From the NCBI GenBank assembly GCA_013390905.1, contig JACATG010000001.1, positions 62,001 through 126,000 of the forward strand: a stretch of DNA of 64,000 nucleotides, written 5' to 3'. Both the position numbers and the translations under genes were made by a program. Position 1 is the stretch's first letter; each line of letters opens with the position of its first letter. This document shows positions 1-64,000 of the stretch, one piece after another. This stretch comes from Marine Group I thaumarchaeote. GTDB taxonomy: Archaea; Thermoproteota; Nitrososphaeria; Nitrososphaerales; Nitrosopumilaceae. Under the pieces are notes generated by a model. The model was given only the letters and a program-made list of their open reading frames with translations. It had not been told where the DNA came from and made no database searches.

Positions 1-516
1 CAAAGTGATCTCAAAATGAATGGTTATGCAATAGAGTGTAGAATCAATGCGGAAGATACATTCTTGGAATTTGCTCCTTCTACTGGCCCTATTCCAGATG
101 TAATAATTCCAGCAGGACCAAGCGTCCGATGTGATACTTATCTATATCCTGGTTGTTCAGTTTCTCCATTTTATGACTCACTTATGGCAAAACTTGTTAC
201 ATGGGGACAAACATTTGAGGAATCTAGAACTAGAATGCTTTCAGCATTAAATGACTTTTACATTGAAGGTGTAGAAACTTCCATTCCTCTCTATAAAACA
301 ATTCTAAATTCAGATGAGTACAAAAATGGAGAACTATCTACTGATTTTCTTAAGCGTCACAATATGATTGATAGATTAACTGAAGATCTTAAGAAAGAAA
401 AAGAAGAGAAAAGCGAAGCAGCTTTGGCTGCTGCAATAATTTATTCTGAATACTTTAAGAGCCGTATACAAAACAATGCTATCAATAATTCCAATTGGAA
501 AAATAAATTGAATTAA
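1..516 (+). CDS. accC: Biotin carboxylase subunit of acetyl-CoA/propionyl-CoA carboxylase, C-terminal part
   Basis: The reading frame is open from base 1, so only the C-terminal ~171 residues are present; the ATG at 16 is internal. The text 'NGYAIECRINAED' is the conserved start of the biotin-carboxylase C-terminal domain, followed by the usual 'YDSLMAKLVTWG' segment. The enzyme carboxylates biotin on the carrier protein encoded 6 bp downstream; in ammonia-oxidising archaea this carboxylase feeds the 3-hydroxypropionate/4-hydroxybutyrate CO2-fixation cycle (known for the group). The last ~40 residues are a Lys/Glu-rich tail. The carboxyltransferase subunit is not in the window. Confidence 0.93.
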   Translation, partial: QSDLKMNGYAIECRINAEDTFLEFAPSTGPIPDVIIPAGPSVRCDTYLYPGCSVSPFYDSLMAKLVTWGQTFEESRTRMLSALNDFYIEGVETSIPLYKTILNSDEYKNGELSTDFLKRHNMIDRLTEDLKKEKEEKSEAALAAAIIYSEYFKSRIQNNAINNSNWKNKLN

Positions 517-522
517 TGAATT

Positions 523-1035
523 ATGGATTATAAAATACTAGATATTGAAAAATCATTTGAAGGAAAGATAACAGAAAATCTTGGTAATAATGAATATGTA
601 ATTAAAATTAACGATAATGATCATAAATTAAAAATTCTAAATATGACTTCAAAAGGAATTGAATTTATTTTAGACCAAAAATATCACAGGGCAAAATATC
701 TTGAACAATCTACAAATGAAATGAATCTTGTTATTGATAATGTTCCAATTACTCTAAACATCCATGCTCACTTTGATGAAATTGTTTATAAAAATACTGG
801 TGGAGGTGGTACAGGTGATGCACAATTAGCTTTGAAAAGTCAAATCCCCGGAAAGGTTGTATCAATTGCAGTTACTGATGGAGATTCTGTAAAGAAAGGT
901 GATATTGTTTGTACTTTAGAGTCAATGAAAATGCAAGTAGCTATTAAAGCACACAAAGATGGTGTTATAAAATCAATTAAAGTAAAGGAAACTGCAACTG
1001 TTGCTAAAGGCGACGTTATTGCAGAAATAGAATAA
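523..1035 (+). CDS. accB: Biotin carboxyl carrier protein of acyl-CoA carboxylase
   Basis: 170 residues. The C-terminal ~75 residues form a biotinyl/lipoyl domain with the biotin-attachment motif ESMKM (Lys is the biotinylated residue). A Gly-rich hinge (NTGGGGTGD, about residues 91-99) links it to an N-terminal domain of ~85 residues, probably the subunit-docking part. It lies 6 bp after the biotin carboxylase gene on the same strand, so the two are co-transcribed and form one carboxylase. A run of A/T follows the stop and separates it from the convergent peroxiredoxin gene. Confidence 0.93.
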   Translation: MDYKILDIEKSFEGKITENLGNNEYVIKINDNDHKLKILNMTSKGIEFILDQKYHRAKYLEQSTNEMNLVIDNVPITLNIHAHFDEIVYKNTGGGGTGDAQLALKSQIPGKVVSIAVTDGDSVKKGDIVCTLESMKMQVAIKAHKDGVIKSIKVKETATVAKGDVIAEIE

Positions 1036-1048
1036 AAAGAAATTTTTA

Positions 1049-1513
1049 TTATTTCAGAAAATTTTTAATTTCTTCATAGTTTGGTTCTTTTAATGGATCT
1101 TCTGAAACCCATTTGTAACCAATCTTTCCATCTTCCATAATTATGAATACAGAACGTTTTGCAGCATTGTAATCTTTAAGGTGAAGTAAATCTTTCATCA
1201 ATATGCCGTAATTACGAATTGTTTTACTGTTATAATCCCCCAACAATGGGAAATTGAAGTTATGTTTTTCTGCAAATGTTTTATTTGCAAATGGTCCATC
1301 GTTACTGATTGCTACTATTTGTGCACCAAGATCTGAAATCTCTTGCCAGGAATCTCTAAGTGTACACAGCTCGACTTCACAAACTGGAGAACTTGCAGCA
1401 ACTATGAATGACAGAACAATTTTTTTCCCTTTAAATTCATCCAAAGTCCGCATCTTCAAATCTATATCTGGAAGTTCAAAGTCAGGAGCAACATCTCCGA
1501 TATTTAATGACAC
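1049..1513 (-). CDS. Peroxiredoxin (AhpC/TSA family, Bcp/AhpE-like)
   Basis: 154 residues beginning with a GTG codon and the family opening 'IGDVAPDFELPD'. The peroxidatic cysteine is C45 in SSPVCEVELC, with the required Ser at -3; C50 could be a resolving cysteine. The Pro normally seen seven residues before the peroxidatic Cys appears to be replaced (V38), so peroxidase activity is inferred rather than certain. Thioredoxin fold; cytosolic, reduces H2O2 or organic hydroperoxides. It is divergent from nuoA and shares the ~110-bp intergenic region with it. Confidence 0.88.
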   Translation of the reverse strand: MSLNIGDVAPDFELPDIDLKMRTLDEFKGKKIVLSFIVAASSPVCEVELCTLRDSWQEISDLGAQIVAISNDGPFANKTFAEKHNFNFPLLGDYNSKTIRNYGILMKDLLHLKDYNAAKRSVFIIMEDGKIGYKWVSEDPLKEPNYEEIKNFLK

Positions 1514-1594
1514 GATAATTTTTTGCCATTATCCTTTTAAGTAGTTTTCAAAAACTGTTTTTTCTAAAATTTGATCGAAAAAAGTAACCATACC

Positions 1595-1602
1595 TTTTTA
1601 TA
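1595..1602 (+). promoter_or_regulatory. TATA box of the nuo operon
   Basis: TTTTTATA with its centre 28 nt before the TTG start of nuoA. In archaea transcription starts about 26-27 nt after the TATA centre, so the mRNA would begin almost exactly at the start codon. This supports a leaderless message and the TTG start. Confidence 0.6.
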
Positions 1603-1626
1603 CAAAAATTATGGCAAATAGCTAAA

Positions 1627-2001
1627 TTGGTCGGGGAATTAGCGGGCAGTTATAGTACAGTGGTGCTGATGTTTGCCTTTGGTATAGCAGCGATGGCACC
1701 TGCATTAGTAATTTCAAGAATGATCTCACCAAGAAAACGAAGCAATCCTGTTAAATTTTTGCCAATGGAATGTGGTCAAGTTCCATCAGGAGAAGGACGA
1801 ACTCACTTTATGATGCAGTATTATCCTTACATTCTGATGTTTGTAGTCTTTGATGTCATGGCAATTTTCTTGTATGCATGGGGAAGTGCTCTTTTGGAGC
1901 TCCCAAAGAGTGCAACTTTACCCATAATGGGATTTTTAGCTATAATGTTTGGAGCAATGGCATTTGCACTGTATCAATCAGGGAGACGAAGAATATGGTA
2001 G
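1627..2001 (+). CDS. nuoA: NADH-quinone oxidoreductase-type complex, subunit A (NuoA/NdhC)
   Basis: 124 residues with three membrane helices and the conserved NuoA core 'PMECGQVPSGEG', followed by 'PYILMFVVFDVMAIFLYAW'. Membrane-arm subunit at the quinone-site interface. The start is TTG (no ATG fits before the first helix), supported by the TATA box about 28 nt upstream. First gene of an 11-gene run nuoABCDHIJKMLN. Confidence 0.93.
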   Translation: MVGELAGSYSTVVLMFAFGIAAMAPALVISRMISPRKRSNPVKFLPMECGQVPSGEGRTHFMMQYYPYILMFVVFDVMAIFLYAWGSALLELPKSATLPIMGFLAIMFGAMAFALYQSGRRRIW

Positions 2002-2041
2002 TTTTTTATATTAATTACAGTTACGAGGATAGGGGAAAAGA

Positions 2042-2566
2042 TTGCTTAAAGATTTAATGACACCCGAAACCGCAAATGTTTTTGTAGGGAAGTTAGGAGA
2101 TATTTTAGAAAAAGCAATCGGTAAACCACTGGGCTACGCCATCAACTGGGGTAGACTTTGGTCACTCTGGCCTGTCCACATTGAAACAGCTTGTTGCAGT
2201 GTTGAATTTGGTGCAGCATCAAGTCCTAGATATGATGTTGAAAGATTTGGTATCATTGAAGCATTTGGATCACTTAGACAATGTGATCTAGTTGTTGTTC
2301 AAGGAACTATTACAAGAAAAATGGCACCACGTCTCAGATTAGTTTATGATCAAATGCCAGAACCAAAGTATGTAATTGCTATGGGTGCTTGTGCAATTAC
2401 TGGAGGATTGTATTTTGATTCATACAATGTACTTCCAGGAATTGACGGAATACTTCCAGTTGATGTCTATGTTCCAGGATGCCCACCTAGACCTGAAACT
2501 CTCATCCAAGGATGTATTTTACTGCAAGAGAAAATAAAGAGAATGAAGGCTAGGACGATTGTATAA
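2042..2566 (+). CDS. nuoB: NDH-1 complex subunit B (NuoB, N2 iron-sulfur subunit)
   Basis: 174 residues. Cys51-Cys52, Cys117 and Cys147 (ETACCSVEF, GACAITGG, PGCPPRPE) are the four ligands of the N2 [4Fe-4S] cluster that passes electrons to quinone. Start is TTG 2042 or the in-frame ATG at 2057; a purine-rich stretch (GAGGATAGGGG) precedes the TTG. The stop TAA overlaps the ATG of nuoC by one base. Confidence 0.95.
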   Translation: MLKDLMTPETANVFVGKLGDILEKAIGKPLGYAINWGRLWSLWPVHIETACCSVEFGAASSPRYDVERFGIIEAFGSLRQCDLVVVQGTITRKMAPRLRLVYDQMPEPKYVIAMGACAITGGLYFDSYNVLPGIDGILPVDVYVPGCPPRPETLIQGCILLQEKIKRMKARTIV

Positions 2567-3171
2567 TGAGTTCTGATTCTGGAAAACTAGCAATTGATTC
2601 TAAACCTGAAACCAAACCTGAAACCAAACCTGAAACCAAACCTGTAGTAAAAAAACCAGAAGAAAAATCAGTAGAATTACCTAAGTTTGAGAAAGATATT
2701 TCTGATAAAATCGTTGAAAAGTTTGGCGATAAAGTCGAAGTTGCATTTGTAAAAAAAGATAGAGTTGGAATTAATGTTAGTCGAGAAAACGTGCATGATG
2801 TTGCAAAATTCATTCGTGATGGACTAAACTATGATCACGTAGAATCAGTTTCAGGTGTAGATTATCCTCAAAATAAAGAAATTGCCGTTGTTTATCACAT
2901 AGGCTCTTACTCAGATCCCTCGTTAGCAAGTCAGATTCTAGTTTTATCCACTACAGCCCAACGAGAAGAAAATCCAATACCTGGACATGATGCAACTAAA
3001 CTTCCTACTCTTAGAGATATTTTTTATAGCGTAGAATTTCATGAAAGAGAAATTTTTGAAATGTTTGGTGTTTACTTTGAAGGTCATCCTGATAATAGAA
3101 GATTACTTTTGCCAGAAGATTGGGCAGACATACCGCCACTTAGAAAAGACTTTGCAATAAAGGGAAGATAG
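2566..3171 (+). CDS. nuoC: NDH-1 complex subunit C (NuoC, 30-kDa subunit)
   Basis: 201 residues. After a charged, disordered N-terminal tail of ~40 residues containing KPET repeats comes the NuoC domain, ending with the signature 'REIFEMFGVYFEGHPDNRRL' and 'PPLRKDF'. It pairs with NuoD in the peripheral arm. The tail is a lineage-specific extension rather than part of the fold. TAATG overlap with nuoB indicates translational coupling. Confidence 0.94.
   Translation: MSSDSGKLAIDSKPETKPETKPETKPVVKKPEEKSVELPKFEKDISDKIVEKFGDKVEVAFVKKDRVGINVSRENVHDVAKFIRDGLNYDHVESVSGVDYPQNKEIAVVYHIGSYSDPSLASQILVLSTTAQREENPIPGHDATKLPTLRDIFYSVEFHEREIFEMFGVYFEGHPDNRRLLLPEDWADIPPLRKDFAIKGR
2602..2644 (+). repeat. 12-bp tandem repeat encoding KPET in nuoC
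   Basis: The unit AAACCTGAAACC occurs three times in perfect tandem plus a partial fourth copy. It is in frame and encodes (KPET)n in the disordered N-terminus of NuoC. Copy number of such a repeat can change by replication slippage in 4-residue steps without disturbing the frame. Confidence 0.9.
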
Positions 3172-3173
3172 AG

Positions 3174-4373
3174 ATGACTACAGAATTACCTAGAGATATC
3201 AAACTAGCATCATCAGAAAAACAGATAGATCAATCATCATCAAATTGGTTACCACCTGGATTAGCACTCCAAAAAGTTGATGAGAAAATCATGACTCTTA
3301 ATGTTGGACCACAACACCCTGGTTCTGGACACATGAGACTAATTATACAAATTGATGGTGACTATATTGTTGCATGTGATCCTGATCCTGGATATGTCCA
3401 CCGTGGAGAAGAAAAAATGGCAGAATATAGAAACTATATCACAAACATTCCTCACTTAGAAAGACCAGTAATCCATGATTCATGTAATATATTATATCCA
3501 TATGTCTTAGGAGTTGAAGAACTTCTTGGTATTGAAGTTCCTGAACGTGCCAAATATCTTAGAGTTATTGGAGCTGAGATAAACAGATGTATTTACATAA
3601 TGTATTGGCTTGCAATTTATGGAATCTTCTTAGGACATTCTACAATGTTCATGTGGCCTACAGGTGATCGTGAACTCTTAATTGATCTTATGGAAAAAAT
3701 GACTGGTGCTAGAGTTACACACTCACATTTTGTTCCTGGTGGAGTTAGAAACGACTTACCAGCAAATTTCGAAGATGTTTGTTTACGTCAAGTTAACTAT
3801 TTTGAAAAACGTATCAAAGAATATGCTGCAGTCTTTTATGATAACCCAATTCTAATTTCAAGAACTAAAGATACTGGTGTACTGTCACGACAAGATGCAA
3901 TTAGACTTGGAACAACTGGTTCTGTACTTCGTGCAAGTGGTGTTGATTTTGATGTAAGAAAGAAGGAGCCTTATGATGTCTATGATGAGTTTGATTTTGA
4001 ATCTATTGTGATGAAAGAAGGAGATTCTTATGCAAGATCTAAAGTTCCATGGCTTGATATGATGGAAAGTTGTAGAATAATTAAACAAGCATTAGAAAAA
4101 ATCCCAAAGTCTGGTTCTGTTAGAGTTAAACTTAAACCAAATCCAAAAGGGAAAGGATTTGATACAGTTTACAAACGTGTAGAATCTGGTAGAGGCTCTT
4201 TAGGTTGCTATATTGTTTCTGATGCCAAACCAGAACCCTACAGGTTAAAGTTGAGTGTTCCTTCCTTTAGAAACTTGATTGCATTACCATATCTTCTCAA
4301 GGGTGAAAAACTTGGTAACATGCCAGCAGTTTATTGGAGTCTTAATTATTGGCCAGTGGAAGCGGATAGGTAA
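3174..4373 (+). CDS. nuoD: NDH-1 complex subunit D (NuoD, 49-kDa subunit)
   Basis: 399 residues with the NuoD signatures 'NVGPQHPGSGHMRL', 'DPGYVHRGEEKMAEYR' and the C-terminal 'LIALPYLLKGEKLGNMPA'. The fold derives from [NiFe]-hydrogenase large subunits, but the metal cysteines are absent as expected for NuoD. It forms the quinone-binding pocket with NuoB. Starts 2 bp after nuoC stops; the next gene starts immediately after its stop. Confidence 0.96.
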   Translation: MTTELPRDIKLASSEKQIDQSSSNWLPPGLALQKVDEKIMTLNVGPQHPGSGHMRLIIQIDGDYIVACDPDPGYVHRGEEKMAEYRNYITNIPHLERPVIHDSCNILYPYVLGVEELLGIEVPERAKYLRVIGAEINRCIYIMYWLAIYGIFLGHSTMFMWPTGDRELLIDLMEKMTGARVTHSHFVPGGVRNDLPANFEDVCLRQVNYFEKRIKEYAAVFYDNPILISRTKDTGVLSRQDAIRLGTTGSVLRASGVDFDVRKKEPYDVYDEFDFESIVMKEGDSYARSKVPWLDMMESCRIIKQALEKIPKSGSVRVKLKPNPKGKGFDTVYKRVESGRGSLGCYIVSDAKPEPYRLKLSVPSFRNLIALPYLLKGEKLGNMPAVYWSLNYWPVEADR

Positions 4374-5687
4374 ATGTCAGTTATTGCACCAAATTTCAAA
4401 CTAAGTGGATTTATCAAATCACTACTTGACAATATCTTCTGGATCTTGTTGATATTTGTTTTAGCTGGCCTTCCAGCAGTTTTTATGATTTTACTTCTAA
4501 TTGATCTGCCTATAATTGATGGAGAATTACTTACACCATTCCTTGCACTTTCATATTTAGTAAATCCTACACGTCTTATTCCAGTAATTCATGCATTCTT
4601 GACAACTGACATCTTTAGAGTTATAGCATTCCCTGGATTTGGTTTTGCAGCATTACTTGCTGCTTCAGTAATTTTTGTTGAAAGAAAGATGATGGCAAAA
4701 CTACAACTAAGAGTCGGTCCTTTCTACTGTGGAAAAGTTGAAGGTATTTTACAATTAATGGGTGATGGACTGAAATTAATTTCTAAAGAAATTATTATTC
4801 CTGCTAAAGCTGACAAACCAATTTTCTGGGCAGCGCCAGTACTCTTTGTTGCAACTGCAGCTGCATTTGTTGCATTAATTCCTGTAGCTCCTGGTTGGGT
4901 AGTTGCAGATATAGACTTGGGATTACTTGCATTTTTTGCAGTAATTGGATTCTTCCCAATCATTACTATTCTTTCTGCATGGTCTGCAAACAGCAAGTAT
5001 CCATTCATTGGAGGAATCAGAGCCTTGTTCCAAATGGTTTCATTTGAAATTCCATTAATCTTGTCTCTGTTGGGCGTTGTTATGCTAACTGGAACTCTAA
5101 ACTTGTCTGAAATTACAGAAAGTCAATCTAATTTCCCATGGATTGTATTTTTGCCAATTGGCGCTATTGTCTTTTTTATTACAATGCTTGCAGAATTAGA
5201 AAGAATTCCATTTGACTTACCAGAAGCAGAAAGTGAAATTGTAGCCGGCTGGTTGACAGAACTCTCTGGAATGCTGTATGGCCTTGTTCAACTGGGATCC
5301 TATCTGAAACTTTATGCGTTTGCAGCCTTGTTTGTTGTCTTGTTCCTCGGTGGTTGGAATGGTCCAATGATTGTACCTGCATTCCCAGAACAAATTATTA
5401 CTGAAGGAATTGAAATGGGTCCTATTACTCTCACTCTTGATGGATTGGAATCATTACTTAGTAATACAATTACACAAGAAATGCTTAATGGAACACTTTG
5501 GTTTGTTCTTAAAACTGCTGGGGTAATCTTCTTTATAATATTGCCAAGAGGTGTGTTCCCAAGAGTTAGAGTTGATATATTGCTAGATCTTGGTTGGAGT
5601 AAACTTATTGGACTTTGTTTCATTAACATCTTTATTGCACTAGGTTTGCTTTACTCTGGAGTGTTGGGACCCGGAGGATTACAATAA
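4374..5687 (+). CDS. nuoH: NDH-1 complex subunit H (NuoH)
   Basis: 437 residues, multi-helix membrane protein. The core motif 'ERKMMAKLQLRVGP' and the acidic loop 'AELERIPFDLPEAESE' (quinone-channel loop) are conserved. It is about 100 residues longer than bacterial NuoH, mainly through an N-terminal region (residues 1-~85) that adds one or more membrane helices before the family core. Begins immediately after the nuoD stop; its last base is shared with the nuoI ATG. Confidence 0.95.
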   Translation: MSVIAPNFKLSGFIKSLLDNIFWILLIFVLAGLPAVFMILLLIDLPIIDGELLTPFLALSYLVNPTRLIPVIHAFLTTDIFRVIAFPGFGFAALLAASVIFVERKMMAKLQLRVGPFYCGKVEGILQLMGDGLKLISKEIIIPAKADKPIFWAAPVLFVATAAAFVALIPVAPGWVVADIDLGLLAFFAVIGFFPIITILSAWSANSKYPFIGGIRALFQMVSFEIPLILSLLGVVMLTGTLNLSEITESQSNFPWIVFLPIGAIVFFITMLAELERIPFDLPEAESEIVAGWLTELSGMLYGLVQLGSYLKLYAFAALFVVLFLGGWNGPMIVPAFPEQIITEGIEMGPITLTLDGLESLLSNTITQEMLNGTLWFVLKTAGVIFFIILPRGVFPRVRVDILLDLGWSKLIGLCFINIFIALGLLYSGVLGPGGLQ

Positions 5688-6184
5688 TGGGAACTGCTAC
5701 AGGTATCATCCGTGCACTAAACTCAGGAATTAAGCATCTTGCAATAAAGCGATTTACACTTCGTTACCCTGAAGAGAAACTAAAGTTTGTAGGTGATGGA
5801 TATCAATATGATCCTTCAACTGGTGTTGGAATTGCTGGGCTAAAGGGACGTCATATGTTATTTCATGATAAATGTACTGGTTGCCAATTATGTGCTATTG
5901 CATGTGAAGGAGTTGCTGAAGCAATTGCAATGGTAAAGGTTCCAGAAGAACATAAACACAACAAGAAAGCAATCATGCCTCAGATTGATTATGGTAAATG
6001 TGTTTTCTGTGGTCTTTGTGTAGATGCATGTCCATTTTATGCACTTTACATGACTAATGACTATGAACTTTGTTCATTTTCCAAAGAAGGTTTAATCTAT
6101 ACTCCTGCTCAACTTCAGGTAAAACCATACGTTGCACAAGATGTAGACATTATAATTACTGATAGAGGCGCATCACATGGCTGA
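5687..6184 (+). CDS. nuoI: NDH-1 complex subunit I (NuoI, 2x[4Fe-4S] ferredoxin)
   Basis: 165 residues with two CxxCxxCxxxC cluster motifs (CTGCQLCAIAC and CVFCGLCVDAC), the N6a/N6b clusters of the peripheral arm. In complexes without NuoEFG this subunit is the likely entry point for electrons, for example from reduced ferredoxin (inference). Overlaps nuoJ by 8 bp. Confidence 0.95.
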   Translation: MGTATGIIRALNSGIKHLAIKRFTLRYPEEKLKFVGDGYQYDPSTGVGIAGLKGRHMLFHDKCTGCQLCAIACEGVAEAIAMVKVPEEHKHNKKAIMPQIDYGKCVFCGLCVDACPFYALYMTNDYELCSFSKEGLIYTPAQLQVKPYVAQDVDIIITDRGASHG

Positions 6185-6689
6185 TATTGCATTTCTTGCG
6201 TTAGCTGTAATTACAATTGGTTCTGCAATTGCTGCACTTGAAATGAGATCATTGATTTATGGCTCAATCGCCTTGATGGGTTCTCTTGGTGGAATTGCTG
6301 GATTCTTCTTATTGTTAGATGCACCATTTGTTGCATTGTTCCAACTAGCAGTCTATGTTGGTTCTATCGCTGTTTTAATTTTATTCACTGTAATGCTTGT
6401 AAAAAGAGAACTTATCTTCAAAAAAATTGAAGATAAGAGAAGAAAGTTTGCAGGAATTGGATTAATGCTTTTGATAATGGTATCATTAGGTGCTATATTC
6501 ATAGATTCTGGAATCAAAACAATAACTACTGATGAACCCCCAGTTGATTTTAGAGATATTGGTACAGACTTTGTAACATATTATTGGCCTGCATTGATTT
6601 TGATGGGCTTAATTTTAGCAAGTACTGTAACTGGTGCATTAGTTTTAGCTAGACGAGTGGATGTGGAAGATGGCCAACGAGCTAATTGA
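6177..6689 (+). CDS. nuoJ: NDH-1 complex subunit J (NuoJ)
   Basis: 170 residues, five predicted membrane helices with the family segment 'FQLAVYVGSIAVLILFTVML' and a charged loop after it (KRELIFKKIEDKRRK). Membrane-arm subunit that participates in the water/proton path. Overlaps nuoI upstream and nuoK downstream. Confidence 0.93.
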   Translation: MADIAFLALAVITIGSAIAALEMRSLIYGSIALMGSLGGIAGFFLLLDAPFVALFQLAVYVGSIAVLILFTVMLVKRELIFKKIEDKRRKFAGIGLMLLIMVSLGAIFIDSGIKTITTDEPPVDFRDIGTDFVTYYWPALILMGLILASTVTGALVLARRVDVEDGQRAN

Positions 6690-6975
6690 TTTTACACTTG
6701 TATCTATTGCTCTATTGGGTATAGGAATTTACGGTCTTGCAGTAAAACGCAATTTTATTCGAATGCTCTTTGCAATTGAAATAATAATCAATGCTGCAAA
6801 CCTCAACCTTGTCGCATTTGGTCGATTTATACCTGATAGTGGCGGTCAGACTTTGGCCTTATTCTCAATTGCAATTGCAGCTGCAGAAGTAGCAGTCGGA
6901 CTTTCGTTAATTATCGTGGCTTACCGTATGTATCAAAATATCGATATTGCAGACTTTAGGAGTTTGAAGGGATAA
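6670..6975 (+). CDS. nuoK: NDH-1 complex subunit K (NuoK)
   Basis: 101 residues, three helices, the usual length for NuoK, with the membrane glutamates in 'MLFAIEIIINAANL' and 'AAAEVAVGLSLI' that carry protons. I chose ATG 6670 because it gives a normal-length N-terminus; ATG 6661 in the same frame would add three residues. Either start lies inside the end of nuoJ. The last base overlaps the ATG of nuoM. Confidence 0.93.
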   Translation: MANELIDFTLVSIALLGIGIYGLAVKRNFIRMLFAIEIIINAANLNLVAFGRFIPDSGGQTLALFSIAIAAAEVAVGLSLIIVAYRMYQNIDIADFRSLKG

Positions 6976-8528
6976 TGGAATATGCATTATTACAGGCAAT
7001 TTTCTTGCCACTCCTATTATCTCCAGTAGTCTACATTATTGGAAGAAAATTAGGTCCCACACCCGCAATGTGGGTTACATTTGCAGTCCTGCTTTACGCA
7101 ACAATTCTAATAGTTAATGCTGCACTTTCTGGAACTGTAGAAGAACATTATCCATGGACAACCCAGTTTGGTGAGTTTGGTTTCTTGTTAGATGGTTTAG
7201 CATCACCATTTGCAATAATGATTTATGTTCTATCTACAATCTTAGTACTCTACTCCAAACCATACATGATTCATATATTCCACCATCAATATGAAGAAGA
7301 ACGTAACATTAACACATCTGGAAGTGGACAAACTTCAATAGTTGAATCATCTGATCTCTCAAATTATGTAAATGCTAAATCAGGACTTTACTTTGCACTT
7401 TATCTTCTCTTTGCAGTTGGAATGCTTGGAACAGTTCTTGCAACAAACCTGATTGAGTTCTTTGTATTCTTTGAGATCATGTTGATTCCTGGTTTCTTTT
7501 TAGTTGCTCTTTGGGGTGCAGGTAATAGAAGAAAGATTGGTTTAATGTTCTTGTTTTGGACTCACTCAGGTGCAGTTGTTTTACTGTTAGGCTTTTTAAT
7601 GATTGGTCTTTCCGTTGGAAGTTTTGACTTTGCAGATATTAATGAATCAGAAATTCCTCAAGACATTGCAATGCTTTCTGCAGTTGCGATTGCATTAGGT
7701 CTTGGTGTTAAACTAGCGGTCTTTATGTTCCACATTTGGCTTCCATATGTCCACGGTGCTGCACCAACACCAATTAGTGCATTATTGTCTCCGGCAATGA
7801 TCGGAATTGGCATTTATGGTATTTTCAGATTAATTGTTGAATTCTTACCTGCAACATTTGCTGACCTTTCAATATGGTTCTACATTTGGGGTCTTGTTAC
7901 AATGATTTATGGTGGTGCAATGGCATTGATGCAAGATGACTTGAAACGTCTTCTTGCTTATTCTAGTATAAGTCAAATGGGTTATCTCTTGTTTGGTATT
8001 GGTACAATTTCTGTACTTGGTCTTACAGGTGCAGAGATGATGTATGTAACACACGCTATTGGAAAAGGTATTCTCTTCATGATGGCTGGAGTTATTATCG
8101 TTAAAGTTGGAACCAGAAGTATCTCTAAACTTGGAGGATTAGCTGGAAAGATGCCAATCACAGCAGTATGTGCAGTAATAGGTGCCTTGACAATAATGGG
8201 AATTCCACCAACCAGTGGTTTCATGGGAGAATGGATTCTCTTTGCAGGTGCATTAGAGACTGCACTTGAAGAAGGTTCTACACTTAGAGCAGTAGGATTC
8301 GGTTTAGGTCTTGTTGCAACTGTTCTTACAATGTCTTATCTTCTTTGGATGCTAAAACGTGTATTCTTTGGCAAAACTCCTAAACATCTTGAAAATGTGA
8401 AAGAAGGAAGTTGGTACATGGTTGTACCAATGATGGTATTAGCAGGATTTTCTATTGTGCTTGGGATTTATCCTGACATCTTCTATAAATCAATAATTCC
8501 GTACATGAGTGGGGTTTTGGGGGTTTAG
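6975..8528 (+). CDS. nuoM: NDH-1 complex subunit M (NuoM, antiporter-like)
   Basis: 517 residues, ~14 helices, Mrp-antiporter-like proton pump. The conserved parts include 'FFVFFEIMLIPGFFLVALWG' (the key glutamate), 'FMFHIWLPYVHGAAPTPISALL' and the lysine-bearing 'MQDDLKRLLAYSSISQMGY'. The gene order M-L-N rather than the bacterial L-M-N is typical of this archaeal operon. Confidence 0.95.
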   Translation: MEYALLQAIFLPLLLSPVVYIIGRKLGPTPAMWVTFAVLLYATILIVNAALSGTVEEHYPWTTQFGEFGFLLDGLASPFAIMIYVLSTILVLYSKPYMIHIFHHQYEEERNINTSGSGQTSIVESSDLSNYVNAKSGLYFALYLLFAVGMLGTVLATNLIEFFVFFEIMLIPGFFLVALWGAGNRRKIGLMFLFWTHSGAVVLLLGFLMIGLSVGSFDFADINESEIPQDIAMLSAVAIALGLGVKLAVFMFHIWLPYVHGAAPTPISALLSPAMIGIGIYGIFRLIVEFLPATFADLSIWFYIWGLVTMIYGGAMALMQDDLKRLLAYSSISQMGYLLFGIGTISVLGLTGAEMMYVTHAIGKGILFMMAGVIIVKVGTRSISKLGGLAGKMPITAVCAVIGALTIMGIPPTSGFMGEWILFAGALETALEEGSTLRAVGFGLGLVATVLTMSYLLWMLKRVFFGKTPKHLENVKEGSWYMVVPMMVLAGFSIVLGIYPDIFYKSIIPYMSGVLGV

Positions 8529-8531
8529 AAT

Positions 8532-10628
8532 ATGGCAACTGAATTACTAGGATTTGAAATTGGAGCAACTAGTGCTTGGTTAGTTTGGATACTACCGTTT
8601 GCTGCAGCTCTAATCATACCTGGAATTGCTAAATTATCAAAATATTCAACTGGCCACTTATCAAAACATGCAACTGGATATATTGCAATTGGATTTGCTT
8701 TGATGAGCACATTATCTGCAGCATCATTGATTCCAATTGCTTTAGAGGCTGGTGAAATACATCATCAAATTCCATGGATAGAATCACTTGGTCTTAAAGC
8801 TGGTATCTTGGCAGATCCACTTTCCATTATAATGTCAAACGTTGTTGGCTGGATTTCATTTCTTATTTTAATTTACAGTACAGGATACATGAAAGGCGAT
8901 AAAGACATTACAAGATTCTGGTTCTGGATGATGTTCTTTATTGGTTCAATGCAGTTAATCGTGATGTCTGATAACTTACTTCAACTATTCTTTGGATGGG
9001 AAGGTGTAGGTCTTGCATCCTATGCATTGATCAGCTTTTGGTATCGTGACAAGAAGAAAGATCATGTTGGTACTGAAGGACGTACTGTTCTTGGTATGTT
9101 GGACTATTATTCTCCAACTCATGCTGGTATGAAGGCATTCATCATGACCAAAGTTGGTGATGTTATGATGATTGCAGGTATGCTTTTGATATTTGTGTAT
9201 GCAGGTACTTTTGGATTAAAAGAATTAGTCGGAGATACCGAATGGGCAGTTACAATGGCCTCTCAAGGACTCTTGGTTCCTGCATTTGTTTTACTCTTTG
9301 GAGGAGCTGTGGGAAAATCAGCACAATTCCCACTAAATGAATGGTTGTTAGAAGCAATGACTGGTCCTACTTCTGTATCTGCATTGATTCACGCAGCGAC
9401 TATGGTTAAAGCAGGCGTGTTCTTAGTTGCAAGACTAGGTCCTCTTGTATTTGCATTAGGAGCAGCAGGAATTCTTGCTAATCAATTCTTTGAGATTATT
9501 GCTTGGATTGGTGCAATTACAGCAATATTACTTGCAACACAAGCAATGGTCAATCCTGAAATTAAGAAAGTTCTTGCTTATTCTACTGGCTCACAAATTG
9601 GTTATATGATGATGGCATTAGGTGTTGCAGGATTATCTTATCAATATGTTGATGGTTACACTGCAGGATTCTTCCATTTAATTTCTCACGCAATGTTCAA
9701 AGCTTCATTATTCATGGCAGCTGGTGCTATATTGCATACTGTTGGCTCTCGATTTATGACAGATATGGGTGGTCTAAGAAAAAAGATGAAGAAAACTTAT
9801 GCGTTCATGTGGGCTGCAGGTCTTGGGTTGATGGGTGCTCCATTTATCACAACAGGTTTCTGGAGTAAGGATGCAATCTTTGCTGCTGTTTATGAATCTG
9901 GAAATGAATGGGCAATGCCACTATTTGCAATTGCTGTATTTACCGCAGCAATAACGTCATTTTATACTGTAAGGATGATGGGGCTAGTCTTCTTTGGAAA
10001 GACGAGTAAACACATCGAAAAGATGGAAGAAGAAGGACATCATATCCATGAAGCGCCATTATCAATGTGGATTCCATATGGCATTCTTGCAGTTCTTACT
10101 ATTGGAGTTGGTCTTGTTGGATTATCAGCAGAAGGAGGACTTCACGGCTTGTTTGTAGACTTTCTTGAAAATTCCTATGGTATCCATACTGAACATCTTA
10201 TAATAGAATCATCAATTCTACCAGAATTCTTACAAGGCCTTAATCCTGTTGCACTTGGTTCATCATTGGCAGCATTTGCTATAGGTGCTGGATTAGGTTA
10301 CATCTTCTATATTGGTAGATGGGTTGATCCTGTAAAATTTGTAAATTCTAACATTTTCTTTTATGCAATTCACAAATTTTTCTTAAACAGATGGTATCTT
10401 AATGCTATCATATACTGGTGTTTTGTTGTAGCACCATTATGGTTGTCAAGAGGTGTATTCAGGTACTTTGAAAAGACAGCTATAGATTATGGTATGAACG
10501 ATGGATTCCAGAAAGCAGTTGGATGGAGTGCAAAAGTTGTCCAAGGAACACAAACAGGCGTCGCACAATCGTATCTATTCGTATTTGGAGCAGGATTACT
10601 ATTCGTAGTTCTGATATTGTTGATATAG
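8532..10628 (+). CDS. nuoL: NDH-1 complex subunit L (NuoL, antiporter-like)
   Basis: 698 residues, the largest antiporter-like subunit. Signatures: 'FFGWEGVGLASYALISFWY', 'AQFPLNEWLLEAMTGPTSVSALIH' (usually W-L-P-D-A-M-x-G-P-T), and 'KKVLAYSTGSQIGYM'. The C-terminal ~120 residues hold additional helices, equivalent to the lateral helix region of NuoL. Starts 3 bp after nuoM. Confidence 0.95.
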   Translation: MATELLGFEIGATSAWLVWILPFAAALIIPGIAKLSKYSTGHLSKHATGYIAIGFALMSTLSAASLIPIALEAGEIHHQIPWIESLGLKAGILADPLSIIMSNVVGWISFLILIYSTGYMKGDKDITRFWFWMMFFIGSMQLIVMSDNLLQLFFGWEGVGLASYALISFWYRDKKKDHVGTEGRTVLGMLDYYSPTHAGMKAFIMTKVGDVMMIAGMLLIFVYAGTFGLKELVGDTEWAVTMASQGLLVPAFVLLFGGAVGKSAQFPLNEWLLEAMTGPTSVSALIHAATMVKAGVFLVARLGPLVFALGAAGILANQFFEIIAWIGAITAILLATQAMVNPEIKKVLAYSTGSQIGYMMMALGVAGLSYQYVDGYTAGFFHLISHAMFKASLFMAAGAILHTVGSRFMTDMGGLRKKMKKTYAFMWAAGLGLMGAPFITTGFWSKDAIFAAVYESGNEWAMPLFAIAVFTAAITSFYTVRMMGLVFFGKTSKHIEKMEEEGHHIHEAPLSMWIPYGILAVLTIGVGLVGLSAEGGLHGLFVDFLENSYGIHTEHLIIESSILPEFLQGLNPVALGSSLAAFAIGAGLGYIFYIGRWVDPVKFVNSNIFFYAIHKFFLNRWYLNAIIYWCFVVAPLWLSRGVFRYFEKTAIDYGMNDGFQKAVGWSAKVVQGTQTGVAQSYLFVFGAGLLFVVLILLI

Positions 10629-10640
10629 GAGATTGATGAA

Positions 10641-12125
10641 ATGTTAGAAATTACTTCCACCCCATTGGTTATAATGGCAATTTTGGGAACAGTTGGGGTT
10701 CTTATTCCAATTATTAGCATTGCCAGAAAAGAACAAGGTTCTAACTCATTTTATGCCGTAATTGCATTTGCAGCATTAATTGTATCCATTGGTTATGTTG
10801 GATACCAATTCATAAATGATAATGTAGCAGCATCTGCTCTTTTCTCCGAAGATGTACTTGTCGATGATGCATTTGGTGGATTCTTTGCAATTGCAATGCT
10901 AATTGTTGCTTTGTTCACTACTGTTGGTTCTTTCAATTACATGAGAAAACATAACTCTCCGGCTGTATACTATTCTCTAATTCTACTAGCAACAATTGGT
11001 ATGGTGTTAGTAGCATATTCTACTGACTTGGTTATGTTGTTTGTTGCCTGGGAGCTCATGAGTCTTCCAACATACATTTTAGTTGGCTTTATCAAAAAGA
11101 ATCCAAGCTCCAATGAGGCTGCTTTAAAGTATTTCCTGTTTGGTGCATTATCATCTGCAATTATAGTTTACGGAATTTCAATTGCATATGGATTAACTGG
11201 TTCCACAAACATTGGAGAAGTTATTCAAGGTTATTCAACACTTGATCCGTCTTTCTTACCACTTGCTTTACTTTCAGTTGGAATGTTTATTGCAGGATTT
11301 GGATTCAAGATGGGACTTGTACCTTTCCATCAATGGCTTCCTGATACATATGAAGGAGCACCACCACCAATCGCTGCTCTTCTTGCAGCAGGAACAAAGA
11401 AAGTAGGATTTGCTGCAGCAATAAGAATAATTGTTCTTGGAATGGTTGTTCTAAATCTTGATTGGACATTAGCTCTAGGCGTTCTTGCAGTTATGACAAT
11501 GACAATTGGTAACATTGCTGCAATCATGCAAAAGAATCTCACTAGAATGTTGGCATATTCTAGTATTGCACACGCTGGATACATTTTGATAGGGCTTGCG
11601 GTTGCACCATATAGTTCCCTTGGTTTACAAGGTTCTTTGTATCATATTCTAAATCATGCAGTAATGAAAGGCATGGCCTTTATAGCAATTGCAGGAATTG
11701 TAACAACCCTTGCGGTAACTAATCTGGATAAACTACAGGGACTTGGAAGAAGAATGCCAATTACTGCTCTAGCTTTGGTTATCTCTTTATTTGCACTGGC
11801 TGGTGTTCCTCCACTAGCAGGATTCTGGAGTAAATTGATGTTGTTTGGTAGTGCATTAGATGCTGGTTCTGTAGTATGGTGGGCACCATGGCTTGCAATC
11901 GCTGGCGTACTTAACAGTGCATTGTCTCTTGCTTACTATGCTTGGATCACAAGAAAGATGTACTTTGAAGGAGAAAGAGAGAAGAGAGTTAAAGAACCAA
12001 AATCAATTATTGCTATAATGATCTTCTCAATGATTTTCTTGATAGGATTTGGCGTATATCCAGAACCTGTCATGCAATTTGTAGAATTTGCAACTCCAGT
12101 ACTTAGTTTAGACCTTATGCCTTGA
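10641..12125 (+). CDS. nuoN: NDH-1 complex subunit N (NuoN, antiporter-like)
   Basis: 494 residues with the NuoN motifs 'FVAWELMSLPTYILVGF', 'FHQWLPDTYEGAPPPIAA' and 'MLAYSSIAHAGYILIG'. Last gene of the operon; a GGAG-containing stretch (AGGAGATTGATGA) just upstream can act as ribosome binding site. Its 3' end overlaps the convergent prenyl synthase gene by 11 bp. No nuoE, nuoF or nuoG follows. Confidence 0.95.
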   Translation: MLEITSTPLVIMAILGTVGVLIPIISIARKEQGSNSFYAVIAFAALIVSIGYVGYQFINDNVAASALFSEDVLVDDAFGGFFAIAMLIVALFTTVGSFNYMRKHNSPAVYYSLILLATIGMVLVAYSTDLVMLFVAWELMSLPTYILVGFIKKNPSSNEAALKYFLFGALSSAIIVYGISIAYGLTGSTNIGEVIQGYSTLDPSFLPLALLSVGMFIAGFGFKMGLVPFHQWLPDTYEGAPPPIAALLAAGTKKVGFAAAIRIIVLGMVVLNLDWTLALGVLAVMTMTIGNIAAIMQKNLTRMLAYSSIAHAGYILIGLAVAPYSSLGLQGSLYHILNHAVMKGMAFIAIAGIVTTLAVTNLDKLQGLGRRMPITALALVISLFALAGVPPLAGFWSKLMLFGSALDAGSVVWWAPWLAIAGVLNSALSLAYYAWITRKMYFEGEREKRVKEPKSIIAIMIFSMIFLIGFGVYPEPVMQFVEFATPVLSLDLMP

Positions 12126-12966
12126 ATGAAGTAAACTTAATTAAATTATCTAGATTTATCTTCGCATCATTATCTGGAAGCTTTCTCAAATAAGCTCTTG
12201 CTTTTTCAGAATATTCTTTTAACATCTCTTCCATTTTATCAAAAACATCTCTTGGATCTAAACTTTTTTTAATTAAAAGATTAAACAATTTGTCTTCATT
12301 TTTCCAATCAAACAAATCATCCCTAATTTGATATGCAATTCCAATGTTTTTACCATATCCAGTTAATGCTTCAATTTGATCTTCTGTTCCATTTGCAATA
12401 ATTGCACCTGTTCTAGCTGCAACCTCAAATGCTGTTGCTGTCTTGTATTCAATTACTTTGAGATAATCAGCAAATGTAACATCTTCACTAGTTTCTAGTC
12501 TGCTTTCAATCATTTCTCCTTCACTCATCAACATAGCAGTGGTAGCTAAATCTTTTGTGATTCTAGGATTATTTAATCTAGAAGATATTGCAAGAATTAA
12601 ACCCAAAACAAAGTCTCCTGTAAGGACACTAGTATTGTATCCATATTTGATATGGAATGGATCCTTTTGTCTCCTCATAGTTTCATTATCAATAATGTCA
12701 TCATGGATAATTGATTCCATGTGTAAAAACTCAACTGCACAAGATGCTGAAAATGTATTTTCATCAATTTTACCCACACATTCTGCAGCTAATGTCAGAA
12801 TTATTGGTCTGATACGTTTTCCACCCTCTAATGAATACTTGAGTGGTTCTATGAATTCCGATTCAGAATAAAGATCTAACTCATTATCTAAAGCCTGATC
12901 TATTTTTTTAATATACTTACCATAAGTTTCTAGTAAAGGATTAATCTCGATATTTTTTCTATCCAA
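12115..12966 (-). CDS. Polyprenyl (geranylgeranyl/farnesyl) diphosphate synthase family protein
   Basis: 283 residues starting with TTG. Both Asp-rich motifs of trans-prenyltransferases are present: DDIID (first, followed by NETMRRQ) and DDLFD (second); the 'GGKRIRPIILTLAAE' region is also intact. It condenses isopentenyl diphosphate with an allylic diphosphate to make lipid side-chain precursors. A second paralogue is at 33057-34037 inside the isoprenoid operon; this one stands alone, so the two may make different chain lengths (inference). Confidence 0.88.
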   Translation of the reverse strand: MDRKNIEINPLLETYGKYIKKIDQALDNELDLYSESEFIEPLKYSLEGGKRIRPIILTLAAECVGKIDENTFSASCAVEFLHMESIIHDDIIDNETMRRQKDPFHIKYGYNTSVLTGDFVLGLILAISSRLNNPRITKDLATTAMLMSEGEMIESRLETSEDVTFADYLKVIEYKTATAFEVAARTGAIIANGTEDQIEALTGYGKNIGIAYQIRDDLFDWKNEDKLFNLLIKKSLDPRDVFDKMEEMLKEYSEKARAYLRKLPDNDAKINLDNLIKFTSFKA

Positions 12967-13007
12967 AATAACCTAATCAAAAAACTTTGTTATCAGTAAA
13001 TAAATCT

Positions 13008-13101
13008 TGGTGCTCCTGCCGGGATTTTCATCGATAGATTTTGAACCCGGGATCTTTGCCTTGAAAGGGCAAAATGCTTGACCGGTCTACACCACAGGAA
13101 C
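13008..13101 (-). tRNA. tRNA-Glu (TTC) with a 15-nt intron in the T-loop and encoded CCA
   Basis: Read on the minus strand: acceptor GTTCCTG pairs with CAGGAGC (one U:G wobble), discriminator A, then encoded CCA (13008-13010). Anticodon stem TTGCC/GGCAA closes a 7-base loop CTTTCAA with anticodon TTC. The T-stem CCGGG/CCCGG encloses 22 bases instead of 7. Removing 13025-13039 leaves the normal loop TTCAAAT. The other tRNAs in the window do not encode CCA. Confidence 0.93.
13025..13039 (-). other. Non-canonical tRNA intron (T-loop, bulge-helix-bulge)
   Basis: On the minus strand the junction folds as T-stem CCGGG, central 4-bp helix TTCA/TGAA, two 3-nt bulges (AAA and AAT), and a 2-bp intron helix TC/GA closed by TATC. 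Cutting after the second base of each bulge removes 15 nt and restores a 7-nt T-loop. This is the arrangement cut by archaeal tRNA-splicing endonuclease. Confidence 0.88.
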
Positions 13102-13180
13102 CCAAGAAAATTCAGTATTTTGACCATAAAATCTTTTGTAAACCACAAAGATTTTTTATTAGTAGATTTGGAGAGGAGAC

Positions 13181-13813
13181 ATGAATATAATTAAAAGAAT
13201 TGATGCAATGATTGAAGAAAGAAGTTTACTAAAACATCCATTCTACCAGATGTGGTCTGATGGAAAGTTAATGCAAGAATCTTTAGCAGGCTATTCTAAA
13301 GAATATTTTCAACTTGTAAAAGTAGTTCCATCTTTTATGACTTTAATTATTGAAAAAGCACCTGATTCAGTAGTTAGTGAATTAATTGCAAACCAACAAG
13401 AAGAATCTGAACATGTAAAACCATGGATTAGCTTTGCAGGAGAACTTGGTGTATCTGAAGATGAACTAACTTCATACACTGGATTAACCAAAACCCAAAA
13501 AGCTGTGTCTGATTTGAATGAATTAATGAATACCTTTGAAGGCGGTGCATGTGCAATGTATGCTTTTGAAAAAGAAATTCCCAAAATCAGTCAAACAAAA
13601 CTTGATGGATTAGCAGAATTTTATGGGCTAACTAATGATGGAGCTACCGAATACTTCAAACTCCATACTGAAGCTGACATTAGACATACTGCATCATGGA
13701 GAAATATTCTAGAAAAATCTTCAATTGATTCAAACAACTTGCTTGAAATTGCAGACAAATCTATTTCTGCACAAAACTTGTTGCTTGATAGTTGTTATGA
13801 AGAATACTGCTAA
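13181..13813 (+). CDS. TenA/PqqC-like haem-oxygenase-fold protein, probable diiron oxidase related to CADD
   Basis: 210 residues, all-helical. Motifs: E130 (MYAFE), and H162-x3-D166-x2-H169 (HTEADIRH), the spacing of the metal ligands in CADD-type haem-oxygenase-like diiron proteins; Y158 lies four residues before H162, as a reactive Tyr does in CADD. H78 matches the ligand His after helix 2, but the Glu expected seven residues earlier aligns with N71; E74, E75 and E77 are close by. CADD-like enzymes make p-aminobenzoate from a protein tyrosine (known); the same role here is only a hypothesis. A strong GGAGAGGAG precedes the ATG. Confidence 0.6.
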   Translation: MNIIKRIDAMIEERSLLKHPFYQMWSDGKLMQESLAGYSKEYFQLVKVVPSFMTLIIEKAPDSVVSELIANQQEESEHVKPWISFAGELGVSEDELTSYTGLTKTQKAVSDLNELMNTFEGGACAMYAFEKEIPKISQTKLDGLAEFYGLTNDGATEYFKLHTEADIRHTASWRNILEKSSIDSNNLLEIADKSISAQNLLLDSCYEEYC

Positions 13814-13854
13814 TCTCATAACATTTTATACCTAAGAAAAAATTCATCTGCTTA

Positions 13855-13928
13855 GGGCCCGTAACTCAGCTTGGTAGAGTAACCGGCTCATAACCGGTGA
13901 GCCAAGGGATCGAAGCCCTTCGGGCCCA
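13855..13928 (+). tRNA. tRNA with CAT anticodon (elongator Met, or Ile2)
   Basis: Acceptor GGGCCCG/CGGGCCC, discriminator A, no encoded CCA. Anticodon stem ACCGG/CCGGT with loop CTCATAA gives CAT (13889-13891). The stem lacks the GGG/CCC triple of initiators, so this is an elongator Met or an Ile2 tRNA whose C34 would be modified to agmatidine; the sequence alone does not decide. The T-loop reads ATCGAAG, with A instead of T at position 54. Confidence 0.9.
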
Positions 13929-13970
13929 TTTTATTTCTATTAGTTTTAAAATAAGCTAACCTAAAATTTA

Positions 13971-14037
13971 TTGGCTGCAATGAAGAATCAGAGTTATATC
14001 TGAATGATGATTGGAAGGCATTTGTCTGAGCTGCCAA
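13971..14037 (+). ncRNA. Candidate C/D box sRNA
   Basis: Downstream of the CAT tRNA and before pyrE lies a 67-nt stretch with, in order, terminal stem TTGGC, C box ATGAAGA (13980-13986), a 13-nt guide, D' box CTGA (14000-14003), C' box ATGATGA (14004-14010), a 15-nt guide, D box CTGA (14026-14029) and the closing stem GCCAA. The order and the two guide lengths fit archaeal 2'-O-methylation guide RNAs. Weak points: D' and C' abut without the usual 3-5 nt spacer, and I cannot name the targets. Possibly co-transcribed with the tRNA. Confidence 0.5.
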
Positions 14038-14040
14038 AAC

Positions 14041-14646
14041 TCATTTACCGATTTGATTTTTTACCTTTTCTAAAATACTTTCATCCACAAAATTTTGTTC
14101 ATACAATGCTTCTGTAATTTGTAAAATATTTAGAATTGAATGCATCTTTACTCCTAATTCAGACAAAGCTTCATCAGCCCCTTCCATTCTATTAACAATT
14201 ACATATGCATCTGTTACTGAAATATTGACTTCTTTTAGTAATTTAATTGCATTTACAATTGAACCCCCAGTAGTTGCAACATCATCAATCATAATCACTT
14301 TCATTCCTTCATGAATTTTTCCTTCAACTGATTTTGAAGTTCCATAATCTTTTGGTTTACTTCTTACATAGATTAGTGGTTTGACAGTTTCTATAGCTAA
14401 TGCTGATGCAATTATCAAACCACCTGTTGGCACTGAAACAATGGAATCAAATTTGTTAAATCCAATATTCTGCGCAATCTCATTTTCAAGATATTTTACC
14501 ATTTTTCTAAATTCATGAGGATAGCTTGGAACTAGCCTCAAATCTACATAGTATGAACTCTTTTTACCACTAGCAAGTGTAAAGTCTCCAAATTTTATTA
14601 TGCTATTCTGATGCAAAAATGTTGCAAACTCTTTAACAAATTCCAT
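14041..14646 (-). CDS. pyrE: Orotate phosphoribosyltransferase
   Basis: 201 residues. The PRPP-binding motif 'VMIDDVATTGGS' and the N-terminal 'FGDFTLASGKKSSYYVDLR' identify OPRTase, which converts orotate and PRPP to OMP in pyrimidine synthesis. Full length for the family. Stands alone between the candidate sRNA and the divergent LarA-like gene. Confidence 0.94.
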   Translation of the reverse strand: MEFVKEFATFLHQNSIIKFGDFTLASGKKSSYYVDLRLVPSYPHEFRKMVKYLENEIAQNIGFNKFDSIVSVPTGGLIIASALAIETVKPLIYVRSKPKDYGTSKSVEGKIHEGMKVIMIDDVATTGGSIVNAIKLLKEVNISVTDAYVIVNRMEGADEALSELGVKMHSILNILQITEALYEQNFVDESILEKVKNQIGK

Positions 14647-14696
14647 ACCAAAATTAACTACACTGGATTTATTTTGGTTTGTATTGCGTATGAGTT

Positions 14697-15779
14697 ATGC
14701 CTGAAATTTGGTTAAATTATGGAATTACAGACGTTGTTTTAGATATAAGAGCCGAGAATTTAGAACAAAAAATTGATTCTGAAGGAAAAATTTTGGAAGA
14801 TTCAGTGATTAATGAAAAACTTAACACACTTGATTTATCCAAACCAATGGAACTTGTAGTTTTACATAATTCCAAATCTATTCAAAAAATCATTTCATCA
14901 CTATTTACTTTATGTGAACAAAAATCAAAACCATTTCCAAAAATTTTAGCTGATAAAAAAATCCTGAATTTAGTCAAAGCAGGATTACCTGAAGGAAGTT
15001 CAATCAATGAATTTGATGATGTTGAAATTTCAAATTCAAATCTTGTATTCATTGCTGAAATGGAATTTGATGGATTATTTGGTTATGAAACCATTTCAAC
15101 TCGTCTGATCAAAAAATTTGGTTTAGAATCTATGCTTTCAGCATATGCAAAAAGACAAGGAAATCTTCCTACTCCTGGACAATACCCTGAAAGTTTGGAA
15201 GAATCCAAAAAATTTACCAATAATTTTGAAATTCAAGGAATTGAAATAGTTGCAAATTCTGAAGGTATAATTGATTTTTCTATAGGCCATCCTTCTGAAA
15301 CTCTTTCTGAAACAAAAATTATGGAATCACATTCAATCAAAGATATAGATCACCACAAAACTATGGTAATTAGTACTGGAAAAGATTCAAGTAATGACAA
15401 TCTTGGAAAATCACTCTCTTCACTCTGGAATTGTGCAAATGCCATCAAAAAAGACGGTCTTGCTATTTTAGTAGCTGAATGTAAAAGTGGTTTAGGTTCT
15501 GATGCAATTCAACAATACATTGAAGGTAGATTAACTTTAGAACAACTTGAAAATCCTATCAAATACATTAGTGGAATGGAAGACTTGTTATTTCTTTCAC
15601 AAGTCCAAAAGAATTTTCAAATTTGTTTAGTTTCTATTCTTCCTGAATTTTATGCCAAGAAACTTAACATGATTTCTTTACAAGGAATTAAGTATTCTCT
15701 GGATTATATTCTTAAAACACAAGGTACGAAACAAAAAGTTGTAGTAGTTACAGATGGTGCTAGACTTTTGTTAAGGTAA
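14697..15779 (+). CDS. Divergent LarA-like (DUF2088) protein
   Basis: 360 residues. The N-terminus ('LNYGITDVVLDIRAENL') resembles the opening of lactate racemase LarA, and the C-terminal half has the LarA-type segment 'DGLAILVAECKSGLGSD' and a closing 'VVVTDGARLLLR'. In between I cannot find the Lys that anchors the nickel-pincer cofactor or the active-site His residues: the region that should read like 'SHFFAGFSGG' is 'DGLFGYETIS'. So the fold is likely LarA, but racemase activity is doubtful. The cofactor genes larB, larC and larE lie 38-43 kb downstream in this window. Overlaps the M50 gene by 9 bp tail to tail. Confidence 0.5.
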   Translation: MPEIWLNYGITDVVLDIRAENLEQKIDSEGKILEDSVINEKLNTLDLSKPMELVVLHNSKSIQKIISSLFTLCEQKSKPFPKILADKKILNLVKAGLPEGSSINEFDDVEISNSNLVFIAEMEFDGLFGYETISTRLIKKFGLESMLSAYAKRQGNLPTPGQYPESLEESKKFTNNFEIQGIEIVANSEGIIDFSIGHPSETLSETKIMESHSIKDIDHHKTMVISTGKDSSNDNLGKSLSSLWNCANAIKKDGLAILVAECKSGLGSDAIQQYIEGRLTLEQLENPIKYISGMEDLLFLSQVQKNFQICLVSILPEFYAKKLNMISLQGIKYSLDYILKTQGTKQKVVVVTDGARLLLR

Positions 15780-16946
15780 AATACTAGACCAAAAACCTGA
15801 TGGTAATGGTGCGCACAAAACTGCTAATACCACGATTCCAATGTATGCAAATTTTCTGTTTCTTGAAAGTGGTGAAATATCATCCAATGGGGATGCACTA
15901 GGACTTCTTGAACTCATTATTAGAATTAATATTGCCATTAACCAATAATTTAACAAAACAAGAATTGCCATACTTCCATAAGTTGCATATCTGTGCATCT
16001 TTTGACCTAGTAAAGTTCTTGCCATATGACCTCCATCTAATTGCCATGCTGGAAGTAAATTCAAAAACGTAATTAAAAATCCAATCCAAGCTGCAAACAT
16101 AATGGGAGTCATAATAACTTGATACCCAGCTCCTCCTTTGCCGAACATTGCCAAACTAGCAGACATTAACAATGGTTCTCCTTGACTCCATTCCATCAAT
16201 CTATTTTCAGCAAATAATTCTGCAGCAACTGCTTGTTCTATAACTGGTGCAGTATATGCTCCATAAATTGAAACTATTACTGCAATTACTAATCCTGCAA
16301 TAGGACCTGCAATAGCAACATCAAATAAAATTTCTCGATTAATAGTCAATCCTTTTGATTGGATAAATGCACCAAATGTTGGAATGCCGAGTATAGGCAA
16401 TCCTGGAATAAAGTAAGGCCAAGTTGTTTTTAGCTTATGTGCTTTAGCAGCAACAATATGACCAAGCTCATGAACCCCTAAAATTCCTAACAGTGATAAT
16501 GTATAGATTCCTGCTATCTCTAGAGGATCTCCAATCTCTACAATTGAATTTGTTCCATACGTTCTATAATATCCATCAATCATCACAAATGAAATGACAA
16601 TGACAAACAAAATTCGAGGAGTCCATGTATTGCTCAACCACTTTCTCTGTTTTTTTACAGCAAATTTTTGAATGATGATGAATTTTGCACCCTCTATTTC
16701 TTGTAATTTACATACATAACTCATATTTTCTAACTTTCTTGCTAAATCCACAAACTTTGATTTGAACTCCAAATCTTCAATTTTAAATTCTAATGAAAAT
16801 TCTGCTTTTGTAAAATCGCTGACCTCAAATATGGAATTGACTAGGGAAATAATTCCTTCTTGTGCGTTCTCTTCCATCTTTTTAAGACTAAATCTTTCCA
16901 TTAAATGGCTTTCTGGTTTAAAATTAAATATTGATATACGTATCAT
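15771..16946 (-). CDS. M50 family membrane zinc metalloprotease (site-2 protease-like)
   Basis: 391 residues. A soluble N-terminal domain (~100 residues) precedes about seven membrane helices. The zinc motif H159-E160-x2-H163 (VHELGH) lies in a helix, and the third ligand is in 'NLLPAWQLDGGH', the NxxPxxxxDGG motif of site-2 proteases. Such enzymes cut membrane-bound regulators within the bilayer; the substrate is unknown. Its ATG is 6 bp from that of the divergent acetyltransferase gene. Confidence 0.88.
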   Translation of the reverse strand: MIRISIFNFKPESHLMERFSLKKMEENAQEGIISLVNSIFEVSDFTKAEFSLEFKIEDLEFKSKFVDLARKLENMSYVCKLQEIEGAKFIIIQKFAVKKQRKWLSNTWTPRILFVIVISFVMIDGYYRTYGTNSIVEIGDPLEIAGIYTLSLLGILGVHELGHIVAAKAHKLKTTWPYFIPGLPILGIPTFGAFIQSKGLTINREILFDVAIAGPIAGLVIAVIVSIYGAYTAPVIEQAVAAELFAENRLMEWSQGEPLLMSASLAMFGKGGAGYQVIMTPIMFAAWIGFLITFLNLLPAWQLDGGHMARTLLGQKMHRYATYGSMAILVLLNYWLMAILILIMSSRSPSASPLDDISPLSRNRKFAYIGIVVLAVLCAPLPSGFWSSILP

Positions 16947-16951
16947 ATTTC

Positions 16952-17449
16952 ATGCAAGTAATTCTTAGAGAATTAGGTAACTGTAGTATAAGACGAGCAG
17001 AAATAAGCGATCTGATTCCTATAATGGAAATTAATTTGAAGACACTTCCTGAGCACTATTCTGATTATTTCTATGAAAGCTTACTTGCAGAAATTCCTGA
17101 GGCATTTATAGTTGCAGAAATTGGAGGAAAATATGTTGGTTATATTATGTGTAAAACTGAATATGGTTTTTCTAATTTTAAGAAATTAGGTTTTGTCAAA
17201 AAAGGCCACATGGTATCTGTTGCAGTTCTTGATGATTATAGAAAGAAAGGAATTGGACGAGTACTTGTTGAAGAATCCATCAAGGGCATAAAATTAAAAA
17301 AATGTGATGAATTCCACCTTGAAGTACGATGTAGTAATAATGAGGCTGTGAGAATGTATGAAAAACTTGGATTTGTTATTAGACAACAACTAAATGCTTA
17401 CTATCGAGATGGTGAAGATGCATATCTCATGGCAATTGAATTTAATTAG
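16952..17449 (+). CDS. RimI-like GNAT N-acetyltransferase (protein N-terminal acetylation)
   Basis: 165 residues from ATG 16952. The acetyl-CoA loop is 'VLDDYRKKGIGRVLVEES' and the C-terminal 'NNEAVRMYEKLGFVIRQQLNAYYRDGEDAYLM' matches RimI/NAA10-type enzymes that acetylate protein N-termini. A TTG at 16931 in frame would put the start inside the divergent M50 gene; an AT-rich TATA-like stretch (TTAAATATT, ~16923-16931) about 25 nt before ATG 16952 favours the later start. Confidence 0.85.
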   Translation: MQVILRELGNCSIRRAEISDLIPIMEINLKTLPEHYSDYFYESLLAEIPEAFIVAEIGGKYVGYIMCKTEYGFSNFKKLGFVKKGHMVSVAVLDDYRKKGIGRVLVEESIKGIKLKKCDEFHLEVRCSNNEAVRMYEKLGFVIRQQLNAYYRDGEDAYLMAIEFN

Positions 17450-17486
17450 TTCAAACCAATAAATAACTCACGTAAAATTCTTTTTC

Positions 17487-17705
17487 ATGAACAAGCGTAA
17501 AGGTACAGGCATCACAATTTTTGTGCTTTGCATTGGTGGATTTTTTATTTATGCATATTTGTTGATGCTCTCTGAATGGAGTCCTATTGTATTACAATTA
17601 TCTGTATTGATGATTGCAGGCGGAATACTTGGAGTAGTTGCATGGATTGGATATGTCATGGCAACAACAAAACCTTCATCTGCATCAATCACATCAGATG
17701 ATTAA
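17487..17705 (+). CDS. Small two-helix membrane protein, unknown function
   Basis: 72 residues: a short basic N-terminus (MNKRKG), two hydrophobic helices (about 8-29 and 35-58) and a Ser/Thr/Asp tail. No family recognised. A TATA-like AATAAATAA is centred ~27 nt before the ATG, so the mRNA is probably leaderless. It ends 1 bp before the convergent trm5 stop. Confidence 0.7.
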   Translation: MNKRKGTGITIFVLCIGGFFIYAYLLMLSEWSPIVLQLSVLMIAGGILGVVAWIGYVMATTKPSSASITSDD

Positions 17706-17706
17706 T

Positions 17707-18543
17707 CTATTTTGAAATTTTTACATCTACTACTGTCTGATAATATCTAGGACCTACTGCTCTGACAATTTTTGAACTTAGAATTTTTGATTGTACTGGT
17801 GTAACTTGAAGATAGTGTTCTTCTGAAAGTTTTCCAGCTTCTGATTTTTTGTCAGCATGAATATGTGAATAGTAATGAATAATCCCTCCATTTTTAGTCG
17901 TAGTAATTGCAGATTCTAAAAATTCATCAGATCTTTCAGGTAGCAACATCAACGTTCTATCAGATTTGTCAACTAATTGCTCTTTGATGATTTCTGACGC
18001 ATCACCGTTTATAGAAATTACTTTTCCAGCAAGTTTGTTTAATTCAATATTTTTTACACATAAATTTGATGCAGCTGGGTTTATGTCAAGACTATAAACA
18101 GTACATTTTTTCTTTTTTGCAGCCATTATGGAAAACATTCCTACTCCTGCAAACATATTGGTCATTACCTCTCCATCCTGAACTAAATTTCCAATTCTTT
18201 CCCTCTCTGTAGAAAGCCTAGGTGAAAAAAATGTATTTTCAACATCTACTAAAAATTTACAACCAAATTCTTTGTATTCTGTTTCAGTATTGTCTTCCCC
18301 TGCAAGAATCTCTAGGTTTCTTGTACGAAAATCCCCTTCAACATCTGATACTTGATAAAAAACACTTCTAGCAACTTTTACCTCATTTAGCAAAGTTTCG
18401 CCGATGATTTTTTTCTTTGATAAGAGAGAATCAGGAATTCGCATGATGATTATATCTCCAATTTGATCAAATGCTGAGATTAACTCGTCACTTTCTTTTG
18501 ATGTGAGAGTATTTTCCAAAGCCTTTTTTAACATTCGAGTCAA
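17707..18543 (-). CDS. trm5: tRNA (guanine37-N1)-methyltransferase, Trm5/Met-10+ family
   Basis: 278 residues. N-terminal domain then a class I methyltransferase domain with 'NMFAGVGMFSIMAAKK' (SAM site, ~residues 129-145) and 'YSLDINPAASNLCVKNI'. The family methylates G37 next to the anticodon and prevents frameshifting. The start is TTG 18543, which overlaps the ABCE1 stop (TTGA), or ATG three codons later; the two genes form an operon linked to translation. Confidence 0.88.
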   Translation of the reverse strand: MTRMLKKALENTLTSKESDELISAFDQIGDIIIMRIPDSLLSKKKIIGETLLNEVKVARSVFYQVSDVEGDFRTRNLEILAGEDNTETEYKEFGCKFLVDVENTFFSPRLSTERERIGNLVQDGEVMTNMFAGVGMFSIMAAKKKKCTVYSLDINPAASNLCVKNIELNKLAGKVISINGDASEIIKEQLVDKSDRTLMLLPERSDEFLESAITTTKNGGIIHYYSHIHADKKSEAGKLSEEHYLQVTPVQSKILSSKIVRAVGPRYYQTVVDVKISK

Positions 18544-20327
18544 TGTTTGTAATAATAATTTCCAGATGCCTTCTGTTCTTTATCCAATCTACTTTCTAGT
18601 TTGTTTACACGAGGTCTGAGACTTCTTTCATCTCTTCTAAAGGTCATGTCAAGTGATTTTAGAAATCTATTCATAGCATTAGCTTTTGGCATTGGAGATG
18701 TAGCTTGACCAACTACTCCTGATTCTCCTTCAAAGATTATCATTGTATCAGAAACCAGATCCATCAGCTGCAAATCATGATCAATTACTATTGCTGATTT
18801 TCCAAAAGAACGAACAAATTTCTGTAAAAATTTTGCTACTACAATCCTATCCTCTACATCCAAAAATGCTGATGGTTCATCCAATGCATACAGATCTACT
18901 TTTTGCAATAAGCATGATGCAACTGCTACTTTTTGTAATTCTCCTCCAGAAAGATTCTTGATAGATTTATTGTAAAGTTTTTTAATTTTTAATGGTTCAA
19001 GTATTTGTTCTTCTTCAAGACTACCTTCAACTGGATTGTCATTTGCTTTATCTAATAATGCTACAACTTCTACATCAATATCATTTTGAAGATACTGAGG
19101 TTTGTATGCTATCTTTATTTTCTTATCAATACTGCCAGAATCTGGTTTTTCAACTCCTGCAATCATCTTCATCATAGTTGTCTTTCCAAGAGCATTTGCG
19201 CCCATTATCCCTAAAACTTCACCTTTTCTTACTCGACCAGGCTCAATTGTTACTGAAAATGAAGAATATTTTTTCTCAAGTTTTGGGTAAGTTACAATGT
19301 CACTTCCTTCTTGAAATATATCCGTAGTCGAAGAGGATACATCGAAAGAAAATTTCTTGTCTCTAAATCTAACATTTTCTGCTGGTAAATATCCATCAAG
19401 AAAAACATTGATTCCTACTTTGGTAGATAAAACGCTTGAAACTATTCCATATGCGGCGGGTTCACCATATAATACTTCAACAAAGTCACTGAGAAAATCT
19501 AATAATGTAAGATCATGTTCAACTACCATGACACTTTTTCCAATTCTAGCTAAACTTTGAATTACTCTAGCAACTCCTATTCTTTGAAAAACATCATTGT
19601 ATGATGATGGCTCATCAAAAAAGTAAAATTCTGTATCTTTTGATGCAGCTACTGCTACTGCTATTCTTTGTAGTTCGCCTCCACTAAGTTCCTTCAAACT
19701 CTGTTCCATACAATTTTCTAGTTGCAATTTTTTGATTAGCTCTCTGGATACACCTCTTTCATCATATTTCTCAAGAAGTTCTTTTCCTGTTCCATCAAAT
19801 GCTTGTGTAATTTGATAAACCTGTTGTGGTTTTATTGATGCACGGATTTGTTTTTGTTTAATTTTTTCAAAATGTTGTTTAAGTTCAGTTCCACTGTAAA
19901 ATTTTAAAATCTCATCCCATTCAGGTGGGTTTTCATATCTTCCAAGATTTGGTTTTAAATTTCCTGATAGTATGTTTATTACCGTACTTTTCCCCATTCC
20001 ATTTCTTCCTAATAGTCCAACAACTTGCCCTATCTTTGGAGTGGGTAATCTAAATAGCCGAAATGAATTTGGACCATATTGATGAATTTTGTCTGTAGCT
20101 AATTCACTTGCAAGATTAACAATAGTTATTGCATCAAATGGACATACTTTGACGCATATTCCACAGCCATTACAGATGTCTTCATCGATCTGGGCTTTTT
20201 TTGATTCTTCATTCAGAACAATACAATCTGCGCCTGATTTGTTGACTGGACAGTACTTTATGCACTCTAAACCACATTTTTTCGGCTGGCATAACTCCTT
20301 ATCTAAAACAGCAACCCTGTGTGTCAT
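18540..20327 (-). CDS. ABCE1/Rli1 ribosome-recycling ATPase
   Basis: 595 residues. N-terminal two [4Fe-4S] clusters (CxxxKC... and CNGCGICVKVCPF), then two ABC domains: Walker A 'GLLGRNGMGKST' with signature LSGGELQR and Walker B FFDEPSS; second 'GIMGANALGKTT', LSGGELQK and ALDEPSAF. It splits 70S ribosomes after termination together with aRF1/Pelota. Full length for archaea. Overlaps trm5 by 4 bp. Confidence 0.97.
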   Translation of the reverse strand: MTHRVAVLDKELCQPKKCGLECIKYCPVNKSGADCIVLNEESKKAQIDEDICNGCGICVKVCPFDAITIVNLASELATDKIHQYGPNSFRLFRLPTPKIGQVVGLLGRNGMGKSTVINILSGNLKPNLGRYENPPEWDEILKFYSGTELKQHFEKIKQKQIRASIKPQQVYQITQAFDGTGKELLEKYDERGVSRELIKKLQLENCMEQSLKELSGGELQRIAVAVAASKDTEFYFFDEPSSYNDVFQRIGVARVIQSLARIGKSVMVVEHDLTLLDFLSDFVEVLYGEPAAYGIVSSVLSTKVGINVFLDGYLPAENVRFRDKKFSFDVSSSTTDIFQEGSDIVTYPKLEKKYSSFSVTIEPGRVRKGEVLGIMGANALGKTTMMKMIAGVEKPDSGSIDKKIKIAYKPQYLQNDIDVEVVALLDKANDNPVEGSLEEEQILEPLKIKKLYNKSIKNLSGGELQKVAVASCLLQKVDLYALDEPSAFLDVEDRIVVAKFLQKFVRSFGKSAIVIDHDLQLMDLVSDTMIIFEGESGVVGQATSPMPKANAMNRFLKSLDMTFRRDERSLRPRVNKLESRLDKEQKASGNYYYKH

Positions 20328-20350
20328 ATTGTAATCGGTATTTTCTTTGC

Positions 20351-20356
20351 TTTATA
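20351..20356 (-). promoter_or_regulatory. TATA box of the ABCE1-trm5 operon
   Basis: TATAAA on the minus strand, centred 26-27 nt before the ATG at 20327; the transcript would be leaderless. Confidence 0.5.
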
Positions 20357-20420
20357 CCTATTTTGAGCATATTTGAAATCTTGCGTTACATTAATAGATG
20401 AGAATCAGACATAATTTTTC

Positions 20421-20538
20421 AAGCCGGCCATAGCGTTAGGGTGCGACCCAATCCCATTCCGAACTTGGAAGTCAAACCTGATGTCGCTGTTGTGCTACTA
20501 AGATGCGAGAGCCCTTGGGAAGCAACAGTGCTGGCATT
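20421..20538 (+). rRNA. rrf: 5S ribosomal RNA
   Basis: The strand reads through the diagnostic 5S loop 'CCCATTCCGAACTTGGAAGT' and closes with terminal helix GCCGGC (20423-20428) pairing with GCTGGC (20530-20535). About 117 nt long. No 16S or 23S gene is adjacent, so 5S is a separate transcription unit, as known for this group. Ends are approximate to a few bases. Confidence 0.93.
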
Positions 20539-20585
20539 TTATAATTTTCAATCAATCTTTTAATAATCAATAAATTGGTTTTATT

Positions 20586-20723
20586 ATGATTTCAATGTCA
20601 AATTGTACTGTATGCGGTGAATCATTTTCAGATGATATTAGATTTTTAAATCATATGATGGAAAAACATGGTTTTAGAAATCCAAATGTTGGAAAACCTG
20701 ACAGAAATAGTAGAGGTTATTAG
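20586..20723 (+). CDS. 45-residue C2H2 zinc-finger protein
   Basis: Short gene 48 bp after the 5S rRNA. The product contains a single classical zinc finger C7-x2-C10-x12-H23-x4-H28 (CTVCGESF...NHMMEKH), followed by a polar tail (NVGKPDRNSRGY). Thus a small nucleic-acid- or protein-binding protein; no specific function can be given. It ends 2 bp before the convergent aminopeptidase stop. Confidence 0.75.
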   Translation: MISMSNCTVCGESFSDDIRFLNHMMEKHGFRNPNVGKPDRNSRGY

Positions 20724-20725
20724 TT

Positions 20726-22198
20726 TTACAAATTTTGTAAATAATCTAGAATCAATCTCACACCAAAACCTGTAGCACCTTTTGGATTGTATGATTTTTC
20801 TTTAGTAGCTATCTGTGTCCATGCAACTCCTGCAATATCAATATGAATCCATGGTGTATCTTCAATTGCATTTCTCAAAAAAGCTGCAGCAGTGATGGTT
20901 CCTGCAGCTCTCCCTATTCCAATATTTTTCATATCTGCAACTTCTGATTTTATCATGTCCATGTAGTCTTGATTTAATGGAAGCTCCCAAACTTGTTCCA
21001 TTGTTCTTTTAGAAGATTCATTGATTTTCTTTGTTAGTTTTTCATTATTTGATATTATTGCTGATACATTATTACCTAATGCTATGATACATGCTCCAGT
21101 TAGAGTTGCAAAATCAATAATTGCCTTTGGTGAATAGTGTTTTTCTCCATATGATAACGCATCAGCTAAAATCAACCTGCCCTCAGCATCTGTGTTAAGA
21201 ATCTCTGCAGTTTTTCCACTAAACAACTTTATGATATCTCCTGGTCTATATGATTCTCCACTAGGCATATTTTCAACTGATGGAACAATTCCAATAACAT
21301 TAATTGGTAGTTTTAATTCTGAAACTGCTTTCATTATTCCAAGAACTGTACAACCTCCACATTTGTCAAACTTCATCTCGTCCATCTTTTCTCCTGGCTT
21401 TAACGAAATTCCTCCAGTGTCAAATGTTACTGCCTTACCAACTAGAACAATTGGTTTTTCGTTACTAGGTCCACGATTATGTTCCAAAACAATTAGTTTA
21501 GGTTCATTTTTACTTCCTTGCCCCACTGCCGTAATTCCACCAAAACCTCTCTTTTTTAATTTAGATTTAGAAAATATATTGCATTTTATCTTGTTCTTTT
21601 TAGAAATTATTTTTGCAAAATTTGCTAATGTATTTGGAGTGCATTCGTTTGGAGGTAAATTGGCAATACTTTTTGTAAATATGGAACCATCTGCAACAAT
21701 AATAGCTGTTTTGATTGCTTGTGAGACTTTGTTTGATTTAGAAACTATGATTGTTAGATCTGGTGAATTATCTGCTTTCTCTGCCTTAAATTTATCAAAC
21801 TTGTAAAGAGCCATCTTTGAACCTTCTACAATCTGAGTAACTGATGAAATTTGATCAGTTACAAAACTTGGAGGTGTAATTATTGAAAATTCTTTTAGTT
21901 TTAACTCTCTTGCTTTTTGTGCAATTTTACCTGAGACTAATCTGATAGTATCTTTTGTTAAACTCTCTTTTTTTCCTAGTCCTGCAAGTAGAATCCTTTG
22001 AGCAGATTTTTTTCCAGGTACTGGAATAATGTTTAATTTTCCTAATTTCCCTTCCATATCTTTTAGAGATTGATTAATTGCTGAGGATGTTTTAACATCA
22101 AATTTTCCTAATCCTAGAACCTTGTTTGAATTTTCTAATACAAATCCACAAAGAAGTTGTGTTTTCATTTTTGTAGAACTTTCAGTTTTTACCTTCAT
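20726..22198 (-). CDS. pepA: Leucyl aminopeptidase (M17 family)
   Basis: 490 residues from ATG 22198. The dinuclear metal site is clear: 'GKAVTFDTGGISLKPG' with downstream 'NTDAEGRLILADAL', the M17 signature. It removes N-terminal residues from peptides in the cytosol. A TTG at 22219 would add seven residues, but a TATA-like AAATAAG centred near 22225 lies ~27 nt before ATG 22198, which favours the ATG. Confidence 0.94.
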   Translation of the reverse strand: MKVKTESSTKMKTQLLCGFVLENSNKVLGLGKFDVKTSSAINQSLKDMEGKLGKLNIIPVPGKKSAQRILLAGLGKKESLTKDTIRLVSGKIAQKARELKLKEFSIITPPSFVTDQISSVTQIVEGSKMALYKFDKFKAEKADNSPDLTIIVSKSNKVSQAIKTAIIVADGSIFTKSIANLPPNECTPNTLANFAKIISKKNKIKCNIFSKSKLKKRGFGGITAVGQGSKNEPKLIVLEHNRGPSNEKPIVLVGKAVTFDTGGISLKPGEKMDEMKFDKCGGCTVLGIMKAVSELKLPINVIGIVPSVENMPSGESYRPGDIIKLFSGKTAEILNTDAEGRLILADALSYGEKHYSPKAIIDFATLTGACIIALGNNVSAIISNNEKLTKKINESSKRTMEQVWELPLNQDYMDMIKSEVADMKNIGIGRAAGTITAAAFLRNAIEDTPWIHIDIAGVAWTQIATKEKSYNPKGATGFGVRLILDYLQNL

Positions 22199-22235
22199 TA
22201 TGCGTATCGAAGTTTTCAAGTCTTATTTAGATTTA

Positions 22236-22613
22236 CTAGAGATCTATTTTTTTGCTATTTGTGAAAAGACTTGATGATCTCAAAAAAACTGCTTTAACAG
22301 TTTTGCAGTCTTGTCGACAACTTTCATTAACTCTCATTGTTGATGGTTTTTCAGTTTTTTTAGAAAAAATTGATTTTAATAATGGAAATAATGCTGCTCT
22401 TCCACCAGATGCTCTTTTTTTATCAATAAACCAAAACATATCTAAAGCAGATTCATCTAGAATTTCATTTCTTATCTTTATCCCAAAATCTGAATAGTGT
22501 CCGACCATCGTAATTTTACCTCTTGCAAAAAAATCAACAAATTTTGCAAATTTCACACACAAGTAACATTGATTATCAAAAACTACAATTGGAACATTTT
22601 CTTTTATTTCCAT
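22236..22613 (-). CDS. DCC-type thiol-disulfide oxidoreductase family protein (DUF393)
   Basis: 125 residues. The N-terminal 'VVFDNQCYLCVKFAKF' carries the CxxC (C16, C19) of the DCC family after the typical V-x-F-D; this family is usually D-G-x-C-x-x-C, so the Gly is replaced by Asn. The middle ('DKKRASGGRAAL') also fits. A Cys near residue 104 (ESCRQDC) adds a possible extra thiol pair. Redox role inferred only. Ends 17 bp beyond the 5' end of the aminopeptidase. Confidence 0.75.
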   Translation of the reverse strand: MEIKENVPIVVFDNQCYLCVKFAKFVDFFARGKITMVGHYSDFGIKIRNEILDESALDMFWFIDKKRASGGRAALFPLLKSIFSKKTEKPSTMRVNESCRQDCKTVKAVFLRSSSLFTNSKKIDL

Positions 22614-22680
22614 AATATTATATAGTGGCGATCAAATTAAAATTTTTCAGAAATAGATTTTTATTAAATTTACTAAGATA

Positions 22681-24357
22681 ATGATCAATATGGGACTTAA
22701 TTATTATCAAATTAAGAAAAATATTCTTAGAGCCCGTAAGTTAGTGATTAAGGCAACTAATATTGCCGGTTCGGGGCATCCTGGGGGTTCTTTCTCTATG
22801 GCAGAAATATTAGGTTGTTTATTTTACAAATATCTGAAATTTGATCCTAATAATCCTCAGTGGGAAGACCGGGATCGTTTAGTTTTATCTAAAGGTCATG
22901 CTGCTCCTGGTTTGTTTTCAAACATGGCCGTTGCAGGATATTTCCCAGAATCTGAACTAGAAACTCTCCGTAAATTTGGTAGTAAATTACAGGGACATCC
23001 TGACCTAAAATGTCCTGGTGTGGAATTCTGTGGTGGATCTTTAGGCACAGGATTATCTTATTCTATAGGAGTTGCACTTGCAGCAAAAATTAATTCCAAA
23101 GATTACCATGTTTACACTATCATTGGAGATGGTGAGTCAAACGAGGGTCAGATTTGGGAAGCTGCTATGATGGCTGCAAAATACAAGCTTGACAATCTTA
23201 CTGCTTTTCTTGATAGAAATTTCATTCAACAAGATTCCTATACTGAAAAAATAATGCCACTAGATGAAAAATTAGAAGGTGATGATCTTTCTGAAATGTG
23301 GAAAGATGCATCACGTTGGAAGACTGGTGATAAGTGGAGATCCTTTGGTTGGAATGTCATTGAAATTGATGGACATAGAGTTGAACAAATTGACACTGCC
23401 ATTGCAAAAGCAAATGCAACAAAAGGAATTCCTACTATGATAATATCAAGAACAATTAAAGGTAAATCCGTAGAACACATGGAGGATAATCCACAATGGC
23501 ATGGAAAAGCTCCTGACTCTGATGTAGTTCCTATAATTAATCATGAATTGGATTCACAATTCATGATTGCTCCGTCTATTATTGCCGGAGATATGACAAA
23601 TCTGGCAAATGAAATTAAAAGATGTGTTTCTAGTAGAGCCGATTATATTCATCTTGATGTGATGGATGGTCAATTCGTTCCAAACAAAACTTTTAATCAT
23701 GACAAAGTCAAAGAGCTAAGACATCTTACTGTAATTCCATTTGATTTACACTTAATGATAAATGAACCCGTGAAACATGTTACAGATTACATTGATGCAG
23801 GTAGTGACATTATTACAGTTCATGCTGAAGTAACTGATGAATCTAGTTTTGGAGAAATTCATGATTTACTAAAACAAAATCAAGTTGGTGTAGGCTTTGC
23901 AATAAATCCTGATACTGAATTACCTGAATGGTCTTACAAATTCTTATCTTCACTTGATCAATTAATTGTAATGTCTGTGGTTCCTGGAAAATCTGGTCAG
24001 AAATTCATTGAAGAAACACACGCAAAGATAGTTAGATTGAATTCTATTTTAAAGAAACACAATTTTTCAGGCTATATTGAGGCTGATGGAGGAGTAAATC
24101 TTGAAAATATTGGCTCACTTTTTGCAGATGGTGCTCGTGTATTTGTTGGAGGGGGTGCCATTATTGGACAGCAAGATGTACGAGCAGCAATTAGAGACTT
24201 TAGAACTGAGGTTTTAAAATCTAGAAGAAGTATTTTGCTTGATAAAGCCAACGAATTAGGCGGATCTGATTTAGTAAACAAATGGATTAGTTTGCATATT
24301 GTAGGAGAAAAACAAGAACAAATTAAAAAAATTGCACAGGAGGCAGGATACATTTGA
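22681..24357 (+). CDS. Fusion of transketolase N-terminal subunit and ribulose-phosphate 3-epimerase
   Basis: 558 residues. Residues 1-~290 are the transketolase TPP-binding half: GSGHPGGSFS, and the TPP motif GDGESNEGQ ... DRN. From M295 ('MIAPSIIAGD') to ~510 is a complete ribulose-5-phosphate 3-epimerase with its catalytic and metal residues (HLDVMDGQFVPN, DLHLM, ADGG). The glycine loop is altered (MSVVPGKSGQKF). A ~48-residue helical tail follows. The frame is open across the junction, so this is a true fusion. It joins two consecutive steps of the non-oxidative pentose phosphate pathway. Start ATG 22681 or ATG 22690. Confidence 0.93.
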   Translation: MINMGLNYYQIKKNILRARKLVIKATNIAGSGHPGGSFSMAEILGCLFYKYLKFDPNNPQWEDRDRLVLSKGHAAPGLFSNMAVAGYFPESELETLRKFGSKLQGHPDLKCPGVEFCGGSLGTGLSYSIGVALAAKINSKDYHVYTIIGDGESNEGQIWEAAMMAAKYKLDNLTAFLDRNFIQQDSYTEKIMPLDEKLEGDDLSEMWKDASRWKTGDKWRSFGWNVIEIDGHRVEQIDTAIAKANATKGIPTMIISRTIKGKSVEHMEDNPQWHGKAPDSDVVPIINHELDSQFMIAPSIIAGDMTNLANEIKRCVSSRADYIHLDVMDGQFVPNKTFNHDKVKELRHLTVIPFDLHLMINEPVKHVTDYIDAGSDIITVHAEVTDESSFGEIHDLLKQNQVGVGFAINPDTELPEWSYKFLSSLDQLIVMSVVPGKSGQKFIEETHAKIVRLNSILKKHNFSGYIEADGGVNLENIGSLFADGARVFVGGGAIIGQQDVRAAIRDFRTEVLKSRRSILLDKANELGGSDLVNKWISLHIVGEKQEQIKKIAQEAGYI

Positions 24358-25328
24358 ATGAACTAATAATGACTGATATGCGTTCAGAATACTCCAAAAC
24401 TTTGATTCAAGTTGGAAAAGAGAATCCAAATGTTGTAGTTTTAGGTGCCGACACAACTGATTCACTGAAGACCTCTAGCTTTGGAAAAGAATTTCCTGAT
24501 AGATTTTTCAATGTCGGTATTGCTGAAGCAAATCTTGTTACAGTTTCTGCTGGATTAGCAGCATCTGGAAAAATTTCTTTTGCTAGTACTTATGCAATAT
24601 TTTTGCCAGGAAGAGCAGTTGATCAAATTCGAAATAATATTGCTTATCCTTCACCACAAGGGAAGCAAGGCCTTAATGTGAAATTAGTTGTGTCTCATGG
24701 AGGATTATCTGTTGGGCCTGATGGTGGTTCACATCAACAACTTGAAGACATTGCAATAATGAGAGTTATTCCTAATTTCCGAGTTTTCATTCCTGCTGAT
24801 ACAATTTCAGTTTCTAAATTAACTCATTTAATGGCAAATGAATATGGACCATTTTACATGAGAATGGCAAGATCAAAAACTTCTATAGTTCATTCAGAAT
24901 CTCAAGATTTTCAAATTGGAAAAGGTATTACTCTAAGAGATGGTTCTGATTGCACTATTGCAGCATGTGGAATTACTGTTAGAATGGCTTTAGATGCAGC
25001 TGAATCATTACAGCAAGAAGGAATTTCCTGTAGAGTTTTGGATATGTTTTCAATAAAGCCAATTGACAATAAAATTTTAGAAAAAGCAGCAAGAGAAACA
25101 GGTTGTATAGTTACTACTGAAGAGCACAATATTTTTGGGGGAATGGGTTCTGCTGTTACAGAATCTGTTTCTGAATCATATCCTATACCAATAAAGAGAA
25201 TTGGGGCTCAAGATATGTTTGGAGAATCAGCTCGAGATAACGAAGTTCCCTTACTTTTCGAAAAGCATGGAATAACATCTTTTAATATGGCAAAACAAGT
25301 CAGAGAAATTAGGAATAAAAAGTTATGA
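24354..25328 (+). CDS. Transketolase C-terminal subunit
   Basis: 324 residues covering the pyrimidine-binding and C-terminal domains of transketolase: '[20 protein letters not shown]' (catalytic Glu), '[21 protein letters not shown]' and the C-terminal '[13 protein letters not shown]'. Works as heterodimer with the N-terminal half of the preceding fusion protein. Overlaps it by 4 bp. Confidence 0.95.
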
Positions 25329-25990
25329 AAATTTTTCTTGACACTGCTGATCTAAAGTCTATTAGAAAATTTAATGATATGGGATTACTAGATGGAATCA
25401 CAACTAATCCTTCTTTATTGTCTAAGGAAGGAGGCAATCCAAAGGATGCAATGAAAGAGATTACAAAAATTATCAAAGGTGATGTAAGTCTTGAAGTTGT
25501 AAGTACAGAATATTCTGGAATGATGGAGGAAGGCAAACGTCTTCGTGAATATGGAGATAATGTTGTCGTTAAAGTTCCTATGACTCCTGATGGTTTGAAA
25601 GCATGTAAATCACTTTCGTCAGAAGGAATTCCTGTTAATGTTACATTGATATTTTCCCCAAATCAGGCTTTGCTTGCTGCAAAATCTGGCGCAAAATATG
25701 TTAGTCCATTTATTGGAAGACTTGATGATATTGGCCAAGATGGGATGCATCTAATTAAAGAAATCAAAGAAATATTTTCCAATTATAATTTTGGAACTAA
25801 GATACTTGTTGCAAGTATTCGTCATCCAATACATGTAATTGATGCTGCAAAAATTGGAGCAGATGTAGTAACTTTACCTCCTGTAGTATTGGATAAGATG
25901 ATGCAACACCCATTGACAAAAATTGGTTTAGAAAACTTCCTTGCAGATTGGGAAAAGCTTAAAGCTGGAAATTCTGACATCAAAATATAG
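25325..25990 (+). CDS. tal: Transaldolase (short MipB/TalC type)
   Basis: 221 residues, the short transaldolase/fructose-6-phosphate aldolase type. '[16 protein letters not shown]', '[14 protein letters not shown]', the Schiff-base region '[13 protein letters not shown]' and '[13 protein letters not shown]' are all typical. Completes the transketolase-epimerase-transaldolase operon for ribose-5-phosphate formation from glycolytic sugars; overlaps the preceding gene by 4 bp. Confidence 0.93.
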
Positions 25991-26064
25991 AATAATCAAA
26001 TATAGCGAATAATAAAAAGAAAAAAATTTTAAAAATGAAAAATAGGTTATTTTACGAGTAATTA

Positions 26065-26316
26065 TTACTTCTTTTTTCTACCTGTTCCTCTACCTGAAGT
26101 CATTGTACCTTTGTAATCTGGTCTGGTTTTTGGTTCAGGAATATCTCCTAATCTTCTTCTACCAGTTCCTCTACCTGAAGAGACCATTGTATTTGCTGCT
26201 GTTTTTTTCCTTGATTCTTGGATCGCTTTATACTCAGCACCGGTCCACTTTGAAGCATCACTGTCAACCTCAATAATTTTTGTTCCTCTTCCGGAACGGA
26301 CTCTTATTTTGACCAT
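26065..26316 (-). CDS. Small basic protein with three SGRGT motifs, unknown function
   Basis: 83 residues, rich in Arg, Lys, Gly, Ser and Thr. The motif SGRGT occurs at residues ~8-12, ~47-51 and ~74-78; the latter two are followed by G-R-(R/K)3 clusters, and the chain ends GRKKK. Such RG-rich basic repeats often bind nucleic acids, and SGRG is also the N-terminus of eukaryotic histone H4, but there is no histone fold here. A TATA-like stretch near 26342 lies ~27 nt upstream of the ATG, suggesting a real, leaderless gene. Confidence 0.75.
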   Translation of the reverse strand: MVKIRVRSGRGTKIIEVDSDASKWTGAEYKAIQESRKKTAANTMVSSGRGTGRRRLGDIPEPKTRPDYKGTMTSGRGTGRKKK

Positions 26317-26440
26317 AAATTAAGTTAAATCTTCTTGTATTTATCTAGGGCGTTTATCTAGAATTAATCATAGTTTTAGTGGAATTTGTTTTCTTAGAAA
26401 AAGTTTCTAGAAAAATTTTTGTGATTCAGAAATTTTTAGT

Positions 26441-26514
26441 GGGCCCTCGAGGGGAATCGAACCCCTGTCCGAGGATCCACAATCCTCTATACTAGCCACT
26501 GTACTACGAAGGCC
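26441..26514 (-). tRNA. tRNA-His (GTG)
   Basis: On the minus strand: acceptor GGCCTTC/GAGGGCC, anticodon stem GAGGA/TCCTC with loop TTGTGGA (anticodon GTG), T-arm AGGGG/CCCCT. The discriminator is C73, as required for tRNA-His. The base before G1 in the genome is T, so the G-1 identity base is not encoded and would need a Thg1-type enzyme. No CCA encoded. Confidence 0.93.
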
Positions 26515-26608
26515 ACCAGAAAGAAAAATTATTAATCCTGTAATAATCTTTGATTTCTATCTGAAAATTATACTGTAGACTTATTATTGACTAGTTTGGA
26601 TTTGAAAT

Positions 26609-26689
26609 ATGCGGTTATGGTGGATTGCAATGGCAATAGCAATTGGACTTACATGGGTTGGGATGAATTATATACTTCCATTCAAGTAG
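26609..26689 (+). CDS. Possible 26-residue single-helix membrane peptide
   Basis: In the 272-bp gap between tRNA-His and corA there is a short ATG frame encoding 26 residues: a basic start (MRLWW), a hydrophobic helix (IAMAIAIGLTWVGM) and NYILPFK. The composition is what a tiny membrane protein looks like, but there is no Shine-Dalgarno sequence and only a weak TATA-like stretch upstream. Apart from this I see nothing else in the gap. Confidence 0.3.
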   Translation: MRLWWIAMAIAIGLTWVGMNYILPFK

Positions 26690-26786
26690 CCTCAAATTCA
26701 AGAATGTTTTTCAATTTTATAACTAAAATTTTCACATATAATAACAGCGATCGCTTTAAATTTGTTGTACTAGAGTATTTTTCGAC

Positions 26787-27809
26787 TTGAAACGAGGATT
26801 CATTACTAGTAGATTACATTCAGGTAGAAAAACAGTAGAGATTTCTATTGAAAGTAAAATGGAGACTATACCAGGGGAAAAATTTGTATGGATTAATCTA
26901 CAAAATCCAGATAGGAAAGATGTTGAAAAATTAGCTGAAAAATACAATTTCAATGCACTAAACATTGAAGACTGCATGACCAAATTTGAACTTCCAAAAC
27001 TAGATAGTTATGATGATCATTTCTTTGTAATTCTACATTTTCCACCACTAGCACAAAAAGTAGGAATACCAAAAAATAGCCAGCTATCCATATTCCTTGG
27101 AAAAGATTTCCTGGTCACAGTCCATCAAGGAGATCTAAAACCCTTAGTTGAATTGATAGAAATATGTAAAACAGATTCGGATCAACAAAGAAAAGATAGA
27201 CTATTAGGAAAATCATCCGGGGTATTACTTCATGAAATCATAGATGTGCTGGTGGATGATCTTTTACATACGTCTAGAAAGATTATTGCAAATCTAGATG
27301 AAATAGAAGATAGAGTATTTGATGAAACAAAACCAGTAGCAAGAAGTATTGCTTTACTCAGAAGAGAAATTAACAAATTAAGAAGAATTGTTAATCCATT
27401 AAAGAAATTTGTGTTAGAAATTGCAAAAAACATTAAAAGATTTTCTGAAAGAGAGGATCAAGAACTTACATTGTTTTTTGATGACATAATTGATCATATA
27501 GATAAAGTAATTGAAACATTAGAAGACTCCAGAGAAACTATGGAAATTTACAAAGATACAGACTTTGTGCTGAGTACTGAAAAAACAAACAAAGTACTTG
27601 CGGTACTAACTATTATCTTCACGTTGGCAATTCCATCAACTGTAATTGGAACATTTTATGGAATGAATGTTAATGTGCCAGGTGGAAATGGAGATGATTT
27701 TATGATCTTAGGCCCATTTACAGCATTCATAATTATTATTATTGCATCAGCAATTCCTGCGATCTTGATGTTTGCATATTTCAAAAAGCTAGGTTGGATT
27801 AATAGTTAA
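26787..27809 (+). CDS. corA: CorA-family magnesium/divalent cation channel
   Basis: 340 residues. A long cytosolic N-terminal domain (1-~275) is followed by two membrane helices; the selectivity motif GMN occurs as 'GTFYGMNVNVPGG' after the first helix, as in CorA. Forms a pentameric Mg2+ channel. The start is TTG, with a TATA-like CTTTAAATT centred ~28 nt upstream, consistent with a leaderless transcript. Confidence 0.93.
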   Translation: MKRGFITSRLHSGRKTVEISIESKMETIPGEKFVWINLQNPDRKDVEKLAEKYNFNALNIEDCMTKFELPKLDSYDDHFFVILHFPPLAQKVGIPKNSQLSIFLGKDFLVTVHQGDLKPLVELIEICKTDSDQQRKDRLLGKSSGVLLHEIIDVLVDDLLHTSRKIIANLDEIEDRVFDETKPVARSIALLRREINKLRRIVNPLKKFVLEIAKNIKRFSEREDQELTLFFDDIIDHIDKVIETLEDSRETMEIYKDTDFVLSTEKTNKVLAVLTIIFTLAIPSTVIGTFYGMNVNVPGGNGDDFMILGPFTAFIIIIIASAIPAILMFAYFKKLGWINS

Positions 27810-27836
27810 AATTACTACTTTTTTCCTACCTAATTT

Positions 27837-28184
27837 TTAGAAAATACCGAATTTACTAGATTCCATATCTTCTTTGATAGCAAGCTTGAATCGAGGAGAC
27901 TGTGTCTCTACGTTCTTTGTTAACCATGTGAGAAATTTCTTTTCAACCCCTCTCCCCTTTAATTTATTAAAATCTGGTCCCATTATTTCTACTAATTTTT
28001 CAACAAGTGATTTGTTTACACTTAATACAAAAAAGTGCCAACCAAAAGCAAATTCTGAATCAGTCATAGCAAAATCTTCCTTACTGTGAACCATTTCTTC
28101 CAAAAGAGATAACTGTCGAGTTAATGCTTTACTTGTTTTATCATAATCTATTGCAGAAACATTGATGTTAATTCTAGCCTCCAT
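27837..28184 (-). CDS. Conserved-looking hypothetical protein, 115 aa
   Basis: 115 residues, no signal peptide or membrane segment, mixed alpha/beta character (N-terminal beta strand 'EARININVSAIDYD', then amphipathic helices). No motif or family recognised. It is convergent with corA (27 bp between stops) and 40 bp downstream of the methyltransferase-like gene on the same strand, so the two may be co-transcribed. Confidence 0.65.
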   Translation of the reverse strand: MEARININVSAIDYDKTSKALTRQLSLLEEMVHSKEDFAMTDSEFAFGWHFFVLSVNKSLVEKLVEIMGPDFNKLKGRGVEKKFLTWLTKNVETQSPRFKLAIKEDMESSKFGIF

Positions 28185-28224
28185 ATTTTTTTCACTTCAA
28201 AACAAAATAAAAGGGTTATACAGA

Positions 28225-28986
28225 TTATTCCTTTAAAAGATATTCAAAATCGATGTCAAAATACATTTTCATGATATTGATATAAGTTTGAATAGATTCT
28301 GGAATTTCTTCACCACATGCCACTCCTAGTTTTTTTGCATTAATCCAAATTACTAATGTTTGTATTATTGTCAAAAACCGATCGTTACTAACTTCAGGAG
28401 CTCCAATGGATTTTGTGTACCTTTCTGCAAATTCCCATGCTGTTACAAAATCTACACATTTAACACCAAAAATTGCCAATACCTGCTCTTGCATATTTTG
28501 CGCTTTTTTGAATGGTACTTTGTTGATAATGTATGGAAAATTTACTTTCTCTGGAAGACAATCTATAAGTGGCCCCCAAATTGTGATTATTTTTGTTCCT
28601 GGTTTTAGGTTTTCAAATTTTTTTAACATTTTATTAATTAAATTATCATCTGTAAACCAAAATAAAATCACAGAAGCATCTGAAATGTCTGATTCTTCTA
28701 TATTATTACAAATTAACTGTCCTTGAATATTTTTTTGCTCAAGAATTTCTTTTGCGTGTTGAATTTTTTTAGGATTGTTATCTATTCCTACAGCTTTTTT
28801 TACTTTGAACTCATTTATTGCTATCTCAATTCCTATCTCGTTACCACAACCTAAATGATAGAAAACATCCCTTTTTCCTACATCTGCAAACTTAAAAATT
28901 TCTCTAAAAGATTTTTTTGGGAGTTGGACATCTTCTCCACTAAGTAAATTTTCTGGAAGTGTTTCTAAATATTCTTCAATTTTCAA
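28225..28986 (-). CDS. SAM-dependent methyltransferase-like protein
   Basis: 253 residues, TTG start. The Rossmann core is visible: motif I 'VFYHLGCGNEIGIEIA' and the acidic end of strand 2 'KAVGIDNNPKKIQHA' (about residues 41-75), then 'SVILFWFTDDNLINKML' as motif IV. The C-terminal ~100 residues are a helical domain of unknown role. Substrate unknown. It resembles the Dot1-like/nucleosome-free archaeal methyltransferases in the first domain, but I cannot assign it. Confidence 0.7.
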   Translation of the reverse strand: MKIEEYLETLPENLLSGEDVQLPKKSFREIFKFADVGKRDVFYHLGCGNEIGIEIAINEFKVKKAVGIDNNPKKIQHAKEILEQKNIQGQLICNNIEESDISDASVILFWFTDDNLINKMLKKFENLKPGTKIITIWGPLIDCLPEKVNFPYIINKVPFKKAQNMQEQVLAIFGVKCVDFVTAWEFAERYTKSIGAPEVSNDRFLTIIQTLVIWINAKKLGVACGEEIPESIQTYINIMKMYFDIDFEYLLKE

Positions 28987-29011
28987 TATTATTATTTCTA
29001 CACGATAGAAT

Positions 29012-29281
29012 TTATTCTCTTATACTTTCTAATTTTGAAACTGCTTGCCATAACTGTGTTCTTACGTATGAAGGCATGTTGGGATCCTGTGTTACATCAT
29101 CTAGTAGACTAATTGTATTTGCTGCTCTGACTGAAAGTGAATATTCTTCTTTACTCAAATCTATCACCAAATCTGAAATTGATTTTTTTATTGTTCTTGG
29201 AGTAGAATTATTGGAAGCAATCAGATTTAATGTTTCAATTGCTCCTTTCATTGATTCTTTATTTTGGGCGTCATCTACCAT
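29012..29281 (-). CDS. UPF0147 family protein
   Basis: 89 residues, helical, with the family segments 'LNLIASNNSTPRTIKKSISD' and 'SVRAANTISLLDDVTQDPNMP' that define the archaeal UPF0147 group. Function unknown; HEAT-like pairs of helices. Sits between the methyltransferase-like and the Rieske genes, all on the minus strand. Confidence 0.85.
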   Translation of the reverse strand: MVDDAQNKESMKGAIETLNLIASNNSTPRTIKKSISDLVIDLSKEEYSLSVRAANTISLLDDVTQDPNMPSYVRTQLWQAVSKLESIRE

Positions 29282-29317
29282 TTTTTACACCTTTTCTTAA
29301 AAAATAGAGGTATATAG

Positions 29318-29626
29318 TTACATCTCTACAAACACGTTGTCTGATTCTACTACAACATTGTATGATGCCAAATCTCTAATTTTGGCCGGAAATTTAACTA
29401 ATTTTCCAGTTTTACAATCAAATTGTGCTCCATGCCAACCACATGTGATTGTGGATCCATCCAATTTACCTTCTGATAAACTAGAACCTGAATGAGTGCA
29501 AGTATCATCTGTTGCACAATATTCACCATCAATATTTGCAACTAAGATATCTTTTCCATCAATAGATACCTTAATCATTTTTCCAGGAGGAATATCTGAT
29601 ATTTTACCAGCTATAATTTTTCCCAT
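29318..29626 (-). CDS. Rieske [2Fe-2S] protein
   Basis: 102 residues; a single Rieske domain with C43-x-H45 (CTHSGSSL) and C62-x2-H65 (CGWHGAQFD). No signal peptide, no membrane anchor, so a soluble cytosolic electron carrier of the nitrite-reductase-small-subunit/dioxygenase-ferredoxin type. Partner unknown; no oxygenase gene is adjacent. Confidence 0.92.
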   Translation of the reverse strand: MGKIIAGKISDIPPGKMIKVSIDGKDILVANIDGEYCATDDTCTHSGSSLSEGKLDGSTITCGWHGAQFDCKTGKLVKFPAKIRDLASYNVVVESDNVFVEM

Positions 29627-29674
29627 TTTAGTTTTTATCTGATCATTCTTAATATTTTTTTGTATTTAGTGACA

Positions 29675-30454
29675 ATGATGATCAGAGAAGCAAATTCATT
29701 AGATAAAATTCAAATTTTGAAATTTTGCATAGATACTTTTTCTTGGGGAGATTATATAGATCAAGTTTGGGATTCTTGGTTATCCGAAGGTAATTTGTTC
29801 ATATTTGAAAAACAGTTTCCAGTCGGAATTTGTCATGCATTTTACTCAGAAGATCAGATTTGGATTGAAGGAATTAGGATTGATCCAAATTTTCGTAGAC
29901 AAAAAATTGCATCCAAACTTGTAAAACATACTGAATCCGTAGGAAAAGAAAAAAATATCTCATTTTCCTTTATGTTAATTGATACTGAAAATACTTCATC
30001 TATCACTATGGCAAACTCTTTAGATTATGATATCTTTCAAACTTGGAATTTCTACTCTCTTATGCCAAAAAGAAATTCAAATTATAATGTTCACTTTGGG
30101 AAGTTTTTAAATCGTCAATTATATACCCATTATGTAAAATCTTGGAGATGGCTTCCAGTTGATGATACTACACTATCTACATTTTATCAACAAAATAAAA
30201 TTATTAAATCTAATGTAGATGGCAAAGAATCAATTGCAATTCTTACTGATTCTGAGCATTTTGATAACACTTTAATTGTTACATTGTTTTCAGGCTCACA
30301 AAACACTACATTACAAGTAATTTCCTTTTTACAAAATTATGGTATTGAAAAAAGCTATGAAAGAATACAAATTTTGACTAAAGAACAATTACCACTTTTT
30401 GATTCATTAGAACATAGAATTTCATTTCATTTAATGAAGAAATCTTTAGTTTAA
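29675..30454 (+). CDS. GNAT family acetyltransferase, substrate unknown
   Basis: About 259 residues. The N-terminal half is a GNAT domain with the acetyl-CoA loop 'IDPNFRRQKIASKLVKH'. The C-terminal ~120 residues do not resemble a second complete GNAT domain by eye, but are the right size for a degenerate one. Possible starts are TTG 29660, ATG 29675 and ATG 29678; the ATGs sit 23-26 nt after a TTAATATTTT TATA-like stretch. Overlaps the convergent FAA-hydrolase gene by 4 bp. Confidence 0.82.
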   Translation: MMIREANSLDKIQILKFCIDTFSWGDYIDQVWDSWLSEGNLFIFEKQFPVGICHAFYSEDQIWIEGIRIDPNFRRQKIASKLVKHTESVGKEKNISFSFMLIDTENTSSITMANSLDYDIFQTWNFYSLMPKRNSNYNVHFGKFLNRQLYTHYVKSWRWLPVDDTTLSTFYQQNKIIKSNVDGKESIAILTDSEHFDNTLIVTLFSGSQNTTLQVISFLQNYGIEKSYERIQILTKEQLPLFDSLEHRISFHLMKKSLV

Positions 30455-31320
30455 TCTGATCTAACAAATTTTATTGTGTTATTTAAAATTCCAAGACCTT
30501 CAATTTCCATCTCCACTTTATCCCCATCCTTCAAAAATACTGCATTTGGATTATTTACTATTACTCCAGCTGGTGTTCCCGTAGCAATAATGTCTCCTTT
30601 TTCTAAGGTCATTACCTTAGAAATTTTTGAAATAATTTCTGGGATTTTAATGAACATTTTATTTGTAGAAGCATTTTGTCTTAGTTCTCCGTTAATTTTG
30701 GTTGTTAGCTTTAGATTTTGGGCATCTCGGATTTCATCAACTGTTGTAATCCATGGTCCACATGGTGCAAATGAATCAAAACTCTTCCCTCTAGTAAACT
30801 GCTTATCTTTGAATTGAATATCTCTAGCTGAGACATCATTGAATACCATGTATCCAAAAACTGCACTTGATGCATCTTCTATGCTGATATTTTTGCAGTT
30901 TTTTCCAATTATCAAGGCTAATTCCACTTCATAGTCTAGCTGTGAAACAAAATCTGGACATATGATATCTGATTCGGTACCAGTTAGTGTTGTTCGTGGT
31001 TTGATTATAATGACAGGATCTTTGGGTGCTTGGAGTCCTTGTTCTTCAGCATGGTCCGTATAGTTAAATGCTAAACAGATTATTTTGTTTGGATTTGGGA
31101 TTGGTGACAATAATTTAAATTTTGAAATACTTTCTTCATATGGTAAATCTTTAATTTTGTTTTTAATTTCATCATACCACCCATCAAAAAGAAAATCTTT
31201 TACATTGTTTGGAATTGGAATTCCTGTTTGGTAAATAATCTCGTCTTTTGTGGCTACTTTGTCACCTTTCACAAAACCGTATGTTTCATTATTTCCATGT
31301 AACAATCGTACTATTTTCAT
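30451..31320 (-). CDS. Fumarylacetoacetate hydrolase (FAA) family protein
   Basis: 289 residues. N-terminal small domain (~70 residues), then the FAH fold with 'DYEVELALIIGKNCKNIS', 'FGYMVFNDVSARD' and 'ATGTPAGVIV'. The acidic metal ligands of the family (E-x-E...D) are present. Members include acylpyruvases, oxaloacetate decarboxylases and 2-hydroxyhepta-2,4-diene-1,7-dioate isomerases; the exact substrate is not decidable here. Starts 6 bp after gltX, so it is probably the last gene of the long minus-strand operon. Confidence 0.88.
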   Translation of the reverse strand: MKIVRLLHGNNETYGFVKGDKVATKDEIIYQTGIPIPNNVKDFLFDGWYDEIKNKIKDLPYEESISKFKLLSPIPNPNKIICLAFNYTDHAEEQGLQAPKDPVIIIKPRTTLTGTESDIICPDFVSQLDYEVELALIIGKNCKNISIEDASSAVFGYMVFNDVSARDIQFKDKQFTRGKSFDSFAPCGPWITTVDEIRDAQNLKLTTKINGELRQNASTNKMFIKIPEIISKISKVMTLEKGDIIATGTPAGVIVNNPNAVFLKDGDKVEMEIEGLGILNNTIKFVRSD

Positions 31321-31326
31321 AATTGA

Positions 31327-33036
31327 TCACTTGTGTGTAAAAATTGCTTGATTCTGTGAATCTTTTCTACAATATCCAAATCTGACAAATTGAATCTCTT
31401 CTCCTTCTTTTAGTTGTAGATAATGTGGTTCTGTATAAACATCTAATTCTTCTAAACTTTCTTCGTTAAACTCTTCTCCAATGAATAATACTTTTGGAAT
31501 AATCATCTTAATTTTATGTGCAGTTTTTTGTGAAACCCATTGAATTTTTAGTATGTTTGTTGTTTCTCCATCTCCAATAAAATCCCCCTCAAATTCTGTG
31601 CCCGCTTTTGTAATGGAAACATTTCCTAATCCTAAAAGCCTGATCTGCATTCCTTGTTTGATGTTTTGTGCATCATCTCCAGAAATATAGAAATTTCCAT
31701 CAATCTCAATTTTTCTTTTGCCCATGTCATTAATTGGGTGATTAGGAATTTCAACTGACGAGATTGGTAAATTTTTTACTGTCAATTTTCTTGCATTGCT
31801 TACCATGAACAATCTTGTACTCTCAGCATCAACAACTTTTCGATTGAATGCTTCAAGTGCATCAAATGGTGCAAGAGTATCTGCTTTGGTTAACCCTAAT
31901 GACATGATGAATTTTTTGATGGCTTCAGGTCTAATTCCCCTTCTTTTGAGTGCCTCAAGAGTTGGTAGTCTTGGATCATCGTACCATGAAACCTTACCTT
32001 CTTCAATCAAAGGCTTGATGAGCCTTTTTGACATTGGCATTCCTTTGAATTCTAACCTAGAGAAAAATCCCTGGTATGGTTTTCTCATGTTTAACGCATC
32101 TAATATTGCATAAATCAACTCTTTTCTTAGTTCAAATTCTTTTGAACGCAATGCATGTGTGACTCCACTAATACTATCCTCTATTGCTACTGACATATCA
32201 TAGCTAGGCCAAATTCTATATTTTTTGCCTAACGTGTAATGACTTTCATCAATAATTCTAAACAATACTGGGTCCCTCATGACTGCATTATCTGCTTTCA
32301 TGTCTCCACGGAATCTTACAATTGCATCACCCGGTTTGAATTTTTTTTTCATCTTTTCCCAATTTTTATTATTTTTGTCAATATCTCCCATACTGCACTT
32401 GCATGCTTTTCTTTCTCTTCTGTTCTTGCTTATGTTGTCTCTTTTACAAGTACAAACATAAGCTCTTCCAGAATTGAGTAACTCTATACATTTCTCATAA
32501 AATATTTCCATATCATCTGAAGTCTGCTTTTCTTCATCCCATTCAATTCCCAACCATTCTAACCCAACTTTAATGGCTGCATGATACTCCATTCTCTCTA
32601 CTTCTGGATTTGTATCATCCATTCTTAGAATAAATTTTCCACCATACATCTTTGCATATTCTGAACTAATGATAACTGCTTTTGCATGACCTATGTGTGG
32701 ATATCCATTTGGCTCCGGAGTAAATCTTGTAACAACTTTTCCTTGTTCTGCACCTTCTAATTCTGGAAGGCCTACTCTCCCTTCAATTTTTTCTTTAGGC
32801 ACTAAAATTTCTGGAAAGTTTTCTTCAATTTCTTTTTTCTGTTCTTCAGATGATAACTGATTTACATTAGCAACAATTTCAGAAATGTCTCCTGTAATTT
32901 CTTTTACTTTTGTTCTAAATTCTGGTTTAGTTCCAAGAATTTTTCCCAAAATTATTTTATCTTGAGTTTGTCCTCCATGCTCAAATGCATTTTGAAGAGC
33001 CATTTTTCTAATTTCTTTTTTTAATTCTTCATCCAT
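31327..33036 (-). CDS. gltX: Glutamyl-tRNA synthetase (archaeal type)
   Basis: 569 residues. The class I HIGH motif is in 'TPEPNGYPHIGHAKA' and the KMSKS equivalent in 'GMPMSKRLI'. A Cys-rich zinc element (CTCKRDN...CKCSM) sits in the middle. Archaeal enzymes of this type are the ancestor of eukaryotic GluRS/GlnRS; where GlnRS is missing they are non-discriminating and feed the amidotransferase route (known). Downstream of ggpps with a 20-bp gap. Confidence 0.95.
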   Translation of the reverse strand: MDEELKKEIRKMALQNAFEHGGQTQDKIILGKILGTKPEFRTKVKEITGDISEIVANVNQLSSEEQKKEIEENFPEILVPKEKIEGRVGLPELEGAEQGKVVTRFTPEPNGYPHIGHAKAVIISSEYAKMYGGKFILRMDDTNPEVERMEYHAAIKVGLEWLGIEWDEEKQTSDDMEIFYEKCIELLNSGRAYVCTCKRDNISKNRRERKACKCSMGDIDKNNKNWEKMKKKFKPGDAIVRFRGDMKADNAVMRDPVLFRIIDESHYTLGKKYRIWPSYDMSVAIEDSISGVTHALRSKEFELRKELIYAILDALNMRKPYQGFFSRLEFKGMPMSKRLIKPLIEEGKVSWYDDPRLPTLEALKRRGIRPEAIKKFIMSLGLTKADTLAPFDALEAFNRKVVDAESTRLFMVSNARKLTVKNLPISSVEIPNHPINDMGKRKIEIDGNFYISGDDAQNIKQGMQIRLLGLGNVSITKAGTEFEGDFIGDGETTNILKIQWVSQKTAHKIKMIIPKVLFIGEEFNEESLEELDVYTEPHYLQLKEGEEIQFVRFGYCRKDSQNQAIFTHK

Positions 33037-33056
33037 ACTAGATCTACCTATTGTAA

Positions 33057-34037
33057 CTATACACTTCTCTTTACTACAAAATCTAATAATGTAATTAGTT
33101 CTATTTTAGCAGAGCCTGAGTACCTTGATAACGATTTTTCAGCTTTCCCTGCATATTTTAGAGCCTGCTTTCTAACATTTTCTTCAATTCCAAGAGAGCG
33201 AATCACATTTACCGCCTTATTTAGATCATTTCTTGTTGCCTTGGAATTTCCAAATGCCTTTAGAATTGTTTTTTTGTTTTTGCCTTTAGCTGATTTTATT
33301 GCCATTAGAATTGGAAGTGATTTTTTACCTTCTCTAAGATCATTTCCAACAGGTTTCTTTGTAACTTTGGGATCTCCCATTACTCCCATGAGATCATCAG
33401 TTATCTGAAATGCAATTCCCAAGTTTCTTCCGAATGATGAGAGATTTGAAATGTCATTAGATTTGTTTGTAGCACAAATAGCTCCCATTGCACATGATAC
33501 ATCAAATAATGCTGCAGTTTTTTTACAAATCATTGTAATGTACTCTGCTTGGGTTGGAATTTTCTTTTCGTCTGCCATCTTTACATCAAGCAGCTGACCT
33601 TCACATACATCTACACATGCTTTAGCTAGTCTAGAGACTAATTTAGTAGTAGCATTTGCTGATAACTTTGATTCGGTAATTATTTGAAATGCTTTTGAAA
33701 ATAAAACATCACCAGCTAGAATCGCAATTGGTATTCCAAATTTTTTATGTACAGTTGGAACTCCATGACGCATCTCATCATTATCCATAATATCATCATG
33801 AACTAAAGTAAAGTTGTGAACCATTTCTATAGCACTTGCTGCTGGCATTGCATTGGAAACTTTTCCTCCTAAAACTTGGCAACTTCTAATTACCATGTAT
33901 GGTCTAAGTCTTTTTCCACCATGAACAATCAGATGTCCTGCTGCATCATAGAGTTTCTTTGGATTTCCTTTTAGTTTTGAATTTAGATACTTGTTTACTA
34001 TTTTTGCATTTTTTTCAATTTGCTTAGTTTTTTTCAT
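33057..34037 (-). CDS. idsA: Geranylgeranyl diphosphate synthase family prenyltransferase
   Basis: 326 residues with the first Asp-rich motif DDIMD (HDDIMDNDEMRHG) and second motif in 'ITDDLMGVMGD', plus 'GGKRLRPYMVIRSCQ'. Provides C20 or longer prenyl diphosphate for archaeal membrane ethers. The second motif is DDLMG, lacking the final Asp of DDxxD that the paralogue at 12115 keeps. Overlaps idi by 14 bp. Confidence 0.92.
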   Translation of the reverse strand: MKKTKQIEKNAKIVNKYLNSKLKGNPKKLYDAAGHLIVHGGKRLRPYMVIRSCQVLGGKVSNAMPAASAIEMVHNFTLVHDDIMDNDEMRHGVPTVHKKFGIPIAILAGDVLFSKAFQIITESKLSANATTKLVSRLAKACVDVCEGQLLDVKMADEKKIPTQAEYITMICKKTAALFDVSCAMGAICATNKSNDISNLSSFGRNLGIAFQITDDLMGVMGDPKVTKKPVGNDLREGKKSLPILMAIKSAKGKNKKTILKAFGNSKATRNDLNKAVNVIRSLGIEENVRKQALKYAGKAEKSLSRYSGSAKIELITLLDFVVKRSV

Positions 34038-34674
34038 TTACCAATCTCCATTTGTCTTTTGGTAGATGAGTCTTGATTGCTTCATTCAATCCCTCACGAA
34101 CTTCCCTATTCATCCATGTAGATAAGATACTTTCATACTTTTCAAGCATGGATTGCTTAGATTTGTCAAGTAATTCTAAAGCAATAAGCATCCAAGGGCA
34201 ATAAATTTGAGAATTTGTCTTTAATTCTGAAAGTAATTCTTTTGCAGAAATCCACTTAATTTCAACTGTTTCTCCCTCAATCTCTTTTGGTTCTGAAGCT
34301 TTGTCAATTATTCCAATCAATGTTCCACAAATTTCATTTTCAGAACCTACATCTTTGTAAGGCACATGATACTCAAATTTGTGCAAATAATCTAGTTTTC
34401 CTTCAATTCCTAATTCTTCTGGCATTCTTCTTTCCCCTGATGATACATAAGTTTCAGATTCTCTAGGATGACTTGCAAATGTACCATCCCAATCGCCTGG
34501 CCACAGCATTTTTTCTTTTGCTCGTTTTGTAAGCACTAGATTTCCATCCTTATCAAACAATAAAACAGTAAATGCTCTGTGTAGTCTTCCACCTGGCAAA
34601 TGACACTTTGCTTTTTCTTCAGTACCAATTGGATTGTCATTCTCATCAACTAAAATGACAAATTCTTCAGACAT
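34024..34674 (-). CDS. idi: Isopentenyl-diphosphate delta-isomerase, type 1 (Nudix)
   Basis: 216 residues from ATG 34674 ('MSEEFVILVDENDNPIG'); a TTG at 34704 is possible but unlikely. The type-1 signatures are clear: 'KAKCHLPGGRLHRAFTVLLF' with Cys and His of the metal site, 'WDGTFASHPRESETY' and a Nudix-like 'RRMPEELGI'. Interconverts IPP and DMAPP. Most archaea use the flavin type-2 enzyme; type 1 is characteristic of this phylum and haloarchaea (known). Overlaps ipk by 8 bp. Confidence 0.93.
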   Translation of the reverse strand: MSEEFVILVDENDNPIGTEEKAKCHLPGGRLHRAFTVLLFDKDGNLVLTKRAKEKMLWPGDWDGTFASHPRESETYVSSGERRMPEELGIEGKLDYLHKFEYHVPYKDVGSENEICGTLIGIIDKASEPKEIEGETVEIKWISAKELLSELKTNSQIYCPWMLIALELLDKSKQSMLEKYESILSTWMNREVREGLNEAIKTHLPKDKWRLVNEKN

Positions 34675-35419
34675 TTCTTTTTCCTCTAAATAGTGTTCCT
34701 TCAAATTTTCTATCCCTAACCGCTTTCAAAATTCTTTCAGGTTTATTGCCATTTACAAAAAAGACATTCATTCCAATTTTTGCAATCTTTAAGGCTTCCT
34801 CAACTTTTCTAGTCATTCCACCAGTAACGTCCATCTTGTTTTCTAAAATTAAATGACGCTTATCTCTTAATTCATAAATTAATTTTTTTGATTTGAGATC
34901 AGAATATAATCCATCTTCATTTAAAACAAAAATACAAAGTCTTGGTTTTAGAATTTTTGCAAGATAAGTCATAATCTTGTCACCAGATAAAATGTATGTT
35001 TTTTTCTGACCATACCATAATGCGTCTCCATATGTGACTGGAATTAAGCCTGATTTAGCAATTTTTTCAATCTCTTTAACTTTTTTTGAAATCGGTTTAT
35101 TTCCTGACATAAAATCTGTTGGTGGAAGACAATATGGATTCAATCTATTTTTTAACAATGAATTCAAAATGATCTTGTTTAATTCAATCATTGAATTTTT
35201 TACAATTGCAACTCCTCTAAGGTCGTACTTTCTTTCTTTAGTATGCATACTATATTTTACAGACCAATAATGTCCATAGGAACCACCACCATGAACAATA
35301 ATCATCGGTTCATTAATTTTCTTCAAACTCTTAGCAAGATTGTTTATTGTTTTTCTTCTAACTGATAATGGTTTTTCTTTATTTGTAATAATTGAGCCAC
35401 CTAATTTTATTAGAATCAT
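34667..35419 (-). CDS. ipk: Isopentenyl phosphate kinase
   Basis: 250 residues, amino-acid-kinase fold. 'MILIKLGGSIITNKEKP', 'IVHGGGSYGHYW' (His of the active site) and 'LSGDKIMTYLAKIL' identify IPK. It phosphorylates isopentenyl phosphate to IPP, the last step of the archaeal mevalonate route. Lies between mvk and idi, in pathway order. Confidence 0.93.
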   Translation of the reverse strand: MILIKLGGSIITNKEKPLSVRRKTINNLAKSLKKINEPMIIVHGGGSYGHYWSVKYSMHTKERKYDLRGVAIVKNSMIELNKIILNSLLKNRLNPYCLPPTDFMSGNKPISKKVKEIEKIAKSGLIPVTYGDALWYGQKKTYILSGDKIMTYLAKILKPRLCIFVLNEDGLYSDLKSKKLIYELRDKRHLILENKMDVTGGMTRKVEEALKIAKIGMNVFFVNGNKPERILKAVRDRKFEGTLFRGKRNV

Positions 35420-35442
35420 GCTGTTCCAAATTATGTAGTCAA

Positions 35443-36390
35443 TTAAAAAGTATCCAGTCCTTTGAAATCAATTTTTACTGAAAAGCATTCATAATTCTTA
35501 TCTCTGAATTGATTGATAGAATGCTCCAAATTTAATTCATCTGTCAAGGAAATGATGCATCCACCTCCACCTGCCCCCGTAATTTTTGCCCCAAACGATG
35601 ATTTTTGTCCTACTTGGATAATGTCTCTCAATTTTTCATTTGAAACTCCAATTGTTTCAAGATACTCTTGATTCTGAATTATTTTTTGACCTAATTCTTT
35701 GATATTATTACCAGTCAATAACTTCAAAACATCTTCAACTAGTTTTGATTCATCATTGCATAACTTGGAAAATTCTATTTTATTTTCTTCTTTGAATTGC
35801 TTTACTCTTGCAACTACTGATTCTGTAGAATGTTTTATGTTTGAATTTGTAATTATTAGATGAAAATCAGGCTTAGATTTTATTTTAGTAAATCCATTTT
35901 TCTTATCATATTCCATAATGCCTCCATATGTACAAACAGTACAATCTGCTCCTGATGTGTTTTGAAAAATTGTTTTTTCAGCTGCAATTGCAAGTTCAAG
36001 AATTTCTTCTCTGGATGTTTCTATAAATAATCTGGAAATTGCTGCAGCACCTGCAACACAACAAGCAGATGATGAGCCTAAACCTACTCCGATTGGAATA
36101 TCTGATTCTATTATAATCTCAATCCCTGTGGTTTGATTTTGTGCTTGTAACATTTTGTTTGCTAAATAATAAAATGGTTTTAGTGGAGAATTAATTTCTG
36201 AAACAGGCTTGTTTGGTTCTAAAATTAAATCCCCTATGTTTGATTTGATAGAAATTTTCTCTCCTTCAATCTTTTCTGCTGTGACAGTAACTCTCTTGTT
36301 GATTGCACAAAGGATTGCTTTTACTCCATATACTACAAAATGTTCTCCAAAAAGAATAACTTTCCCTGGCGCAGAAGCTTTAGATTTCAA
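35443..36390 (-). CDS. mvk: Mevalonate kinase
   Basis: 315 residues, GHMP kinase fold. 'SAPGKVILFGEHFVVYG' and the ATP loop 'IPIGVGLGSSSACCVAGA' are diagnostic, with 'ITGAGGGGCIISL' near the C-terminus. Starts with TTG (MKSKASAPGK). Phosphorylates mevalonate in isoprenoid synthesis; upstream of ipk, idi and ggpps in one operon. Confidence 0.94.
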   Translation of the reverse strand: MKSKASAPGKVILFGEHFVVYGVKAILCAINKRVTVTAEKIEGEKISIKSNIGDLILEPNKPVSEINSPLKPFYYLANKMLQAQNQTTGIEIIIESDIPIGVGLGSSSACCVAGAAAISRLFIETSREEILELAIAAEKTIFQNTSGADCTVCTYGGIMEYDKKNGFTKIKSKPDFHLIITNSNIKHSTESVVARVKQFKEENKIEFSKLCNDESKLVEDVLKLLTGNNIKELGQKIIQNQEYLETIGVSNEKLRDIIQVGQKSSFGAKITGAGGGGCIISLTDELNLEHSINQFRDKNYECFSVKIDFKGLDTF

Positions 36391-36416
36391 GTAAACACTT
36401 TGGAATTTTGATTGAT

Positions 36417-37040
36417 TTATTCGATTTCCTCTTCTGTAATCTTTGTTTCAAAATCATCGATTTCATATTTCATTGATTCATCTTCTTTTAGTTCTCCTCT
36501 TTCAATGAGAATTTGACGTACCAATAACCAGTAAACTGTTGCTAGAGCTTTTCTTCCTCTATTGTTTGCTGGAATAATTACATCCAGTTTTGATGTAATG
36601 TTATCGGTATTTGCAATTCCTATGACCGGAATTCCTGCATTAGTTGCTTCTGTGATTGCTTGCTCATCAACTTGTGGATCTGAAATTAAGACTAATTTTG
36701 GTTCAATGTAATATGGCAATGAAGGATTTGTCAAAGTTCCTGGCATGAATCTTCCAATAAGTTTCTTAGAATCTAACATCTCACAGAATTTTTCAATTGG
36801 TGTTTCTGCATATTGTCTGCCTGAACATACAATGAGTTTGTCTGTTCCCAATCTATTGATAAATTTGGCTGCGGCTTTGATTTTCTCTAATGTTATGTCT
36901 AAATCAAGCATGTAAAGTCCTTCAGGACTGGCTTTAGTGATGAATGGTTTCATAAATTTTGTCTTTACTTGAGTTCCTACTCTAATTCCAGTAGCTAGGA
37001 TTTTCTTTTTGATGTCTATTGCTTCTGTTTGTTCACTCAT
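36417..37040 (-). CDS. rps2: Small-subunit ribosomal protein uS2
   Basis: 207 residues, archaeal uS2 with 'ILATGIRVGTQVKTKFM', 'PGTLTNPSLPYYIEPKLVLISDP' and 'GIPVIGIANTDN'. A C-terminal ~25-residue acidic tail (ELKEDESMKYEIDDFETKI) extends beyond the core. In archaea uS2 is commonly in an operon with eno and rpoN, as here. Confidence 0.96.
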   Translation of the reverse strand: MSEQTEAIDIKKKILATGIRVGTQVKTKFMKPFITKASPEGLYMLDLDITLEKIKAAAKFINRLGTDKLIVCSGRQYAETPIEKFCEMLDSKKLIGRFMPGTLTNPSLPYYIEPKLVLISDPQVDEQAITEATNAGIPVIGIANTDNITSKLDVIIPANNRGRKALATVYWLLVRQILIERGELKEDESMKYEIDDFETKITEEEIE

Positions 37041-37047
37041 AACGATT

Positions 37048-38286
37048 TTAAATCTCTGCCATACCGCGTATTAAATCATGCTCTGATAGGCGTAATAGTT
37101 CATTTAGTTTTGCTATTCTTTCTCCTCCAATTATACCAACTTTGAGCATTTTTGACTTTGTTGCAATTCCTATATGGGATATTTGTGAATCAATAGACTC
37201 GCCAGATCTATGTGATGTAATTAATCTGATATTGTTTTGATTTGCAACATTAGCAAATTCAAGAGCATCATAAAGACTTCCTGCTTGATTTACTTTTAAA
37301 ATTGCTGCATTACATGATTTTAAACCAATTGCTTTTGTCAGAATGTCTTTGTTTGTGACTATCAAATCATCTCCTGTAACCATAGTGTTTGGGAATTTGG
37401 CCGTAATCTCTGCCATGTCTTCAAATGCCTCTTCATGGACAGCATCTTCTGCAAAAATCAATTTGTATTTTTCAATAATATTTGCCACAAAATCAATCTG
37501 TTCTCCAGTAGAATTTTCAAATCCAGCTCTGTCGTAAACGTACTTTTGTTTTTCTTCATTCCATTGTGTAGATGATGCAAAGTCTACCCCTAAAGAGACC
37601 TCTTTTCCTAAAGTAAATCCTAAATTCTCACAAGCCTTTGCAGAAACTTCTAGTGCTTTTTGATTTTCTAATTTTGGTGCCCATCCTCCCTCATCCCCTC
37701 TTCCATTAGTAAAGTTAGGATCTTCTTTTTCTAAAACACGGCGTAATTCTTTATGTACTGACAAATTAGTTTCAATAGCTTCTTCTATAGTCTTTGAACC
37801 TGTTGCACAAATCAAAATCTCTTGAATGTCTGGAGTTCCAGGTCCTGCATGTGCTCCACCACCCAAAATATTTCCTAATGGAAATGGAAATTTAAATGAG
37901 GATTTTGGTGAAAGTATTTCAAATAATGGTTGCTCTGCTGCTTTTGCTGCTGACTCAATAGATGCAATTGTGACTGCAAAAGCAAGTGCACCCCCAATTC
38001 TTGAATAGTTTGTAGAATTATCCAAACTTTTCAGAGTATCGTGAATTCCTTTGAGATCTGAAGATTCTAACCCTATAAATTTTTGAGAATTTTCTTGTAA
38101 AATTCTAAGACTCTCTTCTGGTTTTCCATTAGGAAAACTTACTACTTCATATTTTCCTACACTAGCACCTGATGGAGCACAAACTCTTCCAAGAAACTTT
38201 CCCTCTGATTTAACATCTATCTCAATTGTTTTACTTCCTCTACTATTGTATAGAATCCGTCCTTCAATAGAGGAAATTCTTGTCAA
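37048..38286 (-). CDS. eno: Enolase (phosphopyruvate hydratase)
   Basis: 412 residues starting with TTG ('MTRISSIEGRILYNSRGSKT'). The usual S-R-G-(N/S)-P-T is here SRGSKT. Metal and catalytic segments 'FAEDAVHEEAFEDMAEI', 'VTGDDLIVTN', 'KVNQAGSLYDAL' and 'ITSHRSGESIDSQISHIG' are present. Interconverts 2-phosphoglycerate and phosphoenolpyruvate. Located between rpoN and rps2 with 1- and 7-bp gaps. Confidence 0.95.
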   Translation of the reverse strand: MTRISSIEGRILYNSRGSKTIEIDVKSEGKFLGRVCAPSGASVGKYEVVSFPNGKPEESLRILQENSQKFIGLESSDLKGIHDTLKSLDNSTNYSRIGGALAFAVTIASIESAAKAAEQPLFEILSPKSSFKFPFPLGNILGGGAHAGPGTPDIQEILICATGSKTIEEAIETNLSVHKELRRVLEKEDPNFTNGRGDEGGWAPKLENQKALEVSAKACENLGFTLGKEVSLGVDFASSTQWNEEKQKYVYDRAGFENSTGEQIDFVANIIEKYKLIFAEDAVHEEAFEDMAEITAKFPNTMVTGDDLIVTNKDILTKAIGLKSCNAAILKVNQAGSLYDALEFANVANQNNIRLITSHRSGESIDSQISHIGIATKSKMLKVGIIGGERIAKLNELLRLSEHDLIRGMAEI

Positions 38287-38287
38287 G

Positions 38288-38524
38288 TTACTCTAACTCA
38301 GATTGAACTTCTAGGTTTCTTCTCTGAATTGCTTCATAAAATGGAATTACTTGTTGAATTGTCTCGACAGTAGTCAAAAGCATTCTTCTACAACAATATC
38401 TTTCAGCTCCTAAAGAATCAAGAACTTTACCTGGCTCTTCTCCAACTTTAATTCTATTTTGAAAATCATCATATTTATCTGCAAGTAATTTTCCACATGT
38501 AAAACATCTAACTGGAATTAACAT
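38288..38524 (-). CDS. rpoN: DNA-directed RNA polymerase subunit N (Rpb10)
   Basis: 78 residues from ATG 38524 ([18 protein letters not shown]). The zinc motif is CFTC plus CCRRM. A longer frame runs upstream, but the family always begins at M(I/L)IPVRCF, and the TATA box lies 28 nt before this ATG. First gene of the rpoN-eno-rps2-mvk-ipk-idi-ggpps-gltX run. Confidence 0.95.
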
Positions 38525-38547
38525 ACGAACGAAAAAGTAATCAAGGA

Positions 38548-38556
38548 TTATAAAAA
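38548..38556 (-). promoter_or_regulatory. TATA box of the rpoN-to-gltX operon
   Basis: TTTTTATAA on the minus strand centred 28 nt before the rpoN ATG, in the 52-bp gap to tRNA-Leu. Start of a minus-strand run of about 8 kb; leaderless transcript predicted. Confidence 0.6.
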
Positions 38557-38576
38557 CCATGCAAGGAAATTTTGTT

Positions 38577-38661
38577 GCGGGCGTCGCCCAGCCTGGCCAA
38601 AGGCGCTAGCTTGAGGGGCTAGTCTCTCAGGAGTTCGTGGGTTCAAATCCCATCGCCCGCA
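38577..38661 (+). tRNA. tRNA-Leu (GAG)
   Basis: Class II tRNA with long variable arm. Acceptor GCGGGCG/CGCCCGC, anticodon stem CTAGC/GCTAG with loop TTGAGGG (anticodon GAG), variable arm TCTCTCAGGAGTT, T-arm GTGGG TTCAAAT CCCAT. No intron and no encoded CCA. Confidence 0.95.
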
Positions 38662-38677
38662 TATACAATTATGAAAA

Positions 38678-39292
38678 CTATTTCTCTAGTTTTTGTAATG
38701 CCTTAATTAGTTCAGCTCGCCTTTTCTCTTCTGTAATTGCAGATCTGACATCATCTACTAGAATTCTATTTACATCGATCTTTCTTCTAGCCTCTTTCAC
38801 CACTTTATCATACATTGAAAAAGTGTAAAGATGAAGATACAAATTTTCCATTACTTCAAAAACTCTTGTAGCCTCATCAATGTCACCAATTCTAATTTCA
38901 TCAAACACCCTTCTTTTCAATTCACCTACACAATCTAGCAACCCCAAAACATATGATTCTGGCATTACTGACAACTTTTTGTCTGAAGGAATTTCTTTTT
39001 TTTCAACAATCGCAATAAGACATGCAGCCTCTACAAATTCCTGTTCTGGTGTGATTAGGTATCTTCTAAGTCCACCTATTGCTTTTTTCTTGTATTTCTT
39101 CAACAATTTGTTTGCTTGTTTCAAATTATTTTTCCCAGTTTTCAGATCTCCTTTGTGAACAGCAATAATTGATCTGCTACAAAGAATAATTATTTCTCTT
39201 GTATTTTTTAATAGAAATTCTCTTGAATCTTGAATATTTTCTAAAGATTTTGCAATCTTGCTCAGTGATGGTTTTACATTTTTTAACGTCAT
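38678..39292 (-). CDS. Translin family protein
   Basis: 204 residues, entirely helical, with the translin features 'REFLLKNTREIIILCSRSII', 'YVLGLLDCVGELKRRVFDEI' and 'LHLYTFSMYDKVVKEARRKID'. Translin proteins bind RNA/DNA as octameric shells; some archaeal members act in RNA decay. Role here not defined. Confidence 0.85.
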   Translation of the reverse strand: MTLKNVKPSLSKIAKSLENIQDSREFLLKNTREIIILCSRSIIAVHKGDLKTGKNNLKQANKLLKKYKKKAIGGLRRYLITPEQEFVEAACLIAIVEKKEIPSDKKLSVMPESYVLGLLDCVGELKRRVFDEIRIGDIDEATRVFEVMENLYLHLYTFSMYDKVVKEARRKIDVNRILVDDVRSAITEEKRRAELIKALQKLEK

Positions 39293-39367
39293 GTTTGATA
39301 ATGCCTAAAAACTAGGATAAAGTCGTTTGCTAAATCTCTTATCTTGAAATTTTTTCTTCTAGGCATT

Positions 39368-40020
39368 CTATTTAAAAAAGAAATTAAATATCTTCTTCAA
39401 TCCTAATGATTTGTCATTTACATCTATAATTGGTGTGGGTTTTTCAACAAAAATCCCTCGTGGTCTATATAATAAAACTGCAAGTAAAATAATTCCAAGC
39501 AATAAAAAGTCCAGCCAAACAACATTAAATGGAACATATTCTTGAAATGAATCTTTGAAAAATATGATGAATTTTCGTAGTGTAACAAAGAGAAGTGTTC
39601 CAATAATTATTCCCTTGTTGTTTGCTAATCCTCAAATGAGAATCATAAGAAATGCCAAAAAGTCCAGCTTGCTCTATCGTATGCAAAGGCAATTGTTCCA
39701 CCAACATAAAATGCATACAATGCACCTGTTATAGCCGCAAGTGCTGCAGATACCATAATTATTTTAATTCTTATTTGTGTGGTGTTTTTTCTAAGCGATT
39801 CAGCTGCTACTTCATTATCTCTAACTGCTCTAAGCATTCTTCCAAGTGGTGAACGAATCATTTTTTCACTAAACACATACACAACAATTGTAATTAGGAT
39901 TAATCCTACAGTATCTATTGGGAATCGTAATTCCCCTGGAAGCAATGATAATGGATCTGGCACCTGAACTCCTAGTGTACCACCAACTAATGGGGTAAAA
40001 ATATTCCCAAAGCTCTTATT
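39368..40020 (-). pseudogene. livM: Decayed branched-chain amino acid ABC transporter permease (livM-like)
   Basis: Read 3'-ward on the minus strand, the region first encodes a LivM-like piece (LVGGTLGVQVPD, 'RSPLGRMLRAVRDNEVAAES', 'SAALAAITGALYAFYVGG') that ends at a TGA near 39643. Homology resumes in another frame as 'MILI', an internal TGA, then 'GLANNKGIIIGTLLFV' and 'LLGIILLAVLLYRPRGIFVEK' to the stop at 39368. So there is one frameshift plus one premature stop, and the first ~half of the gene is missing because nnrE begins at 40045. No other transporter genes (livH, livG, livF, livJ) are in the window. Upper boundary approximate. Confidence 0.85.
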
Positions 40021-40044
40021 TTGGATATGATTTTCTTGTAAATT

Positions 40045-40692
40045 ATGGAAATTACTGTTGATCAAATGTATCAAATTGAAAACAAAGGTCATGACATGGG
40101 ATTTCTAAAAAAATTCATGATGGAAAATGCAGGTGCTACATCAGTTAGACGATTAGTTGACAAACTTGGAAATGTAGAATCAAAAAATATTCTGATTTTT
40201 GTAGGATTGGGTAATAATGGCGGCGATGGTTTGGTAATGGCAAGACATTTAGCTGGTTATGGTGCAAAAGTTTCAGTAATGCTTCTTGGCACTCCTGATA
40301 AAATCAAAACTGAGGAAAGTAATTGGAATTGGTCTATTTTGCAGAAAATGCCATCTGTGAAACTAATGTCCGGAGATTCTTTTGACTTTGATTTCAAACC
40401 AGATGTTATAATAGATGGTATCTTTGGTACTGGAATATCTGGAGAAATTCGAGAGCCATATGCCTCTGCAATTAATTATATCAATCAAACAGATTGCTAC
40501 AAGTTTGCTGTAGATGTGCCATCTGGATTAAATCCACAAACAGGAGCGACTGCAAATATCTTTACAAAATGTGACATGACAGTTACATTTCATAAAATGA
40601 AACAAGGAATTCCTAAAAGAAAAGACTTGACAGGAGAATTGTATGTAGAAAAAATTGGAATCCCACCTGAAGCTGAAGAGGGTATTCTATGA
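40045..40692 (+). CDS. nnrE: NAD(P)H-hydrate epimerase (YjeF N-terminal domain)
   Basis: 215 residues. 'FVGLGNNGGDGLVMARHLAGYGA' and 'DGIFGTGISGEIREP' are the YjeF-N signatures; 'FAVDVPSGLNPQTG' follows. It interconverts R- and S-forms of hydrated NAD(P)H for repair. The dehydratase (YjeF-C) half that is often fused is absent and must be elsewhere. Overlaps the next gene by 4 bp (ATGA). Confidence 0.92.
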   Translation: MEITVDQMYQIENKGHDMGFLKKFMMENAGATSVRRLVDKLGNVESKNILIFVGLGNNGGDGLVMARHLAGYGAKVSVMLLGTPDKIKTEESNWNWSILQKMPSVKLMSGDSFDFDFKPDVIIDGIFGTGISGEIREPYASAINYINQTDCYKFAVDVPSGLNPQTGATANIFTKCDMTVTFHKMKQGIPKRKDLTGELYVEKIGIPPEAEEGIL

Positions 40693-41300
40693 AAGTTCAC
40701 CAAATTCAAGTTGGAAACATGCAGAACTTTACCTACATTGTTGAAGATGAGGATACAAATGAAGCAATCCTTATTGATCCATCATGGGAACTTGTTGAAT
40801 TAGAACTGATCATAAAAAGAAATAATCTAAAAATCAAATACATTGTAAACACACATCATCATTTTGATCATACGATGGGAAATGAAGCAATGACTGAATC
40901 AACAAAAGCTCCTATCATTCAGCATGAATTTTCTGAATTAAAACATGACATAACAGTAAAGGATGGAGATTATATTGAATTTGGTAATTCAAAATTAAAA
41001 GTCCTTCATACTCCTGGACATTCTAAGGACAGTATATGCCTAATAGGCGATGATAAAATTTTCTCAGGCGATACATTGTTTGTTGGAAATTGTGGTAGAG
41101 TTGATTTGCTTGGAGGAAGTGCAAAAGAACTCTATCATAGTCTTTTTGACATTCTTTATACCTTAGATGATGATTTGGTATTATATTCTGGTCACAATTA
41201 TGGCAATTCAAAAACATCAACTATTGGACAAGAAAAAATCACTAATCCTGTAATGCAAAAACGAACTGAACAACAATTTGTTGAAATGATAGGTCAGTGA
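40689..41300 (+). CDS. Metallo-beta-lactamase-fold hydrolase (glyoxalase II-like)
   Basis: 203 residues. Zinc motif 'NTHHHFDHTMGN' (HxHxDH type written H-H-H-F-D-H), second ligands in 'LHTPGHSKDSI' and 'YSGHNYG'. The family includes hydroxyacylglutathione hydrolases and other thioesterases; substrate uncertain in an organism without glutathione. Co-transcribed with nnrE and cobT. Confidence 0.88.
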   Translation: MKVHQIQVGNMQNFTYIVEDEDTNEAILIDPSWELVELELIIKRNNLKIKYIVNTHHHFDHTMGNEAMTESTKAPIIQHEFSELKHDITVKDGDYIEFGNSKLKVLHTPGHSKDSICLIGDDKIFSGDTLFVGNCGRVDLLGGSAKELYHSLFDILYTLDDDLVLYSGHNYGNSKTSTIGQEKITNPVMQKRTEQQFVEMIGQ

Positions 41301-41307
41301 ACTCTTT

Positions 41308-42372
41308 TTGGAAAATTTTGAACTATTTGGTAATATTGAAAAGGCTGAAAATTTTCTTGAAACAATAAAATCAGGAAGATTCCTTTTTTCATTTGTAATT
41401 TCATATACTGAAACTTGTGAAATTTCTGGAATCACTTTTGCAGGTGCAGACAAGAATTCAATTCAATTTACTCCCCCAGCTGATGCAGAGTATCTTCATT
41501 ATGGCTATTGTAAAACAATTGATAATATTCCAATGACTCCTGATGGAAAACCAACCCCTGGGCTATTAACTAAAACTGCCTTGGAATCGTCAAGCATTCC
41601 TCATTTAACAATTAATGCTGGTAGTAAAATTTCTCCTCAATTACCCTTCATTGAAACAGGATTGTCTTTTGGAAAAAATATTTCAATTCAAGACGCTATG
41701 ACAGATTCTCAAGTATCTCATGCAGTTGAGTATGGTCGAATTGTAGGAAGAAATATGGCATCTCTAACTGATTGTCTGATAATTGGTGAAAGTATTCCTG
41801 GTGGAACAACCACAGCATTAGCTGTATTAAGAGCATTTGGTTTTGATGCTAAAGTAAGTTCTAGCATTCCAAATAATCCTATTGAATTAAAAAATCAAGT
41901 TGTTAATTCTGCACTTGAAAGAATTAATTCTGATCATCCTTACAGTATTGTTGCAAAAGTTGGAGATCCAATGATTCCTTTTGTTGCAGGAATGTTGAGT
42001 TCTGCTTCTGATGTTTCTAAAGTAATGTTGGCTGGTGGAACCCAAATGACTGCAGTATTAGCATTTGCATCAAAAATTGGATTTAATGAAGAAAATACTG
42101 CAATTGGAACAACCTCTTACATAACAGACGATGAAAGTGCAAATTTCAAGAGCCTAGTCCCAAAAATTTCAGATATTCCTGCAATTTCTGTAAATCCAGG
42201 TTTGAAAAATTCACAATATTCTGGTTTAAGAGCATTTTCAGAAGGATTTGCAAAAGAAGGTGTGGGTGCAGGTGGTAGTATTATTTCATCTATGCTCAAA
42301 ACAGGAAATGACTCTGCAAAATTTTTAGAGTTGGCAGAAAAAGAATATCACAGATTATTTACTTCACTGTAA
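41308..42372 (+). CDS. cobT: Archaeal CobT-like nicotinate-nucleotide:dimethylbenzimidazole phosphoribosyltransferase (UPF0284)
   Basis: 354 residues from a TTG codon. The core segment 'IGESIPGGTTTALAVLRAFGF' and 'AGGTQMTAVLAFASKIGF' match the archaeal CobT-like family (UPF0284), which activates the lower ligand in cobalamin synthesis. Ammonia-oxidising archaea make cobalamin (known). The 3' end overlaps convergent glmS by 14 bp, the largest such overlap in the window. Confidence 0.85.
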   Translation: MENFELFGNIEKAENFLETIKSGRFLFSFVISYTETCEISGITFAGADKNSIQFTPPADAEYLHYGYCKTIDNIPMTPDGKPTPGLLTKTALESSSIPHLTINAGSKISPQLPFIETGLSFGKNISIQDAMTDSQVSHAVEYGRIVGRNMASLTDCLIIGESIPGGTTTALAVLRAFGFDAKVSSSIPNNPIELKNQVVNSALERINSDHPYSIVAKVGDPMIPFVAGMLSSASDVSKVMLAGGTQMTAVLAFASKIGFNEENTAIGTTSYITDDESANFKSLVPKISDIPAISVNPGLKNSQYSGLRAFSEGFAKEGVGAGGSIISSMLKTGNDSAKFLELAEKEYHRLFTSL

Positions 42373-44119
42373 CTGATTTTGCTAGGTTTCTAGGATAATC
42401 CGGGTCTGTTTCTTTTTCAAGTGCAACATAGTATGATAACAATTGAATTGGAATAATTTCTGAAATTGGATACAACACTTGATCTATTTTTGGAATTTCT
42501 ATCCAATAATCATAAACATCACTTTCTATATCTGAAACTCCAATAATTTTTGCTCCACGGGCTTTAATTTCTCTTGCACTTGTTATCGTATCTGAATATG
42601 TTGAATCATTTGGATTCATAATTATCACAAATACATCTGAATCCATTAATGCAAGAGGTCCATGTTTTAATTCTCCTCCTGGAATTCCCTCTGCATGAAT
42701 GTATGTTAATTCTTTAAGTTTTAGTGCTGCCTCTATTGCAATAGGATAATTTATTCCCCTACCTAAAACGTAAATGTCTGAAATTTCCTTTAATTCCTTT
42801 GCAATCTGTTGAATTTTTGTTGGATTCTCTAATATTTGTAAAATAGATTCAGAGAACTTTTCAAAATTAATTGTTATATCGTTATTAGTTAATTTTTGCA
42901 CAATTTTATAGATTATTACCAGTTGTGATGTGAAACTTTTTGTTGCTGCAACCCCGATTTCAGGTCCACAGTTCATTCCAATCACTACATCTGATCTGCG
43001 TGCAAGTGATGATGTAAGTAAATTAATAATAGAGATAATCTTGCAATTTTCTTTTTTTGCTATTCTTACCGCATCTAAGACATCTGCACTTTCTCCACTT
43101 TGAGATATTGCAATTAGAATAGAATTTTCTTCAATAATATCTGGCAAAAATTGGAGTTCACTTGAAATGATTGCTTCTACCTTAATTTTGGCATATTTTG
43201 ATAGAATTTGCTTTGCAATAAGTGCAGAATTATAACTAGTTCCGCTTCCAGTAATGTAGATATTTTTTGCATGTTTGATATAGTCAGCTGTTTTTTCGAT
43301 TGCATCAACTGTTTTTTCTCCAGCTTTCAAAATTGTTTCATGTTGTTCATAAATTTCTTTTAATGTAAAATGTGCATAATTTCCTTTGTATGCATCTCCA
43401 AATTCTTTTGAAACTTTTGTAATTTCGTGTTTTATCTTTTTACCATTAAAATCTAAAATTTGGAATCCTTCTTTATCTAAAATTATAAAATTTCTATTTT
43501 TCATATAAATTACATTATCTGTATATTCAATAAATCCTAAAACATCACTTGATAAAAAGACATTATCTTTGCTGACTCCAACAATTAATGGTTCATGAAA
43601 TCTAGCTGCTGCAAGTTGACCATTTTCAAACATTGCAACAAATGCATAATGTCCTTTAATTTCTGAAACTGTTTTCATAATTGTTTCTTTGACATCTCCA
43701 GTTAATTCATAATTTTTTTGAATCAAGTTTACAATAACTTCACTATCTGTTTCACTTTTGAAATTATACCCTTCACTTTCTAATTGTTTTTTTAATTCTT
43801 CAAAATTTTCTACAATTCCATTATGTACTATTGCAATTTTTCCAGAGTTGCTTGAATGTGGATGTGCATTGATATCGGTCACTTTTCCATGAGTTGCCCA
43901 TCTAGTGTGACCAATACCTACTTTTCCTGGAAGTGTATCTAAATGAATTTTTGAATTTACTTCATTTACCTTTCCTGTACCTTTCTTTAATTCAATTTTA
44001 TTATCTGATTCTGTTGCAACTCCCACACTATCGTATCCCCGATATTCCATTCTTTTTAATCCCTTTACAAGAATGGGTGCTGCAATTTCTTTTCCAGAGT
44101 AACCAATAATTGAACACAT
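42359..44119 (-). CDS. glmS: Glutamine-fructose-6-phosphate aminotransferase
   Basis: 586 residues. 'MCSIIGYSGKE' places the glutaminase nucleophile at Cys2; 'GIGHTRWATHGKVTDINAHPH' and 'SETDSEVIVNLI' follow. The C-terminal half has two SIS domains ('GSGTSYNSALIAKQIL', 'SQSGESADVLDAVR', 'LKELTYIHAEG'). Makes glucosamine-6-phosphate for surface glycans. Slightly shorter than bacterial GlmS (~609). Confidence 0.96.
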   Translation of the reverse strand: MCSIIGYSGKEIAAPILVKGLKRMEYRGYDSVGVATESDNKIELKKGTGKVNEVNSKIHLDTLPGKVGIGHTRWATHGKVTDINAHPHSSNSGKIAIVHNGIVENFEELKKQLESEGYNFKSETDSEVIVNLIQKNYELTGDVKETIMKTVSEIKGHYAFVAMFENGQLAAARFHEPLIVGVSKDNVFLSSDVLGFIEYTDNVIYMKNRNFIILDKEGFQILDFNGKKIKHEITKVSKEFGDAYKGNYAHFTLKEIYEQHETILKAGEKTVDAIEKTADYIKHAKNIYITGSGTSYNSALIAKQILSKYAKIKVEAIISSELQFLPDIIEENSILIAISQSGESADVLDAVRIAKKENCKIISIINLLTSSLARRSDVVIGMNCGPEIGVAATKSFTSQLVIIYKIVQKLTNNDITINFEKFSESILQILENPTKIQQIAKELKEISDIYVLGRGINYPIAIEAALKLKELTYIHAEGIPGGELKHGPLALMDSDVFVIIMNPNDSTYSDTITSAREIKARGAKIIGVSDIESDVYDYWIEIPKIDQVLYPISEIIPIQLLSYYVALEKETDPDYPRNLAKSVTVK

Positions 44120-44172
44120 AACTATTCTCTCTGATATTTTGGGATTATTTACAGATAAGCCTATTTTTTCGA

Positions 44173-44745
44173 TTATTTTGTTGAAGAACCATCATCTTTT
44201 GAAGTTGCTTCAGCTGGTGTCTCCACTGCTTCAGGTTCAGATTTTGTCTTTTCTAACATTTCTGGAATCTTAGATTCAGGTGTAAAATGAACATCGCCTT
44301 CTTCTCCAACTGTAACTGTGTATGATGGAATGTCTATTTTTCTGTTCCCAATCATTATGTGTCCATGAATTACTGCTTGTCTTGCTTGATATGGTGTTTT
44401 GAATCCAAGCTTCTTTGAAACAATAGTTTGTAATCTACGTGCAAGTAAATCATTTACATTTAGGTTAAGTACATCATCTAATGTTGCATCACTACTTACT
44501 AATCCAATTCTAGCAAGTGATTTCATTAGGATTGGTTCTTTTTCCTCTCTAACTTCTTGTCTTAATGCAAGCAATGATCTTGCTTGATGTCTCACACGTG
44601 ATAATTCTGTATGTGCTTTCCATAATTCTCTTTTAGTTCTTAATCCAAATGTGCCAAGAGTTTTTAGTTCTTCCATCTTTAGTTCATAATTAAGAGGTCT
44701 CTTTGGTTTTCTCCAAACTCTACGTGGATATTTTGGATCTCCCAT
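44173..44745 (-). CDS. rps4: Small-subunit ribosomal protein uS4
   Basis: 190 residues. '[21 protein letters not shown]' and the S4 domain '[15 protein letters not shown]...[22 protein letters not shown]' identify archaeal uS4. A C-terminal tail of ~30 residues, rich in Glu, Ala, Ser and Lys ([19 protein letters not shown]), goes beyond the fold. Downstream of rps13 in the usual archaeal order; no rps11 or rpoD follows here, since the next gene is glmS. Confidence 0.96.
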
Positions 44746-44754
44746 TCAAAACAC

Positions 44755-45354
44755 CTATTTTGTTTTCTCCGCTGGTGCTTCTTTCTTTTCTTCTGTTTTT
44801 GGAGATGTTGCTGCATCAGCTGGAACTGTTGCTTCATTAGCTGGAGCTGCATCTGCTGTTGGAGCTCCTGGAGATCCCTTCTTTACTGGAGATGCTAGTC
44901 CACCTTTGGCAACACCAACTGCTCCACCTTTTCTACCTGAAGTTCTAGTTCTTTGCCCTCTAACTTTTAGACCGCTTAGATGACGGTAACCTCTCCAACT
45001 TGCAGTTATTCTTTCTCTTTCAATATCATTTCTTAATGTAAATGGAATATCTGACGTTAACAAATGCAAATTTGCTCCGGTTTCAATGTCTTTATTTCTG
45101 TTAAGAAACCATGTTGGAAAATTTCCTCCAATTGGATCTAAAATTAATTTTTCAATGGCTTTTATATTGGCATCAGAAAGATTACCAATATTGGAATTTG
45201 AGTTAATTTTTAGAGTATCAAGAATTGCTGTGGCAAAGTTGTATCCAATACCTTTGATCTGAGTCAACCCTACAATCGACTTTCTCTCTCCGGGAATATC
45301 GTTACCCACAATCCTTACAATATGTCTATATTCTTGACTGCTCAAGTATTCCAA
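44755..45354 (-). CDS. rps13: Small-subunit ribosomal protein uS13
   Basis: 199 residues. '[22 protein letters not shown]' and '[23 protein letters not shown]' are uS13. The last ~45 residues are an Ala/Pro/Lys-rich tail ([19 protein letters not shown]) not found in bacterial uS13. Start is TTG 45354 or the TTG three codons on (45345); a TATA-like TTTTTATC near 45376 favours the second as a leaderless start. Confidence 0.95.
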
Positions 45355-45471
45355 AATTCAAAGAAACCCCGATAAAAACCATACTAGGCGTCAAATTAGG
45401 TGATTTTTCAAATGTTCTTTTCTAATGATTTTTGTCCTTATTCGCAATAACAAAATCTTTTTCATTTCAAA

Positions 45472-45624
45472 TTATCTAAAGTCCGCATCCTCTGTCCAGT
45501 CATTGCCTTGTACATTCCACAGATTACATTTACAGCATTTTTTGACTCCTCGTTGAGCGTCAATATCTATACAAAAACAGTGAATTCCTTTCCCAGTTGG
45601 ATCTTTATTGCATAGTTTTTGCAT
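45472..45624 (-). CDS. 50-residue cysteine-rich protein, possible zinc or Fe-S binder
   Basis: This small gene fills most of the 358-bp gap between rps13 and the HTH gene. ATG on the minus strand, 50 residues with six cysteines: C5, C16, C18, C30, C31 and C33 (LCNKD, CFCID, KKCCKCNLW), then an acidic end (NDWTEDADFR). The arrangement of CxC and CCxC suggests metal binding. No homology recognised. The rest of the gap holds only promoter-like AT-rich sequence for its neighbours. Confidence 0.6.
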   Translation of the reverse strand: MQKLCNKDPTGKGIHCFCIDIDAQRGVKKCCKCNLWNVQGNDWTEDADFR

Positions 45625-45712
45625 GATTCTGTGAATATCTTTTTCCTAATTATCTTATTGGGCACGTTCCATTTGAAAAGTTATAAATTTCCAAATTTTC
45701 TATTTTAGGGAG

Positions 45713-46024
45713 ATGGATAAAACATTTGATCGAGAAAAAGTTATAGATTGCATGTTTGATCCTATAACATCTTCAATATTAGCAGAACTAGAAGATAGTG
45801 GAAAAGAATGTTCGTTTTTAGCCCAACAAGCTTCCATATCTGAATCTGAGGTTCTTGAAAGACTCTCTTATTTGATAGAATATGAATTTATTTCCAAAAA
45901 CTCTGATGATAAAAGATGTTTATTTACTGCCAATTTTGATAAACTTAGTGCTCTTGTTGAAAATAGTGAAAACTTTGATGCTGCCATCAACAGTATTGAA
46001 AAAATGGATACTTATCTAAACTGA
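45713..46024 (+). CDS. Winged-helix transcriptional regulator-like protein
   Basis: 103 residues. Residues ~15-75 fit a winged helix-turn-helix: 'TSSILAELEDSGKECSFLAQQASISESEVLERLSYLIEYEFIS' in pieces resembles an ArsR-type fold (helix 'SFLAQQA', turn, recognition helix 'SESEVLERLSYLIEY'). A TATA-like TTATAAATT is centred ~28 nt before the ATG and a GGGAG is adjacent to it. Target genes unknown; the nearest candidates are the copper oxidase and metal transporters downstream. Overlaps the next gene by 9 bp tail to tail. Confidence 0.7.
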   Translation: MDKTFDREKVIDCMFDPITSSILAELEDSGKECSFLAQQASISESEVLERLSYLIEYEFISKNSDDKRCLFTANFDKLSALVENSENFDAAINSIEKMDTYLN

Positions 46025-46516
46025 TCTTACTCTATTTTTAATTCCGTAGATTCCAGATGCTACTAATCCAACCATTCCAATAACAAGTATGTACACTGAA
46101 ACAAAACCGAGTGATTTCTTACCAGTATCTGGAAGTGGCCCTATAGCTGCAAACATTTGAGTTTCTTCATTACTAGTACTTTCAATGATCAGTTTGTAAG
46201 TTCCAGTCTCTAAAACATCAAATCCCTTCTCAATAGTTTCTTCATTAATTGTTTGAGAAATAATTTCACTGTCAAATGGATCTAATACCTTTGCAGAAAA
46301 TGTGTTGTCTTTGAATTCTATTATTTGTACTGCAAAAACTCCTGATGTATCTTTTGAAACAAAATCCACAGAAATTACAAGTGTTTGATCTGAACTTACT
46401 TTCCCGTCTCCTTGACTAACTCCTTCTAGGATAATCTGATTTCCTAAAACCGACAAAATTAATCCTATTGCAATTAGTCCCACTGAACAAATTAGTATTA
46501 TTCCTAATTTTTGCAC
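46016..46516 (-). CDS. Membrane-anchored extracellular protein, unknown function
   Basis: 166 residues: an N-terminal membrane segment (residues ~4-25), an extracellular beta-rich domain of ~105 residues (DQTLVISVDFVSKDTSGVF..., 'LETGTYKLIIESTSNEE') and a C-terminal membrane helix (~138-158) ending in basic residues. Layout like small emp24/GOLD-type membrane proteins, but no family can be claimed. Divergent from the copper oxidase gene, separated by 136 bp. Confidence 0.65.
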   Translation of the reverse strand: MQKLGIILICSVGLIAIGLILSVLGNQIILEGVSQGDGKVSSDQTLVISVDFVSKDTSGVFAVQIIEFKDNTFSAKVLDPFDSEIISQTINEETIEKGFDVLETGTYKLIIESTSNEETQMFAAIGPLPDTGKKSLGFVSVYILVIGMVGLVASGIYGIKNRVRSV

Positions 46517-46652
46517 AAACTATGACTGATTTTCTTTAGTTTAAACGTAATTTTTTTAAAATTTGTAAATATTTGGTACATAAAGTTAGATCGTACTAAA
46601 AAAATTAGCTTAGGGTAAATTTAAATTAAGAATTTTTCTTTTTTTATATATC

Positions 46653-47708
46653 TTGAAAAAAACTCGTTCAAATGCTGTAATCTTAATGATTGCTTTAATT
46701 ATTGGACTTTCTATGATTGTGGTTTTTTCCACACTCTCTGAAGTTGAATTAGAACAGAAAACACTTGTAACATCTTCAGGAGCCCTTATACGAACTACTG
46801 GCGAAATTATTAATCCAATTGACTACTCTGGAGAACCGCTAGATTTTGACCCAGATTCTTTTCTGCGAGATTTCAATTATGGTAAAGTCTCACAACTTTC
46901 AGATGGAACCACATTAAGAGAATTTACTTTAATTGCCGAAGATGACAAAATAATGGAAATCTCTCCAGGTATTTTCTTTAATGTTTGGACATACAATGGA
47001 GCTACACCTGGTCCTACAATTCGTGTTACAGAAGGAGATCTAATTAGAGTCAAATTTATCAATAATGGAGAAAAATCTCACACTGTTCATTTTCATGGAA
47101 CACATCCAGCTGAAATGGATGGTGTTTTTGAAAATGTAGGTCCTGGTGGCAAATTCACATACGAATTTGTTGCAGGTCCTGCAGGTGTTCATTTGTATCA
47201 TTGTCATGTTGCCCCTGTTGAAGAACATGTTTCTCGTGGATTGTATGGCGCTTTCATTATAGATCCAAAAGAAGGTAGAGAACCAGCTGATGAAATGGTT
47301 ATGATACTAAATGGATTTGATACAGACTTTGATACTGAAAATAATTTTTACGCTGTTAACACAATTCCTTTTTATCATCTTTACAAACCAATTGAGATTG
47401 ATCTACATAAACTAGTTAGACTATATGTGATTAATATTTTAGAATTTGATCCAATCAATAATTTCCATTTACATGGAAATATGTTCAATTACTATCCTAT
47501 AGGAACACAAAGTGAACCCTCGTCTTTTACTGATATTGTAACTTTTTCTCAGGGAGATCGTGGAATTATAGAATTTGAATACAAGTATCCTGGCAAGTAC
47601 CTCTTCCATGCCCATAAAGTCGAATTCTCAGAGAAAGGCTGGGTTGGAATTTTCCTTGTTAAAGATAATCAAGAAAAAAATATACAGGAAATAAAGTATG
47701 GAACTTAG
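46653..47708 (+). CDS. Two-domain multicopper oxidase, exported
   Basis: 351 residues with an N-terminal hydrophobic export/anchor segment (~8-27). Domain 1: H143, HxH H146/H148, then H183-C184-H185 and H192 (YHCHVAPVEEH), so a type 1 copper site plus half of a trinuclear site. Domain 2: H272/H274 (FHLHG) and H319/H321 (HAH), completing eight His ligands, but A320 replaces Cys so no second type 1 site. This is a 2-domain oxidase with type 1 copper only in domain 1, rather than a nitrite reductase (inference). Start TTG 46653 is close to a TATA-like run; ATG 46686 is an alternative. Overlaps the ZIP gene by 11 bp. Confidence 0.88.
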   Translation: MKKTRSNAVILMIALIIGLSMIVVFSTLSEVELEQKTLVTSSGALIRTTGEIINPIDYSGEPLDFDPDSFLRDFNYGKVSQLSDGTTLREFTLIAEDDKIMEISPGIFFNVWTYNGATPGPTIRVTEGDLIRVKFINNGEKSHTVHFHGTHPAEMDGVFENVGPGGKFTYEFVAGPAGVHLYHCHVAPVEEHVSRGLYGAFIIDPKEGREPADEMVMILNGFDTDFDTENNFYAVNTIPFYHLYKPIEIDLHKLVRLYVINILEFDPINNFHLHGNMFNYYPIGTQSEPSSFTDIVTFSQGDRGIIEFEYKYPGKYLFHAHKVEFSEKGWVGIFLVKDNQEKNIQEIKYGT

Positions 47709-48876
47709 TAATAATTCATCTAAAGGAAAACTTTTCATAAGTGGAATAATTCCATTTGCTTTTCTTGTTATTTTGATTCTCTACATTTTTGGTCCTGGAT
47801 CTGATTTATTAGATTTTGGTATACCTCTACCAGAAATAACTATTGAGAAAGTAGATTTTGTTGATTCTGAAATTCAAGTTACTGTTAGAAACACCGGACC
47901 TATTCCTGTAGAAGTGGTAATGGCAGATGTAAATGATAGAATACGGGCAGCTGCAGTTGAACCTGATGGATTTTTAGAAAGATTTGAAACAACTCTAGTA
48001 GGAATTCCATATGAGTGGAATCTAGCACAACCATATATAATTGGAATTACAATTGAAGATGGTACTAGGTTTGAAAAAGAAATCGAGGCAGCTGCACCTG
48101 CATTAAAACCATCTTTTGATCTTGTAATCTTTTTTGCAGTAATTGGAACTTATGTTGGAATTATTCCTGTAATGATTGGATTGCTGTGGCTTCCTTTTAT
48201 CAAGCGTATAAGCAAGCAAAAATACCATTTCTTTTTGGCATTGACTATCGGATTATTGTTTTTCTTAGCAATTGATTCTATTGAAGAAGCAATTGATGTT
48301 TCTGATGAAAGTTTAGCTGGAATCTTTAATGGTACTTTACTTGTTGCCACAGTTATAGTGTTGTCTTTTCTCGGATTGTATTATTTTGGAGATAAACTTG
48401 TCAAAAAAGCTGATTCTTTAAAAATTACAAAACCCGTTGCAATTGCATTAATGATCTCTATTGGAATTGGTATACATAATTTTGGTGAAGGACTTGCTAT
48501 TGGTGCGGCTATTGGTATAGGTTCTATTGCATTTAGCACATTTTTGATTGTAGGATTTGCTTTGCATAATACTACAGAAGGTATAGCTATTGCTGCACCT
48601 ATGTCTAGAGGAAAATTGATGCTTGGAAAACTGGCTGCTATGGGATTGATTGCAGGCTCTCCAGCCATTTTTGGTGCATGGGTGGGTGGCTTTGTTTATT
48701 CTCCATTTACTTCAGTGATTTTTCTTGCAATAGGAGCAGGAGCTATTTTTCAAGTAATTGTTGTAATAATGAAATGGATACGAGAAGAAGGTGACAAAAA
48801 TCTTTCAAGCGCTGCTGTGGTATCTGGTTTTGCAGTAGGAATGTTAGTAATGTATCTAACAAGTATTTTGGTTTAG
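47698..48876 (+). CDS. ZIP-family metal transporter with N-terminal extracellular domain
   Basis: 392 residues. The C-terminal ~250 residues have the ZIP helix 4/5 motifs HNFGEGLAIGAAI and HNTTEGIAIAAP with the metal-binding His and Glu. Before them is one membrane helix (~10-30) and a beta-rich domain of ~100 residues (VDSEIQVTVRNTGPIPVEVV...) like a CARDB/Ig fold, outside the cell. Imports zinc, iron or possibly copper. Translated together with the multicopper oxidase (11-bp overlap), pointing to copper/metal handling. Confidence 0.9.
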   Translation: MELSNNSSKGKLFISGIIPFAFLVILILYIFGPGSDLLDFGIPLPEITIEKVDFVDSEIQVTVRNTGPIPVEVVMADVNDRIRAAAVEPDGFLERFETTLVGIPYEWNLAQPYIIGITIEDGTRFEKEIEAAAPALKPSFDLVIFFAVIGTYVGIIPVMIGLLWLPFIKRISKQKYHFFLALTIGLLFFLAIDSIEEAIDVSDESLAGIFNGTLLVATVIVLSFLGLYYFGDKLVKKADSLKITKPVAIALMISIGIGIHNFGEGLAIGAAIGIGSIAFSTFLIVGFALHNTTEGIAIAAPMSRGKLMLGKLAAMGLIAGSPAIFGAWVGGFVYSPFTSVIFLAIGAGAIFQVIVVIMKWIREEGDKNLSSAAVVSGFAVGMLVMYLTSILV

Positions 48877-50225
48877 TCTGGTTCTGGATGAATTGTTATT
48901 ACAGCATTTTTGATTTGTGTTCTAATAACATGCTCTATTTTTGATGTTAAATCATGAACTTTCTCAATTGACAATTCCCTATCAAATGAACAGTCAATGT
49001 CTATCTTGAGAATATTCTCAAAATTCAAAGATATTATACGACCAATTTTTTTAATTTCTGGATATTTCTCTAAAACAGTTCTGATTTCTTCTTCCACGAT
49101 CTCATCTTCTAAATTAAAATTCTCAGGCACTGTCACAAATGGCTCTAAATGGATAGTAGAATGCTCAATTTCTGGTATATTTTTGTGAATTTTCTGCTCA
49201 ACAATTTCAGAAATTTTATGGGCTAATAATAAATTGATATCTTTGTTAACCATTACATGTAAATCCGAATATGTCTTTCCTTGTGTTTTGTGTGTACTAA
49301 CATTATGTACATCTTTTACACCATCAACACTTTTTGCAACATCTAATATTTTTACATCTAGTGGGACATCTTTCCAATTTGGTTCAAAATGGATTGTGAT
49401 TGCCGCATTTGAAATTTTGTTTTTTATGTTCCTCTCAACATAATTGCTAATTTCATGTGCTTTGTCAAAACTAGTATCTCCTCTTAACGAGATCGTTATA
49501 TCTACAAAAAATGTATCACCTGATCTTCTCATCAGTATTGGATTGGCATCAATAACTCCTTGTGTTGACATTGCAATCTCTCTAACATTTTTAACAAGTT
49601 CAGGTGAAATAATGTCTGTCAAATCAAGAGCAGTTCTGTAAATTAGCTTAACACTAAGTACTGCTAATAGTCCTCCTAAAATCAACGCCGCAACAAAATC
49701 TCCATAATAGAATCCATATGAAATCAAAACTATTCCAACAATTGCAATTACTGTAGAACCAAGATCCATAAATGCATGGTAAAAATCTGCTTTGAGAGTT
49801 GCACCTCCAATTTTTTTAATGGCCTTTCTTAACAGAATTATTCTGAAAATATCAATTCCTATTGTGTACAGCCCACCAATTATTGCAAATAATCCTGGCA
49901 AAATACTTGGTAGTGGACTTTGTAATCTGTTGAGCGATTCGTAAATAAAAAAACAGGCAATCAGAAAAATTGCTATTCCTCCAATCAATCCCCCCAATGA
50001 TTCAATTTTTCCATGTCCGTAGGTATGTTCTGCATCAGGAGGTTTGATTGCCCATCTTGCTGCCAAAAGTAAAACAATAGTAACGACACTGTCTAACAAT
50101 GCATGAATACTATCTGTAATCAGAGCAAGACTGTTTGAGACTAAACCAAAAATTAACTCTACTACAAATGCCGAAAAAATAGCTAGAAATGAAATCTGTA
50201 AAACTCTTGTCCTTTGAACAAACAT
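48873..50225 (-). CDS. Cation diffusion facilitator with three tandem C-terminal domains
   Basis: 450 residues. Membrane part 1-~205 with six helices; metal site from TM2 D38/H41/D45 (DSIHALLDS) and TM5 H150-x3-D154 (HAFMD), pointing to Zn2+ or similar. Normal CDF proteins then have one cytosolic ZT-dimer domain (~80 residues). Here three follow: ~208-281 (ending ITIHFEP), ~285-362 (STIHLEP) and ~372-450 (ITIHPEP). Exports divalent metal. 4-bp tail-to-tail overlap with the ZIP gene. Confidence 0.9.
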   Translation of the reverse strand: MFVQRTRVLQISFLAIFSAFVVELIFGLVSNSLALITDSIHALLDSVVTIVLLLAARWAIKPPDAEHTYGHGKIESLGGLIGGIAIFLIACFFIYESLNRLQSPLPSILPGLFAIIGGLYTIGIDIFRIILLRKAIKKIGGATLKADFYHAFMDLGSTVIAIVGIVLISYGFYYGDFVAALILGGLLAVLSVKLIYRTALDLTDIISPELVKNVREIAMSTQGVIDANPILMRRSGDTFFVDITISLRGDTSFDKAHEISNYVERNIKNKISNAAITIHFEPNWKDVPLDVKILDVAKSVDGVKDVHNVSTHKTQGKTYSDLHVMVNKDINLLLAHKISEIVEQKIHKNIPEIEHSTIHLEPFVTVPENFNLEDEIVEEEIRTVLEKYPEIKKIGRIISLNFENILKIDIDCSFDRELSIEKVHDLTSKIEHVIRTQIKNAVITIHPEPD

Positions 50226-50313
50226 TTTCCTTATTTTTTGATATTTCTTATCATGTATTACAAGTTTCTAAGAAGAAATGCTACGACAATGTTATCTGTG
50301 ATTAGTCGACATT

Positions 50314-50574
50314 TTGAGATGTTGGATAAAAAACAACACCAATTGGAGGTCTTCAACTCTAATTTCTGATTCTGAATTTATTGGCGGAATTGAAGATCTA
50401 ATTGAAGAAGGACTCATTATACTTCCTCCTACAGAACGTAGTTCAGTAATTGAACAAAAAGTCCCTAATTGGATCAAAAACAATGCTAAATGGTGGGCTG
50501 ACGATCTAATCTCTGATGAAGACTTTGTTCAATTAATACAATACTTAGTCAAAAAAGGTATAATTCTAAAATAA
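50314..50574 (+). CDS. Short protein with two 'WIKNNAKWW' repeats, possibly a gene remnant
   Basis: 86 residues starting with TTG. Two copies of a ~37-residue repeat: 'CWIKNNTNWRSSTLISDSEF...' and 'NWIKNNAKWWADDLISDEDF...', each ending in a helix ('IQYLVKKGII'). This repeat is common at the ends of secreted proteins of ammonia-oxidising archaea. Here it lacks a signal peptide and a partner domain; an in-frame stop (TGA 50299) lies five codons before the TTG. Either a small stand-alone repeat protein or the tail of a lost gene. It lies within the 403-bp gap between the CDF gene and the CFI-box protein; nothing else is apparent there except the promoter of the latter. Confidence 0.45.
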   Translation: MRCWIKNNTNWRSSTLISDSEFIGGIEDLIEEGLIILPPTERSSVIEQKVPNWIKNNAKWWADDLISDEDFVQLIQYLVKKGIILK

Positions 50575-50596
50575 TCTGGTCAATTTTTATTTCATT

Positions 50597-50609
50597 TAAT
50601 ATATAAATA
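50597..50609 (+). promoter_or_regulatory. TATA box of the CFI-box surface protein gene
   Basis: AT-only stretch TTAATATATAAAT centred ~26 nt before the ATG at 50629; no Shine-Dalgarno sequence between them, so a leaderless transcript is likely. Confidence 0.6.
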
Positions 50610-50628
50610 CTCTCAACTAAGATTTAAA

Positions 50629-51597
50629 ATGAAAATGAGGTTTACAGGGTTCCTAGCGTTTGCATTGTTATCTATTTCAATTCTATCTTATGGTGTAAAT
50701 GGTTCTGTCTTTGCCGAAGTACATGACATTCCTCCATTATTTCTAGAGTCTGATATGACAATTTATGCAAATGGTAATCAGGTTACTATCTCTGGAAATA
50801 TTAAAGATTATGATTCTTCATCACTAGATGCTGGCGCACTTACTTATACAGTCGTAACTCCTGATGGAAAAAGTCGTGTGGGTATTGGACAATTAATTCC
50901 AAATTCTGATGGTTCTTTTGAATTTAATTTTGTAGCAGGCGGTCCGCTATGGAAAATAAATGGTGATTATGTTATTGAAGCAAAATATGGTGGAAATACA
51001 AATGTAATTACAATTAATTACGTTGGTGAAGAGTCAGTTATTACAACAGAACCAGAACCAGTAGAACCAGTAGAACCAGAACCAGTAGAACCAGAACCAG
51101 TAGAACCAGAACCAGTAGAACCAGAACCAGTAGAACCCGAACTTACATGTGGACCTGGAACTGAATTGGTAAATGGTATTTGTCAAGTAATTAAAACTGA
51201 ACCTGAAGCAAAGGGTGGAGGTTGTTTAATTGCAACAGCTGCATATGGAACTGAATTAGCACCCCAAGTACAATTCCTCAGAGAAATTAGAGATAACACT
51301 GTAATGAGTACTGCATCTGGTGCAGCATTCATGACTGGATTCAACCAATTATACTATTCATTCTCACCAACAATTGCTGATATGGAAAGAGAAAACCCAA
51401 TGTTCCAAGAAATAGTGAGAGCCTTTATCACTCCAATGGTTTCAACACTATCAATTATGACATTGGCTGAAGATGGTTCAGAAGTTGAAGTTCTAGGACT
51501 TGGAATTTCTGTAATTGCACTCAATTTGGGAATGTATATTGCAGCACCAGCATTAATTGGATTCAAAATTCACAACCATTTCAAATCTAGAAAATAA
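50629..51597 (+). CDS. Secreted protein with Ig-like domain, PVEPE repeat linker and CFI-box C-terminus
   Basis: 322 residues. Signal peptide ~1-29 (ending SVFA). Residues ~35-130 are a beta-sandwich with the signature 'DGSFEFNFVAGGPLWKINGDY', the same domain as in the four PEFG proteins at 58.6-62.3 kb. Then a PVEPE repeat spacer (~140-170), a Cys pair (TCGPGTELVNGICQ), and the CFI-box-type C-terminus 'GGGCLIATAAYGTELAPQVQFL' followed by ~60 residues and a final membrane helix (~285-312) with basic tail. Cell-envelope protein; function unknown. Confidence 0.85.
   Translation: MKMRFTGFLAFALLSISILSYGVNGSVFAEVHDIPPLFLESDMTIYANGNQVTISGNIKDYDSSSLDAGALTYTVVTPDGKSRVGIGQLIPNSDGSFEFNFVAGGPLWKINGDYVIEAKYGGNTNVITINYVGEESVITTEPEPVEPVEPEPVEPEPVEPEPVEPEPVEPELTCGPGTELVNGICQVIKTEPEAKGGGCLIATAAYGTELAPQVQFLREIRDNTVMSTASGAAFMTGFNQLYYSFSPTIADMERENPMFQEIVRAFITPMVSTLSIMTLAEDGSEVEVLGLGISVIALNLGMYIAAPALIGFKIHNHFKSRK
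51049..51141 (+). repeat. 15-bp tandem repeat encoding the PVEPE spacer
   Basis: The unit CCAGAACCAGTAGAA is repeated about six times with small variations, in frame, encoding the repeating PEPVE spacer between the Ig-like domain and the Cys-rich part of the secreted protein. Copies are nearly identical at DNA level, which points to recent slippage-type expansion. Confidence 0.9.
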
Positions 51598-51656
51598 TTC
51601 TATCTAATTTTATTTTAGTTAGAAAGTTATTATACTGAAACACGTTATGTATTTTT

Positions 51657-51977
51657 GTGAAAATTGAATACGAAGAATTTGATACAATTGAAGATGTCTT
51701 CATGTATATGGCATCTGCAGCTCCTCCAATGAAAAATACAATGCCAGTAAATTCTTACAAAGGATATGTGATGTCATTTATTCCACTTAGTCCAACTGGA
51801 GAGACATATCTGATGATTTATGCCAAGGGTTCACTTGAACCAGGAATTTATGAATTTGATTTAAAATCAAATTCTTACAAAAAAGTTGAAGCGATTGAAA
51901 GAGCAGACAAAGTTTACTTTGTATCTCTAACACCAAAACGAAATACTATAGCAGACACTGCTATTGAAAACCTATAA
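51657..51977 (+). CDS. Hypothetical protein, 106 aa
   Basis: 106 residues, GTG start with a TATA-like TTATTATAC ~26 nt upstream. Soluble, beta-rich ('YKGYVMSFIPLSPTGETYLMIYAKG', 'GIYEFDLKSNSYKKVEAI'). No family recognised. Overlaps the convergent radical SAM gene by 6 bp. Confidence 0.7.
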   Translation: MKIEYEEFDTIEDVFMYMASAAPPMKNTMPVNSYKGYVMSFIPLSPTGETYLMIYAKGSLEPGIYEFDLKSNSYKKVEAIERADKVYFVSLTPKRNTIADTAIENL

Positions 51978-53552
51978 TTTCTTTGTTTGAATTATAGGTG
52001 CAGTAACTGATCTACTTCTTGCATATTTATCCATGATCTCTTCTGGGGTTCGTCCATTGAAGAGATCTTTACACAACCCTCTAAGATATCTCAGTATTGC
52101 CCATGTTCCTACTCTAAGAATACCATACATGAAGACCTTCATTGGTGGACCATAGGATTTGTTTCTAAGAATAATTGGAATAATATCATTAATTACACGT
52201 AGGTTGTTTTCCCAACATCTCCAAAATAGAGTGAATTGGGCCTCATTCAAATTTCCAAAATGCATTGAATTCTTTTCACTAAAGTCTTGGTAAAGTAATG
52301 GTGCAACTAATCCTCTAAAGTTCATCTGTCTAAAGTCTTCAATCATATCAATAGTATACTGATTGTCCTCTGGAGTTTCATCAGGCCAACCAATGATAAT
52401 TGTTGCAGCTGGAAACCAGTGATTCTTATTTAGAATCTTTGCACCTTCCATTACAACACTTCCCCACTCTTCAGGAGAAAATGGTTTTGTTTTAACACCA
52501 AGATGCTTCTTAACCAATGCTGGTGATACTGTTTCAATTCCCAAATTTGTTGCAAGCCATCTTCCTGTTTCATCTTGTTTATTGATGTGTGAAATTTGTT
52601 GTATTAATGTAGGATCTGCTGCAACTCCTGAGAACGTCATGTGTGTAGTTCCAATAAAGTTTGCTCCTATCCCTTTGAGTCCTTTCCACAAGTCAGTGAT
52701 GACATCTCTGTTTGGAATAAAGTCTCTACTGTCACATCCATAAAGCAACATTTCATCTGAATGTAACCAAATTGAATCGAATCCATAATCTAAGTTAATT
52801 TTTGCTTCATATTGCAATCTTTCTAATGGAAGATCTTTCTTTGATCTTTTGTTTACGTCGCAAAAGTCACATCCTCTTCCACAACCTCTCATTGCCTCAA
52901 TCAAGGAATTGATTGTAGGACCTTCAATAACTGGAATATTTTCAAGGTTTCTAACAAAACAATGCATTAGTTCTGGTGCATCTCCTTTCTCTAGATCTTG
53001 AAACAAGTCTATTGCTAACTCATCAGCTTCACCTACTACCACTGTGTCTATTCCATGAATTTTCATTCTATCGGATTTAGCTAACTCCCATGCGCCATTA
53101 CCTCCAACTACAACTTTGAAACCGTATTTCTTTTTGAGTTGAATAATGCTGGCACACATTTTTTTGAACTTCATCGCAACATAAGATAATTTTTCTGGTG
53201 ACATTGTTGTTGTAACTGGAGCCATTCCTAGTGGATCCATTACATTAATTCCTACAACTTTGGTATCTGGCCCAATTGATTTGTGTAACATTTCAGGGTG
53301 TGCAAGGAATACTTCATTTCTTTTGTATCCACCTTGAAGCAATGAACTTTCGACCCTTCTTAATCCAACTTGGGCAACTTTAACTTCACCTGTTATTTTG
53401 TCTGTTTCAACTGAAGGACAAAATACTTTGTCAAAAACCCATTCTGGAAGAACCTCATATGGTCCACATGCAATAAATCCATACAGAAAATTTCCTCTAT
53501 AATTTGTCATTAAACTACGATCAGCAGTAAGTACAACACGTTTGCCAGCCAA
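51972..53552 (-). CDS. B12-binding-domain-containing radical SAM protein
   Basis: 526 residues starting with TTG. Residues ~95-200 resemble a cobalamin-binding domain ('VGINVMDPLGM...', 'FKVVVGGNGAWELAKSDRMK', 'DTVVVGEADELAIDLF'). The radical SAM cluster is C224-x3-C228-x2-C231 (MRGCGRGCDFCD). After it comes the TIM barrel with 'SIWLHSDEMLLYG', 'TNLGIETVSPALVKKHLG' and 'IIGWPDETPEDNQ'. Substrate unknown; such enzymes often methylate or rearrange unactivated carbons. The TATA box lies 27 nt before the TTG. Confidence 0.85.
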   Translation of the reverse strand: MAGKRVVLTADRSLMTNYRGNFLYGFIACGPYEVLPEWVFDKVFCPSVETDKITGEVKVAQVGLRRVESSLLQGGYKRNEVFLAHPEMLHKSIGPDTKVVGINVMDPLGMAPVTTTMSPEKLSYVAMKFKKMCASIIQLKKKYGFKVVVGGNGAWELAKSDRMKIHGIDTVVVGEADELAIDLFQDLEKGDAPELMHCFVRNLENIPVIEGPTINSLIEAMRGCGRGCDFCDVNKRSKKDLPLERLQYEAKINLDYGFDSIWLHSDEMLLYGCDSRDFIPNRDVITDLWKGLKGIGANFIGTTHMTFSGVAADPTLIQQISHINKQDETGRWLATNLGIETVSPALVKKHLGVKTKPFSPEEWGSVVMEGAKILNKNHWFPAATIIIGWPDETPEDNQYTIDMIEDFRQMNFRGLVAPLLYQDFSEKNSMHFGNLNEAQFTLFWRCWENNLRVINDIIPIILRNKSYGPPMKVFMYGILRVGTWAILRYLRGLCKDLFNGRTPEEIMDKYARSRSVTAPIIQTKKL

Positions 53553-53574
53553 TTACAAAACCTCGTTAAGGTAT

Positions 53575-53584
53575 GTTATATATC
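53575..53584 (-). promoter_or_regulatory. TATA box of the radical SAM gene
   Basis: TGATATATAA on the minus strand, centred 27 nt before the TTG start at 53552. It supports both the TTG and a leaderless transcript. Confidence 0.55.
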
Positions 53585-53639
53585 ATTTACGAGGATGACT
53601 TGGCTAATTCGTTTGTAAATTTTAATTAGGATTATTTTT

Positions 53640-54413
53640 TCATTTTTTTCTGATAGATCTGTTTGCAATATTTGCTGCAATTCCACCTGCTGCAATTCCA
53701 TTATCTATATTCACCACCGATAATCCTAATGAACAGCTTTGAAGCATTGATGCAAGGGCAGCTATGCCTTTTGCTCCGTATCCATATCCTACTGATGTTG
53801 GGATTCCTATGATTGGAATATCAACCATAGTCGATACAAGTGTAGCCAAAGCACCTTCCATTCCTGCAGCCACTATAATACAATCCACATCTTCTTCTAT
53901 CATTTCTTTCAAAATTGGAAAAATTCTATGAATACCTGCAACCCCTACATCATAACTTATAATACATTTACAGTTCATCGCCTCACACATTAACCTGGAT
54001 TCTTCTGCTACTCCAATGTCTGATGTGCCAGCAGTGAGTATTCCTACTTTTCCTCCATGAAATTTTATAGGTTTTTTAAATAACAATAATGCTGATGATT
54101 TTTTTCCAGTCTTTATTTTTACTTTTAGTTTCTTTGCAAATGTTTGAATTTTTGGATAGTCTTTTTTCTTAATTCTAGAGATCATTACTGAGTTAGCTTT
54201 TTCTAGAGTTCTTTTAATAATTTTTTTAATTTCATCTAGTTCTTTAGTTTCGGCAAAAATTATTTCTGGAATGCCTCTTCTTTTTCTTCTGTTTATGTCA
54301 ATTTTGGCAAATCCCTCTACTTCTTCAATAGAATATAACGAAAGAAGCTTTTTTGCATTATCAACTGAAATTTTTCCTTCTTTCAATGATTCCAAAATTT
54401 CATAAATTTCCAA
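53640..54413 (-). CDS. larB: Nickel-pincer cofactor biosynthesis protein LarB
   Basis: 257 residues starting with TTG. N-terminal ~110 residues then a PurE-like domain: 'GGKVGILTAGTSDIGVAEE', 'ISYDVGVAGIHRI', 'IIVAAGMEGALATLVSTMVDIPIIGIPTSVGYG' and 'GIAALASMLQSC'. This is LarB, which carboxylates nicotinic acid adenine dinucleotide at C5 and hydrolyses the phosphoanhydride, the first step towards the nickel-pincer nucleotide (known). Lies 33 bp downstream of mdh on the same strand, so probably in one operon with it. Confidence 0.93.
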   Translation of the reverse strand: MEIYEILESLKEGKISVDNAKKLLSLYSIEEVEGFAKIDINRRKRRGIPEIIFAETKELDEIKKIIKRTLEKANSVMISRIKKKDYPKIQTFAKKLKVKIKTGKKSSALLLFKKPIKFHGGKVGILTAGTSDIGVAEESRLMCEAMNCKCIISYDVGVAGIHRIFPILKEMIEEDVDCIIVAAGMEGALATLVSTMVDIPIIGIPTSVGYGYGAKGIAALASMLQSCSLGLSVVNIDNGIAAGGIAANIANRSIRKK

Positions 54414-54446
54414 TGATAGTTTTTCCTTGTTTGGATAAAAAAAGGC

Positions 54447-55361
54447 TTAGATCTCAATACCTGAGACAGCACCTTTCACACTCTCTACTCCTTTTTCAAA
54501 GACTTGCCTTTCTTCATCATTTAGGTCTAATTCAATAATTTTTTCTACACCTTTCTTTCCAATTATTGCTGGAACTCCAATTGTAACATTTGAATGACCG
54601 TATTCTCCATCAAGGTATGTTGAAACTGGAATGACTTGTTTTCTATTTCTTACAATTGATTCAACAATTGCAGAAATTGCGTTTCCTGGAGCATGTATTG
54701 TGGCACCTTTTAATTCAATAACTTTGGTTGCAACTTGTTTTGTGTTTTGAACTAATTCATCCAATTTTTCTTTTGGAAGAAAAGATGATAATGGAATTCC
54801 TGAAATCGATGAAAATCTTGGTAATGGTAACATATTTTCTCCATGTTCACCAATTACTAATGCTCTAATGGAATCGCGAGAATGTCCTGTTGCTTCATGA
54901 ATAAATTGTTTGAATCTTGACAAGTCAAGCATTCCTCCCATTCCAAATATTCTACTCCTGTCAAATCCTGAGACTTTGTAAGTGATGTAAGCCATTGGAT
55001 CAAGTGGATTTGTAACTGGAATTATTATGGCGTTATCGGCATATTTTTTGATATTTTCAACTACACTCTTAACAATTGAAGTATTAATCTTCAAAAGATC
55101 CATTCGTGTCATTCCTGGTTTTCTTCCAGAGCCAGCAACAACTACAACAATGTTTGAATCTTTCATATCTGCATAATCATTAGAACCTTTTACCTCTACA
55201 TCAATTCCCTGTTCTGATAACATGTGATTGATATCCATTGCCTCTCCTTGTGGAAGTCCTTCAACAACATCTAGTAACAAAATTTGATCATCTAATCGCT
55301 TTAATGCAGAGAATAATGCGGCACTTCCACCAACCTTACCTGAACCAATTATAGTAATCAT
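54447..55361 (-). CDS. mdh: Malate dehydrogenase (LDH/MDH family)
   Basis: 304 residues from ATG 55361 ('[17 protein letters not shown]', NAD-binding loop). An ATG three codons earlier is possible, but a TATA-like AATTAAAT lies ~27 nt before 55361. Catalytic parts: '[12 protein letters not shown]', '[12 protein letters not shown]' and '[20 protein letters not shown]' (His of the active site). Oxidises malate to oxaloacetate in the C4 part of central metabolism. Between larC (divergent) and larB. Confidence 0.93.
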
Positions 55362-55421
55362 GAAAAACATTGTTGATTTTCAATAATTAAATCTAATGAA
55401 AATCGTTACCTATTAGGCGAA

Positions 55422-55427
55422 TTTATA
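55422..55427 (+). promoter_or_regulatory. TATA box of the larC-larE-nifS operon
   Basis: TTTATA (followed by AGTA) centred 26-27 nt before the larC ATG at 55452. It shares a 90-bp divergent intergenic region with mdh-larB, so the two halves of the lar locus may be controlled together. Confidence 0.6.
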
Positions 55428-55451
55428 AGTATTTTTGATAATTTTTAATCA

Positions 55452-56675
55452 ATGGTTCTTGTTATTGATCCACAGATTGCAGGTATATCTGGAGATATGC
55501 TTCTTTGTTCTTTAGTAGATTTAGGCGCTGATAAAAATAAGATAATTAACGGAGTTAAACAATCAGAAAAATTTTTCTCAAATTCATCAATTAAAAAAAT
55601 TGATTTTCAAAAAATTCAAAAACACGGAATTCAAGCTATTCAATTAATTTTAGAAGTTGAAGAAGATGTTGCCGAAAGAAAAGGCTCAGAAATCAAAAAG
55701 GCCATTACTGATTCTGTCCAAGATATTGGACTTTCAGAAAAAGCAAAAATATTTTCAGAATCCTGTATTGATACTCTAATTTCTTCCGAATCTAAAATCC
55801 ATGGAATTCCTGAAGATTCCGTTCACCTTCATGAAGCATCTAGCATCGATACTTTTGTTGACATTGTTGGTATTACAATTGCTTTGGAAGATTTAGAATT
55901 ATTTGATGAAAAAATTCTTTGCTTGCCTATCTCGGTTGGTGGAGGTAATGTAACTTTTTCACATGGAACTATGTCAAATCCAGCTAGTGCAATTCTTGAA
56001 ATTTTCAAAAACTCAAATTTAATTATTAAAGGAAATTCTGCAAATGAAGAACTTACTACTCCTACTGGTGCTTGTATTTTATTAAATCTGACAAATAATT
56101 CTGTGGAATATTATCCTTCCATGAAAATAGTCTCAATTGGTTATGGTGCCGGAAAAAAAGATTTTGAAACTTTTTCAAATGTTTTAAAAATTGTTAGAGG
56201 TTCTGGAAATAATTTTGATATTGATTCAGTTAAGATCCTTGAAACAAATGTGGATGATGTTTCAGGAGAAATTCTGGGAAATCTAATTGAAAAAATTATG
56301 GAAAAAGGTGCAAAAGACATTTCAATTTATCATGGAATTACTAAGAAAGGAAGACCTACAAATCTTGTATCTATAATTTGTAGTGATGAAAATGTCGAAA
56401 AAATAGTTGATACCTTAGTACTTGAAACTGGTACCTTGGGAATTCGAATTTCTGAGTCTAATCGATTCATTGTTCCTAGAACAATTCATACTGTTTCTAT
56501 AACTTTGAATGGTAAATCTTTTCAAATAAATTACAAAAAATCCTTCTTTAAAGGAAAAACTGATTTTAAAATAGAATTTGATGACTTGAAGAATGTCTCT
56601 AACACAATTGACAAATCAATTAAAGAGACAGAATCATTATTAAGAAAAGAGATTGAAAAACTAGAGGATTCATAA
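55452..56675 (+). CDS. larC: Nickel-pincer cofactor nickel insertase LarC (intact single frame)
   Basis: 407 residues. 'LVIDPQIAGISGDMLLCSL', 'SVHLHEASSIDTFVDIVGI' (His-rich), 'GNVTFSHGTMSNPASAILE', 'EELTTPTGACILL' and 'LETNVDDVSGEILG' are LarC features. It inserts nickel into the pincer nucleotide using CTP (known). In some bacteria larC is split by a programmed frameshift; here it is one frame. Abuts larE: the final base of the stop is the A of the larE ATG. Confidence 0.93.
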   Translation: MVLVIDPQIAGISGDMLLCSLVDLGADKNKIINGVKQSEKFFSNSSIKKIDFQKIQKHGIQAIQLILEVEEDVAERKGSEIKKAITDSVQDIGLSEKAKIFSESCIDTLISSESKIHGIPEDSVHLHEASSIDTFVDIVGITIALEDLELFDEKILCLPISVGGGNVTFSHGTMSNPASAILEIFKNSNLIIKGNSANEELTTPTGACILLNLTNNSVEYYPSMKIVSIGYGAGKKDFETFSNVLKIVRGSGNNFDIDSVKILETNVDDVSGEILGNLIEKIMEKGAKDISIYHGITKKGRPTNLVSIICSDENVEKIVDTLVLETGTLGIRISESNRFIVPRTIHTVSITLNGKSFQINYKKSFFKGKTDFKIEFDDLKNVSNTIDKSIKETESLLRKEIEKLEDS

Positions 56676-57472
56676 TGACAAAACTGGATGAATTAGTAAA
56701 TTGGTTTGAATCCAAAAACAAAGTAATGGTTGCACTTTCAGGTGGTGTTGATAGTGCACTTGTTGCATATGCTGCTTTTCAAAAATTAGGAAATTTAGCA
56801 ATTGCAGTTACTGCTGATTACAAAACTCTGTCTGAGGAAGAACTTCATTCTGCCAAACAAATATGCAGAGAAATAGGAATAAAACAACTCTTTTTGGACT
56901 ATAATGAACTTGAAAATGAAGAATTTACCAAAAATGATTCTAACCGATGTTTTCATTGTAGGATGGAATTAGGAGATCATTTGATTGCATTAGCTAAGGA
57001 ACACAATGTTAGAGTAATAGTTGATGGAACCAATCTGGATGATTTAGGTGATTATAGACCTGGAATTGAAGCTTTAAAACAAAATGGTATCAGGAGCCCC
57101 CTTGTAGAAACAAACTTTTCAAAATTACAAGTCAGAGAATGTGCAAAATCTGTAGGATTATCTGTCTATGATAAACCATCAAACTCATGTTTGGCATCAA
57201 GGATTCCTTGGGGACAAAGAGTCACAGCTGAGAAATTAACTAGAATAGAATTTGGAGAAACAATTGTTAAACAACTTACAAATGTAAAACAAGTTCGAGT
57301 TAGAGATCTTAACGGTAGTGCAAAAATTGAAGTTGACAAAGTTATGATATCATTATTTAACGATGACATTTTGAATGAAATTACTAAAAAGTTAAAGATG
57401 ATTGGATTTTCTGCAGTAGAAATTGATCAGGATGGATATAAACCAGGAAAAATTAATGTGATTGTGGATTGA
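56675..57472 (+). CDS. larE: Sulfur transferase LarE, three-cysteine ([4Fe-4S]) type
   Basis: 265 residues. N-terminal PP-loop ATP site 'VALSGGVDSALVAYAA'. Cysteines C92 and C95 (RCFHC) plus C172 (NSCLASR) form the three-Cys set of LarE enzymes that carry a [4Fe-4S] cluster and act catalytically, in contrast to the single-Cys enzymes that sacrifice their own sulfur (known difference in the family). Converts the pyridinium dicarboxylate to the bis-thiocarboxylate. Overlaps the cysteine desulfurase gene by 4 bp. Confidence 0.93.
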   Translation: MTKLDELVNWFESKNKVMVALSGGVDSALVAYAAFQKLGNLAIAVTADYKTLSEEELHSAKQICREIGIKQLFLDYNELENEEFTKNDSNRCFHCRMELGDHLIALAKEHNVRVIVDGTNLDDLGDYRPGIEALKQNGIRSPLVETNFSKLQVRECAKSVGLSVYDKPSNSCLASRIPWGQRVTAEKLTRIEFGETIVKQLTNVKQVRVRDLNGSAKIEVDKVMISLFNDDILNEITKKLKMIGFSAVEIDQDGYKPGKINVIVD

Positions 57473-58644
57473 TTTATCTAGATAATGCAGCATCAACTCA
57501 AATTCATGAAGATGTTTTGAATTCAATGTTACCTTACCTCAAAGAGCAGTATGGAAATCCATCCTCTCTACATCGTTATGGTAGGTTAGCTCACAAAGCA
57601 ATTGAAAAAGCCAGAAAACATATTGCATCTCTAATTAATGCAGAACCTTCTGAAATTTTGTTCACATCTGGTGGCACTGAATCAAACAATACTGCATTAA
57701 GAGGAATATCTATGAAAAATCCATCTAGTCAAATCATTACGTCTTCAATTGAGCATGATGCAATTTTGGAGCCATGTAAAAAACTGGCCCAAAATGGATT
57801 TGATATTGATTATCTTCCAGTTGATCGGTTTGGTATGGTAGAATTCTCAGATCTAAAAAACCATATTTCTGAAAGAACCAGTCTTGTCTCAATAATGTTT
57901 GGAAATAACGAAGTTGGTACAATCCAACCAATCTCTGAAATTTCTAAAATATGTAATGAGCATAAAGTTCCTTTTCACACTGATGCAATTCAAGTAGTTG
58001 GTAAAATTCCAATTGATGTCAAAGAATTAGGTATAGATTTACTGTCTATTTCCTCTCATAAACTCTATGGCCCTAAAGGAATAGGTGCATTATACATCAA
58101 AAATGGTGTTGATGTCGTTCCTGTCATTTTGGGTGGAGGTCAAGAACGTGGATTGCGTTCTGGAACAGAAAATGTTGCAAGTATTGTTGGATTTGGAAAG
58201 GCATGCGAAATTGCAAAAAACAATTTAAATGCAAATATCTCTAAAATGAAAAAATTACGAGATAACCTAGTTGAAAAAGTATTAAATGAAATTCCTGAAG
58301 TAATTTTGAATGGTCATCCTCATTCTAGATTGCCAAATAATGCTCATTTTACATTTCTTGGAGTTAATGGTGAGGATCTTATAATCAAACTTGATGAGTA
58401 TGGCATAGCAGCATCCACAGGTTCTGCATGTTCTGTAAATACACAAAAAGCTTCACATGTTTTACAAGCAATGGGATTTTCGCATGAACAAATCACTGGT
58501 TCCTTACGACTGACAATTGGAATTTTTAATAATCAAAAAGAAATTGAACAAACAGTTAGTGTTCTTAAAAAAGTAGTGAAGGAACTTCGTTCAGTTTCTC
58601 CGTATAAAGAAAAATATTCTTTCGTTCTAAAATCTAAACCTTGA
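57469..58644 (+). CDS. Cysteine desulfurase (NifS/IscS family)
   Basis: 391 residues starting with TTG ('MIYLDNAASTQIHEDVL'). PLP site 'SSHKLYGPKGIGALYIK', 'RSGTENVASIVGFG' and the persulfide Cys in 'STGSACSVNTQKAS'. Releases sulfur from cysteine as a bound persulfide. Translational coupling to larE makes it the likely sulfur source for LarE, although it may also serve Fe-S or tRNA thiolation. Its 3' end overlaps the convergent surface-protein gene by 11 bp. Confidence 0.93.
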   Translation: MIYLDNAASTQIHEDVLNSMLPYLKEQYGNPSSLHRYGRLAHKAIEKARKHIASLINAEPSEILFTSGGTESNNTALRGISMKNPSSQIITSSIEHDAILEPCKKLAQNGFDIDYLPVDRFGMVEFSDLKNHISERTSLVSIMFGNNEVGTIQPISEISKICNEHKVPFHTDAIQVVGKIPIDVKELGIDLLSISSHKLYGPKGIGALYIKNGVDVVPVILGGGQERGLRSGTENVASIVGFGKACEIAKNNLNANISKMKKLRDNLVEKVLNEIPEVILNGHPHSRLPNNAHFTFLGVNGEDLIIKLDEYGIAASTGSACSVNTQKASHVLQAMGFSHEQITGSLRLTIGIFNNQKEIEQTVSVLKKVVKELRSVSPYKEKYSFVLKSKP

Positions 58645-59461
58645 TTTGAAATTTGTTTCTAGATGCTAGAATTACTGTCATGATGCCTGCAATTAAGATC
58701 ATCATTACAATAGTGCCAAATTCGGGAACTACATAAGTTCCAATAATTTCAATATCTGAATCTCCTTCTTCAAAATTAATTGTTATTACTCTGGAATCTG
58801 AATGTAGTACTGATTCCTCATAATCAACATATACTCCATCTGGATTTTCTATATTCTTAATTAGAATTATGAATTTCTCATCTTTACCGTTTTGTTTCTC
58901 AGCACCAATGAAATCCCTAGGCAAATCTAATGAAATAGTTCCTTCGTCTGTTGACTCGATCTGTATTGTTATTCCAAAAATATCTTGGTCTACTACCATG
59001 TCTTTAACGGTACCACCTCTGATGGAGTAATTTACATCAAATGTTCCACTACTTCCTGCATTTACTTCAAAACGGTCTTTGGTTTCAATTGAATCTGATT
59101 TTGGTGAATAACTAAATTCGACTTCAGCAATAATTCCCCCACTAGCCTCATATGAAGCTCTCACTAAGTAATCTCCTTGTTTCTTCCATAATGGACCATC
59201 TGCAGTTATTATGTGTGAAAAACTTCCATCTTGTGCTACTGTAATTTGTGCAATAACTATTAGACCTTCTTCCAGAAAGAGCTGTAACACAATAGGTGTA
59301 CTTGGTAAAACAGGGAATACACTTCCTGAAACTACAACTATATCTCCTTCAACATAGTGGCTCGCATCTGTTTGAATATTAATTAGAGGTTCTTGTGCAA
59401 AAACTGTTCCAGTAGAAATTATTAGTAAAGATATCAAAGTATAAAATATTTTGATTTCCAC
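58634..59461 (-). CDS. Secreted PEFG-tagged surface protein 1
   Basis: 275 residues. Signal peptide 1-22 (ending TVFA). Domain 1 (~30-125) is the Ig-like unit with 'DGSFSHIITADGPLWKKQGDY'; domain 2 (~140-240) is a second beta-rich unit with 'IRGGTVKDMVVDQDIFGITIQIESTDEGTISLDLP' type text. C-terminus: 'VPEFGTIVMMILIAGIM', a PEFG motif followed by a membrane helix and a short tail RNKFQIKV, the sorting tag of thaumarchaeal surface proteins (PEFG-CTERM). First of four tandem paralogues. TATA-like AAATATAG lies ~24 nt upstream of the ATG. Confidence 0.85.
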   Translation of the reverse strand: MEIKIFYTLISLLIISTGTVFAQEPLINIQTDASHYVEGDIVVVSGSVFPVLPSTPIVLQLFLEEGLIVIAQITVAQDGSFSHIITADGPLWKKQGDYLVRASYEASGGIIAEVEFSYSPKSDSIETKDRFEVNAGSSGTFDVNYSIRGGTVKDMVVDQDIFGITIQIESTDEGTISLDLPRDFIGAEKQNGKDEKFIILIKNIENPDGVYVDYEESVLHSDSRVITINFEEGDSDIEIIGTYVVPEFGTIVMMILIAGIMTVILASRNKFQIKV

Positions 59462-59531
59462 AAGTTTTCAAACACACGTTTTCTATATTTCCTTTACTAT
59501 CAAAAATGAAAAAATGAAAAAAATTGTGATT

Positions 59532-60410
59532 TTAGTATCTTGGTATGATACTAAGTCTTGATTTTGAAGAGATTACAATTATTGAGATAATTGCTACTGC
59601 TAAAATCATGGCTGCAATTGTACCAAACTCTGGTATTACATAGGTACCAATAATTTCAATTTCTTCTGTTCCTGCTGGGAACATTACAGTAACAGTATTT
59701 CCGTCAATTTCAACATCATTTGATTCTTCTCCATCAACTAGCACCATGAAGGTACCTTCTTGAACTGTTGATGGGTCTATTGTTAATGTTCCATCATCTT
59801 CAGCGTTGATGTTAATTACAATTGAATTTTCATTAGTATTGAGTGTTGCACCAGTTACCATTCCACCTGAAATACTATATTGTATACAATGACCATCTGC
59901 AGATATTTCATTAACACTACATTGTTTGTCTGTTGTTGGTGTTGAGTAATCTGGTTCAAATGTAACTCCGCCAATTAATTCAACTTTTACTTTGTTACTT
60001 TTTTCAGCACTGCCATAATTTACTTTAATGATGTAGGTACCATCATATTTCCACATTGGACCTGCTGTGTTTAAAGTAGTCTCAAAACTACCATCTTCTG
60101 CTACAGTGAGTTGATCAATTGTAACAATGGAGTTTAATGGACTTACAACGGTAACTGTAATTGGAAATCCAGATATGTGTGCTACTTGACCTGTTACCAT
60201 AATCATGTCATTGTGTTCATAATCTGTTTTATCTGTCCAAACAGATACTGGACGATCTTCAAGCAGCATCTTTTGTGCTAATGCTCTAGCTTCTTCAGGA
60301 TACATAATACCTGCTTCCTGATAATGCCCAGTAGCATATGCTGATGACATGGTTAAAGTAGCGACTGCAGTCAAAATTGCTAGTAGCGCGAACGACGTAC
60401 GGCTGTTCAT
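59532..60410 (-). CDS. Secreted PEFG-tagged surface protein 2
   Basis: 292 residues from ATG 60410 ('MNSRTSFALLAILTAVATL'). A longer start at 60431 is possible, but the TATA box (60437-60452) is ~35 nt before 60410, the same distance as in protein 3. Signal peptide to about residue 27 (SSAYA). Ig-like domain ~50-150 ('DGSFETTLNTAGPMWKYDGTY'), a Cys pair (KQCSVNEISADGHCIQ), second beta domain ('YSISGGMVTGATLNTNENSI', 'AEDDGTLTIDP'), then 'VIPEFGTIAAMILAVAI' tag and helix. Confidence 0.85.
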   Translation of the reverse strand: MNSRTSFALLAILTAVATLTMSSAYATGHYQEAGIMYPEEARALAQKMLLEDRPVSVWTDKTDYEHNDMIMVTGQVAHISGFPITVTVVSPLNSIVTIDQLTVAEDGSFETTLNTAGPMWKYDGTYIIKVNYGSAEKSNKVKVELIGGVTFEPDYSTPTTDKQCSVNEISADGHCIQYSISGGMVTGATLNTNENSIVININAEDDGTLTIDPSTVQEGTFMVLVDGEESNDVEIDGNTVTVMFPAGTEEIEIIGTYVIPEFGTIAAMILAVAIISIIVISSKSRLSIIPRY

Positions 60411-60436
60411 CTTATTGCGATTTACAGCCATCTCTA

Positions 60437-60452
60437 TTTATGTATATTTAAA
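60437..60452 (-). promoter_or_regulatory. TATA-containing promoter of surface protein 2
   Basis: TTTAAATATACATAAA on the minus strand, centred ~35 nt before ATG 60410. A 20-bp block including it is identical to the one upstream of surface protein 3 at 61352-61371. Confidence 0.55.
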
Positions 60453-60471
60453 AAATGAAAAAAATTGTGAT

Positions 60472-60574
60472 TTTAGTATCTTGGTATGATGCTAAGTCTA
60501 GATTTTGCAGAAATTGCAATTATTGAGATAATTGCCACTGCTAGAATCATGGCTGCAATTGTACCAAATTCTGG
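60472..60574 (-). repeat. 103-bp identical block, copy A (3' end of surface protein 3 gene)
   Basis: Identical over 103 bases, with no mismatch, to 61388-61490. It encodes the PEFG tag, membrane helix and basic tail. Surface protein 2 carries a clearly diverged version at 59531 onward. Confidence 0.95.
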
Positions 60575-61327
60575 TATTACAACGCCATCTATGATCTCCA
60601 CTGTAACTGAAACATTATACATTTCATCGTCATTTTGGTGTGCAGATATAATGTAGTTTCCATCTTGTTTCCATAATGGTCCTCCTGTGGTAAACACAGT
60701 AGTGAATTCTCCATTAACATCTGGTGATACTTGGGCAATGGATACTATATTTCCATTTGGTGAAGTTACAGTCAATGTAATGCCTTCACTTATTCTATCA
60801 GTCGATCCTGTAATCTCAATTGTTGTAGATCCCTCAACAGCATCTGCAGAAATTTCGAGTCCTGTGTATTTATCAACATTTGTTTGGATTGATAGAATAC
60901 TTTCCATCTCTAAAGTAGATTGAGTTACAGAAGTTTCTTCAGTCATACCACTTGTTACTTCAACAAAAACCGTTAGTGTGTATATTGATGATTGACCTTG
61001 TGTTGCTGTAATAGAATAAAGTCCATCTTCATTCCATGTTTGACCAACCTTGAATATGACTGTAAAATTACCATCATCATCTGGTGTTACCTGAGCAATA
61101 GTGACTAGATTATTTCCACTTGGAGATTTTACTACAAATGTAACATCATTAGAAGCTAAGGCTGTCATACCTGTAACAGCAATAGTATTTGAGCCTTGAT
61201 CGGCTGTAGCTGTAATCGACATTCCTGGACCTGAAGCAAAAACATCTTGCTGAACTGAGGTCATTGATATTAATGACAGCGCCATAATAGCTATTACCAT
61301 TGTTGTTGTAGAACGTTTAAAATTCAT
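60473..61327 (-). CDS. Secreted PEFG-tagged surface protein 3 (two Ig-like domains)
   Basis: 284 residues. Signal peptide ~1-31 (QQDVFA). Two copies of the Ig-like domain: ~35-125 (ITATADQGSNTIAVTG ... DGNFTVIFKVGQTWNEDGLY) and ~150-245 (ISADAVEGSTTIEITG ... NGEFTTVFTTGGPLWKQDGNY). The second beta domain seen in proteins 1, 2 and 4 is missing; instead the Ig unit is duplicated. C-terminal 'VIPEFGTIAAMILAVAI' tag and helix. Promoter TTTAAATATACATAAA at 61354-61369. Confidence 0.85.
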   Translation of the reverse strand: MNFKRSTTTMVIAIMALSLISMTSVQQDVFASGPGMSITATADQGSNTIAVTGMTALASNDVTFVVKSPSGNNLVTIAQVTPDDDGNFTVIFKVGQTWNEDGLYSITATQGQSSIYTLTVFVEVTSGMTEETSVTQSTLEMESILSIQTNVDKYTGLEISADAVEGSTTIEITGSTDRISEGITLTVTSPNGNIVSIAQVSPDVNGEFTTVFTTGGPLWKQDGNYIISAHQNDDEMYNVSVTVEIIDGVVIPEFGTIAAMILAVAIISIIAISAKSRLSIIPRY

Positions 61328-61353
61328 CCTAATTCAATCCAATATCTTTGGTA

Positions 61354-61369
61354 TTTATGTATATTTAAA
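61354..61369 (-). promoter_or_regulatory. TATA-containing promoter of surface protein 3
   Basis: Same 16-base sequence as at 60437-60452, centred ~34 nt before the ATG at 61327. The shared position was used to choose the start of protein 2. Confidence 0.55.
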
Positions 61370-61387
61370 AAGAGAAAAAAGATGAAA

Positions 61388-61490
61388 TTTAGTATCTTGG
61401 TATGATGCTAAGTCTAGATTTTGCAGAAATTGCAATTATTGAGATAATTGCCACTGCTAGAATCATGGCTGCAATTGTACCAAATTCTGG
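61388..61490 (-). repeat. 103-bp identical block, copy B (3' end of surface protein 4 gene)
   Basis: Perfect match to 60472-60574. Together with the shared 20-bp promoter block directly upstream of each (60435-60454 and 61352-61371), it marks a unit that has been duplicated or homogenised by gene conversion. Confidence 0.95.
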
Positions 61491-62252
61491 AATCACAAAG
61501 GTACCAATTATTTCAATCGTTTCAGTACCTGCTGGGAATGCTATGATAAGTATTCTATCTGTTGATGAGATTATTTCATCAAAGTCTACTTCTTCGTCGT
61601 TGACCAAGACAAAGAATTCATCATCTTCACCATTTTCAAATACTGCATCCAACACCAATCTAGGAATTGTGATCGTCAGTGAACCATCGTCTGTAGCATC
61701 AATTAAAATGATCAGTGATTTTGCATCCACATCAGTCATGATACTTAGTAGTTTTCCGCCTGTAATCTCATATCCTACCAAATCAACAGAACCTTGAACT
61801 GAAACTGTAGTATCCGTTATCTCAGATTCAAATTCCATAATGGGTTCTCCAGTAGTTTCTTTCATTGTTTGATCTTCAATTACACCACCAAATTCAAATG
61901 ATGTTTCTGCTGTTCGATTTACATTTCCATACTGAACTGTTATTGTGTACGTACCTTCCACTTTCATTAATGCCCCTCCAGCAGTAATTTCAGTACTGAA
62001 TTTTTTATCAGCACCAACATCAATTTGTGCTATTGATACCAAGTTCCCATTAGGAGCTTTAACAATAATGCTTACTGGAATACCATACAGAGATTGAACT
62101 TCTCCTGTTACTAGAATTATTTCACCTTCTGAATAGGATGCTTTGTCTGTAGTAATAACAATCGAGCTTTGTATATCTCCAAATGTTGGTGTCATACCAG
62201 TACTTACAATCAAAATTGCAGATAAGGCAAACACCATTAAATGAGCTTTCAT
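61389..62252 (-). CDS. Secreted PEFG-tagged surface protein 4
   Basis: 287 residues from ATG 62252 ('MKAHLMVFALSAILIVSTGM'), which gives a clean signal peptide; the TTG at 62306 would add 18 residues. A TATA-like TTAAATAAT is centred ~25 nt before 62252. Ig-like domain ~30-120 ('GADKKFSTEITAGGALMKVEGTY'), then the second beta domain ('YEITGGKLLSIMTDVDAKS', 'TDDGSLTITIPR'), then 'VIPEFGTIAAMILAVAI' tag, helix and tail. Farthest upstream of the four tandem genes. Confidence 0.85.
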   Translation of the reverse strand: MKAHLMVFALSAILIVSTGMTPTFGDIQSSIVITTDKASYSEGEIILVTGEVQSLYGIPVSIIVKAPNGNLVSIAQIDVGADKKFSTEITAGGALMKVEGTYTITVQYGNVNRTAETSFEFGGVIEDQTMKETTGEPIMEFESEITDTTVSVQGSVDLVGYEITGGKLLSIMTDVDAKSLIILIDATDDGSLTITIPRLVLDAVFENGEDDEFFVLVNDEEVDFDEIISSTDRILIIAFPAGTETIEIIGTFVIPEFGTIAAMILAVAIISIIAISAKSRLSIIPRY

Positions 62253-62417
62253 CAATTTTACGCCTAAATTTACATTATTTAATGTTATGAAAAAATTTAT
62301 TGACAAACAAGAAAAAACACTTCTTGTAACGAATTTCAGACTAGATATATATTAACCTGAACGTGAATTTTTGACAGTTTGTGTGTATTCTTTATTGTTA
62401 CATTTAATGTTCCTTAT

Positions 62418-62424
62418 GGAGGTG
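62418..62424 (+). promoter_or_regulatory. Shine-Dalgarno sequence of rpoH
   Basis: GGAGGTG six bases before the ATG at 62431, a strong match to the 16S anti-SD. It is one of the few clear SD sites before a first gene in this window, where most first genes look leaderless. Confidence 0.75.
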
Positions 62425-62430
62425 TTGTAG

Positions 62431-62682
62431 ATGGCAATTAAGAAAAATCAGGTTCTAGTTCCTGATCATATCTATGTGCCAAAACATGAAATAATTCCCA
62501 AACAAGAAGCTGAACAAGTTCTAAAAAAATATAATTGTAAACCAACCGAATTACCATTAATCTTTGTAAATGATCCTGCAATTTTGGGACTTGGTGTAAA
62601 ACCAGGTGATATGATTAAGATTACCAGAAAAAGTCCAACTGCTGGTGAGAGTCTCTATTACAGATATGTGGTGGAATTATAG
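62431..62682 (+). CDS. rpoH: DNA-directed RNA polymerase subunit H (Rpb5 C-terminal type)
   Basis: 83 residues. 'VLVPDHIYVPKHEIIPKQEAEQVL', 'LPLIFVNDPAILGLGVKPGDMIKITRKSPTAGESLYYRYV' in pieces are the archaeal RpoH/Rpb5 assembly domain. Directly followed by rpoB with no gap, the conserved archaeal order rpoH-rpoB. Confidence 0.96.
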   Translation: MAIKKNQVLVPDHIYVPKHEIIPKQEAEQVLKKYNCKPTELPLIFVNDPAILGLGVKPGDMIKITRKSPTAGESLYYRYVVEL

Positions 62683-64000
62683 ATGGTGCACCCTTCTATA
62701 AAACGCTGGCCAGTAATTCAAGATATCCTAAAACGTGAGGGTATTGCACGTCAACATCTTAATTCCTTTGATGAATTTTTAGACCGAGGTCTTCAAAGTA
62801 TTATTAATGAAGTTGAAAAAATAGACATTGAAAACTCTGAATATCCTTACAAAATTCAACTAGGTAAAGTCAAGCTACAACAACCAAGAATGATGGAACT
62901 TGATGGTTCTATTACTCATATATCACCAGCTGAAGCAAGATTGAGAAATGTTTCATACTCTGCACCTGTAATGCTGGAAGCTAGTGTTGTAGAGGATGGA
63001 AAAACTTTGGAATCTAGATTTGTTCATATTGGAGATGTTCCAGTTATGGCAAAATCAAATGCATGCATCTTACATAATTTCTCCACTCAAAAATTAATTG
63101 AACACGGAGAAGATCCAAAAGATCCAGGTGGTTATTTTATCATCAATGGTTCTGAAAGAGTCATTGTAGGATTAGAAGATCTTTCTTATAACAAAATTAT
63201 TGTTGATAGAGAAACTGTAGGTGGAAATATTGTTTTTAAGGCTAAAGTATATTCTTCAATTGTCGGTTATCGTGCAAAATTAGAACTTGTCATGAAAAAC
63301 GATGGATTAATTGTTGCTAGAATTCCTGGCTCCCCAGTTGATATCCCAGTTGTTACATTGATGCGAGCACTTGGATTAGAATCTGATAGAGAAATTGCTG
63401 CAGTAGTTTCATTGGTAGATGAAATTCAAGATGAATTAGAAGGTTCATTTGAAAAAGCTGGTGATGTTCCAACATCAAAAGATGCAATTGTCTACATTAG
63501 TAAAAGAATCGCACCTGGAATGTTAGAAGAATTCCAGATAAAACGCGCAGAAACTTTACTAGATTGGGGATTGTTGCCACACTTGGGTAAACATCCAGAA
63601 AACAGAAAAGAAAAAGCTCAATTCCTAGGTGAAGCAGCTTGTAAACTATTAGAATTAAAACTTGGATGGATTAATCCTGATGACAAAGACCACTATGGAA
63701 ACAAAGTCATAAAGTTTGCAGGACAAATGTTGGCAGACCTGTTTAGAACTGCATTTAGAAATCTTGTAAGAGACATGAAATATCAATTAGAAAGATCAGG
63801 CCAAAAACGTGGAATTAATGCAGTTGCTGCAGCAATTCGTCCAGGAATAATTACTGATAAACTAAACAACGCTATTGCAACAGGAAATTGGGGACGAGGA
63901 CGTGTTGGTGTTACTCAATTACTTGATAGAACTAACTATCTTTCAACAATTAGCCATCTTCGAAGAATTCAATCCCCTCTAAGTAGAACACAACCAAACT
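62683..64000 (+). CDS. rpoB: DNA-directed RNA polymerase subunit B, N-terminal part
   Basis: Begins with ATG immediately after the rpoH stop and runs off the window; ~439 residues are present. N-terminus 'MVHPSIKRWPVIQDILKREG'; later 'HIGDVPVMAKSNACIL', 'GGYFIINGSERVIVGLEDL' and 'RVGVTQLLDRTNYLSTISHL', the protrusion, lobe and fork-loop segments of archaeal RpoB/Rpb2. In this phylum the B subunit is one unsplit chain (known), and nothing here contradicts that. Confidence 0.97.
   Translation, partial: MVHPSIKRWPVIQDILKREGIARQHLNSFDEFLDRGLQSIINEVEKIDIENSEYPYKIQLGKVKLQQPRMMELDGSITHISPAEARLRNVSYSAPVMLEASVVEDGKTLESRFVHIGDVPVMAKSNACILHNFSTQKLIEHGEDPKDPGGYFIINGSERVIVGLEDLSYNKIIVDRETVGGNIVFKAKVYSSIVGYRAKLELVMKNDGLIVARIPGSPVDIPVVTLMRALGLESDREIAAVVSLVDEIQDELEGSFEKAGDVPTSKDAIVYISKRIAPGMLEEFQIKRAETLLDWGLLPHLGKHPENRKEKAQFLGEAACKLLELKLGWINPDDKDHYGNKVIKFAGQMLADLFRTAFRNLVRDMKYQLERSGQKRGINAVAAAIRPGIITDKLNNAIATGNWGRGRVGVTQLLDRTNYLSTISHLRRIQSPLSRTQPN

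Follow-up and report, generated by a model that had tools for sequence, protein, structure and literature searches.

The only LarA-like protein encoded in the window, as the whole 64,000-nucleotide stretch of DNA analysed here is called, is probably a cofactor-free paralogue of LarA and not a client of the larB, larC and larE products encoded in the same window; judged from sequence comparisons, the probability of this reading is about 0.78. The protein (P0001, here called LAR) lacks the site at which LarA holds the pincer nucleotide NPN. Its gene lies on the forward strand at 14697-15779, with an ATG start, a TAA stop and a product of 360 amino acids; the host genome, which is Nitrosopumilus-like, measures 1.23 Mb and is 98.5% complete. 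The open reading frame which the preliminary description had placed here proved real and exact in its coordinates. The gene is under purifying selection (dN/dS of 0.07-0.15), and a sequencing or frameshift artefact can be ruled out, as the reading frame is also intact in relatives at a dN/dS of about 0.1. The residue pattern described below is fixed and no error, because it is common to all 28 orthologues that were first aligned and is accompanied by these low ratios.

The sole Pfam domain of LAR is LarA_C (PF21113), which covers residues 232-356 (15390-15764, forward strand) with an E-value of 1.4e-5, barely over the cut-off. Lar_N (PF09861) is not matched by LAR, and none of the NCBIfam cut-offs for LarA or LarAH is reached, the best model being LarAH6 (7e-16), which scores 57.8 bits where 500 are required. 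Profile comparisons reach much further. When a profile of 31 diverse LAR-family members was aligned by hhalign with one of 13 canonical LarA proteins, all from Nitrososphaeria, the match extended over 366 columns with a probability of 99.5 and an E-value of 2.8e-22. Against the PDB, the same LAR-family profile (A2) matched Mar2 at 3e-23 and the lactate racemase 2yjg at 4e-17 over profile positions 6-367, which is nearly full length.

An AlphaFold model built from 69 sequences has a pLDDT of 79.5 and a pTM of 0.81, with residues 1-25 below a pLDDT of 50, and supersedes an earlier, poor model from 28 sequences (pLDDT 61). Searching with this model, Foldseek returned 17 matches at E-values of 0.001 or lower; all 17 are LarA-family structures, with a best E-value of 6e-16 and TM-scores by query length of 0.51-0.71. 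By the profile and Foldseek evidence, the whole LAR chain has the two-domain fold of LarA. This bears out the LarA-like N- and C-terminal segments of the preliminary description and extends the likeness to the region between them. The N-terminal signature MPEIWLNYG (residues 1-9, 14697-14723, forward strand) corresponds to the family motif MPEIWLPYG, in which W5 is invariant in 41 out of 41 aligned members. At the other end, E261, G265 and G267 are near-invariant in the C-terminal motif around AEC..GLGS (15471-15500, forward strand), and W5, E20 and P316 are likewise invariant or nearly invariant in the family.

In LarA of L. plantarum, R75, K184 and H200 bind NPN, while D72, H108, H174 and K298 are catalytic (PMC7583248, PMC11770544). 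The columns of D72, R75, H108, H174, K184 and H200 are invariant in the 13 canonical LarA proteins of Nitrososphaeria. Transferring these positions to LAR rests on a profile alignment at about 12% identity, and in far members of the family the N-terminal half aligns poorly. By hhalign and a residue census, H57 (14865-14867) takes the place of D72 and K60 (14874-14876) that of R75, which contacts the NPN phosphate. The position of the catalytic H108 is occupied by L90 (14964-14966), with no conserved histidine close by. The segment E-F-D125-GLFGYETIS-T135 pairs with E-P-H174-FFAGFSGGY-K184 of LarA, the same pairing of DGLFGYETIS with HFFAGFSGG that had been proposed beforehand, so that the catalytic H174 corresponds to D125 (15069-15071; Asp in 29 of 31 members from Nitrososphaeria) and the lysine that holds NPN covalently, K184, to T135 (15099-15101). 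The nickel ligand H200 is replaced by A151 (15147-15149), and on the substrate side Q295 and K298 correspond to K238 and S241 by hhalign (15408-15419; all these codons are on the forward strand).

The loss of the cofactor lysine and of catalytic histidines, as claimed from the single sequence, is confirmed by these substitutions (K184 to T135, H174 to D125, H108 to L90), but the set of missing residues was incomplete, since R75, D72, H108, H200, Q295 and K298 are affected as well. None of the 31 members from Nitrososphaeria has a lysine at K184 or a histidine at H108 or H200. Among 41 members from several classes, lysine occurs once in the K184 column, in L215, which is still without R75 and H200; histidine is found in some members at H174 and in none at H200. 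The loss of NPN-binding and catalytic residues appears to be ancestral, that is, to predate the spread of the LAR family.

The preliminary description had also considered that the true client of larB, larC and larE might lie elsewhere in the genome. No LarA-type candidate for this role turned up: the host genome is without any Lar_N match, and both the LarA_C profile and a profile built from the 13 canonical members of Nitrososphaeria match only the LAR reading frame, so that its standing as the only LarA-like protein of the window extends to the whole genome and no canonical LarA was found there. The same canonical profile was run over 31 genomes, comprising the host and closed genomes, and found the LAR locus only in 23 and nothing in eight, which rules out a second canonical LarA overlooked by Pfam in this set.

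The LAR family is near-universal in Nitrososphaeria, with members in 192 of 200 genomes that are at least 90% complete; two of the eight genomes without a member at first search gave divergent ones. Many of the surveyed genomes are metagenome-assembled, and absences carry a corresponding error. Short LarA-like relatives of LAR also occur in several further lineages of Thermoproteota. In a maximum-likelihood tree, a branch with 100/100 support separates 41 members of the family from the 13 canonical LarA proteins of Nitrososphaeria. Canonical Lar_N domains are found in 14 of the 200 genomes, and the family to which the window belongs contributes only three such matches, all of them with the NPN residues. 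Both counts accord with a report on ammonia oxidisers of deep-sea sediments, in which canonical LarA is restricted to NP-theta, NP-delta and NP-iota (PMC8397731). The gene described there belongs to the same archaeal class as LAR, but it is a separate and rare one. Canonical LarA proteins with all NPN residues were also seen at L144, L145, L151 and L156 (G001, G005 and G008, f13), where LarB and LarC were not found. As judged by eye, three frames of 655-669 amino acids from f7 (L149, L150 and L152) carry a canonical LarA behind a domain resembling acylneuraminate (CMP-sugar) cytidylyltransferases (IPARGGSK...).

All three genes of the NPN pathway are intact in the window. The gene larB lies at 53640-54413 on the reverse strand (NF033503, 245.9 bits, cut-off 175), larC with its LarC1 and LarC2 domains at 55452-56675 on the forward strand, and larE at 56675-57472 on the forward strand (TIGR00268, 264.7 bits, cut-off 150); LarE has the P-loop SGGVDS and the CXXC...C arrangement known from [4Fe-4S] LarE (PMC9283937). 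Between larB and larC, a malate/lactate dehydrogenase-like gene (54447-55370, reverse strand; NF004863, 383.7 bits, cut-off 283) has an orthologue of 90% identity in the corresponding position of a closed genome of the genus (G024). Over 53640-58644 as a whole, larB and the malate dehydrogenase-like gene are transcribed away from larC, larE and a nifS-like gene.

Within Nitrososphaeria, LarC is present in 172 of the 200 genomes and LarB scores over its cut-off in 173. The distribution of LAR follows this pathway only loosely. It is found in 170 of the 172 larC-positive genomes and is kept in 22 of the 28 that lack larC, while in 33 genomes outside the class, which had been picked for carrying LAR, LarC is absent from 26; LAR is thus maintained in genomes that have no such pathway. 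This is also seen in the family f4, which we take to be possibly the Nitrosocaldaceae: LAR occurs in 10 of its 11 genomes, and all of them are without LarC and without a LarB match over the cut-off. LAR and larC are positively associated in Nitrososphaeria (170/22/2/6, Fisher p 1e-4), an association that is confounded by shared ancestry. It is not taken as a functional link because it follows the deep branching, and the presence of LAR in 192 of 200 genomes makes it nearly uninformative. No recognisable LarA exists in 162 of the 172 larC-positive genomes. Any client that larBCE does serve is therefore probably not LarA-like.

The genes around LAR do not define a pathway either. On one side lies a divergent pyrE-like phosphoribosyltransferase gene (14041-14646, reverse strand; PF00156, cluster c3), a neighbour conserved in Nitrososphaeria. 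On the other, a convergent gene for an M50/site-2 protease (15771-16946, reverse strand; PF02163, cluster c1) overlaps the 3' end of LAR by nine bases (15771-15779); among 40 loci from across the phylum, it adjoins LAR in 28, convergent wherever this was checked and with the order kept across classes. It is followed by another conserved neighbour, a GNAT acetyltransferase gene (16931-17449, forward strand; RimI-type by its orthologue), which accompanies LAR in 26 of the 40 loci, again across classes. All three are core genes, which suggests a housekeeping setting that pinpoints no pathway, and an assignment of function from genome context was rejected for this reason. Further along the window, a frame of 558 amino acids at 22681-24357 appears by eye to fuse the N-terminal part of a transketolase to a ribulose-phosphate 3-epimerase.

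The scenario that best accounts for these observations is that an ancient LarA paralogue lost its NPN site before the radiation of the Nitrososphaeria and then became a core protein. LAR would retain a cleft between two alpha/beta domains, its C-terminal half being conserved, and would work without NPN or nickel, most likely binding a small anionic metabolite in the cleft. For ordinary acid/base chemistry, by which it would most likely act, D125 at the old position of H174 and E261 would be the candidates, both being conserved in the family. That LAR is indeed an enzyme which uses D125 and E261 in this way is a doubtful proposition, in which enzyme status, ligand and chemistry are all conjectural. 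The fuller model, with LAR as a nickel-free core enzyme from early Thermoproteota and the NPN still made by larBCE in most ammonia-oxidising archaea loaded into a protein that is not LarA-like, is tentative and falls somewhat short of even odds.

Several other explanations have to be weighed against a cofactor-free LarA paralogue. The preliminary description had allowed that the protein uses the cofactor differently, which would make LAR an NPN client in the larBCE-positive ammonia oxidisers, with a non-covalently bound cofactor, a new set of ligands and a novel hydride transfer. Such a role would fit a protein that is the only one with a LarA fold in a genome with intact larBCE and that occurs in nearly all larC-positive genomes of the class. 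However, no histidine of LAR is conserved in the larC-positive lineages (the best column has 62% His), and the only conserved Lys or Cys residues there, K347 and partly C262, are conserved about equally where larC is missing. Given also that the near-universal presence of LAR deprives its co-occurrence with larC of most of its weight and that 22 larC-negative genomes of Nitrososphaeria retain the gene, this role is improbable, and the alternative of a cofactor-free relative, likewise named at the outset, is supported by the lost NPN-site residues and by the genomes that keep LAR without larC. A non-catalytic pseudoenzyme, acting as a metabolite sensor or structural partner, would be NPN-free as well, so that its share overlaps with the probability given above for the cofactor-free reading. 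The disappearance of every known catalytic residue and the core-gene surroundings would suit it, but the strong conservation of W5, Y8, E20, E261, Y290 and E295 is compatible with an active site, although it is no proof of one; a pseudoenzyme is thus possible but not favoured.

A link to coenzyme F420 biosynthesis, with the LAR family making for instance 2-phospho-L-lactate, is brought up by gene order outside Nitrososphaeria. In f28 and f23/g58, LAR is oriented divergently to cofD and to a gene for an FbiB-C-like nitroreductase (loci L198, L207, L213, L214 and L216). The next gene is cofC in three of these loci, and nine loci have an LLM/Mer-like gene in the vicinity. Co-occurrence weakens this link, since LAR is present where CofD is absent, as in f21 (4/4), f23/g82 (5/5), f23/g113 (3/3) and others, which makes a role in the F420 pathway very unlikely. 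Lastly, LAR might be no homologue of LarA at all, as Desguin et al. suggested in 2020 for the LarAH group 12 that they excluded (PMC7583248). The unmatched Lar_N domain would agree with this, but the hhalign alignment, the Mar2 profile match and the Foldseek results refute a non-LarA identity to the point where it is scarcely credible.

The components of the cofactor-free reading have been encountered before. A homologue of LAR, L218 (E-value 3.7e-96), is the sole LarA-like gene of a genome that has no canonical LarA or Lar_N match and that we take to be Ca. N. gargensis. A LarAH12 protein from Ca. Nitrososphaera gargensis is given as inactive after denaturation and renaturation in Table 1 of PMC7583248, and the same source left out LarAH groups 12, 13 and 16 because NPN-binding or catalytic residues are absent. 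We infer that group 12 is the LAR family. The novelty claimed for a client with an unknown reaction is reduced accordingly: the family has very probably been seen as group 12, and larBCE without larA is known too, as about 15% of the genome set of PMC11796402 carry larB, larC and larE but no larA. What is added here is the fold of the LAR family, its breadth and its independence. The conserved LarA-like protein of ammonia oxidisers is no credible NPN enzyme, and labels such as "lactate racemase" should be dropped from it. Two loose ends of the literature, the NPN client in genomes without LarA and the role of a LarA fold without cofactor, become one testable question, and if NPN is indeed loaded into a protein that is not LarA-like, this would constitute a second class of nickel-pincer enzyme.

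Compared with known systems, LAR shares with LarA and Mar2 (5HUQ, 6C1W, 6D6Z) the fold of the whole chain and the C-terminal motifs (AEC..GLG and neighbours), but it is about 60 amino acids shorter and has other residues at every NPN-binding and catalytic position. The single-histidine LarAHs LarA_Bw and LarA_Sp (PMC12611868), whose class is represented among the Foldseek matches by 9q3k and 9q3j, also have a residue other than histidine at H174, which is Asn in these proteins and Asp in LAR; they retain the lysine for NPN as well as one of the catalytic histidines, and one of them was solved loaded with NPN, whereas LAR is without these residues. LAR resembles LarAH group 12 in having lost the conservation of NPN-binding and catalytic residues. 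Homology to LarA was doubted in PMC7583248, whereas LAR is here shown to have the LarA fold, and while the text of that paper gives no distribution for group 12, the present survey shows how widely the family occurs and that it is independent of larC. The host genome resembles those of PMC11796402 in having intact larB, larC and larE and no LarA-type client; in Nitrososphaeria, by contrast, this situation extends to 162 of 172 larC-positive genomes, nearly all of which carry a conserved, site-less protein with the LarA fold.
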